The notes under the pieces are model-generated. The model was not told where the DNA came from and did no database searches. It saw nothing but the letters and a program-made list of their open reading frames with translations. A program made the translations under genes and the position numbers. Shown here piece by piece: positions 1 through 41,684 of a stretch of DNA of 41,684 nucleotides (positions are counted from its first letter, which is position 1; every line of letters starts with the position of its first letter). This DNA is from a virus, in IMG/VR virus record IMGVR_UViG_3300044996_000161, positions 1 through 41,684 of that record. One strand, given 5' to 3'.

Positions 1-28
1 GGGTGAAAAGCTATGAAGAATATCTTAA
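1..28. repeat. Terminal direct repeat (left copy)
   Basis: Bases 1-28 are identical to 41657-41684. The repeat contains the SD and first codons of the gene at 13. It shows that the contig closes on itself: either a circularised assembly with a 28-base overlap or a circularly permuted/terminally redundant phage chromosome. A 28-bp repeat alone does not prove a physical terminal repeat. Confidence 0.9.
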
Positions 29-123
29 TAGTTTTTTGGCCTGTAACATTTCTGATTTATGTGTGGTTAATCTTGGGTAAACTGATAATTAACAGTGCTC
101 AAAGAGCTTACAAAAGCGAGTAG
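13..123 (+). CDS. Small single-helix membrane protein (36 aa)
   Basis: This 36-residue ORF starts 'MKNILIVFWP'. One hydrophobic stretch at about residues 3-24 is followed by a short, mostly polar tail ending 'RAYKSE'. The start is fixed by a strong SD (GGGGGTGA), seen in full at the right end of the window (41655-41662), where the gene's first 16 bases are repeated. It follows the gene at 41327 on the closed genome. It is probably an inner-membrane microprotein of the early region; no family is recognised. Host-membrane modulation or superinfection exclusion is only a guess from small size and the presence of several similar genes. Confidence 0.6.
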   Translation: MKNILIVFWPVTFLIYVWLILGKLIINSAQRAYKSE

Positions 124-146
124 TAATAATATGCTAGTTTTGGGTT

Positions 147-172
147 CTTGCCTATAAGAAATTGTAGGCAAG
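147..172 (+). other. Intergenic hairpin
   Basis: A perfect 8-bp inverted repeat (CTTGCCTA, 147-154; TAGGCAAG, 165-172) has a 10-nt loop. No U-tract follows, so it is not a standard intrinsic terminator. It lies between two small genes and could stabilise or process the early mRNA. Confidence 0.4.
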
Positions 173-211
173 TGCAAAAAACTAAATTTAAAAAGAAAGA
201 AGGTAAATAAT

Positions 212-370
212 ATGGATAAAGAAACTTTAGAAGCATTAAAAACTATTCTACAAACATTAGAATATAGTAATAAAACAAACGATTTTTCTTATTTCATTTT
301 AAATTCAAATAACGTAAGAAACGACTTAATAAAAGTTAAAGACTGGCTTACGGAAACCAGAATATCATAA
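212..370 (+). CDS. Small hypothetical protein (52 aa)
   Basis: This 52-residue, probably all-helical protein begins 'MDKETLEALK' and ends 'KVKDWLTETRIS'. The start is supported by an AAGAAGG SD about 9 nt upstream. It shows no membrane segment, cysteine pair or recognisable domain. It lies in the early cluster just upstream of a strong promoter (378-406) and so belongs to the transcription unit that begins near 41076. Function unknown. Confidence 0.55.
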   Translation: MDKETLEALKTILQTLEYSNKTNDFSYFILNSNNVRNDLIKVKDWLTETRIS

Positions 371-377
371 TCAACTA

Positions 378-406
378 TTGACAGATAAATACAAATAGTG
401 TATAAT
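378..406 (+). promoter_or_regulatory. Early sigma70-type promoter
   Basis: A perfect -35 TTGACA (378-383), a 17-nt spacer ending ATAGTG and a perfect -10 TATAAT (401-406). The predicted start near 413 gives a 17-nt leader with an AAAGG SD before the ATG at 430. The ATAGTG extension is shared with the promoters at 5723 and 41040. Confidence 0.85.
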
Positions 407-429
407 ACACACTAGAAAGGTAGAAAGCT

Positions 430-654
430 ATGAACCAAAAACTTCAGAACAAATTCAATGAGATTTTAGATGAGACACAAAAGTTGCTGGAAGAACAAAG
501 TAAAAATCTAAAAGAAGGAAAAGACGTAGTGGATTTATCAGCGATAAATCAAAGAACCATTATAGAATTATTCCATCTAGTCTTAACTGAAATCTCAGAT
601 TTGACAGACCGAATTAAAACAATTAAAGCTATGATGATGGAAGAAATGAACTAA
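430..654 (+). CDS. Coiled-coil hypothetical protein (74 aa)
   Basis: A 74-aa, strongly charged helical protein. Heptad-like segments fill most of its length (residues 1-30 and 45-74), so it is probably an oligomeric coiled coil. It is the first gene after the promoter at 378-406. The next gene starts 1 nt after its stop, so the two are co-transcribed and probably translationally coupled. Being first behind one of the strongest promoters suggests high early expression. No catalytic or DNA-binding motif is visible. Function unknown. Confidence 0.7.
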   Translation: MNQKLQNKFNEILDETQKLLEEQSKNLKEGKDVVDLSAINQRTIIELFHLVLTEISDLTDRIKTIKAMMMEEMN

Positions 655-655
655 T

Positions 656-745
656 ATGGAAAAAATCATTGACAGCATCGCTCCATTTATAATGTTATTC
701 GCAGTTCTTTATTTAATTGGACAAATTATCAGAGCGTTAATATGA
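656..745 (+). CDS. 29-aa single-helix membrane microprotein
   Basis: This very small ORF (starts 'MEKIIDSIAP', ends 'GQIIRALI') has one hydrophobic helix at about residues 5-27. It sits in a tight operon: its ATG comes 1 nt after the previous stop, and its TGA overlaps the next start as ATGA at 742-745. That spacing on both sides is the main evidence that it is real. No family is recognised. Confidence 0.55.
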   Translation: MEKIIDSIAPFIMLFAVLYLIGQIIRALI

Positions 746-1326
746 AACAACAACCTTTTTCTTTAGGTATAGAACACAAAATATTTAATAATGAAGTTAG
801 AAAACGTAGACTAGAACGACATCTATCTCAAATTAAATTAGCTTCACTTTTAAGGTGTTCCGAAGCAGTTATCTCTAATATTGAAAACTTTAGAAGTTAT
901 CCCAGAAAAGAATTAGCTAATAAAATGGCTAAGTTTTTTGAAACCAGTGTCTTAACTCTATTTCCAAACTGGCTCAAACTATTTAAACCAAAACAAACGA
1001 AAATAATTACAGAACACTTTATCACTTCTCCGTTATTGGAAACTATAAATCCTTTATTGATTACAGATGGAAACAAACAAATGGAAGATATTTTTGATAA
1101 AGAACTTCTAAAAAGAGGTATAGAAAGTGCTATGCTAAGTTTAACTACTAGAGAAAAAACTGTTTTAATAAACAGGTTTGGTCTTAAAGATAATATCCCT
1201 CAAACATTGGAAGAAATTGGAAATAAATTTGGCGTAACAAGAGAACGTATCAGAAGTATAGAAGCAAAGGCAATCAGAAAATTAAAACATCCAAGTAGAT
1301 TAAGGAAATTACAGACTTTTATATGA
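742..1326 (+). CDS. XRE-type HTH fused to sigma-70 region 4
   Basis: This 194-aa DNA-binding regulator has two modules. Residues about 18-72 form an XRE/Cro-type HTH. Residues about 134-190 closely match sigma-70 region 4: 'LTTREKTVLINRFGL', then 'TLEEIG' (155-160), 'GVTRERIRSIEAKAIRKL' (164-181) and 'HPSR'. In sigma factors region 4.2 reads the -35 TTGACA. Regions 2 and 3, needed to melt the -10, are absent, so it cannot act alone as a sigma factor. By inference it is an activator, an appropriator of RNA polymerase, or a competitor at -35 sites, and so the main candidate for the early/late switch. It overlaps both neighbours by 4 bp. HTH and region 4 are confident; the role is inferred. Confidence 0.88.
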   Translation: MKQQPFSLGIEHKIFNNEVRKRRLERHLSQIKLASLLRCSEAVISNIENFRSYPRKELANKMAKFFETSVLTLFPNWLKLFKPKQTKIITEHFITSPLLETINPLLITDGNKQMEDIFDKELLKRGIESAMLSLTTREKTVLINRFGLKDNIPQTLEEIGNKFGVTRERIRSIEAKAIRKLKHPSRLRKLQTFI

Positions 1327-1595
1327 AAGTTAAAACAATCAAACTTTATAAGGAATTTAAAAAGGGCTTACCTAATTACAGCAATCTAACAGTAGGAATG
1401 GGAATGGAATTTAAAGTTGGCAACGATGAACAAGCGGATTTACAAGAGGCTTGGGAAATTATCAATAGGGAAATCACAATACAAGCAGATAGCACAGACC
1501 CAAACTGGATAGCACAAAGAGAATTAAAAGATGGTTACAAAGTTACAATTAAAGTACCTAAGAAGGCAGAAAATAAAGGGGGTGAAAATGTATAG
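1323..1595 (+). CDS. Hypothetical protein (90 aa)
   Basis: A 90-aa protein starting in an ATGA overlap with the sigma-4 regulator, so translation is coupled. It contains 'GMGMEFKVGNDEQADLQEAW' (residues 25-44) and a lysine-rich end. Short phage proteins of this type, with an 'E/Q-A-W-x-x-I/V' helix, recur in early regions, but I cannot assign a characterised family. The next gene starts inside its 3' end, with its SD (GGGGGTGA) in this coding sequence. Function unknown; co-expression with the regulator suggests an early role. Confidence 0.65.
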   Translation: MKVKTIKLYKEFKKGLPNYSNLTVGMGMEFKVGNDEQADLQEAWEIINREITIQADSTDPNWIAQRELKDGYKVTIKVPKKAENKGGENV

Positions 1596-1890
1596 CAAAT
1601 TTTGTCATTGGCTGGATATGAAAATCAATAAATCCACTTCCTATAAATTATCAGAAGAAAAGGATAATTTTGGACTACACAATGTCTTATACCACGCCTA
1701 CAGACGCTTAATTTATCCGCTTAAAGAAAAAGGGTGGTTTGGATATTGCGATTGGTGCGGTAAATTTCATAAAGGACTAGAAACGGCTATGGTGGGTGCG
1801 GATGTAGATTTTGACGGAGAAGCTATGGTTAATGTTCCTGAATGGGGTAAGGTTTGCCAGAAATGTTTACCTGAATTAGAGCCTGACTAA
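1588..1890 (+). CDS. Zinc-ribbon hypothetical protein (100 aa)
   Basis: The start at 1588 is preferred over an upstream in-frame start (1531), because AAAGGGGGTGA lies 4-5 nt before this ATG. The 100-aa product has two cysteine pairs, 'YCDWCGKFHKGLE' near residues 52-64 and 'VCQKCLPELEPD' at the C terminus. That is a CxxC...CxxC zinc ribbon around a 'DVDFDGEAMVNVPEWG' segment. Such microproteins usually bind nucleic acid or dock on host proteins. It overlaps the previous stop by 8 nt and is followed 2 nt later by the next start. Confidence 0.7.
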   Translation: MYSKFCHWLDMKINKSTSYKLSEEKDNFGLHNVLYHAYRRLIYPLKEKGWFGYCDWCGKFHKGLETAMVGADVDFDGEAMVNVPEWGKVCQKCLPELEPD

Positions 1891-1892
1891 AT

Positions 1893-2153
1893 ATGCCAGA
1901 CAAATTTATTATTCATTCTTGTAAGGACTTAACTTGTGAATTTCACAAAGTCGCAGTCTTAAAATGCGAACTTAGGGAATATTTACAGAAACAAGCTGGT
2001 AAATACTGGAAAGACACAAAAAACAAAGACGATATTTGGAGATTTATAAACTGGGTATGTCAAGAAAAGAAAGTGCCTAAAATTAAATTAAGTAAACAGT
2101 ATAAAAGCGATTTAATAAACTATGGGGGATATGCAGAAGGACCCAAAAAATAA
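1893..2153 (+). CDS. Cysteine-containing hypothetical protein (86 aa)
   Basis: An 86-aa basic protein starting 2 nt after the previous stop. Cysteines at residues 10, 15 and 25 ('SCKDLTC', 'LKCEL') plus H18 could form a small metal site; the rest is helical and lysine-rich. No SD is visible, so expression probably depends on coupling. A long antisense ORF over the next gene (2120-2635) overlaps its 3' end and is judged spurious. Function unknown. Confidence 0.6.
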   Translation: MPDKFIIHSCKDLTCEFHKVAVLKCELREYLQKQAGKYWKDTKNKDDIWRFINWVCQEKKVPKIKLSKQYKSDLINYGGYAEGPKK

Positions 2154-2168
2154 TAAGGAGAAAAAATT

Positions 2169-2669
2169 ATGAGAGAAATTAAATTTAGAGCGTGGCATAC
2201 AAAATTAAAGAAAATGTTTAGTTCCGAAGAAATGGGGCAAGACCAACTAACCTTATCACCAGATGGCAGAGGTTTTGTAAATGTTAGTGGGGTATCTACA
2301 AGATTGAGCCAGTATATTCCAGAAATGATACCAATGCAATTTACTGGCCTAAAAGACAAAAACGGAAAAGAAATATACGAGGGGGATATTTTAGTCGGTG
2401 AGGAACAAGTTATTGCTGATAATAGAAAACCATCTGGAAATTTTATTAGTATTACTAAAAACGATAATTTTAAATATATTGATGGGAAAATAGGGACAAG
2501 ATATTTTGGTAAGCCGTTAATTATTGTTGAGTGGAAAATGGAAAGTTGTGGATTTGAACCATTTTCAGATAGCGAAAAAAATTGTGGACATTGTGGAGGA
2601 GGAAGCAATCCAGAAAATTTTGAAGTTTTCGGCAATATTTATGAGAACCCAGAGCTATTAAAGGAATAA
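2169..2669 (+). CDS. YopX-like phage protein (166 aa)
   Basis: The start 'MREIKFRAWH' and the central 'MQFTGLKDKNGKEIYEGDIL' (residues 57-76) are hallmarks of the YopX family (PF09643), common in early regions of phages and prophages and of unknown biochemical function. 'FEVFGNIYENPELL' at the C terminus is the usual closing motif. A cysteine-rich insert ('CGHCGGG' near residue 140) precedes it. The SD AAGGAG lies 8-9 nt before the ATG. Family assignment is confident; function is unknown even for well-studied members. Confidence 0.9.
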   Translation: MREIKFRAWHTKLKKMFSSEEMGQDQLTLSPDGRGFVNVSGVSTRLSQYIPEMIPMQFTGLKDKNGKEIYEGDILVGEEQVIADNRKPSGNFISITKNDNFKYIDGKIGTRYFGKPLIIVEWKMESCGFEPFSDSEKNCGHCGGGSNPENFEVFGNIYENPELLKE

Positions 2670-2671
2670 CC

Positions 2672-3076
2672 ATGACCAAACCAAATAAAACAGAACAATG
2701 CTTTTGCCAAAGTTATTATGATGACAATGGCATACTACAAAACTGTACTTGCGGTAAGTGTGGTGAATTAGAATGGGAAAAAGAGTTTAAATCAAATTTT
2801 TATGTAGCCGATATATCCAGACTTGATAATGGTAATCTTTGGTTACACTCTGTTATATCCTTTATCCATTCTCTTTTAGCTTCTCAACGCCAAAAATATA
2901 TTGAGGAGATGGAGAGGGAAAAGAAACAACATTTAGATAATATTAGACTTTGGGAAAATAGTGTATTAACGCCAACTGAACCAGATGAAGAAGAAAGAAG
3001 CTGTGTGGTTAGAGAATTAAAAGCGTGTGTTTATACTATTTCCCGCTGTCAGGAAATAGTCAAAGGAAAGTTATAA
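2672..3076 (+). CDS. Hypothetical protein with N-terminal Cys cluster (134 aa)
   Basis: A 134-aa protein starting 2 nt after the YopX-like gene. Residues about 10-30 carry five cysteines ('CFCQSYY', 'NCTCGKCG'), a probable zinc knuckle. The remainder is a long charged helix ('KYIEEMEREKKQHLDN'), probably a coiled coil, with two more cysteines near the end. A short metal-binding head on a helical stalk suggests protein-protein or nucleic-acid contact. No named family; function unknown. Confidence 0.65.
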   Translation: MTKPNKTEQCFCQSYYDDNGILQNCTCGKCGELEWEKEFKSNFYVADISRLDNGNLWLHSVISFIHSLLASQRQKYIEEMEREKKQHLDNIRLWENSVLTPTEPDEEERSCVVRELKACVYTISRCQEIVKGKL

Positions 3077-3095
3077 AAGATATTAGGAAAGAAAT

Positions 3096-3440
3096 ATGTT
3101 TTGTAATGATGACGAAATAACAATTTGTTCTAGTCATAGACAATATCCGACACAGTTAATATGGACATTTGCTTTTCCCTATGCGGAGTATTGGTGTCCT
3201 GCTTGTGGCAAACACGAAGGAATGTTAGGAGCAGGAGTAGCTGTTAAGTGGAATTATAGAATACATCACCGCTATCTTAAATATCTTAAATCTTCAAGAA
3301 AGTTTTTAAGAGCCAAAGGTAGATTGAATTGTGCCTATTTTAAGTATCACAGTAGGAAAATTAAACCAGAAGAAATGCCAGTTAAATTAAGAAAATATTA
3401 TGAAAAACAGGCTACGAAATGGAAATATAAATTTTCTTAG
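3096..3440 (+). CDS. Basic zinc-ribbon hypothetical protein (114 aa)
   Basis: A 114-aa protein rich in Lys, Arg and Tyr. 'WCPACGKHEG' (near residues 33-42) with an upstream cysteine/histidine pair ('CSSHRQYP', 12-19) could bind one zinc. The C-terminal half is strongly basic, which suits nucleic-acid binding. The SD is AGGAAAG before the ATG at 3096. I recognise the general phage CPxCG type but no characterised function. Twenty bases separate it from the gene upstream, so it belongs to the same operon. Confidence 0.65.
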   Translation: MFCNDDEITICSSHRQYPTQLIWTFAFPYAEYWCPACGKHEGMLGAGVAVKWNYRIHHRYLKYLKSSRKFLRAKGRLNCAYFKYHSRKIKPEEMPVKLRKYYEKQATKWKYKFS

Positions 3441-3466
3441 TCATTTAATTATTTAAAGGAGGTAAT

Positions 3467-4588
3467 ATGTCAGTCAAAAAATATACTCTTACTAAAGAAA
3501 CCAAAAAAGAACTTGGGGTAAAATTATTTAGAATTAAAGCCCTAATCTCTTTTGGTAACATTAAAAAGGAAGAATTAGGTGGATGGATAGAAAAAGAAGA
3601 CAATTTATCTCAAGATGGAGACGCATGGGTTTATGAAAACGCATGGGTCTATGGAAACGCACAGGTCTCTGGAAGCGCACGGGTTTATGGAGACACACGG
3701 ATCTCTGAAAACGCACAGGTCTCTGGAAGCGCACGGGTTTATGGAGACACACGGATCTCTGAAAACGCACAGGTCTCTGGAAGCGCACGGGTTTATGGAG
3801 ACGCACGAGTCTATGGAGACGCACAGGTTTATGAAGACGCACGGATCTCTGGAGACGCACAGGTCTATGGAGGCACATGTGTCTCTGGAAATGCCTGGGT
3901 CTCTGGAAACGCCTGGGTCTCTGGAAACGCACGAGTCTATGAAGACACACAGGTCTCTGAAAACGCATGGGTCTATGGAAACGCATGGGTCTATGGAGGC
4001 GCACGGGTCTCTGGAAACGCACAGGTCTATGGAGGCGCATGTGTCTCTGAAAACGCATGTGTCTCTGGAAACGCCTTGGTCTATGGAAACGCATGTGTCT
4101 ATGAAAACGCACAGGTCTCTGGAAGCGCACGGGTCTTTGGAAACGCCTGGGTCTATGGAGGCGCACAGGTCTATGGAAATGCACGGGTCTATGAAAACAC
4201 ACGGGTTTATGGAAACGCATGGGTCTATGAAAACGCACAGGTCTATGGAAATGCCTGGGTCTCTGGAAACGCCTGGGTCTCTGGAAACGCACGAGTCTAT
4301 GAAGACACACAGGTCTCTGAAAACGCACGGGTCTTTGGAAACGCATGGGTCTATGGAGGCGCACAGGTCTATGGAAATGCCTGGGTCTATGGAGACGCAC
4401 GAGTCTATGGAGACGCACAGGTCTATGGAAACGCACAGGTCTATGGAAACGCATTGGTCTATAACAAACTTCTATGTGAATTTGGTTATTACTTTGCATG
4501 TAGGCAAAAAGATTGGCAGATTACGGAAGTACCAGTTGACGAAAATTCTATTCTTTTAGTTATAGATTACAAAAAACCCACAAAGTAA
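3467..4588 (+). CDS. Left-handed beta-helix (hexapeptide repeat) protein, YdcK-like
   Basis: This 373-aa protein has an N-terminal segment ('KALISFGNIKKEELGGWI' at 25-42, then 'NLSQDG') of the kind found in E. coli YdcK and related phage proteins. It is followed by exactly 47 consecutive hexapeptides of the form [G/E]-[NDSG]-[A/T]-x-[V/I]-[Y/S/F] (residues 51-332) and a non-repeat C-terminal cap (333-373). Three hexapeptides make one turn of a left-handed parallel beta helix, so about 15-16 turns are expected. Acyltransferases share the fold but carry a catalytic histidine loop; none is seen, so this is more likely a binding or structural solenoid. The SD AAAGGAGGT is strong. The array is nearly identical at DNA level and so probably prone to length change. 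Confidence 0.85.
   Translation: MSVKKYTLTKETKKELGVKLFRIKALISFGNIKKEELGGWIEKEDNLSQDGDAWVYENAWVYGNAQVSGSARVYGDTRISENAQVSGSARVYGDTRISENAQVSGSARVYGDARVYGDAQVYEDARISGDAQVYGGTCVSGNAWVSGNAWVSGNARVYEDTQVSENAWVYGNAWVYGGARVSGNAQVYGGACVSENACVSGNALVYGNACVYENAQVSGSARVFGNAWVYGGAQVYGNARVYENTRVYGNAWVYENAQVYGNAWVSGNAWVSGNARVYEDTQVSENARVFGNAWVYGGAQVYGNAWVYGDARVYGDAQVYGNAQVYGNALVYNKLLCEFGYYFACRQKDWQITEVPVDENSILLVIDYKKPTK
3617..4462 (+). repeat. 47 tandem copies of an 18-bp coding repeat
   Basis: Forty-seven in-frame 18-bp units encode hexapeptides such as GNAWVY, GNAQVY and GSARVY. Higher-order duplications are visible: a 54-bp block (encoding QVSGSARVYGDTRISENA) occurs twice in tandem and then begins a third time near 3660-3795. 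A longer block encoding WVSGNAWVSGNARVYEDTQV occurs near 3898-3957 and again near 4258-4317. This points to expansion by unequal recombination or slippage. Confidence 0.95.
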
Positions 4589-4636
4589 AACGAATAACCG
4601 GATTTAAAGGTTGTTGGTTAATTATTTAGGAGGAAT

Positions 4637-5194
4637 ATGCAGGAAATTATAATTCAGTCCCAAAGAGATTTAGACAAAGTTCCGGAGAACTTTGAGGGTT
4701 TAATAAAATTTGTAAATTGCAAGGAAATAATTTACATAGAAAAATCATATACCAAGGCAATTTTAATTCTCCTGAATTGTTACATTGAAAGCTGGGGCTC
4801 CTCTCAGAACACGATTAAAAGCTTTGGCTCCTCCCAGAATACGATTAAAAGCTTTGGCTCCTCTCAGAATACAATTGAAAGCTGGGAGTCCTCCCAGAAT
4901 ACGATTAAAAGCTGGGACTCCTCTCAGAATACGATTAAAAGCTTGGGTTCCTCCAAGAACACGATTGAAAGCTGGGATTCCTCTCAGAATACGATTGAAG
5001 GCTGGGGCTCCTCTCAGAATACGATTAAAAGCTGGGGCCCCTCGGTTTTATCAGTTATAAGAAACAATGGCAATTTAGGAATAGACCTTCATGGACACTC
5101 TATTGCTATAATTCCAGAAAAAATCAAAATCAAAAAAGCAAAAACAGCGACAATTGTTTTACCAAAATTCAAAAAAGGTGTTATTCCTTATTAG
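4637..5194 (+). CDS. Decapeptide-repeat (SSQNTIKSWG) solenoid protein (185 aa)
   Basis: The N-terminal domain (residues 1-50) runs into eight tandem decapeptides of consensus SSQNTIKSWG (55-134). A C-terminal region follows with 'LGIDLHGHSIAIIP' (about 147-160) and a basic end. Metagenomic phages often carry related 'SSQ-x-T' arrays. The alternating Ser/Gln/Thr/Ile pattern suits a beta-solenoid with one turn per unit or per two units. The gene follows directly after the other repeat protein, has its own SD (AGGAGG) and is probably co-transcribed. The biochemical role is unknown; binding to host protein or polysaccharide is inference. Confidence 0.8.
   Translation: MQEIIIQSQRDLDKVPENFEGLIKFVNCKEIIYIEKSYTKAILILLNCYIESWGSSQNTIKSFGSSQNTIKSFGSSQNTIESWESSQNTIKSWDSSQNTIKSLGSSKNTIESWDSSQNTIEGWGSSQNTIKSWGPSVLSVIRNNGNLGIDLHGHSIAIIPEKIKIKKAKTATIVLPKFKKGVIPY
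4799..5038 (+). repeat. Eight tandem 30-bp coding repeats
   Basis: Eight 30-bp units encode SSQNTI[K/E]S[W/F/L][G/D/E]. Units differ mostly at third positions and at the G/D/E residue. The period is a multiple of three, which also opens a second reading frame (4785-5060) that is not a gene. Confidence 0.95.
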
Positions 5195-5248
5195 AAAAGG
5201 TATTCGGAAACTGTTATTCAGCCGTCAGGAAATATTAAAGGAGGAGAT

Positions 5249-5476
5249 ATGACACTATTTTTTAACAAAAAAGTATCCCGTAAAAATCCGCTTCATTACG
5301 TTATTCCAATGAATAAAGTTATTTCCTATGCACAAGTTAAGATAAAAAGAGAATTTTTTTTAATTGTTGAATGTAATAAGCCTTTAAAATTTGGTAAAAA
5401 AACAGAAAATAAAATTGCACCCCTACATCAAACATTAAATAAAATTGATAAAATATGTAAGGAAAGGAAAATATGA
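5249..5476 (+). CDS. Hypothetical basic protein (75 aa)
   Basis: A 75-aa, lysine-rich protein with a very good SD (AAAGGAGGAG, about 5-7 nt before the ATG). It begins 'MTLFFNKKVSRKNPLHYVIP' and has a hydrophobic beta-like patch 'EFFLIVEC'. No motif or family is recognised. Its TGA overlaps the next start as ATGA (5473-5476). High basic charge would suit nucleic-acid binding, but nothing specific supports that. Confidence 0.6.
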   Translation: MTLFFNKKVSRKNPLHYVIPMNKVISYAQVKIKREFFLIVECNKPLKFGKKTENKIAPLHQTLNKIDKICKERKI

Positions 5477-5733
5477 AAACCTATCATATTAAAAAACTTA
5501 TTCCTGGATGGAAAATAAAAAGCGACTTTAAAGATATAGAAATGGTCGCAGTAAGAGAAATCACAGAACCTTTTGTAGTCGTTTATAAAAATAAACAAAT
5601 GACAATTAGAAACTGGAACGATAATCTTCATATTCTTGAATTTCCTGATAAGTTTGGTAGACATCAAAGCTATAAACTAGGATACTTTAACTGGAAACCC
5701 GACTTAAACCAACTCACACTTATTGACAATTAA
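5473..5733 (+). CDS. Hypothetical protein (86 aa)
   Basis: An 86-aa protein starting in an ATGA overlap with the gene before it. The sequence ('MVAVREITEPFVVVYKNKQM', residues 24-43, and a C-terminal 'LGYFNWKPDLNQL') reads like a small all-beta fold. The promoter -35 at 5723 lies inside its last codons, so the next transcription unit begins within this gene's end. Function unknown. Confidence 0.6.
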   Translation: MKTYHIKKLIPGWKIKSDFKDIEMVAVREITEPFVVVYKNKQMTIRNWNDNLHILEFPDKFGRHQSYKLGYFNWKPDLNQLTLIDN

Positions 5734-5751
5734 CTACTTATAGTGTATAAT
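5723..5751 (+). promoter_or_regulatory. Early promoter driving a leaderless HTH gene
   Basis: Perfect TTGACA (5723-5728), 17-nt spacer ending ATAGTG, perfect TATAAT (5746-5751). Only 6 nt separate the -10 from the ATG at 5758, so the transcript should start at or next to the A of the start codon. Confidence 0.85.
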
Positions 5752-5757
5752 ATAACT

Positions 5758-5952
5758 ATGGAACAATTATTTATTAAACTGGAAGAAACTGCTCAAATAA
5801 TGGGCTTAAATAAAAGAACTGTAACCCGTTTAATTAAACAAGGAAAGCTAAGAGCTAAAGACGTAAACGCTTCCAAAGGAATTAGACCGCGCTGGATAGT
5901 TCTAAAGGAAGATATTTTAGCCTTAACAAATACCCATGACACTCACAAGTGA
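5758..5952 (+). CDS. Excisionase/MerR-type HTH DNA-binding protein (64 aa)
   Basis: A 64-aa winged HTH of the HTH_17/excisionase kind: 'LEETAQIMGLNKRTVTRLIK' (residues 8-27), then a wing with 'GIRPRWIVLKEDILAL' (41-56). An upstream in-frame GTG (5743) is rejected because the promoter -10 box lies over it; the ATG at 5758 is the first possible start on the mRNA. No integrase is present, so a regulatory rather than recombination-directionality role is likely. It overlaps the next ORF by 17 nt if that ORF's upstream start is used. Confidence 0.82.
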   Translation: MEQLFIKLEETAQIMGLNKRTVTRLIKQGKLRAKDVNASKGIRPRWIVLKEDILALTNTHDTHK

Positions 5953-6568
5953 GGACATTGACTGGATAAATAAAAATGTCAAGGAAGATACAGAACACGC
6001 TGGACAAAATCCTTCAGACATTCCAGAAGATGACGTAGACTTATTAGAAAATTTTAATGAGGAAGGGGGTGAAAAAATTATGCCACAAGTTATCAACGAC
6101 TATTCCACTTATGAAATTCCCAAAGGCGATAGCAACTATCTCAAAATGGAAGATGGAGACAATCGTTTGCGTCTCACATCTAAGCCAATGGAGTTAAAAC
6201 TTCACGAGGATAAAACAGCAGGGAAGTTCTCTACTGTGATTTGTCAAGGAGAAGGTTGTGTGCTGTGTGCAAAAGGTAGTAAGGTTAAATACAAATATGC
6301 CTACGCCATCTTGTCCCGCAAAGATGGGAAAGCGTATGTATATGAAGCACCAATAACAGTGTTTCGCCAAATTGTTACTTTTGCCACCAATCCAGAGTAC
6401 GGAAACCCAGAAGAATACGACTTGACAATCAAGATGTCAGGCCAAAAGCCTAATATCGTTTATCAGGTTGTTCCTTCTCCTAAGAAAGTAAAACTTTCTA
6501 AAGAGGAAACTGAGGAAGTCGCAAAAATCAATTTGACAGAGATTTATGCTAATAAAGCAGGAGCTTAA
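5936..6568 (+). CDS. gp32-like single-stranded DNA-binding protein (two candidate starts)
   Basis: The core (residues about 65-185 of the 210-aa long form) has 'GDNRLRLTSKP', a cysteine group 'CQGEGCVLC' (C103, C108, C111), 'YKYAYAILSRKDGKAYVYE' and 'YDLTIKM'. This order is seen in phage ssDNA-binding proteins of the gp32/OB-fold kind: beta-strands, a Zn-type insert, then 'YD(L/I)xI'. Two starts are possible. ATG 5936 adds a 48-residue acidic segment (Asp/Glu-rich, 5-47). ATG 6080 has the phage's strongest SD type (GGGGGTGA) and gives 162 aa. The second is preferred as the main product; both may be made. It would coat ssDNA in replication or recombination. Family assignment by pattern only. 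Confidence 0.6.
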   Translation: MTLTSEDIDWINKNVKEDTEHAGQNPSDIPEDDVDLLENFNEEGGEKIMPQVINDYSTYEIPKGDSNYLKMEDGDNRLRLTSKPMELKLHEDKTAGKFSTVICQGEGCVLCAKGSKVKYKYAYAILSRKDGKAYVYEAPITVFRQIVTFATNPEYGNPEEYDLTIKMSGQKPNIVYQVVPSPKKVKLSKEETEEVAKINLTEIYANKAGA

Positions 6569-6582
6569 TTAGCCTCTGAACA

Positions 6583-6613
6583 CTGGTAATAAGTAGGGCA
6601 AGCTTATTACCAG
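6583..6613 (+). other. 11-bp perfect hairpin after the SSB gene
   Basis: CTGGTAATAAG (6583-6593) and CTTATTACCAG (6603-6613) form a perfect 11-bp stem with a 9-nt loop, TAGGGCAAG. No U-run follows, so it is unlikely to be a simple terminator. It may be an mRNA-stabilising 3' structure for the SSB message or a binding site for a dimeric protein. Confidence 0.6.
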
Positions 6614-6628
6614 CATTGAGAGTAAAAT

Positions 6629-6901
6629 ATGAACACACACGATATTCTGGTTAAACAAAAAGTTGAGTTTGCTATACTCAATCACAAACTATTAAAATTT
6701 GATTATGTTAGTAATGATATATCTTTAACCAGAGACAGAATAGTAGAACCAATCCAAATGTTAAAAGGAAAAGATGGAGAATTAGATAAAGTAGCTTGTA
6801 ACAAATGGCCGTATGCAGATTTTCTTGACGTAGAACAAAGGATATTCAGTTTTAAAGGAATAGAAAATTTAAGGTTGATTGATTATGATAAAACATATTA
6901 A
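6629..6901 (+). CDS. Small WYL-like protein (90 aa)
   Basis: A 90-aa protein with 'KLLKFDYVSNDISLTRDRIV' (residues 20-39), then 'EPIQML' and 'RIFSFKGIENLRLIDYD'. This order resembles a minimal WYL domain (basic beta-strand, 'xPxxL', then '(R)xFxxxRIxxL'), a ligand- or nucleic-acid-sensing fold of bacterial regulators, also found alone in phages. The WYL triad itself is not conserved, so this is a fold-level suggestion. No strong SD is seen. The next gene overlaps its 3' end. Confidence 0.55.
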   Translation: MNTHDILVKQKVEFAILNHKLLKFDYVSNDISLTRDRIVEPIQMLKGKDGELDKVACNKWPYADFLDVEQRIFSFKGIENLRLIDYDKTY

Positions 6902-7124
6902 CGCTAAAACAACTCTTTCAAAAAAAGAGATAAAAGAAACAGTCAAAATTTTAGAAAAGTCTCAAGTAAAACCTATTACTTATTTTTATTTTAATAGGAG
7001 ATTTCCATTTATACATAAAACGGAAATGATAGATGTTGTAGATATGATGGTAAATTTTAGAGGAAGAGAAAAAGCAGAAGCAATAGACAAAGCAATACTT
7101 AATACTCTTAAAAAACATGATTAA
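6885..7124 (+). CDS. Hypothetical protein (79 aa)
   Basis: A 79-aa, lysine-rich, mostly helical protein. The ATG at 6885 lies inside the previous gene's last codons, so translation is coupled; a TTG two codons upstream is possible but less likely. 'KTEMIDVVDMMVNFRGREKA' (residues 45-64) is a probable amphipathic helix. Its stop overlaps the co-chaperonin start by 8 nt. No family is recognised. Confidence 0.6.
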   Translation: MIKHINAKTTLSKKEIKETVKILEKSQVKPITYFYFNRRFPFIHKTEMIDVVDMMVNFRGREKAEAIDKAILNTLKKHD

Positions 7125-7371
7125 AGTTTTAGACAATTACGTTTTAATTGAACCAGAAAAGATGGAAGAAGTTACGGTCGGTGGTATTGTCTTACCTCAA
7201 GAAAGGAAAGACACACCCCAGACTGGTATTGTAATTGATAATGGAGGCCTAGATTTAGCAATAGGAAAAAGAGTTTGGTTTAAAATGTGGTCAGGGGAAA
7301 ATATTAAATACGAGAACAAGGAATATAAAATTGTGCATTATAAAGATTTACTAGCTTATGAAGAAAAATAA
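7117..7371 (+). CDS. GroES-like co-chaperonin (Cpn10), 84 aa
   Basis: The sequence follows Cpn10 along its length: 'LDNYVLIEPEK' (strand 1), a mobile loop at about residues 17-33 containing the hydrophobic 'GGIVLP' (22-27) that docks on GroEL, 'TGIVI', then 'IGKRVWFKMWSG' and 'EYKIVHYKDLLAYEE'. It is somewhat shorter than host GroES (about 95-97 aa), and the roof hairpin appears reduced. Like T4 gp31 it probably re-targets the host GroEL chamber to phage proteins such as the capsid protein; that role is inferred. It sits in the early strand, as expected if it must be present before head proteins. Confidence 0.88.
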   Translation: MIKVLDNYVLIEPEKMEEVTVGGIVLPQERKDTPQTGIVIDNGGLDLAIGKRVWFKMWSGENIKYENKEYKIVHYKDLLAYEEK

Positions 7372-7711
7372 ACCAATTAAATTTCCTAGTAAATATAAAT
7401 ATGGATTTAGAATAGCAGGAGAACCTGCAAATAGAGCCCTATTCCTAAATAGATTCTGGTATCCCATTATAATTAAAAGACCTATCTGTTGGTTAAAAGG
7501 ACATCATAATAAAATTATTTGGCCTTTTGGTTTAAAAATTAAAATATGTATAAGGTGCGGTAAAACTTTCTATCAAAAGAAAACCACAGAGAAATATCCT
7601 AATGGAATTTTTGGTGGGGTGGTAGGAGAACTATACGGAGTAAAATTTAAAACCACCAAAAGAGCACCAACAATTTATGTTGATATGTTAAAACCTATAA
7701 AAAGGGGGTGA
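7358..7711 (+). CDS. Basic protein with GHH...CxxCG motif (117 aa)
   Basis: A 117-aa, Lys/Arg-rich protein overlapping the co-chaperonin end by 14 nt. 'CWLKGHHNKIIW' followed by 'KICIRCGKTFYQK' is the C-x3-GH(H)...C-x2-CG arrangement of small phage zinc proteins of the DUF1660 kind (assignment by pattern). Its TGA (7709-7711) lies inside the GGGGGTGA SD of the next gene, a termination-reinitiation junction. Function unknown. Confidence 0.65.
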   Translation: MKKNKPIKFPSKYKYGFRIAGEPANRALFLNRFWYPIIIKRPICWLKGHHNKIIWPFGLKIKICIRCGKTFYQKKTTEKYPNGIFGGVVGELYGVKFKTTKRAPTIYVDMLKPIKRG

Positions 7712-7716
7712 AAAAC

Positions 7717-7881
7717 ATGGTTAGTAAAATATTATTCTGGCTATCTTTGGTTTGGATAATCTTATCAACTTTTTGGTATGGCTATGTGGTAACTCAGGGA
7801 GGAGCTTACCAACTAGACTTTGTAGGTAATTTTATCGTTTTATTATTTCTCCTCTTGACATTTAGGAAACAGTTGAGTTAA
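7717..7881 (+). CDS. Two-helix membrane protein (54 aa)
   Basis: A 54-aa protein with two hydrophobic segments (about residues 4-26 and 35-49) separated by a short polar turn 'TQGGAYQLD', ending 'FRKQLS'. Its start is fixed by a GGGGGTGA SD containing the previous gene's stop. It is the last protein gene before the noncoding block. A possible early membrane effector; no family is recognised. A weak promoter (7855-7883) lies over its 3' end. Confidence 0.6.
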   Translation: MVSKILFWLSLVWIILSTFWYGYVVTQGGAYQLDFVGNFIVLLFLLLTFRKQLS

Positions 7882-7883
7882 AT
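7855..7883 (+). promoter_or_regulatory. Possible promoter for the leader/ncRNA locus
   Basis: Perfect TTGACA (7855-7860), 17-nt spacer, weak -10 TTAAAT (7878-7883). The predicted start is at about 7890, the A of an ATG, the same leaderless geometry seen at other promoters of this phage. The -10 matches the consensus at only four of six positions. Confidence 0.45.
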
Positions 7884-7889
7884 TAAAAT

Positions 7890-7982
7890 ATGAGTAAAAT
7901 TGTGGCATTATATCCGTTTTATTCTGTGGCTTTCGGCCACAATTGTAGCCACAGAATCAAGCGGATATTTTTTTGTGGTTAA
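7890..7982 (+). CDS. Possible 30-aa leader peptide over an attenuator-like hairpin
   Basis: A 30-codon ORF starting 'MSKIVALYPF' and ending 'RIFFCG' runs exactly through the hairpin at 7899-7974 and stops at 7980-7982. It would be read from a leaderless mRNA if the weak promoter at 7855 works. The open frame may simply be chance over a symmetric sequence. Its placement inside an attenuator-like fold makes a leader-peptide role worth considering. Confidence 0.3.
   Translation: MSKIVALYPFYSVAFGHNCSHRIKRIFFCG
7899..7974 (+). terminator. Large terminator/attenuator-like hairpin with U7
   Basis: Outer stem ATATCCG (7910-7916) with CGGATAT (7962-7968); inner 10-bp stem TTCTGTGGCT (7922-7931) with AGCCACAGAA (7947-7956); then seven T (7968-7974). 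An upstream ATTGTGGC (7899-7906) can instead pair perfectly with GCCACAAT (7936-7943), interleaving with the inner stem. The end of the early operon and a riboregulator are both compatible with this. Confidence 0.7.
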
Positions 7983-8335
7983 GCGACAGGGGAGCTAAGT
8001 CTAGTGGTGTCGCAGCACAGAAAAGCACTAGAACAATACTTGATGCTATTCCGACAGCACTCGGGATTGGAACTCAGGAATTGTCTTAAAGGATACAGCA
8101 ACTCACGCTACCAAGTCGTATCCCTTGTACAATATCAATGTACAACTGATAGGGAAGCTAAAACGATACGGAGAAAAAACCGAAAATTGTCGTTTTTAAA
8201 TAACCTTCTTACGGGGAGACGCCTCTCTTGTGGAATCTTGGAATTGATGTAGATACTAAAAAGACACCCAGAGGATGTCTTAATAGCGAAAGCTAAATAG
8301 AACCAAAAGGAACTATCTAGTAGAGCTTAATTATA
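7976..8335 (+). ncRNA. Candidate large structured noncoding RNA, class unknown
   Basis: About 360 nt without a credible gene but full of inverted repeats: GCGACA/TGTCGC (7983-8013); ACAAT/ATTGT (8033-8084) around CCGA/TCGG (8051-8064); GGATAC/GTATCC (8091-8123); TTGTACA/TGTACAA (8125-8145); AAAACGA/TCGTTTT (8160-8196) enclosing CGG/CCG; AAGACA/TGTCTT (8261-8281); TAGC-GAAA-GCTA with a GNRA loop (8284-8295); ATAG/CTAT (8297-8316). The base composition is richer in G and C than the surrounding early genes. I see no tRNA, tmRNA, RNase P or group I intron core signature. Phages carry large ornate RNAs (GOLLD, ROOL); this may be similar in kind but I cannot match it. Ends are approximate, and strand is inferred from neighbours. 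Confidence 0.55.
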
Positions 8336-8371
8336 CCATAAATGTATCTATAAGTCAAGCTAAACTGTGTA

Positions 8372-8400
8372 TTGACAAGGTATAACAAATAGAGTATAAT
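8372..8400 (+). promoter_or_regulatory. Early sigma70-type promoter
   Basis: Perfect TTGACA (8372-8377), 17-nt spacer ending ATAGAG, perfect TATAAT (8395-8400). The start is predicted near 8407, giving a leader of about 24 nt without an obvious SD before the ATG at 8431. It drives the 8431-11369 gene set. Confidence 0.85.
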
Positions 8401-8430
8401 ATAGAGAATAGCAATATAATTATTAACTTA

Positions 8431-8697
8431 ATGAAAACTAAAACCATTTCCCCGAAACCAAGCAAAAAGAAAACTACAGAAGTATTTCAAATACAGGTAA
8501 CTCCAGCTAATCTTCTTAAAATAAATCCTTCTGGTAAATATCTTTTAATTTTCCATAGAACAAATTATGATAAAGGAGACTTATCTATTTTGGATAAAGC
8601 CTTGCAAGAATTCTTTAAACCAGCTCAGGTTATGGCAATATTCGCCGACCAAGTAACTGATGTTAAGATAGCAGAATTATTAAAAGGAGGAAAATAA
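8431..8697 (+). CDS. Hypothetical protein (88 aa)
   Basis: An 88-aa protein with a Lys/Ser/Pro-rich N terminus (residues 1-17) followed by an alpha/beta segment ('GKYLLIFHRTNYDKGDLSIL' and 'AQVMAIFADQVTDVKIAELL'). It is the first gene after a perfect promoter, so probably well expressed. The only visible translation signal is the ATG itself. Its stop overlaps the next start (TAATG). No family is recognised. Confidence 0.65.
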   Translation: MKTKTISPKPSKKKTTEVFQIQVTPANLLKINPSGKYLLIFHRTNYDKGDLSILDKALQEFFKPAQVMAIFADQVTDVKIAELLKGGK

Positions 8698-8891
8698 TGC
8701 CAGAGATACAGCTTATTTGTACAGATTGTAACCAAGCATTTCCTTTTACCGAAAGAGACCAAGAGTTTTTTAAACAAAAAGGTTGGGGAGAACCTAAGCG
8801 TTGTAAACCATGTAGAATAAAACGAAAAAACGAAAGGTTTCAAAGAGGTCAATATGAAACGCCTGGTAATCCACGCTATTCCTATAGGTAA
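8697..8891 (+). CDS. Small zinc-ribbon protein (zf-trcl type, 64 aa)
   Basis: A 64-aa protein with 'LICTDCNQAFPFTERDQEFF' (residues 5-24), then 'GWGEPKRCKPCRIKRK'. CxDC...FxFTxxDQxFF...GWxxPxRCxxCR is the signature of the probable zinc-ribbon domain family (zf-trcl, PF13451), common in bacteria and phages. The basic, aromatic tail ('NPRYSYR') suggests nucleic-acid binding. The start overlaps the preceding stop, with GGAGG just upstream. Domain call confident; role unknown. Confidence 0.85.
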   Translation: MPEIQLICTDCNQAFPFTERDQEFFKQKGWGEPKRCKPCRIKRKNERFQRGQYETPGNPRYSYR

Positions 8892-8927
8892 AACACAAGA
8901 AGTTATTTATGCAAGGAGAGAAAATTT

Positions 8928-9125
8928 ATGGGAGAAGTTAATATCCTCCAGCTTCCTAAAGGCTATAAACTGGTTTCTGACTTGGCCTTTGAATATCCTC
9001 AAGGGAAAGACGAAAAGTTCAGTTCCATTGTTTCCCGATTTGACACCTACATTAACGAAGTCAGAAACGATTGTATCAAGGTCATTGCTAAGAAAGTTGG
9101 AGTAGATGTAACATGGGAAAACTAA
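8928..9125 (+). CDS. Hypothetical protein (65 aa)
   Basis: A 65-aa protein with SD AAGGAG about 10 nt before the ATG. 'FSSIVSRFDTYINEVRNDCI' (residues 31-50) is a likely amphipathic helix. A competing frame (8854-9105) overlaps it but has poor spacing and composition. The next small gene starts 13 nt before its stop. No family; function unknown. Confidence 0.6.
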   Translation: MGEVNILQLPKGYKLVSDLAFEYPQGKDEKFSSIVSRFDTYINEVRNDCIKVIAKKVGVDVTWEN

Positions 9126-9241
9126 AAGAGCTTATTGGTTTTTTCACATTTCTTTTAGTTATCCCTTTTGTATTTGCTTTCTTAATGATTTACCATTTAT
9201 ACTTATTTTTAACTGGCAAGAAAATGCCAACAGTAGAATAA
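9113..9241 (+). CDS. 42-aa single-helix membrane microprotein
   Basis: This small ORF begins 'MGKLKELIGFFTF'. A long hydrophobic helix covers residues about 8-34, and the short basic end is 'TGKKMPTVE'. It overlaps the preceding gene and is followed within 2 nt by the next start, as expected in this compact operon. It resembles the other early membrane microproteins at 13, 656, 7717 and 9566 in size and topology but not in sequence. Confidence 0.55.
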   Translation: MGKLKELIGFFTFLLVIPFVFAFLMIYHLYLFLTGKKMPTVE

Positions 9242-9242
9242 T

Positions 9243-9569
9243 ATGACAGTAGACTTAACTGATTTTAGAAATATAACACCGATTACAGGTTTATCAGGTA
9301 AACCAATTACGCCTGTAGCTTCTCACGAGGAAACTTCAGAACCAACTCCTGTTGAAACACCAGTTGAGAAAACCAGAATAGATGAGAATACAATCCTTGT
9401 AGGCGACCACACAGTTAAAATTAGGGGAAGCGTTTCTAAACAACAGTTTCAGCAAACGGGATGGGAAATTGATAAGTTCACAAAAGATGGACAATTAGTG
9501 CCATTGCCTGATGATGGCAAGGTCGCATCAAATACAGAAGTCATACCGAAAGGACAAAACAGTTTATGA
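9243..9569 (+). CDS. Hypothetical protein with Pro/Thr/Glu-rich linker (108 aa)
   Basis: A 108-aa protein. Residues 1-45 are low-complexity and rich in Pro, Thr and Glu ('EETSEPTPVETPVEKTR'). The C-terminal half ('ILVGDHTVKIRGSVSKQQF', about 51-69, then 'TGWEIDKFTKDGQLVPLPDD') looks like a small beta domain. Its layout parallels the protein at 9690, which has a PTE linker and a short C-terminal domain ending near a basic segment. It overlaps the next gene by ATGA. Function unknown. Confidence 0.6.
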   Translation: MTVDLTDFRNITPITGLSGKPITPVASHEETSEPTPVETPVEKTRIDENTILVGDHTVKIRGSVSKQQFQQTGWEIDKFTKDGQLVPLPDDGKVASNTEVIPKGQNSL

Positions 9570-9688
9570 TAGTAAATTTTATAATCTTTATGACAGGATT
9601 TGTAGCAGGAGTTTTTGCTTGTTATACCGACTATAAAAATGAATGGGGATTATTTAAGTCTGAAAAAAGAAAGGGAGGGGGTGAATAA
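9566..9688 (+). CDS. 40-aa single-helix membrane microprotein
   Basis: This small ORF starts in an ATGA overlap with the previous gene. Residues 1-19 are hydrophobic ('MIVNFIIFMTGFVAGVFACY'), followed by a charged tail ending 'KSEKRKGGGE'. The tail codons also form the strong SD of the next gene (GGAGGGGGTGA). The ATGA start and this arrangement argue for a real coupled gene. It could be an anchor or a lipoprotein-like peptide, but no lipobox is evident. Confidence 0.55.
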   Translation: MIVNFIIFMTGFVAGVFACYTDYKNEWGLFKSEKRKGGGE

Positions 9689-9689
9689 T

Positions 9690-10181
9690 ATGGCTAAATG
9701 TACAGTATGCGGTAAAAATATGCCTGGTAACATTCTACCAAAACACATGGTAAAACAACATCCAGTTCAAGGCGGAGTTGATTTAGAACCAAAAAAAGAT
9801 GAAGTACCAACAACAACTCAACCTGTAGAATCAGTAAAACCCGTTGAGCAAGTTACACCAGAAGCACAGCCTGTTCAAACAGTTAATGAACAAGGTCAGC
9901 CAACTGTAGAAACACCCAAACCAGTTGAACAGCCAGTAGTTCCCGAAACTCCCAAAGAGAATTTGGAAGTACCAGCAGAAAACCAAACCCCAGGTATGGA
10001 AGTTCCTACAGAGGAAAATAAAGATACGAGAATGGTTGTACTTAAATCCGCCGACAATAGACCTTTAGAGGTTTCAATTAACAATCAGACTTGGACAGGA
10101 AAAGAAATTTCAGTTCCTAAAGACCAGGCTGACACAGTAAGACGTGAATTATTAAGAGGTGGATTCTTTTTAAAGGACTAA
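9690..10181 (+). CDS. C2H2 zinc-finger protein with long PTE linker (163 aa)
   Basis: The start at 9690 is chosen over an in-frame ATG/TTG further upstream because GGAGGGGGTGA lies 6-9 nt before it. The N-terminal 'CTVCGKNMPGNILPKHMVKQ' gives a C-x2-C-x12-H-x4-H finger (residues 4-25). About 85 residues of Pro/Glu/Thr/Val/Gln-rich linker follow. The C-terminal domain (about 112-163) includes 'VSINNQTWTGKEISVPKDQA' and 'VRRELLRGGFF'. An N-terminal finger, flexible linker and compact C-terminal domain suggest a tether between nucleic acid or protein partners. Confidence 0.7.
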   Translation: MAKCTVCGKNMPGNILPKHMVKQHPVQGGVDLEPKKDEVPTTTQPVESVKPVEQVTPEAQPVQTVNEQGQPTVETPKPVEQPVVPETPKENLEVPAENQTPGMEVPTEENKDTRMVVLKSADNRPLEVSINNQTWTGKEISVPKDQADTVRRELLRGGFFLKD

Positions 10182-10182
10182 T

Positions 10183-10530
10183 ATGGGAATAATGGATAAA
10201 TTTAAGGTTGAAAAACCTAAAGAATTTCAATTAACATCCGAAGAACTTTCGGAATACTCTTTCTATGCTATGCAAATTCGGGCTAGGGAAATGGAATTGC
10301 GTTCTTGGTCGGATAGACTTACTGAAATGAGAGCACGTATCAAACAAAGATGTGGAATCAAAGATACGGAGAAAGAAGCCATGCTAGTTGATTGGGATAA
10401 TGTATTCTCCACCAGTAAAATTTACGTTTCTAAAAGACCTCAAATTCATGTAACACCAGAGGGTAAAGTAGAAACGAAGCAGGAGATAGAACAAAATGCC
10501 AAACTTGAATTATCAGAGAAGCCGAAGTAG
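10183..10530 (+). CDS. Hypothetical helical protein (115 aa)
   Basis: A 115-aa, highly charged protein starting 1 nt after the previous stop. Residues about 20-65 form a long predicted helix ('LSEYSFYAMQIRAREMELR'), followed by 'CGIKDTEKEAMLVDW' and a polar tail. It may be a coiled-coil accessory protein. It overlaps the nuclease gene by 35 nt. No family is recognised. Confidence 0.65.
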   Translation: MGIMDKFKVEKPKEFQLTSEELSEYSFYAMQIRAREMELRSWSDRLTEMRARIKQRCGIKDTEKEAMLVDWDNVFSTSKIYVSKRPQIHVTPEGKVETKQEIEQNAKLELSEKPK

Positions 10531-10855
10531 AGAATACTACGCTTTGCATGACTTAGAAATGAAGGGATTCTTAAGTCAGAGAATGGCAGGTTCTCATGGA
10601 ATTGCTGATGTAATTGGTATCAAACCTGTTGAATGTGGCAATCCTAATCACTTTGAAGTTAAGTTTATCCAGGTAAAAGTATCTAAGAATCTAAAGAAAA
10701 AATCGTCTAATGTCAAAATTGTTGACAGTCCTATTGGTTTATTAAATGTTGAATACTGGAAATTTCCAGTCAAAGTTAAAAATGGAAATCATAACACCAA
10801 ACACACAAAGAAGAAGATGGTTAAACTCCAGTCCGGGCGTAGGATACGCAAATAA
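10496..10855 (+). CDS. Hjc-like PD-(D/E)XK nuclease, putative Holliday-junction resolvase
   Basis: A 119-aa basic protein with the spacing of Hjc/VRR-type nucleases: 'RSREYYALHDLEMKGFLSQR' (10-29; E13), 'MAGSHGIADVIGI' (30-42; D38), 'FIQVKVSK' (57-64; Q59, K61), then a very basic C terminus. The usual E of the ExK motif is Q here (QxK), a variant known in some restriction-like nucleases. It would process branched DNA before packaging or during recombination. The small size, RxxE helix and S/G-x-AD loop support the family. Function is inferred, and whether Q59 supports catalysis is the weak point. Confidence 0.65.
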   Translation: MPNLNYQRSRSREYYALHDLEMKGFLSQRMAGSHGIADVIGIKPVECGNPNHFEVKFIQVKVSKNLKKKSSNVKIVDSPIGLLNVEYWKFPVKVKNGNHNTKHTKKKMVKLQSGRRIRK

Positions 10856-11369
10856 ACAGCTTCAGGACGAAGATTATCACCATACCCTCGCCCTACACGA
10901 ACCTCTTTGGAGATATATTGTCAGCCACTACGACAGGTCAATTTACAATTACCAGATGACTTCTCCTGTTGTTGTTTTGGGTTATGAAGCCTTACCAGCA
11001 GCTATAGAACTTTCACAGTGGGGATATGAAGTTACTCTTTTGACTGATAACTTTGGGGAAATTGCTAAAATTACAAAGGACTTAAAAATTCACGCTGGTA
11101 ATTTAAAAAGCACAATCTGGTTTGATTATTTAAAGAACTGCCCAAAAGCTGTATGTATGTGCTTTATAGGTATTTTGGATACCTTGCAGAGCACTACACG
11201 AAGCCATAGCCTTATAGATTTATGGTTAAGACGAGTTGAAGAAGTGATTTGTGCGGTAAAAAAGAATAGAGACTGGGAAAATTTATTAAGGGATAAATAC
11301 TGTTATAAAATACTTCCTTATCCCAATTCTGATTATGTGCTTTTAACTATTAAGGAGTTAGAGGAATAA
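10782..11369 (+). CDS. Rossmann-fold protein, possibly methyltransferase-like (195 aa)
   Basis: The start at 10782 keeps the overlap with the nuclease gene to 74 nt; a longer frame from 10746 is possible. 'SPVVVLGYEALPAAIELSQW' (about 62-81) followed by 'GYEVTLLTDN' and 'KIHAGNLKS' looks like a nucleotide-binding beta-alpha-beta unit with a D at the end of strand 2, as in SAM methyltransferases. The glycine motif is atypical. 'CFIGILDTLQS' could be strand 4. It is the last plus-strand gene and overlaps the last minus-strand gene tail-to-tail by 20 bp. Confidence 0.5.
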   Translation: MEIITPNTQRRRWLNSSPGVGYANKQLQDEDYHHTLALHEPLWRYIVSHYDRSIYNYQMTSPVVVLGYEALPAAIELSQWGYEVTLLTDNFGEIAKITKDLKIHAGNLKSTIWFDYLKNCPKAVCMCFIGILDTLQSTTRSHSLIDLWLRRVEEVICAVKKNRDWENLLRDKYCYKILPYPNSDYVLLTIKELEE

Positions 11370-11688
11370 TCTGTCTTTGAGTTTCCAAATCCACAACCTT
11401 TATACTACTAGGTTTCTTAATTGTTTCCTGGTTAGCAATCTTCTTAGCAATTTTACCCTGGCTTAGTTTGGTAGCAATCTTTAACCACTCTGTAGGAATC
11501 TTTCTGTTAAACAAAACCGCTAGTCCTGTAAAAAAGAAATACCAAAAAGCGATAGTAAGTAAAACTAGAGAATCAACTAAAATGGGGATTTGTTTCTTGG
11601 TTTCTGTTACTATCCTGTCAACAGTTTTATAAACAGTTTTAACTTTAACCTCATTAGGGTTGGTATCGTCTATAACGGGGTGAGACAT
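11350..11688 (-). CDS. Single-helix membrane protein (112 aa), end of late operon
   Basis: A 112-aa protein with a polar N terminus, a hydrophobic segment at about residues 34-58 ('ILVDSLVLLTIAFWYFFF') and a basic C-terminal half. It lies downstream of holin, endolysin and HNH genes at the end of the late transcript. A spanin, holin partner or virion membrane protein are all possible; nothing decides between them. Its last codons overlap the end of the convergent plus-strand gene. Confidence 0.6.
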   Translation of the reverse strand: MSHPVIDDTNPNEVKVKTVYKTVDRIVTETKKQIPILVDSLVLLTIAFWYFFFTGLAVLFNRKIPTEWLKIATKLSQGKIAKKIANQETIKKPSSIKVVDLETQRQIIPLTP

Positions 11689-11690
11689 AT

Positions 11691-12044
11691 TTATTTTTTC
11701 ATCAGGACTTTGATTTCTCTTGCTGCTCCTTGTGCTACAGGTGATGCTGTAGTTCCTGAACGTAATTTAATAAAGCGGATAGGTTCTAATTCCTGTTGAA
11801 CTGTAGGAGTTAAAACAATACATTTCATACCCGATACTGTTAAAGAAATTTCCGCACCAGCATTATCATAAATGTCAAAAAATACTCCGTTATCGTGAGA
11901 ACCCTTAAAAGTTAAAGCTGCTGTAGTCCAGCCAGAAGGAAAGATAAAAGCGATAAATTTGTAGTCCTCTAAATCAATCGCAGCGGATAGCGATTCCCCT
12001 GAAGCAATAGTGGCTGTAATTATTTTATATGTATCGTCATCCAT
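11691..12044 (-). CDS. Small beta-rich structural protein (117 aa)
   Basis: A 117-aa protein with alternating hydrophobic strands ('IITATIASGESLSAAIDLED', residues 8-27; 'GWTTAALTFKGSHD'; 'PIRFIKLRSGTTASP'). The pattern is typical of small phage decoration/head-fibre beta-sandwich proteins, though nothing identifies it firmly. It has its own promoter (12051-12079) placed only 6 nt before the ATG, so it should be translated from a leaderless mRNA and could be strongly expressed late. Confidence 0.6.
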   Translation of the reverse strand: MDDDTYKIITATIASGESLSAAIDLEDYKFIAFIFPSGWTTAALTFKGSHDNGVFFDIYDNAGAEISLTVSGMKCIVLTPTVQQELEPIRFIKLRSGTTASPVAQGAAREIKVLMKK

Positions 12045-12050
12045 AACTTT

Positions 12051-12079
12051 AGCGTAGAACTATTTAAAATAAATGTCAA
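12051..12079 (-). promoter_or_regulatory. Late promoter, leaderless geometry
   Basis: On the minus strand: perfect TTGACA (12079-12074), 17-nt spacer, degraded -10 TACGCT (12056-12051), then 6 nt to the ATG at 12044. The -10 is far from consensus, as in the other minus-strand promoters. Confidence 0.5.
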
Positions 12080-12240
12080 GCCTTTTTGTATGTTAAATCA
12101 TTATGTCTAGCAGCCTTAACTTGCATTGACCTTAATTTGCCTTCTTTTTTTAACTTATTTTCAGTAGCATAGTAAACTTGTTCTCCTTTTTTACCATACT
12201 GCTGTTTCATATTTTGCATCATTGAACGAATTATAGGCAT
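12076..12240 (-). CDS. Small basic protein (54 aa)
   Basis: This 54-aa ORF begins 'MPIIRSMMQNMKQQYGKKGE' and ends 'AARHNDLTYKKA', with a strong SD (AAAGGAGGT) directly upstream. Similar short 'MPxIRS...KK' proteins follow lysis or structural genes in many phages and have no known function. The TGA stop sits within the TTGACA of the next promoter. Strong basic charge and helical propensity suggest DNA or capsid-interior binding, unproven. Confidence 0.65.
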   Translation of the reverse strand: MPIIRSMMQNMKQQYGKKGEQVYYATENKLKKEGKLRSMQVKAARHNDLTYKKA

Positions 12241-12249
12241 ATACCTCCT

Positions 12250-12561
12250 TTATTGAGATGGATTATTGGAATTTCCTTCAATCCCAAGTCCTCTCATATT
12301 TCTCATTCTGTCTTTTTTCCCCGCACAACTTCTACACAAAACCTGAAGATTATCTAAATTATGGGTCTTACCAGCTACTATCATACCATTTTCAGTTGCG
12401 TGTCTACCACCTCCTGATTTATGGTCAATAACCAAATCATAAGTTGAACCACACATCACACATTTAGCACCTTTAGCAGCTAAAATTTCAGAACGGGTGG
12501 CTCCAAATCTTTCCCGTTCCATTGCTTGTCTTTGTTTTTGCAATTTAACTGTGTCTATCAT
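12250..12561 (-). CDS. HNH endonuclease-like protein (103 aa)
   Basis: A 103-aa protein with the HNH core: 'CVMC' (C34, C37) and 'CRSC' (C76, C79) hold the structural zinc, 'VIDHKSGGGRH' supplies the D/H pair (D46, H47), and 'NLDNLQVLC' is the N-containing strand-helix. Small HNH proteins beside terminase or lysis genes often aid packaging; free-standing homing activity is also possible. No DNA-binding accessory domain is present. It lies in the lysis cluster, 3 nt after the holin candidate's stop. Confidence 0.85.
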   Translation of the reverse strand: MIDTVKLQKQRQAMERERFGATRSEILAAKGAKCVMCGSTYDLVIDHKSGGGRHATENGMIVAGKTHNLDNLQVLCRSCAGKKDRMRNMRGLGIEGNSNNPSQ

Positions 12562-12564
12562 TTT

Positions 12565-12798
12565 TTAATTTCCTCCCATCTTAGAAGCAATCTTATAAAT
12601 TCCAGAACTGGCAAGTGCAGTAATCACACCCATCTGCCAGGTTAATCCTGGAAAAAGGTTGATTACTGATGCGATATATCCCAAAACTAGAGCCAAGACC
12701 AAAGCAAAAATTCCTTTAACTTGCGGGAATTGCATTTGAACCATGTTAATAATTCCTACAATAGTTGCTCCAAGTAAAACATTAGTTTGTATTTCCAT
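12565..12798 (-). CDS. Holin candidate (77 aa)
   Basis: The ATG at 12798 is chosen over an upstream GTG because GGGGGTGA lies 4-5 nt before it and that SD contains the endolysin's stop (12806-12804). The 77-aa product has two or three hydrophobic segments ('LLGATIVGIINMV', 'GIFALVLALVLGYIASVINL', 'MGVITALASSGIYKIA') and a short polar C terminus. Position directly after the M23 endolysin is the main support. The alternative is a structural membrane protein. Confidence 0.65.
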   Translation of the reverse strand: MEIQTNVLLGATIVGIINMVQMQFPQVKGIFALVLALVLGYIASVINLFPGLTWQMGVITALASSGIYKIASKMGGN

Positions 12799-12803
12799 TT
12801 TAC

Positions 12804-13724
12804 TCACCCCCTTATTTTATTTTTGATAGTTTCCCAAACTAATCTTATTGCTTCCCAAAACTTATAGTTTTCACTATTATCCTTTAAAATTTCGGTAATT
12901 CTGGTTTTTAACTTTGAAATCTCATTATCCTTAACTATCAATTTTTGGTTAAAATCATCCGATTGAGATTTGATTGTCTTATTAAGTTCTTCTATCGTTG
13001 TATCCTTTTTAGCACTCTCCTCCCTTAGAGTGCCATTTTCAGTTTCAATAGCTTGCAATTTACCAACCCACTCCTTATCTTTATCCGATAGTTGTTGTAA
13101 TAAACTCTCCCTATCTTTTTCTACCTGTAACCAATATTCCTTTGGTTTTCCTAAGAAAGTTTCAAAACTATCTATCTGTTTTGTTGCCTCAATAAATTTA
13201 TAGGATGGCAACCAATACTTTTGGATCTGTTCTTTACTCCATCCGATAGGATAAAATCTCCATACACGATTTACTAAATCACCTATAGGTGCATAAATCT
13301 CAAAATGAAGATGAGCGTATTGTGTTCCTGAATTTCCTACGTGAGCGATTAAGGAATCAGCATTAACTTCATTACCTACAGCGATAAGAATATCTTTTAA
13401 ATGTGCGTAAAAAGAATAAAGAAAGTCTGTTTCAATTCCATAAGTCTCTTTAACAAACCTTTTAAGATTGTAACCTAACTGGTGCTTTAAAACGATAATA
13501 TTTCCGTAACCCGTAGTCGCTTTGGAAGTATGAATGCAAACTCCATAAGTACACGCTTTGACATCTTGACCTAAATCATCATCTCCAGCCACTCCCCAGT
13601 TATAATCATCTCCAGGATGGTAAACATTATTGCTTTTATGAAAATCAAGAAAAGTATATCCAGCCCAATTGGGATAGTCTCCAGAATATCTTGTCGGTTG
13701 CACCCACTTATTAGCAAGTTCCAT
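12804..13724 (-). CDS. M23-family endopeptidase (endolysin) with C-terminal coiled coil
   Basis: A 306-aa protein. Residues about 25-150 are a LytM/M23 metallopeptidase: 'HPGDDYN' gives the HxxxD zinc ligands (H36, D40), 'FYAHL' the catalytic-loop H108, and 'AHLHFEIY' the HxH pair (H138, H140). It should cut the peptide cross-bridges of peptidoglycan. Residues about 190-285 are a long coiled coil, unusual for a plain endolysin, followed by an amphipathic tail. No signal peptide, so release would need a holin. All catalytic residues are present. It could instead be virion-bound, given the coiled coil, but the holin neighbours favour lysis. Confidence 0.88.
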   Translation of the reverse strand: MELANKWVQPTRYSGDYPNWAGYTFLDFHKSNNVYHPGDDYNWGVAGDDDLGQDVKACTYGVCIHTSKATTGYGNIIVLKHQLGYNLKRFVKETYGIETDFLYSFYAHLKDILIAVGNEVNADSLIAHVGNSGTQYAHLHFEIYAPIGDLVNRVWRFYPIGWSKEQIQKYWLPSYKFIEATKQIDSFETFLGKPKEYWLQVEKDRESLLQQLSDKDKEWVGKLQAIETENGTLREESAKKDTTIEELNKTIKSQSDDFNQKLIVKDNEISKLKTRITEILKDNSENYKFWEAIRLVWETIKNKIRG

Positions 13725-13726
13725 AT

Positions 13727-13957
13727 TTATTTATTAAGTCCTTTTTCAATTTGTCTTAATTGAACTATTTGTTCGGCATCAGATATTTCTAATTGACCTA
13801 CCCTTTTTTCTAATTGTAACCACATCGCTTCCACTTTTTCCTGATTTTTTATCACTATATCTACTTTGGTAGTAAGAATACCAAAAGAAACCGCCCAGGT
13901 AACAAGAGTAAGAGTTATAGGAAGGATATTATTTGTTAACCAATTACTTTTTTCCAT
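13727..13957 (-). CDS. Small membrane/coiled-coil protein, possible holin or spanin (76 aa)
   Basis: The start at 13957 ('MEKSNWLTNN') is preferred over one at 13993 because the predicted promoter (13982-14010) lies over the upstream start. A single hydrophobic helix (about residues 10-28, 'ILPITLTLVTWAVSFGIL') is followed by a charged coiled coil ('VEAMWLQLEKRVGQLEISDA'). The layout resembles XhlA-like or spanin-like lysis accessories but with the helix at the N terminus. Its stop is 2 nt before the endolysin start. Confidence 0.6.
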   Translation of the reverse strand: MEKSNWLTNNILPITLTLVTWAVSFGILTTKVDIVIKNQEKVEAMWLQLEKRVGQLEISDAEQIVQLRQIEKGLNK

Positions 13958-13981
13958 AAGTTTTGTATTACTTATATTTAA

Positions 13982-14010
13982 ACTATGTAACATAAAAATA
14001 TTTTTGTCAA
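13982..14010 (-). promoter_or_regulatory. Late promoter upstream of the lysis genes
   Basis: Minus strand: perfect TTGACA (14010-14005), 17-nt spacer, degraded -10 CATAGT (13987-13982). It would give a short leader before the ATG at 13957 and place the lysis cassette under its own control. Confidence 0.5.
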
Positions 14011-14011
14011 C

Positions 14012-17000
14012 TTACACTTCTAGTAAAGTTACTGGCACATCGTTTTCAATTCCATTTTCTGTATTGATAACAAAATCATCAGCCTGATATTGGTGAAATA
14101 AAACAGTATAAGTTAAGCCGTCTATATCAGTAAAAGTATAGAAAGTTTTTGCTTGTTTCATGGTGAGAATTTGTTTATGAAGCATTGCTCCTGTAATTTC
14201 CACAGTTAATCCTGAAGAAGTATGAGCCAAAAGCCCAACTACACCAGTTAAAGTATTAGTGGATTTTCCTGTCCAGGTAAATTCATCTTCCACTCCATTA
14301 TCCACCACAACTGCCCTACCAGCTGTAGGGAAACCAGAGGCAGACAGAAGCGGTAAGGTAGTTTGAGCTAAAGTTATCGCTGCTGTAGTTGTAGAAATTG
14401 GTTCTGTTCCATCAAGCCAAACAATATTGTCTGGACAAGCAATCTTAAATTTCCACATATATTTAAAGTCGGGAGCAAGTACATATCTTATATCAATAAC
14501 TTTAAGAGTAGGCGTTTTTGTATTGTCTGATGTTGCTAAAGTTATTCTTAAACTTAATTTCTTACTATAAAAAGCAACAGCAAAAGTAAAAGTTTCTGTT
14601 AAAGAACCAACTGTGTTCGCTGTTCCTACATTAGTCCAAGAAGCATCACTTTCATCAGTTTTATATTCTATAGTAATAGAACATCCAGTAAATAAAGATT
14701 CAAAATGTAGTGTAACATCCCTCCAGAGTTTATTCATAGAAGGAAGCCCGGCTTCAAAATATGACATCTGTAAAGTACCACTAGCTTGATAAGTATTGGT
14801 AGAAACTTTGTAAACTGTTGTACCTGTTGTTCCAATTAAAAGCTGGTTTCGGGAAACAAACAAACAGTTAATTCCTACACTTGCTTGACTAAAAGCCTTA
14901 TGGAATCCATTTCTATCAAAATAATAAACCGCTTCTTCTCCTGTTAATGAATTAGTAGCACCAAGTCCTATTGCCAATTTATCATCGTGAACAACCATCC
15001 AGTTAATAGACACATCCCAAGTAAATTCAAGAAGTTTGTCCATTGAAGCCGTATTATAGACATATAACCTATTATCAATAGTTCCTAAAAATAATAGACT
15101 ATCAAAAGTTGCTAGAGATTTAATGACTGTAAAACCAAAATCATATACATAAGTCCACTGATAATCGTCAAAAGACCATAAAAACCCTTGAGAATTATTA
15201 TTGGTTACATATTCAGGATGACCACCAGCAGCGTATAAACGACCATTATAAACTTCCAAGTCCCAAACAAAACCTGGATTATTCGGTTCGTCAATGTCTT
15301 TAGATAAAGTAAAAGTAGTTCCGTCTGAAGTTACATAAATTTGGGCTGTTGGACATAGACCTATATAAAGTTTAGCTGTCGTTAAACCATAGACCTGTAG
15401 ACACAAAGCTGCGGCACTACCCGTTCCTGTAAAAGTATATGCCAATACCCAGATACTGCCATCGTAAGTATAAAGCCTGGCATTATTATTTCCTGTATTT
15501 GTAGGATCTCCTGTAGCCATCCAAATTTTCGTAGAACCACCAAGAGTTACCTGTGTCATTTGATTTACTTGAGATAACTCAGCAAGGATTCTAAACATCG
15601 CATCTTTAGCTGCGTCAGCCGTCCAGGTTGAGCCTCCATCAGTAGAAATAGCCATGTTGCCATCAGAATAAGTAGGTGAAGAAGCATCTGTTCCCCAAAC
15701 ATAATAATTGTCATTTGCTGCTGCTGCCGTTTTTAAAACAAGCCAATAGCTTGTAGCAGCAGAAAGTAATCCCGAAGGTGCAGTAAATTCAACGGTAATC
15801 CATCCATAATCTGTGGTAGTAAAAGCAGGAATAGTAGCTGTTAAATTGGAGTCTGCTAAAGTTCCTGAAGGCTTGGAAGAACTGTTTGTTTCTATTCTGA
15901 CAGTAATATCTCCAGGTGTACCTATAAATTTCTTTAAATAGACCTGAACAGCTTTAACTTTTGTGGCAGCAGCTAATTTAAAACTCTGTGCTTGTGCATA
16001 TTCCGTACCACTACCATCTCCTATAGTTTGGTGACTATCCACATTAGCAACTGTATCAAACCACTGTAATCTTCTAATGTTAAAAACATTACTCCAGGAA
16101 TTTATACCATCCCAAAGATAAACATTTCCTTGTACATCTCCTGCATAAACTTCATAAACACCACTAGCTGAAGCTGAAGCCTGAGGAGTTTCAGTTCCTC
16201 CACTTACTGTCGGTTCTGATGTTAAAACATAAGGAAAAGAAGTTCTGGCTGTATTTGAGAATCTCCAGTGTTGGAAACTGCCATTACAATTATCCCTACC
16301 ATCTATGATTCTATCATCTCCACCAAGATAGAAGGACCCTTCAGAAGCTACTACACCTGAAATTGTTTGTGTTGCTCCAATCTGTACTCCATTACAGAAA
16401 ATCTTTTTTGTAGTTCCATCACAAATAAAAGCAAGATGTACCCAATCCCACATTGTAACTGTGGGAACAGCCTCAAGATTATCATTACTGCTTCCATTAT
16501 TGGTTTGGAATACAATCCTAGAACCTGTAGAAACATCATAGTAACCACGATAAGCAAATTCTTCAGCAGCACCACCCTGTTTTTTTCTATAGAAGATAAC
16601 ATCCATAGAAGTTCTATTGGTTAATTTCATCCAACCTTCTATTGTAAAAGCAGCTACATTAAACTCTGAATCAGAAGCTGCGGTAATATGGTCATTGACA
16701 TTATTACCTCCTTGTGTATCATAACGGCCAAATTTTCCATCAGTTGCCCAAGTTTGAGAACCAGCCAGGGTTAAAGTTTTCCCCGTAGGAGAATCGTCAT
16801 TAACAGAAGTTCCAGAACCTTCCCTAAAATGCCATAATCCTTTAGTATTAGAATCTGGTGTAGTTCCATACATTCCGTAAACTGCGTTCCAATCTGCTTC
16901 CGCACTAGGTTGTTTTGAAGTTGATTCTGAAGAATATCCATAATAAACATAATAATTATTATCTGTTTGTCCTGAAGAAATCGCAGCCTGAGCTGCAAAG

Positions 17001-17581
17001 AAAGTTACTGAAGCAGAAATATAATCCCGATAAAGTTCCGTAATTGTTGTTCCATTAACATAAACAACTCTCCAGTCGTTCCTATCACTTCTAACTTTGC
17101 TGGCTGTTTGTAAAGCTCCCGTATCTATGGTTATTTTACAAGGATAATACTGTGGAATAGATACTCCTGCTGGTGCAGTAATAGTAAGCTGCTGTCTATA
17201 TCCATAATTAGTATTCCACCAGTTAGCTGAAGAAGCTGACCTTAACCCAAAAGATTTAGGTGCGTAGGAAAGAGAACCCGCAGAATCCATCGCTTTTTGT
17301 AAAGTCAATTTTTCTTGGTTTGTTGTATCTACCCCTGAACTTCTATAGAACTTACCGCCATCATTAAATTTCTCCTGGTCAAAACCATTCAACCAGTTAT
17401 TCTGTAGACAGTGGGGAAAGAAGGTAGAATCACGATAATTAGGATCTCCCGTAGAAAACTTATTGACAAAAGCGGGAGCTTCTTCCCTACCATAAATATG
17501 ACGATTACCACGAGGCATAACAGCTAATACAAACCCAAATCCACCTATGTCTATATGAAATTTGGAATTTATTGCACTCAT
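14012..17581 (-). CDS. Large adsorption/tail protein with DUF2341 and LamG domains (1189 aa)
   Basis: After an N-terminal region, residues about 121-235 match DUF2341 ('WWNTNYGYRQQLTI', later 'YYVYYGYSSES'). Residues about 245-455 form a LamG/concanavalin-like fold ('GLWHFREGSGTSVNDDSPTG', 'FTIEGWMKL', 'DWVHLAFICDG', 'FQHWRFSNTAR'). After that come beta-rich segments resembling propeller blades ('GDVQGNVYLWDG', 'VYNGRLYAAGG', 'FLGTIDNRLYVYN'). Such carbohydrate-binding modules on one long chain suit a receptor-binding tail protein. It is the largest late protein and lies just before the lysis genes. No hydrolase active site was recognised. Role inferred from domains and position. Confidence 0.75.
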   Translation of the reverse strand: MSAINSKFHIDIGGFGFVLAVMPRGNRHIYGREEAPAFVNKFSTGDPNYRDSTFFPHCLQNNWLNGFDQEKFNDGGKFYRSSGVDTTNQEKLTLQKAMDSAGSLSYAPKSFGLRSASSANWWNTNYGYRQQLTITAPAGVSIPQYYPCKITIDTGALQTASKVRSDRNDWRVVYVNGTTITELYRDYISASVTFFAAQAAISSGQTDNNYYVYYGYSSESTSKQPSAEADWNAVYGMYGTTPDSNTKGLWHFREGSGTSVNDDSPTGKTLTLAGSQTWATDGKFGRYDTQGGNNVNDHITAASDSEFNVAAFTIEGWMKLTNRTSMDVIFYRKKQGGAAEEFAYRGYYDVSTGSRIVFQTNNGSSNDNLEAVPTVTMWDWVHLAFICDGTTKKIFCNGVQIGATQTISGVVASEGSFYLGGDDRIIDGRDNCNGSFQHWRFSNTARTSFPYVLTSEPTVSGGTETPQASASASGVYEVYAGDVQGNVYLWDGINSWSNVFNIRRLQWFDTVANVDSHQTIGDGSGTEYAQAQSFKLAAATKVKAVQVYLKKFIGTPGDITVRIETNSSSKPSGTLADSNLTATIPAFTTTDYGWITVEFTAPSGLLSAATSYWLVLKTAAAANDNYYVWGTDASSPTYSDGNMAISTDGGSTWTADAAKDAMFRILAELSQVNQMTQVTLGGSTKIWMATGDPTNTGNNNARLYTYDGSIWVLAYTFTGTGSAAALCLQVYGLTTAKLYIGLCPTAQIYVTSDGTTFTLSKDIDEPNNPGFVWDLEVYNGRLYAAGGHPEYVTNNNSQGFLWSFDDYQWTYVYDFGFTVIKSLATFDSLLFLGTIDNRLYVYNTASMDKLLEFTWDVSINWMVVHDDKLAIGLGATNSLTGEEAVYYFDRNGFHKAFSQASVGINCLFVSRNQLLIGTTGTTVYKVSTNTYQASGTLQMSYFEAGLPSMNKLWRDVTLHFESLFTGCSITIEYKTDESDASWTNVGTANTVGSLTETFTFAVAFYSKKLSLRITLATSDNTKTPTLKVIDIRYVLAPDFKYMWKFKIACPDNIVWLDGTEPISTTTAAITLAQTTLPLLSASGFPTAGRAVVVDNGVEDEFTWTGKSTNTLTGVVGLLAHTSSGLTVEITGAMLHKQILTMKQAKTFYTFTDIDGLTYTVLFHQYQADDFVINTENGIENDVPVTLLEV

Positions 17582-17584
17582 ATC

Positions 17585-18043
17585 TCAGCGACCTTTAATT
17601 AAATAATTTATTGCTACGCTGCTATGTGTAGCTGCTGTATCATCTTTCCAGTATATTATACAACCAGTTGCAGTTACACTTCCTACTGATACTTGGATAT
17701 TGGCTGTACCTGCTGCACAAGTTACCATAATTGTTGGTGTTTCCGAAAATGCTGTACCATAAGTTAAATTAATAGAACCTGCTGCGGAAGCACCACCTGT
17801 CCAGGTAGCCACACCACGTTCTTCCCTTTCTCTGGTTTTATATCCTCTAACCATTTCAGGAGTTGCCTCAGAACGTAAAGCCTGAGAATCAACCCCTGTA
17901 TGTGTATGTGTCTTAACCAGACGCATTTCCAAAAAAAGAGGAGGGTCAAGATGTGGTAAACCAATTTGTCCTTTACCAACATCAGTTCCCCTTGTATATG
18001 ACTTGAGAGCAAACTCAAAATTTCCATAAACTTCTCCAGCCAT
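17585..18043 (-). CDS. Small tail-fibre-like beta protein (152 aa)
   Basis: A 152-aa protein. 'LVKTHTHTGVDSQAL' (about 42-56) contains an HxHxG motif, as in metal-binding collar segments of phage fibres. The C-terminal half is a beta-sandwich-like Thr/Ala/Val-rich domain ending 'AINYLIKGR'. That is typical of short receptor-binding or head-fibre tips in phages. It lies 2 nt behind the preceding gene's stop and 3 nt ahead of the 1189-aa adsorption protein, so they likely assemble together. Confidence 0.7.
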   Translation of the reverse strand: MAGEVYGNFEFALKSYTRGTDVGKGQIGLPHLDPPLFLEMRLVKTHTHTGVDSQALRSEATPEMVRGYKTREREERGVATWTGGASAAGSINLTYGTAFSETPTIMVTCAAGTANIQVSVGSVTATGCIIYWKDDTAATHSSVAINYLIKGR

Positions 18044-18045
18044 AT

Positions 18046-18879
18046 CTACCTCTTTAACAGACTTCTTAATCCACCAAATAAATTAGATGCCTGACTTCGC
18101 AAGGCATTAGAAATTAAACCAGGTAATCCTCCTGACTTAGCCACTGTTTTAATAGCTCCACCTAATGAACCTTGTCCAGATTTAGCAATCTGTGGACTTA
18201 CAGAATAATTCTGTAACGCTGATTGTAAGTTTCCTACTACAGGTAAATTACCAGAAGGAATTACAGATGCTACCTTACCTGCTATGGCTTGTGAAAGATT
18301 CCTAGGTATATTTGTACCTTCACCTTCGGCATAAATTTTTCCACCCAAGCTCATAACCGATGGTAATATTCCTCCCAAAAATCCTGAAACTGTAGTTGGT
18401 GCTATTGGTGCTTTAACTGATACTGGTGTAGTTGTCGCTGCCTTGGACGTAACTGCGGGAGCGGCTACTGCTGGTTTAGAAACAGTAGAAGCTATCCCAC
18501 CCATTGGAGCTTTACCTGTTGGAGTGGAAACTCCACCTTTGAACAAAGCCTGATTTTGTGCTCCTGATGGTACTGAAGCTGTCACGCTAGAAGGCAAACT
18601 TACTCCTGGAATTACAGGAGAAACAGGAGCAGTCGGTAAAGGTGCAACATTAACTGGAGCAACCTGTGTACCTTCAATAGTTGGCTGAATACTAACAATC
18701 TTTTCGCTTCCTGGAGGAACTTCTCTTGTTAATGGTTCTTCAACAGAAGCTCTGGACAAAGTTCCAACCTGTCCCTTATTTGGAAATTCAGGTTTTTGAA
18801 TTTGTTGTTCAGTAGTTTCTCTAAGTCTTGCTCCTGGAGATGCTTTTGCTACCAATGAACTACCTAAAGTCCTTAACAT
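18046..18879 (-). CDS. Ala/Pro/Ser/Val-rich structural protein (277 aa)
   Basis: A 277-aa low-complexity protein rich in Pro, Ala, Ser and Val (about residues 50-170), followed by Gly/Ser/Leu-rich amphipathic segments ('SGFLGGILPSVMSLGGKIYA', 'GLPGLISNALRSQASNLFGG') and a basic end. The SD is AAGGAGGT. Disordered, Pro-rich phage proteins in this position are often minor virion or internal proteins; the glycine-rich amphipathic tail could contact membrane during ejection. No domain is recognised. Confidence 0.6.
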   Translation of the reverse strand: MLRTLGSSLVAKASPGARLRETTEQQIQKPEFPNKGQVGTLSRASVEEPLTREVPPGSEKIVSIQPTIEGTQVAPVNVAPLPTAPVSPVIPGVSLPSSVTASVPSGAQNQALFKGGVSTPTGKAPMGGIASTVSKPAVAAPAVTSKAATTTPVSVKAPIAPTTVSGFLGGILPSVMSLGGKIYAEGEGTNIPRNLSQAIAGKVASVIPSGNLPVVGNLQSALQNYSVSPQIAKSGQGSLGGAIKTVAKSGGLPGLISNALRSQASNLFGGLRSLLKR

Positions 18880-18989
18880 AGAAATACACCTCCTTTCTTA
18901 CTAAGATTATGCCTCCAAGTCTTTATACTTTCGGGCATTGGCTTTCCTTTTTGAACTAAACTTATTTTTAATTTATGTTCTTCTATCAT
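18873..18989 (-). CDS. 38-aa microprotein with NUMOD3-like motif
   Basis: A short ORF in an otherwise unannotated 115-nt gap. It begins 6 nt after the upstream stop and overlaps the next start by 7 nt. The segment 'KGKPMPESIKTWRHNLSKKG' (residues 14-33) closely resembles the NUMOD3 DNA-binding motif repeated in GIY-YIG and HNH homing endonucleases. It also contains the next gene's SD. It may be a real coupled microgene or the relic of a homing endonuclease. Confidence 0.45.
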   Translation of the reverse strand: MIEEHKLKISLVQKGKPMPESIKTWRHNLSKKGGVFLC

Positions 18990-18994
18990 AATAA

Positions 18995-19858
18995 TCAAGT
19001 AAGATGAATATCTGACGGCCTTCTTGTCCGTTTTAATTGTATTAACCTCTTTTGTGTCATTATTTCCAATCTTTCAATAACTCTAGCAATAGAAGGAAGA
19101 TTTCCACCTTCAGGATTAACTGTAGTAACATATTTATAGAACTTACTTCTGTCCATTTCTATATCTCTTAATGCTTCAAGTTGCATTAAATCCATAAGTA
19201 AATCATCATATAAAGAAGGAACTTCAGCTAGTTTAAGAAATTGTTTATCAGCATATAAACGGATAGTATATCCAGTATCAGGAGTAGAATCAAAAAGAAT
19301 CTGTCTAGCTCTCCTCTTAAAATTGGTAGGATGAGAATAAACTGTTCCATCAGAATTTAGAAACTCAATATCATTTACTCTAAAAACTCCCAAAGGAAAA
19401 GTATATTTTTCGGTATCGGCAAGAGTGGTTAAACTTTCATCAATTACCTCATTATAAGCAGAAGGATAGAGTTTATTTATAGCATTGGCAAGGTAAGTAT
19501 CAATATCGGTATTCTCAAAATAATAATTAGCAGAATTTGTATCTCTCATTCTTCTTCTAAATCTAGTGTGCATCACACTTGTTTCTGCCAAATAAATATC
19601 TGACCAGGGAGAAACCACTCCCGAAGATGAGTTTTTATAACGATACCTATAATAACTGGTAGAACTTCCACCCGTATCAATATGCGAAGTAAAGCCCATT
19701 GTTAAGTCTGTGGCTTTAGAAGTATCAATATTTTGAGTGGCGATAGTCGCCATGTCTGAACCACTGGCTAAAGTTCCTCTTTGGATTTCAATTTGGTCAT
19801 AAGTAGAAGTTAAATCGTCTGGATTTCTTATTTCTAATATTTCCGCATTTGTAGTCAT
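18995..19858 (-). CDS. Head-tail adaptor-like protein with N-terminal beta domain (287 aa)
   Basis: Residues 1-90 look like a fibronectin-type beta domain ('IQRGTLASGSDMATI', 'TSYYRYRYKNSSSGVVSPWS'). From about 95 the protein is helical ('RFRRRMRDTNSANYYFENTD', 'YLANAINKLYP', 'LLMDLMQLEALRDIEMDRSK'), as in phage head-completion/connector proteins that ring the portal. Fusion of a surface-type beta domain to an adaptor is unusual. Position beside tail-fibre genes supports a neck or tail-knob role. Family level is tentative. Confidence 0.6.
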   Translation of the reverse strand: MTTNAEILEIRNPDDLTSTYDQIEIQRGTLASGSDMATIATQNIDTSKATDLTMGFTSHIDTGGSSTSYYRYRYKNSSSGVVSPWSDIYLAETSVMHTRFRRRMRDTNSANYYFENTDIDTYLANAINKLYPSAYNEVIDESLTTLADTEKYTFPLGVFRVNDIEFLNSDGTVYSHPTNFKRRARQILFDSTPDTGYTIRLYADKQFLKLAEVPSLYDDLLMDLMQLEALRDIEMDRSKFYKYVTTVNPEGGNLPSIARVIERLEIMTQKRLIQLKRTRRPSDIHLT

Positions 19859-19861
19859 AAA

Positions 19862-20830
19862 TTACACTCCTACTGGCTTACCAGGTCTGCTTCCTCCTGA
19901 TGGCTTACTAGAAAATATTATTCCACCTGGTTTTTCTGACCTGATTGAACCTGATGGTTCTCGTGTACTTATAATGCCACCTGGTTTGATATTTCCTATT
20001 ATCTGGCGTATTCCGTCTCTAAACAATGAAGGAATACCACTTACAAGATTAGTAAACAACATTGCGATACTGTCTGTCAAGGAAATTGTATCGCTTAAAA
20101 CCTTACTAAACGCTTTTACAAGAGAATCTGAGAAAGTTAAAGTATCAGAAAAAACCTTTACTACGCTTTTACTGATATTGTCTGATATGGTTATTGTATC
20201 TGATTCAATTTTAGTAAATCCCTTAATAAAAGAATCCGATAAAGTAATAGTATCTGAAAAGATTTTTGAGACTGTTTTTTCAATAGAATCAGAAAGGGTT
20301 ATCGTATCTGAAAGAGATAAAAATGCGACCCAAACACGAGAAAGGTTATCTGAAAGATTTATGGTATCGCTTAAATTTTTACCTACCACTTTAAGGAAAT
20401 TATCGGATAAAGTAATAGTATCTGAAAAAGGCTTAGTAATGTCTTTAATTATATTGTCTGATAAAGTCATTGTATCTTGAAATGGTTTGCTAATTGCCTT
20501 AATAAGACTATCACTAAAGGTTAAAGTGTCTGAAAGACCCTTATCTATAGTTTTTACTAAGCTATCAGAAAGAGTAATAGTATCCTCAAAAACTTTTGTT
20601 AATCCTTTTATTATATTATCGGATAGGGTAATGGTATCTGCAAATGGTTTTGTAATCGCTTTAACAATCGCATCGCTTAAAGTTATTGTATCTGCAAGAA
20701 TTTTAACTGGAGCTTTAATAATAGAATCTGACAATGTAATCGTATCGGATAGATTTTGTGTTAAAGAATGAGCGTAAACAGGATAAGCCTGTCCGAAATA
20801 GATATGTCCGAAAAAATTTGCACCAAACAC
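19862..20830 (-). CDS. SDTITLSD-repeat fibre-like protein (322 aa)
   Basis: After a 27-residue N terminus ('MFGANFFGHIYFGQAYPVYA'), residues 28-263 hold 13 tandem units of about 18 aa, consensus SDTITLSDSIIKAITKPF (unit 8 has two extra residues). A Gly/Pro/Ser-rich tail with repeated 'PGG/PSG' steps (264-322) follows. Alternating short beta (TITL) and amphipathic segments suggest a solenoid or trimeric fibre shaft, with the PGG/PSG tail as a linker or tip. Similar arrays are seen in uncultivated-phage adhesins. SD AAGGAG. Likely a virion fibre; the binding target is unknown. Confidence 0.75.
   Translation of the reverse strand: MFGANFFGHIYFGQAYPVYAHSLTQNLSDTITLSDSIIKAPVKILADTITLSDAIVKAITKPFADTITLSDNIIKGLTKVFEDTITLSDSLVKTIDKGLSDTLTFSDSLIKAISKPFQDTMTLSDNIIKDITKPFSDTITLSDNFLKVVGKNLSDTINLSDNLSRVWVAFLSLSDTITLSDSIEKTVSKIFSDTITLSDSFIKGFTKIESDTITISDNISKSVVKVFSDTLTFSDSLVKAFSKVLSDTISLTDSIAMLFTNLVSGIPSLFRDGIRQIIGNIKPGGIISTREPSGSIRSEKPGGIIFSSKPSGGSRPGKPVGV
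20042..20749 (-). repeat. 13 degenerate ~54-bp coding repeats
   Basis: Units encode SDTITLSDSIIKAITKPF-like peptides. The DNA is much more diverged between units than in the 18-bp array at 3617, which suggests an older or more strongly selected repeat. Two antisense ORFs (19974-20480, 20487-20771) exist only because of the period. Confidence 0.9.
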
Positions 20831-20843
20831 ATTATTTTACTCC

Positions 20844-21827
20844 TTAAATTTCGTAGTTTAACTTAAACATAATAACACTTAAAGCCTGATTATCGGCAAT
20901 CGTATCCGCACTATTTGTTGTTAAGGAATATTCATCATTAGTATTAGCCGATGTGTATTTCACTACAAAATCATGGTCATTAGAAGCCCACTGAAAATCT
21001 CCTTCACCAACCATAGAAGCGACTGTATAAGCAGCAGCGAGTGGTATTGGTAATACACCTTTAGCAAAAGTACAATACCAATTTGTTGCGACCTTCGTTC
21101 CGCTTCCTTGATAATGAACAATAACATGACGACCCTCAATCATTATTTTAAAAGTAGTCGTAGTTGGTTGACCACCAGAACCATTATCAATATATGCCGT
21201 ATTCCAAGTAGGAGCTGTCAAATTAAACCATCCGGGCCAGCCTTGAGGATTTGTTGCGTAAGAATGATAATTGGCAGAAATAGCAGCATTAGCTATCGTA
21301 TAATCTGTATTTACCATTATAGTAACTGTGGTATTAGGAGCTGAATATGAGCTGGCTAAAACTACCGCATATTTAACTGAAGTTTGAGTGAATTTAAGTT
21401 TTGTACCTATGGTAAATCTAGCTGTTTGGTCTCCAGGTACAGTAAAAGTGGAAGCGGAGGCATAAGTCCAGGTTTCAAACTGGTCATCTATCCATCCGTC
21501 TAAAATCATGTTCTCAATGTCCGTAAAAATCTTAGCACTCATTACCGCACAAATTTGGTCTCCGACTATAACACTTCTAGCTGCTGTACTTTCTTGTGCT
21601 CTGGTAATTGTAAAAGTATCTGTAGAAATACCCGTTACTCTAACTATTTCCGCATTAGCTGTTGTAGGTTGAACACCAGTAGGCCAAATAAGAGCATTAA
21701 AAGGAACAGTGGGGAATTTTGTACCCTCACCAGCTGTAACAACTAAAGAAGTTCCTGACGTTGCAGGACTAGGAGCTGTAGCAACTAAGGAATAGGCGAA
21801 ATTTTTATGAGCGTCAAAGGATGCCAT
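20844..21827 (-). CDS. Tail fibre/baseplate-like beta protein (327 aa)
   Basis: A 327-aa, Thr/Ala/Ser-rich protein. Residues 1-95 ('YSLVATAPSPATSGTSLVV', 'NAEIVRVTGISTDTFTITRA', 'QESTAARSVIVGDQICAV') are the conserved N-terminal module of phage fibre proteins that follow a contact domain. The rest ('TFTVPGDQTARFTIGTKLKF', 'FKIMIEGRHVIVHYQGSG') is beta-rich. No clear SD precedes its ATG, so it may depend on coupling with the upstream gene. A structural adhesin is the best call. Confidence 0.75.
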   Translation of the reverse strand: MASFDAHKNFAYSLVATAPSPATSGTSLVVTAGEGTKFPTVPFNALIWPTGVQPTTANAEIVRVTGISTDTFTITRAQESTAARSVIVGDQICAVMSAKIFTDIENMILDGWIDDQFETWTYASASTFTVPGDQTARFTIGTKLKFTQTSVKYAVVLASSYSAPNTTVTIMVNTDYTIANAAISANYHSYATNPQGWPGWFNLTAPTWNTAYIDNGSGGQPTTTTFKIMIEGRHVIVHYQGSGTKVATNWYCTFAKGVLPIPLAAAYTVASMVGEGDFQWASNDHDFVVKYTSANTNDEYSLTTNSADTIADNQALSVIMFKLNYEI

Positions 21828-21840
21828 ATCATATTTTTAA

Positions 21841-22305
21841 TTAGGCTACTGTTAAAGTCCAAGTAATTGATAACGTATCAGACGCACCCTTATTGATTAC
21901 AGAGAAGGAAGCGGAAACCCACATATTTCCTGTGGATGCAGCATCAAATATACCAGCTTCAGTTATTGCTCCTGTACCATCACCCGCAGCCCAATCTCCT
22001 ACCATCGTTACAACTGCGTTACTTCTGGTTTTAGAAGTTAAAGCATTACGGTCAAGTTCAGTTCCTAAAGCTGTTCCTGATGGAGTTCCAGTTCCAACAG
22101 CCATATGGGTAGGTTTACCAAGTGTAGGAGAAGCGAGAACCTGGTCTGCGGCACCATTTTTACCAGGCGTGGTAACTGTATTATGAATAAACCTTCTAGC
22201 CTTTATTTTCCCGTTTTTATCACGAAGAACAATCTCACAGTTGGCAATAAAAGAGATTTTTTCTTTGAAGGGTTCTTTATGAAACAACCAAGCAAGAATA
22301 TTCAT
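21841..22305 (-). CDS. Conserved phage tail/head-fibre protein (154 aa)
   Basis: A 154-aa protein: 'VLRDKNGKIKARRFIHNTVT' (26-45), 'MAVGTGTPSGTALGTELDRN' (about 68-87), 'ITEAGIFDA' and 'SITWTLTVA'. This order is common in phage structural proteins of the 'MAVGTG...LGTELxR...ItEaGiFd' type, found near tail fibres. It has its own late promoter 7 nt before the ATG and should be leaderless. It starts the tail/adsorption unit after the glycosyltransferase genes. Confidence 0.75.
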   Translation of the reverse strand: MNILAWLFHKEPFKEKISFIANCEIVLRDKNGKIKARRFIHNTVTTPGKNGAADQVLASPTLGKPTHMAVGTGTPSGTALGTELDRNALTSKTRSNAVVTMVGDWAAGDGTGAITEAGIFDAASTGNMWVSASFSVINKGASDTLSITWTLTVA

Positions 22306-22312
22306 AATTTAA

Positions 22313-22340
22313 CTATTACACTATAAAAATAATTTGTCAA
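22313..22340 (-). promoter_or_regulatory. Late promoter, leaderless geometry
   Basis: Minus strand: perfect TTGACA (22340-22335), 16-nt spacer ending ATAGTG, degraded -10 TAATAG (22318-22313), then 7 nt to the ATG at 22305. The ATAGTG extension matches the early promoters. Confidence 0.55.
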
Positions 22341-22345
22341 GTATT

Positions 22346-23374
22346 TCAAACTAAATTTTCCAAGAAATGCTTTATATCTTCAAATTCTTTATCATAATCT
22401 ACAACACACCTAAATCTATTATAAGCGTTAAAACTCATCCAGTGATTCTCTCGTGGTTGAGAAAAATGTTTGATTCTGTCTAAAATTTGTTCATTACTTT
22501 TTCCGTGTATATCAATACAAGTAAGTTCATCAGTCAACAGCTGACCAGCTAGTTTATCCTGATAGTCAAATATATCTGTAATTATCGGTCTACCACAAGC
22601 ATACCAATTATGGATTACATGACCGAAACCATCACCCTTAGGTTTGATATGCCAACCAAAAGTGGATTGTCGCATAATATCTGCAATTCCAATATCAGAA
22701 GAAATAGTCCCATCAGGCGTACTTGCTCCATAAGCCTTGAATTCAAAATCAGGTAAATTTAATTTCGCCCACTCATATAAATCTACTCTGGGTAGAAGGT
22801 TTATAAAAGACGTAATTTTACGGAAATTCTGCGGTTTTTCATAGCGAAAAACATCAAGATTAAACTCCTGGTGGTAGAAAACGATATGTTTGTCAGTAGG
22901 GTAGGGTAGAGTAGAACACATGACATTTTTTACTTCAGTCTGTTGATAGATATTTCCCATCTGGGCTATTTGTTTAGCTTGCGGTTTATATTCGGAAATT
23001 AACCTAGCATAAGTCTGATCATGTCCAAAAGGATAAGAAGATATAACTATATCAATCGGTAGTTCACAAAACTTTTCAAAGGTAATACATTTAATATGAC
23101 ACCTGTGAACTGGATCATAAACATGATAAATTCCATCCTCAATTTTATAGTCTGCATTTAAGTTCTTATAAGCATCCCAAGTTCTATCATCTGTTCCAAG
23201 ATATTGCTTAGCAGTATCGGCTGGATTAGGATACGGATTTCCTATATCCCAAAAACCTTTATAAAACCAATCCATTCCTATAGGGAAATAAATATTCCAG
23301 CCTAATCTTTTTTCAAAAAGGAGCTGAAGGGAATAGGTTAAATCCCCATGATGTCTGTCGCAAAAAACATTCAT
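22346..23374 (-). CDS. GT-B-type glycosyltransferase (342 aa)
   Basis: A 342-aa protein with a Rossmann-like N-terminal half ('IDIVISSYPFGHD', 107-119) and a GT-B C-terminal signature 'WHIKPKGDGFGHVIHNWYA' (241-259) followed by 'CGRPIITD', the acceptor/donor-binding region in which a glycosyltransferase would place its sugar-nucleotide. It is the last gene of the transferase block and abuts the previous gene without a gap. Donor and acceptor are unknown. GT4-like by pattern, weaker than the two GT4 genes upstream. Confidence 0.7.
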   Translation of the reverse strand: MNVFCDRHHGDLTYSLQLLFEKRLGWNIYFPIGMDWFYKGFWDIGNPYPNPADTAKQYLGTDDRTWDAYKNLNADYKIEDGIYHVYDPVHRCHIKCITFEKFCELPIDIVISSYPFGHDQTYARLISEYKPQAKQIAQMGNIYQQTEVKNVMCSTLPYPTDKHIVFYHQEFNLDVFRYEKPQNFRKITSFINLLPRVDLYEWAKLNLPDFEFKAYGASTPDGTISSDIGIADIMRQSTFGWHIKPKGDGFGHVIHNWYACGRPIITDIFDYQDKLAGQLLTDELTCIDIHGKSNEQILDRIKHFSQPRENHWMSFNAYNRFRCVVDYDKEFEDIKHFLENLV

Positions 23375-24136
23375 TTAATACTCCCAAAATTTTAATAACC
23401 AGTCTATAGGTTGATATTCACCTAACATATTTTCAATCTCATTCATAAAGGAAAAGAATTGGAAGTTTTGTTTATAATATCTTTTTGCCTTATAATTATA
23501 AGTCAAAAATTCATCACGTTTAAAAATTGTTGCTAAGTTTCCATCACGACAAAGATTATAATTATGAGTTAAACCTTGTAAATGATACCAGTCTTTTTTA
23601 AATTCCAATCCAAGTTTTTCTAATTCTCCTATTCCTTCATTACCAATTTGAGCTACAATATCCTGTGAAAATTTTCCAAAATGGTCTAACTTATCAGGAA
23701 TTATTCCAAAATCTTTTCTTGTCTTATCCAGAAGTTCTCTTTTAACCAATAAAAAAGCAGGATGAAGTCTATTTGCTTCCCAGAAAGAAATAACAGAATA
23801 AACTTTCTGTGCCTCTAAAATCTTTTCCCAAAAACTATTATTCTTCCAGAAAAAGTCCTGTTCCAAAAACAAAATCCAATCAGAATTAGATACTTCTAAG
23901 GCTTGATTTACAGCTACATTGCGCCAATCTTCTTCTCCATTTGTATCTCTTCCTTCCACAAAATAAATATTATGTAATTCTATTGCTTCCCTGACAAAAG
24001 ATGAATAATCTCCATAAAAGTTTTTACCAGTAAAAGTTACAATAATCTTCTTAAAATAAGCATTAAAATATTCTAGCTGTTTACGCCAGAGAGGATAATC
24101 AATACTTCTGGGATGAATAGTAATTACATCTATCAT
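23375..24136 (-). CDS. GT-A glycosyltransferase-like protein (253 aa)
   Basis: A 253-aa protein: 'MIDVITIHPRSIDYPLWRKQ' start, 'DWRNVAVNQALEVSNSDWIL' (70-89) and 'FLEQDFFW' (90-97), where E-x-D takes the DXD position that binds a metal and sugar-nucleotide. The region before it, 'RNVAVNQAL', is the typical GT2 helix. It overlaps the preceding gene by 4 bp. Acceptor unknown; the short length leaves only the catalytic domain. Confidence 0.75.
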   Translation of the reverse strand: MIDVITIHPRSIDYPLWRKQLEYFNAYFKKIIVTFTGKNFYGDYSSFVREAIELHNIYFVEGRDTNGEEDWRNVAVNQALEVSNSDWILFLEQDFFWKNNSFWEKILEAQKVYSVISFWEANRLHPAFLLVKRELLDKTRKDFGIIPDKLDHFGKFSQDIVAQIGNEGIGELEKLGLEFKKDWYHLQGLTHNYNLCRDGNLATIFKRDEFLTYNYKAKRYYKQNFQFFSFMNEIENMLGEYQPIDWLLKFWEY

Positions 24137-25167
24137 ATTCCTAAAAGCTCCTTAAATACCTTCATTTTTCTTAAAATTTCATCAGTATTTAGTGAAAAAG
24201 ATCCAATCAGTCGGATTATTGCTTTTTCATACTGTTCTCTAAATTCTGAAATTTCATTACATTCATTTTTAGTAACTTCAAAAGCCAACCAAGTATGAGC
24301 TACTCTACTTTCAAAATCAGCTCTAACTCCTGGATTAGTCATGTCATCCGTATTTGATAATTTATCTATTTTAGTTTCTGGATAATTTCTTGATTCCAAA
24401 GGTAAATTATTATCATCTATTAACCAGTTAGTCATCATTCCTGATAAAGAACCAAAATGTATCCATTTACAATTACCATCCCACATTCTCTGTTTATGTT
24501 CATAAAACTGCAAATCTTCGGCCATAGCATGATACTGTTCAATAAAATCTATATTTAATCCCTGAGAATAAAGTTGAATTGCAGCCCAACCAAAAGTATC
24601 CATTGCCTCCTCATTAGTATCAACAATCCAATCCAATTCTTTAATATAATCACCTTTCTTAAAACCCTTAGCACCAAAGACCAAATCTGTTTTTTTTAGA
24701 TATTCCAGTCTAGTAAAAAGGAAACAGGGCCACAAGAAAGGTTCATTACCCTCACAGTAATAAGTATATTTAACTCTTTCAGAAATTCCAGGTGTAGCAG
24801 AACATCTATGACCACCAATTACATCAAATTCCTTCTTTTCAATTTTTTGAAATTGTTCTTCCAAAGCTCCAGACTTGAAAATTAATCCATCATCTTCAGC
24901 AAGCATTACTAATTCTTCTTTACAATTCAGGACTAATTTTTTAATTGCCCAGCCATGTTCCATCATCTTATTCTCATAAAGAAAAACTACTTTAGGATTA
25001 GAAGTATAAAATTTACGAATAAAATCAACGACAGAATTCTCTATTTTAGAGTTAAGAAGAATATATACTTTATCTACTTCTTTTTGCCAGCGAGATTCAA
25101 AAAGATTAAACCAAAGTTTATTAAGAAAAGGATCACCAGGCGTAGGAAGCAAAATAGCTTTTGTCAT
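24133..25167 (-). CDS. GT-A glycosyltransferase-like protein (344 aa)
   Basis: A 344-aa protein with a GT-A-type N-terminal half ('AILLPTPGDPFLNKLWFNLF', 4-23; 'KVYILLNSK', 33-41) and 'LVMLAEDDGLIF' (86-97), in which E91-D92-D93 occupies the DXD site. The C-terminal half is helical and rich in Trp and acidic residues ('YHAMAEDLQFYEHKQRMWDG'). It overlaps both neighbours by 4 bp. No further family can be named. Confidence 0.7.
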   Translation of the reverse strand: MTKAILLPTPGDPFLNKLWFNLFESRWQKEVDKVYILLNSKIENSVVDFIRKFYTSNPKVVFLYENKMMEHGWAIKKLVLNCKEELVMLAEDDGLIFKSGALEEQFQKIEKKEFDVIGGHRCSATPGISERVKYTYYCEGNEPFLWPCFLFTRLEYLKKTDLVFGAKGFKKGDYIKELDWIVDTNEEAMDTFGWAAIQLYSQGLNIDFIEQYHAMAEDLQFYEHKQRMWDGNCKWIHFGSLSGMMTNWLIDDNNLPLESRNYPETKIDKLSNTDDMTNPGVRADFESRVAHTWLAFEVTKNECNEISEFREQYEKAIIRLIGSFSLNTDEILRKMKVFKELLGI

Positions 25168-25688
25168 ACAAAAATCACTCCTATACCTGTACTTTCTTTA
25201 GATACTTTAATTTCTACAAAAGGATACTCTTTTTTAATCTCTTGCCAAAACATATCAACCTCCTCAGTTTTGTCTGCATGATATAAAGCATCGTGAAAAG
25301 CAATAATACCTGGCGATTTAACCAAAGGTAAATACATTTCAAAATCCTGTTTAACACCATTATATGAATGATCTCCGTCTATAAAAAGGAAATTTACTGG
25401 TTGGTTATCCAAAATCCTTTTGACTGTTTGAATTACATTTATATCGTGTGAATCTGAATTAAATAGATAATGTATATTATTACTTATTATTCTTATACCA
25501 TCTGGATTTTCATTATCTTTTTCAAGAGTTATTAACAAATGAGGCTGTAATTCATTCCACCATAATTCAGTACTAAAACCTTTCCATGTCCCTATTTCCA
25601 AAACAACAGGCAATATCCTAGCTTTAAGAAATGGTAAAAGTACCGTCAAATCAAACTTGTCTATTGAAGCCCGATAATCTGTTCTCAT
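25164..25688 (-). CDS. Class I SAM methyltransferase (Methyltransf_24-like, 174 aa)
   Basis: A 174-aa protein with motif I 'VVLEIGTWKGFST' (28-40), motif II acidic 'LITLEKDNE' (52-60) and 'NFLFIDGDHSYNGVKQDF' (99-116), the DGDH(S/A)Y signature of Methyltransf_24/cephalosporin-hydroxylase-like enzymes that often methylate sugars or glycan ends. 'GIIAFHDALY' follows. Embedded among glycosyltransferases with 4-bp overlaps on both sides, it probably methylates the glycan they build; the substrate is inferred. Confidence 0.85.
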   Translation of the reverse strand: MRTDYRASIDKFDLTVLLPFLKARILPVVLEIGTWKGFSTELWWNELQPHLLITLEKDNENPDGIRIISNNIHYLFNSDSHDINVIQTVKRILDNQPVNFLFIDGDHSYNGVKQDFEMYLPLVKSPGIIAFHDALYHADKTEEVDMFWQEIKKEYPFVEIKVSKESTGIGVIFV

Positions 25689-26593
25689 ATTTTTTCTAGC
25701 CAGGAATGATATTTTTCAAATTGTTTGATATAATCATTAGAATCATTAGAATTTCCAAAAGTATTTAATATATTATCAATTAACTCTTGAGATTTGGTTT
25801 TAAGAGCAAGAATATAAACCCAAGCCAATAATCTTCTAGCTTCTCTGTTTGGAACTAGACCAAAATTCTTATCATCTAAAATCTTTAGCCCACCACCAAA
25901 ATTTCTAATATGATAATAACCCAAGTTTGGATTTTCCTGCAAAGCCCAAAGTTTAGGTGGAGTATCAAGCCATTGACAAGAAGTTATCTTACCATCATCT
26001 TCAAGACTAATTGTACTTCTATCATCCTGCAATTCTTGTATTTTTATCCCTTTTTCCAGTAATTGTTCAGTTATTACCCCCATAGAATCAGTCCAATTCT
26101 CTCCACCTCTAGGAGTAAAATCAAAACCATGTGGAAGAATAGATCTTCTCAAAAAACAAAGATAAGGACATATTCTTCTTCTTTCTGCCCTATTTTTATT
26201 TTCGGCCATAATAGGATATTTGTCTCCCAAACAAGTTCCACCAGAACTATCTAAAATAGTCCAAATATCATCATCACATTCCTCTAAGGCACTAAAATAT
26301 ATTTGAATAATTTCAGGATTATAAATAATCATATCAGAATCCATTAAAAGCAAAAGAGGTTCTGAAACCTGCCGTATCATTTCGTTCATATTCTGCCAAT
26401 GAGATTGTTTAGGTTTTTTAATAATTTCAATCTTATAATGAGGAGATTCATTTATCCCAAATCCTGAATCAACAACATAAACTTTATTTACATAACCTAT
26501 CCATTTCAAACAATGCTTTAAAAAGAAATTATAAAGAACCTTCTGGAAAGAAGAGCCATAATCAAAAAACGAAACTATAACTGCTCTATTCAT
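25685..26593 (-). CDS. GT-A glycosyltransferase (302 aa) with DXD motif
   Basis: A 302-aa protein with 'NKVYVVDSG' (36-44) and 'LLLLMDSDMIIYNPE' (80-94), a clear DxD (D85, D87) after a hydrophobic strand, as in GT2/GT-A enzymes. The C-terminal part ('NLGYYHIRNFGGGL') provides a likely acceptor-site histidine. It overlaps both neighbours by 4 bp, so all are made in sequence. Sugar and acceptor unknown. Confidence 0.75.
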   Translation of the reverse strand: MNRAVIVSFFDYGSSFQKVLYNFFLKHCLKWIGYVNKVYVVDSGFGINESPHYKIEIIKKPKQSHWQNMNEMIRQVSEPLLLLMDSDMIIYNPEIIQIYFSALEECDDDIWTILDSSGGTCLGDKYPIMAENKNRAERRRICPYLCFLRRSILPHGFDFTPRGGENWTDSMGVITEQLLEKGIKIQELQDDRSTISLEDDGKITSCQWLDTPPKLWALQENPNLGYYHIRNFGGGLKILDDKNFGLVPNREARRLLAWVYILALKTKSQELIDNILNTFGNSNDSNDYIKQFEKYHSWLEKI

Positions 26594-27603
26594 ATATTAT
26601 CTAAAAATTGTTTCCACTGCTGTTTGATTTTTTCTTTACCGAATAATTCAATCGCTCTTTGCCTAGCCCTTTTTGACATATCAGAAATAAGTTCCATTTT
26701 TGCGTTATTTAAAAGAAATTTTGTCTTTTCCTCAAGTTCTACAATATTAGCTCCCACAAAACCATTATAACTATCTTGTATAATCTCGTCTACTTCGTAA
26801 GTATCCTGTTCGTTGATAAACACATCATTACCAAGTTTTTTATCCACTGCTACAATAGGAATACCTGTCATCATAGCCTCAATGAAAGTAAGAGTATAGG
26901 AAGCTGGTTGAGTTCCTGTATAAAAAAAACACCTATTATCTCTAAGAACTTTCTTAAAATCTTCATAAGACAAACTACCACCCCAAAAATCCGCATCCTG
27001 GTTATTATCGCCATAAAGTTGTCTAGGAAGTAATTTTGTAGCTTCCAGAAAAATATCATAACCGCAAAATCTTCTTCGGGTTATATGAGCGATTCTTTGT
27101 CCAATCGTAATTACCTGTTCAATATTTCCATTCCAATCTTTAAATTCATCTGGGTCTTTATAAAATCTGATAACCGCATCACAACCCAAATTAAAGTCTA
27201 TATTTAATTCTTTAGGAGAATAACGGACAACCAAAAGACCCTCTTTCCTATAAGGTAAAAGCTGATTTTCCGTAAAGGCAATAGATTGTCCTATCGTTCT
27301 TAATACAACTTTTTTGTGTTTCATCTTATCCCAATTATTTATAATCCATTCTGGTTTATGGTCAATAATAATAACATCGGCCATTTCTATTTGCTCTGGG
27401 TGAAGATTATCCTGCGAATAAACATCCCTTAAAGAAACAAAATGGGAATTATATTTCCCCTCTGTGGCTGGTCGTTTAATATCGTGTGGGGAAGCAGGGT
27501 TGATATAAGAACCCATGCTATAAACCTCATGGCCTAATTCTGTCCAAATTTTATATTGGTCGTATTCCAAAATACTATGGCATGGTAAGTATAGGATTTT
27601 CAT
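26590..27603 (-). CDS. GT4-like glycosyltransferase (337 aa)
   Basis: A GT-B protein: 'MKILYLPCHSILEYDQYKIW' N terminus, 'VITIGQRIAHITRRRF' (164-179) as the hinge strand, and 'YTLTFIEAMMTGIPIVAVD' (236-254), which carries the conserved E-A-x-x-x-G-x-P-(I/V)-V donor-binding motif of GT4 (E242). It overlaps the genes before and after by 4 bp. It is probably a retaining transferase using a nucleotide sugar. Confident at superfamily level. Confidence 0.85.
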   Translation of the reverse strand: MKILYLPCHSILEYDQYKIWTELGHEVYSMGSYINPASPHDIKRPATEGKYNSHFVSLRDVYSQDNLHPEQIEMADVIIIDHKPEWIINNWDKMKHKKVVLRTIGQSIAFTENQLLPYRKEGLLVVRYSPKELNIDFNLGCDAVIRFYKDPDEFKDWNGNIEQVITIGQRIAHITRRRFCGYDIFLEATKLLPRQLYGDNNQDADFWGGSLSYEDFKKVLRDNRCFFYTGTQPASYTLTFIEAMMTGIPIVAVDKKLGNDVFINEQDTYEVDEIIQDSYNGFVGANIVELEEKTKFLLNNAKMELISDMSKRARQRAIELFGKEKIKQQWKQFLDNI

Positions 27604-28673
27604 TTATAGTCAAAATGCTCCGTTAAAATATTTAAAATATGCTGTCCACAAACCTCCCAATTCCAATCTTTATGCATCCATTCTGAAGCTAGTTTACCTT
27701 TTTCCATTGCTTCTTTTCTATGTTCATAAACATACCGCATCAAATACATCAATTCCTGTATATCTATCCTAGCCTGAAATCCTGGCTGAATTTCTTTCCT
27801 ATAATCAGGCCAATCAATCGCCACTGGTTTTATCGGATAGTTATATCTTTCATCACATATTTCAGATAAACCACTCCAGTTGGTCATAATTACAGGAAGT
27901 CCTGTTGCCATAGCTTCCCTAGGTGGCATACCAGAACCTTCAGCACGGGAAGGAAAAACAAAACAATCCAAATTTCTATAAAAATCCATCATCTGTTCAA
28001 AAGTCCATAAATCATCAATTATCTTAACACGATGATCTATAGAAATTTCAAATCCAAAAGTATTGTTAGAATTTTTTATCCAGAGTTCAACTGGTTCTTC
28101 CTTTTCAGGTTCAAATTCTGAACAAAAAGCTCTAATAAGTTCTTTCCAGTTTTTCCTTTCATCCATCCAACCTACTGTACCAAAGATAAATTTATTCTTT
28201 TTTGGCCGTTCTATATAAGGATAAAGAGCAGAATTAACACCTTGTTTAACAACATAAATATCTCTTGTACAACCACTTTGTTTAAAAACATCAACTAAGA
28301 ATTTAGAAGGAACAAATATCGCAGCCATACCATTGCAATTCTCAATCCATTTAGGATTTACCATTGTATTTTCAACCATTGTATAACCTATTTTTACTGC
28401 GGATTGATTTTCCCCAAAACGGTCAGGAGTAGTCTTAATAATACCAAGTCTGGCCTTCTCAAAGGGTTTTTCAGAAACTAAATATTTCTGTTCAGAAGTT
28501 AAAGTTTTCCATTCCAAAGAATTATTAGGATTTGCTCTTTGCCAACCAATACTAACTTTTCCATTTGTTAATTTATTCATCGCTACAGCCAATTCCATCA
28601 TTACAATACCATATCCTGAAAATGGTGTTATCCAACCATTCCAATTAAGGTTTTCCTTGTATTCCTTCTGCAT
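27600..28673 (-). CDS. GT4 glycosyltransferase (357 aa)
   Basis: A GT-B/GT4 protein with 'FSGYGIVMMELAVAMNK' (18-34, N-terminal Gly loop), 'GYTMVENTMVNPKWIENCNG' (96-115), 'FIFGTVGWMDERKNWKELIR' (162-181, phosphate-loop region) and 'FPSRAEGSGMPPREAMATGL' (240-259), the full ExxxxxxxE motif (E245, E253). It starts inside the preceding head-associated gene (29-nt overlap) and is first of the six sugar-related genes. The catalytic framework looks intact; substrate unknown. Confidence 0.9.
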   Translation of the reverse strand: MQKEYKENLNWNGWITPFSGYGIVMMELAVAMNKLTNGKVSIGWQRANPNNSLEWKTLTSEQKYLVSEKPFEKARLGIIKTTPDRFGENQSAVKIGYTMVENTMVNPKWIENCNGMAAIFVPSKFLVDVFKQSGCTRDIYVVKQGVNSALYPYIERPKKNKFIFGTVGWMDERKNWKELIRAFCSEFEPEKEEPVELWIKNSNNTFGFEISIDHRVKIIDDLWTFEQMMDFYRNLDCFVFPSRAEGSGMPPREAMATGLPVIMTNWSGLSEICDERYNYPIKPVAIDWPDYRKEIQPGFQARIDIQELMYLMRYVYEHRKEAMEKGKLASEWMHKDWNWEVCGQHILNILTEHFDYK

Positions 28674-28920
28674 TTTCTTCCTTTTTAATACCTACAATTC
28701 TACCAATACGACCAATATTTTTAAGAAGCGACCAGGTATTGTAATCAATTTCTACTGGCCTTCCACATGGAACAAATACATTTTTATCACCAATAGAAAC
28801 CAACATCCCTGCTTCTCCTGTTACTGGATCAAAGTCAGAAGCGTAAGATTTGTCAAAAACAAACGCCCTTTTACCAAGAACGTCTTTTTCTTCCTTTACA
28901 GGTTTAAGACTTACTGGCAT
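28645..28920 (-). CDS. Head-associated small protein (91 aa)
   Basis: The start at 28920 is chosen for its SD GGAGGAA; a longer frame from 28965 would run through the terminator. The 91-aa product ('MPVSLKPVKEEKDVLGKRAF', 'RPVEIDYNTWSLLKNIGRIG') looks like the small protein often found after the capsid gene in N4-gp56-type phages. Its location just after the capsid terminator means it starts the second late segment together with the glycosyltransferases. Confidence 0.6.
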   Translation of the reverse strand: MPVSLKPVKEEKDVLGKRAFVFDKSYASDFDPVTGEAGMLVSIGDKNVFVPCGRPVEIDYNTWSLLKNIGRIGRIVGIKKEENAEGIQGKP

Positions 28921-28933
28921 AATTTCCTCCACT

Positions 28934-28962
28934 AAAAAAGTCTCCAGGTTCAGGCTAGAGAC
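28934..28962 (-). terminator. Intrinsic terminator after the capsid gene
   Basis: On the minus strand an 8-bp stem (GTCTCTAG/CTGGAGAC, one G-T wobble) with a 7-nt loop is followed by TTTTTT (28939-28934). It lies 55 nt past the capsid stop and just before the SD of the next gene. It probably lets only part of the polymerase through to the glycosyltransferase block. Confidence 0.8.
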
Positions 28963-28970
28963 CAACCCCT

Positions 28971-28999
28971 GCCTAGTGAGTAAGAGAGTTTAACTAGGC
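28971..28999 (-). other. Hairpin between capsid stop and terminator
   Basis: GCCTAGT (minus strand, 28999-28993) pairs perfectly with ACTAGGC (28977-28971) across a 15-nt loop. It lies directly after the capsid gene and upstream of the terminator hairpin, and may protect the abundant capsid mRNA 3' end. Confidence 0.5.
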
Positions 29000-29017
29000 T
29001 ACTCCCAAATTCAAAGT

Positions 29018-29935
29018 CTAACGAGCTGATTCAAGTCGTCTCATAAAGAGTTGTTGCAAAATAACGGCCTTGAGATAACATTTCCAAGTCATTGCCGTTA
29101 AAACTTTATACTCGTCTCCGTGTCCACCTGGGGGCGTGATGACAACATCAAAGTCTCCTGGCAGCAATCTGGCGATACCATAAGCACCATCGCCTACGAT
29201 TACTGTTTGTTCAAGATATGCAACATCAGAGTTTGAACCCGAATTGGAAACTGATGGAGCAGTTGAGGTTCTCACGAATCTCACTCCATCAATGTTTGCA
29301 ACTTCACCCGTGAAGATGGAATTATCTTTTGCAAGATAACGAGTTGCTTCTCTGAACGCTGTGTCTTTCATCAACCTCGTCTTAACATAAGGCGAAATAA
29401 TCGCAATGTACTCATCTCCAATCATCGGAGCGTCCTGTACTTCAAGCGATTCAACTGTCGCAAGAATATCGTCAAGGTCAACTGTATCAGAACTTGTTAC
29501 AGCTTCTCTACTTGCTTTAGTATTAGCGTAGTTGACGCTAGTACCTCCAACAAGCACGTCTCGCACTTTCTGATTGATTGTTTCACCAGCATTTTGACCT
29601 AACAATTTCTTATATTCATCTGGAAGGTCAAGATAGGATGTTTCCTTCAAGAACTCAGTTAATTGGACACCATTTCCCCACAATTCCAAAGTTGCTGACA
29701 CTTTCGCATCAGAAACAGTAGCAGGAGAAAAAGTTGGATTGTCGCCTAACACAGTTGAAGGAATTGACAGCTTGGAAAATTTTAACCATGATGCTGTCTC
29801 ACCCTTTCGTTGCATTACCAAGTCTGGTGCTCCAAACTGCGGGTACACCAATTTAGGTTTGGCAAACTCCAGAGTTTTTCTTACGTTAAAGACTTCTATT
29901 GTGTTCGGGGCTAAAGCCCTTACCATTGTAGCCAT
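29018..29935 (-). CDS. Major capsid protein, N4-gp56 family (305 aa)
   Basis: A 305-aa protein with the layout of N4-gp56-family capsid proteins: 'KLVYPQFGAPDLVMQRKGET' (28-47), 'ATLELWGNGVQLTEFLK' (about 81-97), 'NQKVRDVLVGG', 'EYIAIISPYVKTRLMKD' and 'VRFVRTSTAPS'. It folds as an HK97-type shell subunit; many copies make the head. It directly follows the scaffold gene, has SD GGGAGGTGA and is followed by a terminator, as expected for a highly expressed gene. The N4-gp56 call is from sequence pattern and context. Confidence 0.85.
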   Translation of the reverse strand: MATMVRALAPNTIEVFNVRKTLEFAKPKLVYPQFGAPDLVMQRKGETASWLKFSKLSIPSTVLGDNPTFSPATVSDAKVSATLELWGNGVQLTEFLKETSYLDLPDEYKKLLGQNAGETINQKVRDVLVGGTSVNYANTKASREAVTSSDTVDLDDILATVESLEVQDAPMIGDEYIAIISPYVKTRLMKDTAFREATRYLAKDNSIFTGEVANIDGVRFVRTSTAPSVSNSGSNSDVAYLEQTVIVGDGAYGIARLLPGDFDVVITPPGGHGDEYKVLTAMTWKCYLKAVILQQLFMRRLESAR

Positions 29936-29959
29936 ATTTCTTACTCACCTCCCTTCGTT

Positions 29960-30655
29960 TTAGGATTTGGTCTGTGCTTGTTTAGCAAGTTCTTTATTTT
30001 TCTTCAATTCCAGCTTATCCAAAGGCATTGTCCAGGGATTTTCGTCCTCACTACTACCTGACGTTGCTTCGGGAACTTGCTCGTTTGCTGGATTGTTATT
30101 TATCTGAGCTGGTTGTTGGTTACTAGGTTGACCCTTTCCTTTAACAGCAGCTATGGCTTCTGCTCTTTCTAGCATTTGCTGTTCAATCTCTAAAAGAGCT
30201 GTCTGCCAATCACCAGTACGATATGATTCATAACTGGAAAACGCCCAGGGATTCATCCTTATTCTTTTTATTTCATCAGCAGGAAGTTCAGGATATAGGT
30301 CAAAAATTGGCTCTAAGCCCCTGCCTAAAGCCCCCGTAGCTAATTCCAACGAAATAGCATATTGACCTTCTGGCGTTTCAAACGGAGACTGTCCTGGCTG
30401 TCCGTTTGGCTGGTTATTTTGATTGGGTTGTCTTTGCCCTCGCCTGGCTTCAACTAGAAGTTTATTAAGCTGACGATTTTCAGCTTTAATTCTATCTAGT
30501 TCAGCATCCCTAGAATCGGGTTGCTGTCCAGCTTGACCAGAGGGAGTTCCTGTTCCTGGTTGATTCCCTTCACCGCCTGGATTCCCTAAATCGGGATTGT
30601 CCATGCTCAGAGAACCTGGTGCTCCTGCACCTTGGTCATTCGGAGTATCTGACAT
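29960..30655 (-). CDS. Scaffold protein (231 aa)
   Basis: A 231-aa, Gln/Asn/Pro/Gly-rich acidic protein. A disordered N terminus (1-48) is followed by a helical segment with 'DAELDRIKAENRQLNKLLVE' (49-68), a Q/N-rich spacer, a folded middle with 'EPIFDLYPELPADEIKRIRM', and a basic C-terminal end ('KLELKKNKELAKQAQTKS') that would bind the capsid shell. Composition, a coiled coil and the place immediately before the capsid gene are typical of phage scaffolds. It is driven by its own promoter with SD GAGGAGGTG. Confidence 0.82.
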   Translation of the reverse strand: MSDTPNDQGAGAPGSLSMDNPDLGNPGGEGNQPGTGTPSGQAGQQPDSRDAELDRIKAENRQLNKLLVEARRGQRQPNQNNQPNGQPGQSPFETPEGQYAISLELATGALGRGLEPIFDLYPELPADEIKRIRMNPWAFSSYESYRTGDWQTALLEIEQQMLERAEAIAAVKGKGQPSNQQPAQINNNPANEQVPEATSGSSEDENPWTMPLDKLELKKNKELAKQAQTKS

Positions 30656-30692
30656 AAAACCTTTTCACCTCCTCTCTTTTCAGAGTAATTTT

Positions 30693-30722
30693 ATCTTAGA
30701 TATATTTTTCTCTATTTGTCAA
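30693..30722 (-). promoter_or_regulatory. Late promoter for scaffold and capsid
   Basis: Minus strand: perfect TTGACA (30722-30717), 18-nt spacer, degraded -10 TAAGAT (30698-30693), leader of about 30 nt with a strong SD before the ATG at 30655. Unlike the leaderless ones, this unit has a normal leader. Confidence 0.5.
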
Positions 30723-30729
30723 TACTTAA

Positions 30730-33303
30730 CTATTGTCTTAGCCTCAATAAATCTTCAACTTTCTTTCTGCGCTGTTCAATAGTTAAAGATTTATCTCGGT
30801 TTATCTTACCCGCTTTTTCCATGATTGCCCGATTTATTAACTGTCTTCTTCCACCTTTTTGTATCTGTAAATATTCAGTAGGTATGGTATATGTACCACC
30901 CATAAATTGTCTCATTATTGCTGAAGGCGAAAGATTCCCTTCAGTCATTTTTGCAACCGACCTGACTGGTCTTAAAGTAGATTTCAAAATACTACCTGTT
31001 ACATCCTTTACTTGTTCAGAAAAAGGAAGATTAACATTGGTTCTGGGTTGCCCTGTAAACAAATCCATAGGAGCAACAGGATTACCAGCCATTGTTGACC
31101 CAACCCAATAAGCCAATTGAGGAACATCCTTAAATATTGGATTAAGCATGGATAGAGGCCGAGACAACATATCAAAAATATCCTGTACAGGAAGATTAGG
31201 TTTATATCTTACAGGATTTCCCTGAGCATCCTTAAATGGTGTAGGAAAAGTTATTCCTGGCTGGTCTCCTTCGGGTTTACCCTGCGGATTGAAAAACCGA
31301 TTGACTTTAGCAACTACCGCATTTTTTTCTGGCATGGTAACTAAACTTTTCAACTGTAAAGGAATATTAAATCTCGCCCAAGTATAAAAAGGGAAAATAC
31401 GTCTCATAATATTACCTTCAAACGGAGTAAGACCAGTAAGATAATCAAAAAGATATTTATTAACCTGCTGTAATGCTTGTCTAGTAGATTCCACATCAGA
31501 CAATCCCTGTCCCAAAAATTTATTTCTCTGATCTAGGAAAAACGCAGCCCTGGCATTATTCTCAAAGTTCTCACCCACAGTTCTGAATCTATCAAAAAGT
31601 TTTAAAGTATCTATTCCTTCTGGATTGTCAAAAGTTCTTTTGATTACATCACCAGCAAATTGACCTCTTGATAATACTCCAGTTTTCTCAAGAATGGTTT
31701 TTTCTTCAGGAGTAAAAGAAGTAAGACCTGAAAATAAAGCTCTAGGGTCTGCTGCCTGTAAAAATCTCCTAGGATCTTTCATTCCACCCAACCAGGAATT
31801 ATACAAATTACCCATCACGTTCATAATATGAAAAGCAGGATTCATCGCTGTAGCCGTAGGTTTCCAAAAAAGATTAAAAGTATCAATAGCCTTTCCTATC
31901 TCTCCACCAGTTTGAATAGAAGCGTTTAAATCATTAGCAATCTTTGTTGGTAACGCCCAACCCTTTAATTCCTGCAATCTATTTGATGTATTATCTAAAA
32001 ATGGAAAAAACCCTTCTGGAACTGATTTACCTTTTCCAACCTGTACACCAAATTGGGTTTTAACTTCTTTCAAAAAATCCTGTAAAACATTATCCTGAAA
32101 TTGCATGAACTCACGTCTGGCAATCGCTTTAGGAGCATTAAAGGTAAATCCTTCCAAACCCTTTCTGGCTTCAGTATAAATCCTTTTCTCGCCCATTTTT
32201 GGTTTAACAAAGAAATCTTTTAAAGTCTTAGTAGCAAAATCGGTATGAGGATAATAACCACCCTGGTTTAACAACACTTTGGCTTCTTCTCCTTTTAATC
32301 TTCCTCGTTTAACCAAATCAACAATATCAGAATCAAATTGCTGTCTGATTTCATGCAGAACTGGTTTTATCTTATTAAACATTTCATCACCCAATTCCTG
32401 TCTAAGTTTTGCTAAATCAGTCCCAGTTCCAGCTCCAGAAATAACCTCACCAGCCTTATTAACTTTTGTATTTGGTTCAAGAAATTTTGGTATGGCCTCA
32501 ACCACCTGATTTGGTAAATCTTTAAATTGCCTTTGTGTTCTTTCCAAAATATCCTTCACACCTAAAGATACTTTAGTAGGAATTTCCGATTTCATCACAT
32601 TATATTCTCCAGGAAGTCCATAACCTTTAATAAATTTCTGTCCTAAATTATCCAGAATATTTCCTACAGTTGTTAATCCTGGTTTAAAAACTCTATCCTC
32701 AATTCCTAAAGATGGTAAGGGAATTTTTTTAATATTCTCTGTCACTTTTGGTACTGCTTCAGCAATCTTAGAAACTCCTGGAATTTTTGTTAAAAGTTTT
32801 CCTGCTCCAGCACCAGCAAGATTTAAAGGGTCTACAACAATATCGGTTGCTAACCCACCAACAGAATTCTGGTTAAAATTTCTAAGACCTGAACTTATTG
32901 GGTCAGTCGGACTAAATTGTGAATACGCTTTAGAAGGACTAATTTTATTTCTAATTCCAGAAGGAATGTTTTGTACTCCAGCCTTGAAAGTATTAAAAAT
33001 ATCAACCACAGATGGTTTTTGTCCCGCAGCTTTTAATTCTGCCGTACGTTTTTCCGCATCGGTTCTTGCTCCTTGAAGAAACCCGCCCAAAGAATATGAA
33101 GGGACAGTTAAAAGATTAAAAACCTTATCAATTACTCCCTGATTGGTTTGTGACACTGGTGCAGGTTGATTTTGAACCTGCGGAGTGACTGTTGCTACTG
33201 GTTTAACAATAGATGAAGGAGTTGGAACAACTCCTATTGGTTGAGGAGTTTTAACAGCCGAGCTTGGACGAAATTGATTAAAGTCAATATTAAAATAACT
33301 CAT
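30730..33303 (-). CDS. Large internal virion-type protein (857 aa)
   Basis: An 857-aa protein with a Pro/Val/Gln-rich N terminus (1-55), then long amphipathic helical regions, including 'FWKPTATAMNPAFHIMNVMG' (about residues 480-500), 'PFYTWARFNIPLQL' and a basic C terminus. It is too large for a neck protein and shows no enzyme motif. In N4- and T7-like phages proteins of this size are packaged inside the head and ejected with DNA. It lies between the transglycosylase-bearing protein and the scaffold, which fits that role. Polyvalent-protein modules may be present, but I cannot delimit them. Confidence 0.65.
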   Translation of the reverse strand: MSYFNIDFNQFRPSSAVKTPQPIGVVPTPSSIVKPVATVTPQVQNQPAPVSQTNQGVIDKVFNLLTVPSYSLGGFLQGARTDAEKRTAELKAAGQKPSVVDIFNTFKAGVQNIPSGIRNKISPSKAYSQFSPTDPISSGLRNFNQNSVGGLATDIVVDPLNLAGAGAGKLLTKIPGVSKIAEAVPKVTENIKKIPLPSLGIEDRVFKPGLTTVGNILDNLGQKFIKGYGLPGEYNVMKSEIPTKVSLGVKDILERTQRQFKDLPNQVVEAIPKFLEPNTKVNKAGEVISGAGTGTDLAKLRQELGDEMFNKIKPVLHEIRQQFDSDIVDLVKRGRLKGEEAKVLLNQGGYYPHTDFATKTLKDFFVKPKMGEKRIYTEARKGLEGFTFNAPKAIARREFMQFQDNVLQDFLKEVKTQFGVQVGKGKSVPEGFFPFLDNTSNRLQELKGWALPTKIANDLNASIQTGGEIGKAIDTFNLFWKPTATAMNPAFHIMNVMGNLYNSWLGGMKDPRRFLQAADPRALFSGLTSFTPEEKTILEKTGVLSRGQFAGDVIKRTFDNPEGIDTLKLFDRFRTVGENFENNARAAFFLDQRNKFLGQGLSDVESTRQALQQVNKYLFDYLTGLTPFEGNIMRRIFPFYTWARFNIPLQLKSLVTMPEKNAVVAKVNRFFNPQGKPEGDQPGITFPTPFKDAQGNPVRYKPNLPVQDIFDMLSRPLSMLNPIFKDVPQLAYWVGSTMAGNPVAPMDLFTGQPRTNVNLPFSEQVKDVTGSILKSTLRPVRSVAKMTEGNLSPSAIMRQFMGGTYTIPTEYLQIQKGGRRQLINRAIMEKAGKINRDKSLTIEQRRKKVEDLLRLRQ

Positions 33304-33307
33304 ATTT

Positions 33308-36300
33308 TTACCAGAACTTTAATTTACTTAACAAATTTTTAGCCGAGGATACAGCACTAGATACAGTATTAGAAACTGTTTTACCAACATTAGAAGCCAT
33401 CTGTTGTATCGGTTTAGAAATCTCTATTTTAGGCAAAGAAATCTGCGGTACAGAAATTTTTGGCAATGATTGTACCGCTTTTTGGACATTCTGCTGTATA
33501 TTCCCAACTACAGAAACAGCCTTATTACCAATATTGGCTACAGGTTGTAACGCTTCCGCAGTCCTTACTCCTAAATCCTGTAATGTCTTATTCACTACTA
33601 CAGACGGATTCTTAACCAACTGCTGAGTTAAAGTTCTTGGAACTTCATATTGCGTTTTAGGATATTGTCCATAATCAATCTGATGTACTATCTGATCTGG
33701 AGAAACTGGAGCAACTAACTGTCCAGGTTGAGGAGTAATAACAGGTTTTCTTATCTGTTCTAATTGTTTTTCCATCCTAACTTGTGCCTGTTGCGGAGTT
33801 TCCCTTGCATAAGCCTTTTCAACAATCGGTTTGATATTGCTGATAATAGTTCTTTGTACCTGTTGTAATTTTGTCTCTGGCACAGGTGTACCAGAAACAT
33901 ATTTCCCGTAAAATTTAGCTGGTTTAAATTCATTTCCCGCAGCTGGCCGTTGTCCATATCTACTCATATAAACAGCGATATCACTTCCTTTATATCCTAA
34001 ATTTTTAGCTTTATTGTAATGATTTATTAAATCTTTAGCTGCTAATCTGGTATTATATTCTGGATCTAATAACTGTTCTTTAGTATGACCAAAACCTCTA
34101 CCAGCATACATATTATTCTGAAATAACCCGATGGAATTTCCATTATCACCAATAGCATTAGGATTTCCACCCGATTCCGCTAAGGCAATAGCATGCAAGG
34201 CTTTTCTAAAATCCGCATTTCCTGGAGCTATTTCATTAGCTACTTTATCAATTACTGTTCCCACACCAGAAGAAGTTAGAACTTTTCCTTCAATCGCTGG
34301 AGTAGTTTTAGTATCTATTTCTGAAGCTTTAACTTCAGGAACAAAATATTTAGAAAGGTTACTAACAGTATTTCCCAAAGTTCCCAAAACATTATCTTTG
34401 GCTTTATTTAGAAAATCTAAAGTCTGTTGTCCTGGTTTTGACTGCAAAACTTTATCAACCACATTTTTCTGTAGCAAATTACCAACATTTTGTACGGTAT
34501 TAGAAATTGCCCGAATTGGTTTTTCTAAGAAACCTAACTGCGGTTTAGCAGAAAGAATAGTTCCCAAATTAGGCAAAGGCATTTCTCCTCTAACTGTTTG
34601 TTCCAATTCCTTAAATCCAGGTAAAATATTCTCCGCAGCTTTTTGTACCTCTGCACCAACTTTCATTAAAAATCCTGGTTCAATTTGCGGTTTTTCAATT
34701 AAACCTTTTTTCTGGTCGTTAATCAAAATCCCCCGTTTCAAAAGAGTATCAGCATCATTAGTAGTTGAAGCCCTAACTTCAGGTTTACCTTCCTCATTAG
34801 TAAAAGTAATAAAACTAACTCTATTCGCAGCATCTTTAGGATTAGTGGGATTTTTATAAATAAAAGCTGTGCCTCTGATTTCAGCAAGTTGTTGATCTGT
34901 TATAGCTGATAATGGCAATCCAGAAACATCTGAAACCTCACCAGGATAATGAACCCGATAATAAACATTGCCAATCCTGACATAATTAGAATCAAAAACC
35001 TTACTATCTTTCATCTGCCGTATATTAGTCAAAGCAAAATCTCCCGGCCGCAATGTCTTACCCAAAAGATTATTTACTTTTCCACCCGGATCAACCGCTA
35101 TCAAAGCATAATCGTTAATATTTTGTCCCACACCAATTAAACTTTGGTGTATATCTTCCATCTGACTAGCTTTTTGTAAATAAGATTCTGCTGACAAATC
35201 ATTTCCAAACTGCGAAAATCCATTAGAAGCCTGATTGAAAAATTCTGTTTTGGCTGCTGCCAAAGCAACACCTTTTTCAATATATTCTTCTTTGGTTATT
35301 TTTCCTTTAGATAAAGCATTTTCTAACTCATTTTCCACTTTATCAAAAGCCATATTGTTTTTTCTAACATCCTGAGAAAAAGCTGATGCTGCTTGTTTTT
35401 GCTGAATATCCTGGATATGAACAACTGTATCTTGTATTCCCTGAGTTGTTATTCCAATTTGATTATCAATTCCTTTTACATCCTCAATTAAATTATTTAG
35501 AGAAATCTGTAAAGTTGTTTTCTGGTCGCCTGTTGCTTGATTTACCGCATTTTGATAAGCAGAAATTAACTCTTGCTTATCCGCCCTTTGCTGGTATAAA
35601 CTGTCTATATGTTTCTGACTTCTGTCTAAACTCTCCAAAGCATTTTTTATCGCATGGGACTGAAAACCTGTTGCTGCTACACCCGCAGCTCCAGAGCTAC
35701 CAGGCGACACCGTAACACCCGATACTGATGGAGCAGCAGGTGCAGAAACACCAAAATTTTCAGTCTGGCCTGTAATCTGATTATAAAATTGTTGACCAGC
35801 TTCAGCAGTCGGCACTCCTAAACCTTTTGTCGGAGTTTGAGAAACTGAACTTCTTGCTCCTGTAATTAAATCGTTAATCTGCGCTCTTTTGGTTGCCTGG
35901 ACATAATTATTGTAATTGGTTTCAAAAACATCTCCTTGTTGGTTATCACCATCAATCCTGGCCTGAGCTGCCAGTTTTTGATACTCGCCAGCTTTTGCCA
36001 AAAGCCTCTCTGAATTATCTTCAGGAAGTTTGGAAATTCTTAAATTCTCACTAATCCGAAAAGCGTTTCTTTTTTCTCTTTCGGATTTATCAACTAACCC
36101 CTGAACCTTTTTAGCTTGCTGGATATACGCTAAAGAATCAGGTTCGGTCATTTTGGAAAGTTTATCTCTTTCATACTGGATAACCTGGTCGGTTGTCATC
36201 TGTCCTGAAGAATATGCTTTGTCTACTTGTGCGTCTATAATTTTTGTCTGGACATCCTGCATCTTTTGGTCATAATTAACTTTTTGAAGTGGAGTGGTAT

Positions 36301-36505
36301 AATCACGAGCTGCACGTTTTTGCAATTCTACCAAATAATTTTCAGGAGATAGTAAACCCGCTTCGTACTGATTATCTATAATCGCATCTTCGGCTGCATT
36401 ATTTTTTTTTACCAGAGAAGATGTATAAGAAGAAAAACTCCCTGTTAAGGAGGGTCTGCTTATTGACTTATATTTTGACAAAACTGTTTGACTTCGTAAT
36501 GCCAT
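33308..36505 (-). CDS. Internal virion protein with lytic transglycosylase domain (1065 aa)
   Basis: Mostly helical, 1065 aa, with coiled-coil stretches in the first 450 residues. Residues about 755-885 form an SLT/lysozyme-like domain: 'ALHAIALAESGGNPNAIGDN' (catalytic E in ALAESGG), 'GNSIGLFQNN', 'DPEYNTRLAAKDLINHY', 'AVYMSRYGQ'. The C-terminal 150 residues are amphipathic and Gln/Val-rich. It should cut glycan strands to pass DNA through the wall during ejection, as gp16 does in T7. It lies between portal and the 857-aa protein. Domain call confident; virion location inferred. Confidence 0.82.
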   Translation of the reverse strand: MALRSQTVLSKYKSISRPSLTGSFSSYTSSLVKKNNAAEDAIIDNQYEAGLLSPENYLVELQKRAARDYTTPLQKVNYDQKMQDVQTKIIDAQVDKAYSSGQMTTDQVIQYERDKLSKMTEPDSLAYIQQAKKVQGLVDKSEREKRNAFRISENLRISKLPEDNSERLLAKAGEYQKLAAQARIDGDNQQGDVFETNYNNYVQATKRAQINDLITGARSSVSQTPTKGLGVPTAEAGQQFYNQITGQTENFGVSAPAAPSVSGVTVSPGSSGAAGVAATGFQSHAIKNALESLDRSQKHIDSLYQQRADKQELISAYQNAVNQATGDQKTTLQISLNNLIEDVKGIDNQIGITTQGIQDTVVHIQDIQQKQAASAFSQDVRKNNMAFDKVENELENALSKGKITKEEYIEKGVALAAAKTEFFNQASNGFSQFGNDLSAESYLQKASQMEDIHQSLIGVGQNINDYALIAVDPGGKVNNLLGKTLRPGDFALTNIRQMKDSKVFDSNYVRIGNVYYRVHYPGEVSDVSGLPLSAITDQQLAEIRGTAFIYKNPTNPKDAANRVSFITFTNEEGKPEVRASTTNDADTLLKRGILINDQKKGLIEKPQIEPGFLMKVGAEVQKAAENILPGFKELEQTVRGEMPLPNLGTILSAKPQLGFLEKPIRAISNTVQNVGNLLQKNVVDKVLQSKPGQQTLDFLNKAKDNVLGTLGNTVSNLSKYFVPEVKASEIDTKTTPAIEGKVLTSSGVGTVIDKVANEIAPGNADFRKALHAIALAESGGNPNAIGDNGNSIGLFQNNMYAGRGFGHTKEQLLDPEYNTRLAAKDLINHYNKAKNLGYKGSDIAVYMSRYGQRPAAGNEFKPAKFYGKYVSGTPVPETKLQQVQRTIISNIKPIVEKAYARETPQQAQVRMEKQLEQIRKPVITPQPGQLVAPVSPDQIVHQIDYGQYPKTQYEVPRTLTQQLVKNPSVVVNKTLQDLGVRTAEALQPVANIGNKAVSVVGNIQQNVQKAVQSLPKISVPQISLPKIEISKPIQQMASNVGKTVSNTVSSAVSSAKNLLSKLKFW

Positions 36506-36519
36506 AATTTCATAAACTC

Positions 36520-38418
36520 CTATACTCCAGCTTGTGCGTTAATGTTTTGTGTAGTCTGAGCAACATTACCTTTTAAGGTCGCTGTTTGTCCAGTTGGAGT
36601 TCCAGCTGTAGAGGGAATACCACGCCTACCAGAATTTTGTTCACTGGTCAAAAGCGGAGGATTGGATTTTGGCGTAGCCTGTGGTTGATTTAATACCTGA
36701 ATATTTTCCATTTCCTGTTCCTGTTCCGCAGCCATTTTTTTTCTGGCATCAAGTTGAGCTTCAACCACACCCCGAGCAAATGGAGAAAATTGTTGTCTAA
36801 TTGTCATCATCTCCTTATCGGCTGTTTCTTTCTTTAACTTCTTAATCTCAGAGAGAGGATTCTTAAATCCTGCCTGTTCCAGATAAGTTGAAAGAGCTAT
36901 TGCTCCTCTATCCCGCATGGTTGAAGCATCCACAACTTTATCAGACCGAGACAACGGCAAAACATTATCCCAATCAAACTCTGCATCACGGATAACTACA
37001 TCTCCATCTGTTTGTTGACCTGTCTGGTCATCAGTTAAATGTTCGGTCATTATCGGTCTCATTTCGGGAAAGAAATCAATAAAATATTGCTGAATAGAAG
37101 TTACCAAATCCTGTAAAACAATTTCCCATTGGATTCTTAAATCTTCCACTAAATCAGCAAACGGCTGATATTGAATCGCACCTACCCTGCCCGTATAAGG
37201 TGCTGTTCCCGCAGCTAAAGCAATTTTGGGAATCCCGATATTAAACATATGGTCAAGTACACGATTGAGATAAGTGTCTGACGGAAATGTAGAAATAGTC
37301 ATCTGCAAAGGTCTAAAATCCACTCCTTCACCTTCAAGATAAATACACTGTCCAGAACCAGGTTTAATGGAATCCTGGTCAAAATCTGGCATATTCACAA
37401 CCAGAAATTTCATGTGAGCACCAACTCTGACCAAATCACCTTCCTCACCAGTTCGGTCATTTAACTCAATCTGCGGGTCAATCAAATCATCAATAAAACT
37501 TTTAGACCAAGGTTTCCCAGGAGAAATAAAAGAATGACCAATAAATTTGGGAAGTTTTTTGTAATCTGTTTTAACAAACTGCACACAGGTCTTGTTGATA
37601 AAAATTAAATTTATCACCTGCACTTTTTTATCCAAAACTTCATATCCCCAATAATCTGTAATATCAGCTTTGGGTAACGAGGTTTGACCAGAAGGAACTA
37701 CAGGCGAGGATTGGCTGGCAAATAAACCATACTGGTCAGAATGAGAACCAGTTTTAGAAGTTACATCTTTAGAGCTGCCGATTGGTTCTGCATCATAATC
37801 CCATTCTCTTTTAATTTTAGATACTGTCCATTGGTCTTTAAAAGCAATCCAGGAAAAGGAAGAACCAGCAGCATCATCCCATCCTACCAACATTTTTAAA
37901 GTATTTTCCGACAAAGTGATTTCAATATGTTTTCCTTCGTCAAAATCATCCTGAACCTTACAATCCAGAAAAAAATCTCCATCCCTGATTTGGTTCATAG
38001 CTCCCCGCTTAAAAATCAGGGTCATAAATTTATTATCTTTTAAGACTTTATTAACCGCCTGTTCTACGCTTTCAGTCCTGGCGGTTTCAATTTCATCCGC
38101 TTCATCCCTAGGAACAATTTTTATTTTTGGTGGCATATTGGTTAGGGTCTGATGAATTTTCTGACAGAATTTAGAGATATAATTAAAAACGGCCTTAATA
38201 TGCCCTTCTTCCTGTTTAATGGTCTGACCAACTACATTAGTCCAACGATGATGTCTGCCTTCAAAAAAATCAATGCGTTTGGAAATTACACTTTCTCTCT
38301 CGGCAACATCAGTCTTGGCAACCTTGTCAATTTCGCCTTGTACACGCTCTATAATATCATCACGGATTTTTTGAGAAATAGTGTTGTCTATTTGGAAAGT
38401 TCCTTTATTCTTAGCCAT
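36520..38418 (-). CDS. Portal protein (632 aa)
   Basis: A 632-aa protein with portal features: an early helical clip/wing region ('YISKFCQKIHQTLTNMPPKI', 79-98), 'PQIELNDRTGEEGDLVRVGA' near residue 310, 'GIPKIALAAGTAPYTGRVGA' near 390-410, and a long C-terminal acidic/Gln-rich tail. It directly follows the large terminase gene, as in most phages. It forms the 12-fold ring through which DNA enters the head. Its promoter (38427-38455) is so close to the ATG that the transcript is likely leaderless. Confidence 0.85.
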   Translation of the reverse strand: MAKNKGTFQIDNTISQKIRDDIIERVQGEIDKVAKTDVAERESVISKRIDFFEGRHHRWTNVVGQTIKQEEGHIKAVFNYISKFCQKIHQTLTNMPPKIKIVPRDEADEIETARTESVEQAVNKVLKDNKFMTLIFKRGAMNQIRDGDFFLDCKVQDDFDEGKHIEITLSENTLKMLVGWDDAAGSSFSWIAFKDQWTVSKIKREWDYDAEPIGSSKDVTSKTGSHSDQYGLFASQSSPVVPSGQTSLPKADITDYWGYEVLDKKVQVINLIFINKTCVQFVKTDYKKLPKFIGHSFISPGKPWSKSFIDDLIDPQIELNDRTGEEGDLVRVGAHMKFLVVNMPDFDQDSIKPGSGQCIYLEGEGVDFRPLQMTISTFPSDTYLNRVLDHMFNIGIPKIALAAGTAPYTGRVGAIQYQPFADLVEDLRIQWEIVLQDLVTSIQQYFIDFFPEMRPIMTEHLTDDQTGQQTDGDVVIRDAEFDWDNVLPLSRSDKVVDASTMRDRGAIALSTYLEQAGFKNPLSEIKKLKKETADKEMMTIRQQFSPFARGVVEAQLDARKKMAAEQEQEMENIQVLNQPQATPKSNPPLLTSEQNSGRRGIPSTAGTPTGQTATLKGNVAQTTQNINAQAGV

Positions 38419-38426
38419 ACACTTTA

Positions 38427-38455
38427 AATATCATTCTTTTTAATAAAATTGTCAA
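38427..38455 (-). promoter_or_regulatory. Late promoter before portal, leaderless geometry
   Basis: Minus strand: perfect TTGACA (38455-38450), 17-nt spacer, degraded -10 GATATT (38432-38427), then 8 nt to the ATG at 38418. No SD lies between the -10 and the ATG. Confidence 0.55.
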
Positions 38456-38462
38456 GTTAAAA

Positions 38463-40034
38463 TCACTGAGTAAGCACAGCTCGGTTATAATTAAAATCAA
38501 CCGCCTTTAAATGTCCGACCTTCGGAACTCTGCGTTCCACAAAATGCAGAGCCATCATTAAACTGGTAAACTGGTCGTTTTTAATTTTATCATCATCTTT
38601 GGAAGCGATTTCCAACTGCCGTCTTAATTCTTTTAACATTGGAGATCCTTTTAACATACCCCAATTAATATTTTTGTCAATCCTTTTTCCTTTTTGGTCA
38701 ATCGTAAATTCCCTACCCCTGCCTAAAACTTCTTTAACTACTCCCATTGCCTCCGCTTTTATCTCGGCATAACTTCTACCTTCTGGTGGAAACGGGAATC
38801 CATTTAATTCCTTAAATGCTTCAGCTGCATTTTTCCCACCCAAAGAACCAGAATCAAAAATAAATTTAGTACGATGTGGAGAAACAATTTTAAATTTCTT
38901 AAAATATTCTTTTATCAAAGCATACTGCAAAGAAAGCGGAAGTGTCTTACCTTTCCAAGCCTTATGAAAAACAATTTTATGGGGTAAATCAATTTTTGTG
39001 TTTTCATCAATTACTCTTTTTAAGTTATATCTTAGACAAGTACAAGAAGTCTCATCTTCAGCTGCTGCAATATCCACCGCAAAAACGTAATAAGCATTTT
39101 CTTCAGGAGTTTGGGTAAATCCAGATTCTTCATCATAAGGCAAATCGTTATTAAAAACCTGATTTACTTCATCCCAGGAATATAGATGCGAAGCCCAATC
39201 CACATAAAACCCGTAAATTATCTGCCGTCTCATATTTGGGTCAGCGATAGCTTCAATCTTTTTGATATTTTCTTCAGGTATAAACTGATTCTGATAAACT
39301 GAAGCCATTTCGGAATTAGTATTAGCAGACAAAATCAGATAATCACTTTTCTCACCTTTTTCTTTTATATCTTCTTCTGCTAATTCTGCTAAGGTTTCAT
39401 ACTCCACACCTTTCGGCTGCGAAGTTCCGACTAGATGAATTGAACCACCATACCAAAAAGTTCGGGGTAGTAAAGTTCCATTTAAAAAAAGCATAAGTTC
39501 TGGTATGTCTCCGCACTCATCACCAGAAATAAAAGCAAGTTTTAGTCTTTTAAAAGATTCTCCTAACTGGTCGTAGGAACGGATTAGGGTTTCAGATTTG
39601 TTATACCAGACAATTCTTGGTAAATGGGGAGCTTCCTCAATCTCTATTATCGCCCAGTTTTTTAAGAGGGAATTATTAAATTTACCATCTGGAAGTAAAT
39701 ATTGTCCCTCGGTAATATCAATAATCGCTTCTTTAACACCATTGGCAACTTCATAAGTCTTGCCAAAATTAAGTGTCTGGTATCTGGTATCTGCCCAAGT
39801 CTGTTCATCCAACCCAAACCTATCAAGTTTAGGCTTACAGACAGCATGGTAAATATGAGCAACTGCCTCAGCCGTAGTTTTACCCCATTGGTTTGCAGGC
39901 TTCAAAATATTTACTAACTTACAAGCGTTTTGCAACCACCAGATTTGACCCCTATTTAGTGGCATACCCAAAACATTGTTAGCAAAATAGATAATATCCC
40001 TGATTTTATTTTGCTTCTGTAAGTTCGTTTCCAT
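38463..40034 (-). CDS. terL: Large terminase subunit (523 aa)
   Basis: The ATG at 40034 is preferred over a TTG at 40052 because GAAGGAG precedes it at 9 nt. The ATPase has Walker A-like 'KPANQWGKTT' (45-54), Walker B 'KLAFISGDECGD' (165-176; D172, E173) and coupling motif 'IHLVGTSQP' (199-207). The RNase H-like nuclease has D321 ('VFAVDIAAAEDET'), D394 ('FIFDSGSLGGK') and a late acidic 'NDQFTSLMMALHF'. It pumps and cuts DNA with the small subunit and portal. It overlaps the small subunit gene by 29 nt. Confidence 0.93.
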   Translation of the reverse strand: METNLQKQNKIRDIIYFANNVLGMPLNRGQIWWLQNACKLVNILKPANQWGKTTAEAVAHIYHAVCKPKLDRFGLDEQTWADTRYQTLNFGKTYEVANGVKEAIIDITEGQYLLPDGKFNNSLLKNWAIIEIEEAPHLPRIVWYNKSETLIRSYDQLGESFKRLKLAFISGDECGDIPELMLFLNGTLLPRTFWYGGSIHLVGTSQPKGVEYETLAELAEEDIKEKGEKSDYLILSANTNSEMASVYQNQFIPEENIKKIEAIADPNMRRQIIYGFYVDWASHLYSWDEVNQVFNNDLPYDEESGFTQTPEENAYYVFAVDIAAAEDETSCTCLRYNLKRVIDENTKIDLPHKIVFHKAWKGKTLPLSLQYALIKEYFKKFKIVSPHRTKFIFDSGSLGGKNAAEAFKELNGFPFPPEGRSYAEIKAEAMGVVKEVLGRGREFTIDQKGKRIDKNINWGMLKGSPMLKELRRQLEIASKDDDKIKNDQFTSLMMALHFVERRVPKVGHLKAVDFNYNRAVLTQ

Positions 40035-40575
40035 GTACAATTTCTCCTTCAATAACTATTTCACCAGTTAAATCAAAACCACAGGAAGGACATTTAGAAG
40101 GTGGAAGTTTACCCATAAACATTCGGTTGATAAGCTGTTTAGCCCAATTCTCTTTTAACTGGCTTTCCTCTTTTTTCATCTTTAAAAGTTCGGTTCTAAA
40201 AAAGTCCAAATACTGGAACTTATCTGGAAATTTTAACATTTGCTCAAACACTCTAGCAGCAACTAATCTTGAGGTTTCTTCAAGTGAGGCTTCCCCTTTT
40301 CTAAGTTTCTCTATGAACTGTAATTCTTCTTCTGTTAATTCTTTTTCTTCTACAGCATATATCTGTCCATTCTTCTTTTTTCTAAAAACTGTTTTTCCAT
40401 TTTTAGGAAGTTTCTTTTTCAAAAACATATACAGGGCTGTTTTATCCATACCAGTTTCCTGAGCATATTCTTTAGCTAAATTCCAGGGTGAGGTATTATT
40501 GAGTTTGGTAAGTATTTCTTCTTGAAGTTCTTTATTTAGAGTATAAAATTGAGAGGTCTGATTAAAAGAATACAT
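40006..40575 (-). CDS. terS: Small terminase subunit (189 aa)
   Basis: A 189-aa protein with a probable N-terminal HTH ('NTSPWNLAKEYAQETGMDKT', about 27-46, then 'ALYMFLKKK'), a charged helical oligomerisation part and a C-terminal zinc ribbon ('KCPSCGFDLTGE', about 161-172). It lies upstream of and overlaps terL, so recognition of the packaging site is its likely task. It is the first late gene at the divergent noncoding region, and its promoter places the transcript start at the ATG. Small terminases diverge strongly; position carries much of this call. Confidence 0.75.
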   Translation of the reverse strand: MYSFNQTSQFYTLNKELQEEILTKLNNTSPWNLAKEYAQETGMDKTALYMFLKKKLPKNGKTVFRKKKNGQIYAVEEKELTEEELQFIEKLRKGEASLEETSRLVAARVFEQMLKFPDKFQYLDFFRTELLKMKKEESQLKENWAKQLINRMFMGKLPPSKCPSCGFDLTGEIVIEGEIVHGNELTEAK

Positions 40576-40582
40576 ATAGGGT

Positions 40583-40612
40583 AGTATAGTGCTATAACTA
40601 AGGATATGTCAA
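40583..40612 (-). promoter_or_regulatory. First late promoter, leaderless geometry
   Basis: Minus strand: perfect TTGACA (40612-40607), 18-nt spacer, -10 TATACT (40588-40583, one change from consensus), then 7 nt to the ATG at 40575. It faces away from the early promoter at 41040, across the candidate origin. Confidence 0.65.
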
Positions 40613-40619
40613 TAAGCCC

Positions 40620-41035
40620 TGGTCTGAGAAGGTATTAACTTCTTCTTACCAACGCATTTTATCAATTAGAGCTACTAGTACCCTACCCCTAGTAAATTTA
40701 AAACCCATATTCTTTACTAGTATATTGTGCCTAGCACTTACTTATGTATATGTATAGAGTTATATATATACTTAGGGTAAGAGTAATAGTAAAGGTAATA
40801 TATATAGCTAAGGGTAAGAGTAAGAGTAATAGTAAGAATACTAGAGAGTTAGTAATAACAGTATGTTATGAGTAGTAAGATTATACCCTTTTCTATCCTT
40901 TTACATCCTTCTCTACCCTTTACTCCTTATCATTTCTCTTACCCTATACCATTTCTTTATTCTTACCCTTACCCTTTATTACAATTAGTAAAATACTATT
41001 ACTAAAACATTAATAAATACATTAGTAATAGATTA
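40620..41035. other. Candidate replication origin: repeat-rich noncoding region
   Basis: No gene is seen in 40576-41326. Iterated units AGGGTAAGAGTAATAGTAA (40774-40792) and an expanded copy (40811-40835) face inverted copies such as CTCTTACCCT (40936-40945) and TCTTACCCTTACCC (40961-40974). This makes a purine-rich block followed by a pyrimidine-rich block. Very AT-rich TATATA stretches flank them. Divergent early and late promoters lie on either side. Iterons, strand asymmetry and AT-rich DNA suit an origin. A packaging site is the alternative, given the adjacent terS. Confidence 0.55.
40673..40722. promoter_or_regulatory. Pair of TACTAGTA palindromes 42 bp apart
   Basis: The perfect octamer palindrome TACTAGTA occurs at 40673-40680 and 40715-40722. 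Start-to-start spacing is 42 bp, close to four helical turns, so two dimers would sit on the same face. Possible operator or terminase/replication protein site. Confidence 0.4.
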
Positions 41036-41039
41036 CTAC

Positions 41040-41069
41040 TTGACAAGTATAATACATATAGTGTATAAT
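41040..41069 (+). promoter_or_regulatory. Main rightward early promoter
   Basis: Perfect TTGACA (41040-41045), 18-nt spacer ending ATAGTG, perfect TATAAT (41064-41069). The predicted start near 41076 gives a 250-nt leader before the ATG at 41327. Confidence 0.82.
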
Positions 41070-41326
41070 AGTGTTGAAAGCTAGAGAACCAAGAGTGATA
41101 CTGACTAAGAGACCCTTACGTCATTAGCAGTTTAAACCTCTTAACACTTCTCAAATACTTTCAAATAATCAGGTAAGGAGGTAAGGCCAGAGCAAGGCGT
41201 ATGATACCTACAACTAGCCTAAACCCTTCTAAAGACTAAAGCACCTTAACAATTTAATATCTTAACTACAAAAGAGAAGGCATAAGCTACAAACAAAGTA
41301 GGCGAGTAATCGCAGAATGGAGGCTT
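41070..41326 (+). other. Long 5' leader with orphan SD and 12-codon ORF
   Basis: About 250 nt of untranslated leader precede the gene at 41327. A near-perfect SD (AAGGAGGT, 41175-41182) has no start codon within 5-12 nt; the next ATG (41201) opens a 12-codon ORF (41201-41239, starts MIPTTSLNPS). TTGAAAG (41074-41080) can pair with CTTTCAA (41158-41164). A cis-regulatory leader or a small RNA is possible; no known riboswitch was recognised. Confidence 0.4.
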
Positions 41327-41611
41327 ATGTTACCAACCTTTTATAATTACATGGAAGATAGATATTCTTCAAGTAATTACGGCGTACATAGTCTTTGTTT
41401 TGATTTAGGAGCAATAGAATTATGGTACAGCTATAAAACTATTATCGCTTTTAAGTACAAAAACCAGATGTATGTTCATGTAAACGATTGGAGTACAACA
41501 ACGGGTAAACATCTAAACGCTATTGATAACGGAGATAAAAAGAATAGGTTAAGTGATGAAAGATTTCAGAGTATCTTAACAAATATTCTTCACGAATTAA
41601 AGTTAGGATAA
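41327..41611 (+). CDS. Conserved phage protein with TTGKHLNAID motif (94 aa)
   Basis: A 94-aa protein. 'ELWYSYKTIIAFKYKN' (31-46) followed by 'NDWSTTTGKHLNAIDNGDKK' (53-72) is a conserved core I recognise from many phage-encoded proteins of unknown function, usually in early regions (DUF8033-like by memory). GGAGG lies 3-4 nt before the ATG; an internal ATG at 41351 is the alternative. It is the first early gene, so probably among the first made on infection. Confidence 0.7.
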   Translation: MLPTFYNYMEDRYSSSNYGVHSLCFDLGAIELWYSYKTIIAFKYKNQMYVHVNDWSTTTGKHLNAIDNGDKKNRLSDERFQSILTNILHELKLG

Positions 41612-41656
41612 ATTATTTACTTGCTTATGCTTTCTTTCGTGTAGTTAAGGCAAAGG

Positions 41657-41684
41657 GGGTGAAAAGCTATGAAGAATATCTTAA
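41657..41684. repeat. Terminal direct repeat (right copy)
   Basis: Identical to bases 1-28. The GGGGGTGA SD at 41655-41662 completes the translation signal for the gene whose first codon is at 41669 here and at 13 at the left end. Confidence 0.9.

Follow-up and report, generated by a model that had tools for sequence, protein, structure and literature searches.

The question raised by this locus is whether an intergenic stretch in the early region of a phage genome encodes a structured RNA, and if so, on which strand and with what role. The window analysed here, a phage record of 41,684 bases (IMGVR_UViG_3300044996_000161; 35% G+C), carries a 28-bp direct repeat at both ends and is thus probably a circular and complete genome; its early genes lie on the plus strand and its late genes on the minus strand, and it encodes a P22-like portal, GroES and a major head protein. 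Searching with the protein sequences of the early genes revealed no near relatives, public phage records contain few or no relatives of the large proteins tested, and the large-terminase candidate, tried as a route to relatives, matched only a near-identical fragment. In a preliminary description, positions 7976-8335 had been read as one large RNA without a credible ORF, situated between the end of an early operon and a perfect promoter. The hairpins listed for this region exist in the sequence, the promoter behind it is indeed perfect (Table 1), and the region folds at -92.2 kcal/mol, against -76.7 kcal/mol for dinucleotide shuffles (z -3.5). The opposite strand also beats shuffles (z -3.4), and in a whole-genome scan about 20 segments of 240 nt from the same genome, many of them coding, score lower in folding. 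Folding energy alone thus does not mark the region as special and cannot settle whether the RNA is real; the comparative evidence from homologues is decisive.

Homologues were sought in IMG/VR with the 16-base pattern AACTCACGCTACCAAG from the largest hairpin loop. Among its nine matches, one (L006, phage A) was similar beyond the pattern itself, and phage B (L025) was found by a gapped pattern of two conserved blocks. The remaining pattern matches were due to chance (coding DNA, tRNA 3' ends and apparent RNA-phage contigs), so that only L006 and L025 hold; further pattern scans of IMG/VR and of genome contigs yielded no more homologues, and no credible match to the RNA came from BLASTN searches of phage and plasmid records at the sensitivity used. 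Phages A (43.6 kb) and B (42.6 kb) carry one copy of the element each; their terminase, portal and head genes identify both as tailed phages. In BLASTP comparisons of the three proteomes, the window had almost nothing in common with either relative, and A and B shared a terminase large subunit (47%) and a nuclease (31%). This near-absence of common proteins indicates that the RNA is shared by phages of different kinds.

The three sequences follow a common plus-strand order, with a promoter-like site, a terminator-like hairpin followed by 5-7 U, an H-type pseudoknot, a long hairpin, a hairpin with an invariant loop, a variable hairpin, GAUAGGGAAGCU, and a further hairpin whose A-rich loop is accompanied by an A-rich bulge of 5 nt (Table 1). 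The promoter-like site upstream of the putative plus-strand RNA is supported in all three phages, the equivalent places in the relatives reading TTGACC-N17-TATGTT (9/12) and TTGACA-N17-TAGTGT (9/12), the latter read by eye in phage B and below the scanner threshold. The terminator-like hairpin, previously assigned to the end of a different operon, is part of the arrangement common to all three phages; in the relatives, hairpin and U7 or U5 end 15-20 nt before the pseudoknot, and since the upstream gene in phage A is divergent, the hairpin there is not the end of an upstream plus-strand operon and belongs to the RNA unit. The leader hairpin of phage A (L006:243-298) also contains mutually exclusive pairings, GGGAUAAAGA/UCUUUAUCCC versus AAAAGCUCUUUGC/GCAAGGAGCUUUU, as terminator/antiterminator switches do.

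Table 1. Features at and around the structured RNA locus of the window.
Feature	Position	Strand	Evidence
Promoter-like site TTGACA-N18-TAAATT, putative promoter of the plus-strand RNA	7855-7884	+	10/12 consensus
Terminator-like hairpin (7910-7968), then U7 (7968-7974)	7910-7974	+	-29.8 kcal/mol, z -6.1
H-type pseudoknot	7983-8032	+	Same layout is the best pseudoknot in 3/3 sequences; Fisher p 2e-4; pairs compensate
H3, long interrupted hairpin, outer ACAAU/AUUGU, inner CCGA/UCGG, CAGCA in loop	8033-8084	+	Fisher p 0.007
H4, GGAUAC (8091-8096)/GUAUCC (8118-8123), 21-nt loop	8091-8123	+	4/6 stem pairs covary
H5, variable hairpin UUGUACA/UGUACAA	8125-8145	+	7/7 pairs covary; Fisher p 3e-4
UGAUAGGGAAGCU, conserved single-stranded motif	8147-8159	+	12/13 bases identical in all three
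H6, outer stem 6-9 bp, 3-bp inner stem, A-rich loop, 5-nt A-rich 3' bulge	8160-8196	+	8/10 pairs covary; Fisher p 7e-6
H7, GGGAG/CUCUC	8214-8227	+	Fisher p 0.001; p 0.30 in window alone
Predicted small RNA, ~66 nt, two hairpins, intrinsic terminator (stem 8281-8261, then UUUUU)	8256-8321	-	Promoter, terminator, strand-specific fold
Minus-strand promoter TTGACT-N17-TATAAT, extended -10 TG	8330-8358	-	11/12; best minus site in first 12.6 kb
Promoter of next early operon, TTGACA-N17-TATAAT	8372-8400	+	12/12

Within this plan, the pseudoknot of the window consists of S1 (GCGACA 7983-7988/UGUCGC 8008-8013) and S2 (UCUAGUG 8000-8006/CACUAGA 8026-8032), and the stem sets of the three sequences differ: GCGACA/UGUCGC with CUAGUG/CACUAG, AAGGC/GCCUU with CCCUC/GAGGG, and CCGAC/GUCGG with UGGGGG/UCCCCA. 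Loop 3 of the pseudoknot is 12 nt in 3/3 sequences (holding ACAGAAAAG in the window), the H6 bulge is exactly 5 nt in 3/3, and the 17 nt of ACUCACGCUACCAAGUC (8101-8117) within the H4 loop are identical in 3/3. H3 and H7 are the weakest helices, phage A having no clear inner stem in H3; H7 is the probable 3' end of the shared RNA. Neither this pseudoknot nor the invariant loop had been noticed in the preliminary description.

Over the whole hand alignment of the three sequences, 142/143 pair cells are standard and 37/52 pairs are compensatory, counts that lean towards the fold outside the core, where the alignment was structure-guided. In the core (H4, H5 and H6), the alignment is anchored by sequence, through the invariant loop and the GAUAGGGAAGCU block. 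Here 19/23 pairs changed on both sides and 98.5% of cells pair, a result reached by 0/500 shuffles, and core pairing falls to 34-41% when the partner strand is slid by 1-3 columns. MAFFT alone mis-registers H6; the hand alignment was N-padded instead, with its contiguous letters checked against the source, and the per-helix support given in Table 1 comes from independent shuffle tests (Fisher p). A covariance model built from the three sequences scores 98-108 bits on them, a match by construction; elsewhere in 445 kb no score exceeds 16 bits. Three phages sharing almost no proteins are thus shown, by sequence comparison, to carry one common covarying non-coding fold. While ordinary single-sequence z-scores for the window genome might suggest accidental hairpins in AT-rich intergenic DNA, the covariation and the invariant loops in three unrelated phages make chance extremely improbable; it is already refuted for the core and could hold, if anywhere, only for H7 and portions of H3.

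The evidence on the RNA is comparative, coming from three sequences, and on this basis the element is almost certainly a real and new RNA family; the family is new, while its general kind, structured phage RNAs, is already known. An Rfam library search of the region gave no match at gathering and, up to E 10, only chance microRNA-like fits to a hairpin; no match of any credible kind was seen for the region, and phages A and B had none at E up to 5, GOLLD and ROOL included. The view that the region is an unassigned structured phage RNA therefore stands, lacking an Rfam match and showing covariation among homologues, namely the window and its two metagenomic relatives. tmRNA, RNase P RNA and group I introns are likewise compact pseudoknotted RNAs of similar length; the shared RNA differs from them in being intergenic, with no tRNA-like ends found and no ARAGORN or Rfam match. 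As had been stated, no tRNA or tmRNA was recognised (ARAGORN, 0 genes in the window; no Rfam match either), and no RNase P RNA or group I core (no Rfam match for the region up to E 10). The absence of a credible ORF was also borne out. The only ORF of at least 60 aa is a GTG frame at 8004-8252, rejected as conserved coding: CUACC and UAGGG, the blocks with the strongest conservation, are spaced by 37, 42 and 39 nt in the three relatives, not all multiples of three, so that conserved coding is ruled out.

While a conserved structured RNA is real, the limits of 7976-8335 proved wrong, the core being at about 7983-8227, and two RNAs on opposite strands had been merged into one. The part at ~8240-8335 is present in the window and absent from A and B. 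The GNRA tetraloop stem reported there exists, its loop only on the plus strand, but it lies outside the shared RNA, and this part fits a minus-strand RNA much better. The 66 nt of the putative small RNA fold at -24.5 kcal/mol on the minus strand (z -6.35) versus -13.8 kcal/mol on the plus strand (z -3.47), both hairpins are complete only on the minus strand, and in each of them a minus-strand G-U pair becomes an A-C mismatch on the plus strand. By consensus match, this strand has its own promoter and Rho-independent terminator, their activity being predicted. Taken as sequence signals, these features make a separate minus-strand small RNA at 8256-8321 likely.

The shared RNA itself very probably lies on the plus strand. 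Its helices contain 4 G-U and 0 A-C among 143 pair cells, and 35-43% of unpaired positions are A; G-U without A-C, together with A-rich unpaired bases, points to the plus strand. The core also folds better on plus than on minus in the window (z -2.4 vs -0.6) and in phage B (-1.0 vs +1.1). If the conserved RNA were instead a minus-strand transcript from the 8358-8330 promoter, this would agree with that promoter being stronger than the plus candidate and sitting at the right edge, and the 3' third of the region does look like minus strand; yet the base-pair and unpaired-A counts and the core folding run against it, as does the lack of a comparable minus promoter at the 3' end in A and B, and we regard it as very unlikely.

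The position of the large RNA suggests control of virus gene transcription. A promoter, an attenuator-like hairpin, a structured RNA and genes following without a strong terminator between them fit a cis-acting leader. In A and B the first plus-strand ORF begins within ~40 nt after the RNA; no promoter was seen in this interval, and nothing terminator-like beyond, at most, a weak site. No strong plus-strand terminator after the RNA was found in any of the three phages. The genes downstream are entirely different from phage to phage; in phage B, the DNA methylase gene that follows the RNA (L025:1985-3619) is apparently split by an HNH endonuclease frame. We tentatively propose that the structured RNA is the plus-strand leader of a phage transcript and acts on polymerase, with a separate small minus-strand RNA behind it; for a cis-acting leader as such, the chances appear evenly balanced. 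The transcript would run from the promoter through the U-run hairpin into a compact RNA, in which one or more pseudoknots accompany two invariant single-stranded motifs, and would work in cis while being transcribed. The invariant loop and GAUAGGGAAGCU would be its contact points; the two could also pair with each other (GCUACC with GGGAAGC). The target of the RNA might then be the elongating RNA polymerase, which under its action would continue into the operon that follows, and in the window the small RNA just behind the core might add antisense or convergent-transcription control. Antisense action of the loop on the phage's own genes was rejected, as no complement of at least 10 nt was found elsewhere.

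The closest parallels to such a leader are put (of HK022), EAR and conAn2, likewise structured RNAs near the promoter that heads a phage or mobile-element operon, put working through RNA alone (PMC9378689, PMC8955417). RNA-only antitermination by put is known at phage early promoters (PMC9378689), and EAR and conAn2 are RNA-based polymerase modifications, conAn2 being located where long operons begin (PMC8955417). As judged from Rfam and descriptions, the resemblance has limits: put comprises two stem-loops of ~70 nt near an early promoter, whereas the shared RNA measures ~245 nt, contains a pseudoknot and follows a terminator-like hairpin, and thus differs from the put type in both size and fold. 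Internal terminators are a sign of RNA-based polymerase-modification systems (PMC9378689, PMC8955417). Here, unlike in put, EAR and conAn2, few terminators lie downstream, and no family match was seen: terminator scans of the operons behind the RNA gave counts of intrinsic terminators not above shuffles, and a looser scan found few strong plus-strand ones. With no terminator excess downstream there is little to antiterminate, and the sole strong terminator-like hairpin precedes the RNA, where the nascent RNA cannot act; polymerase antitermination in particular is therefore rather doubtful.

In the window, moreover, the perfect promoter between the RNA and the next genes means that those genes do not need a leader. 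This promoter directly behind the RNA would suit a free-standing trans-acting RNA, cut out or made as its own transcript and acting on a host machine, for example the ribosome or RNA polymerase, broadly in the manner of GOLLD and ROOL. The wholly different downstream genes, which leave no common target gene, and the long invariant single-stranded motifs, which resemble contact sites, would also suit it. GOLLD and ROOL are large structured non-coding phage RNAs whose function is not known (PMC12286853). While GOLLD is often >800 nt and the studied ROOL ~660 nt, both often near tRNA islands, the shared RNA is small and, the window having no tRNA genes, not next to any; neither family matched by covariance model in the window at E up to 10. 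The remark that the RNA is not recognisably GOLLD or ROOL was thus correct, ~245 nt plus a 5' hairpin not being their size. It also speaks against a trans-acting RNA that none of the three phages has a strong terminator to define where the RNA stops. We consider such an RNA possible though not probable, nearly as likely as the cis-acting leader.

In ColE1, a structured sense RNA (RNAII) is paired with a short, strongly promoted opposite-strand RNA (RNAI), and the window shows a similar combination. On this model, the shared RNA would serve at an origin as a structured primer or preprimer, under antisense regulation by the small minus-strand RNA. Sense and antisense RNAs that overlap and have strong promoters would agree with it, and no polymerase, helicase or initiator was recognised among the early proteins tested (part of the proteins scanned). 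Unlike the ColE1 pair, however, the antisense RNA here lies behind the conserved core and in the window only, being missing from A and B, and no origin signature was found. Replication control is thus a minor rival and quite improbable.

Returning to the leader, a fold kept in three phages with almost no common proteins probably does something hard to replace, and its target is most likely a conserved host machine. A bolder version, which we hold to be unlikely, would be a novel class of phage leader RNA that unrelated phages retained as their proteins changed, and that commandeers the host RNA polymerase or ribosome by means of the invariant 17-nt loop and with no phage protein, an antisense RNA serving as its switch in one lineage. 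Very few examples of RNA-only polymerase control are known (put, EAR), so that a third type, larger and with a pseudoknot, would be of value, if true. The covariance model and the invariant loop provide a handle for finding more members and for reporter tests.

Several other features of the three genomes were observed. A chaperonin part is present in two of the three RNA-bearing phages, GroES (Cpn10) in the window (7117-7371) and a GroEL-like chaperonin (Cpn60) in phage B (L126:14144-15691); phage B also encodes a Peptidase_M24 protein of the methionine-aminopeptidase family (L126:3003-3665; E 1.7e-48), unusual for a phage. In the window, at 41060-41326, a near-perfect promoter-like TTGACA...TATAAT is followed by ~250 nt without a listed ORF before 41327, which may be another leader or non-coding RNA, and the intergenic stretch at 40600-41000, near the genome ends, is dense in short TAAGGGTAAGAGTAATAG-like repeats, a possible origin or packaging signal. 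Neighbouring short-repeat proteins are encoded at 3467-4588 and 4637-5194 (a YdcK-like beta solenoid and SSQNTIKSW repeats), and the late genes at 22346-28673 include a glycosyltransferase-like gene cluster and other unassigned genes.
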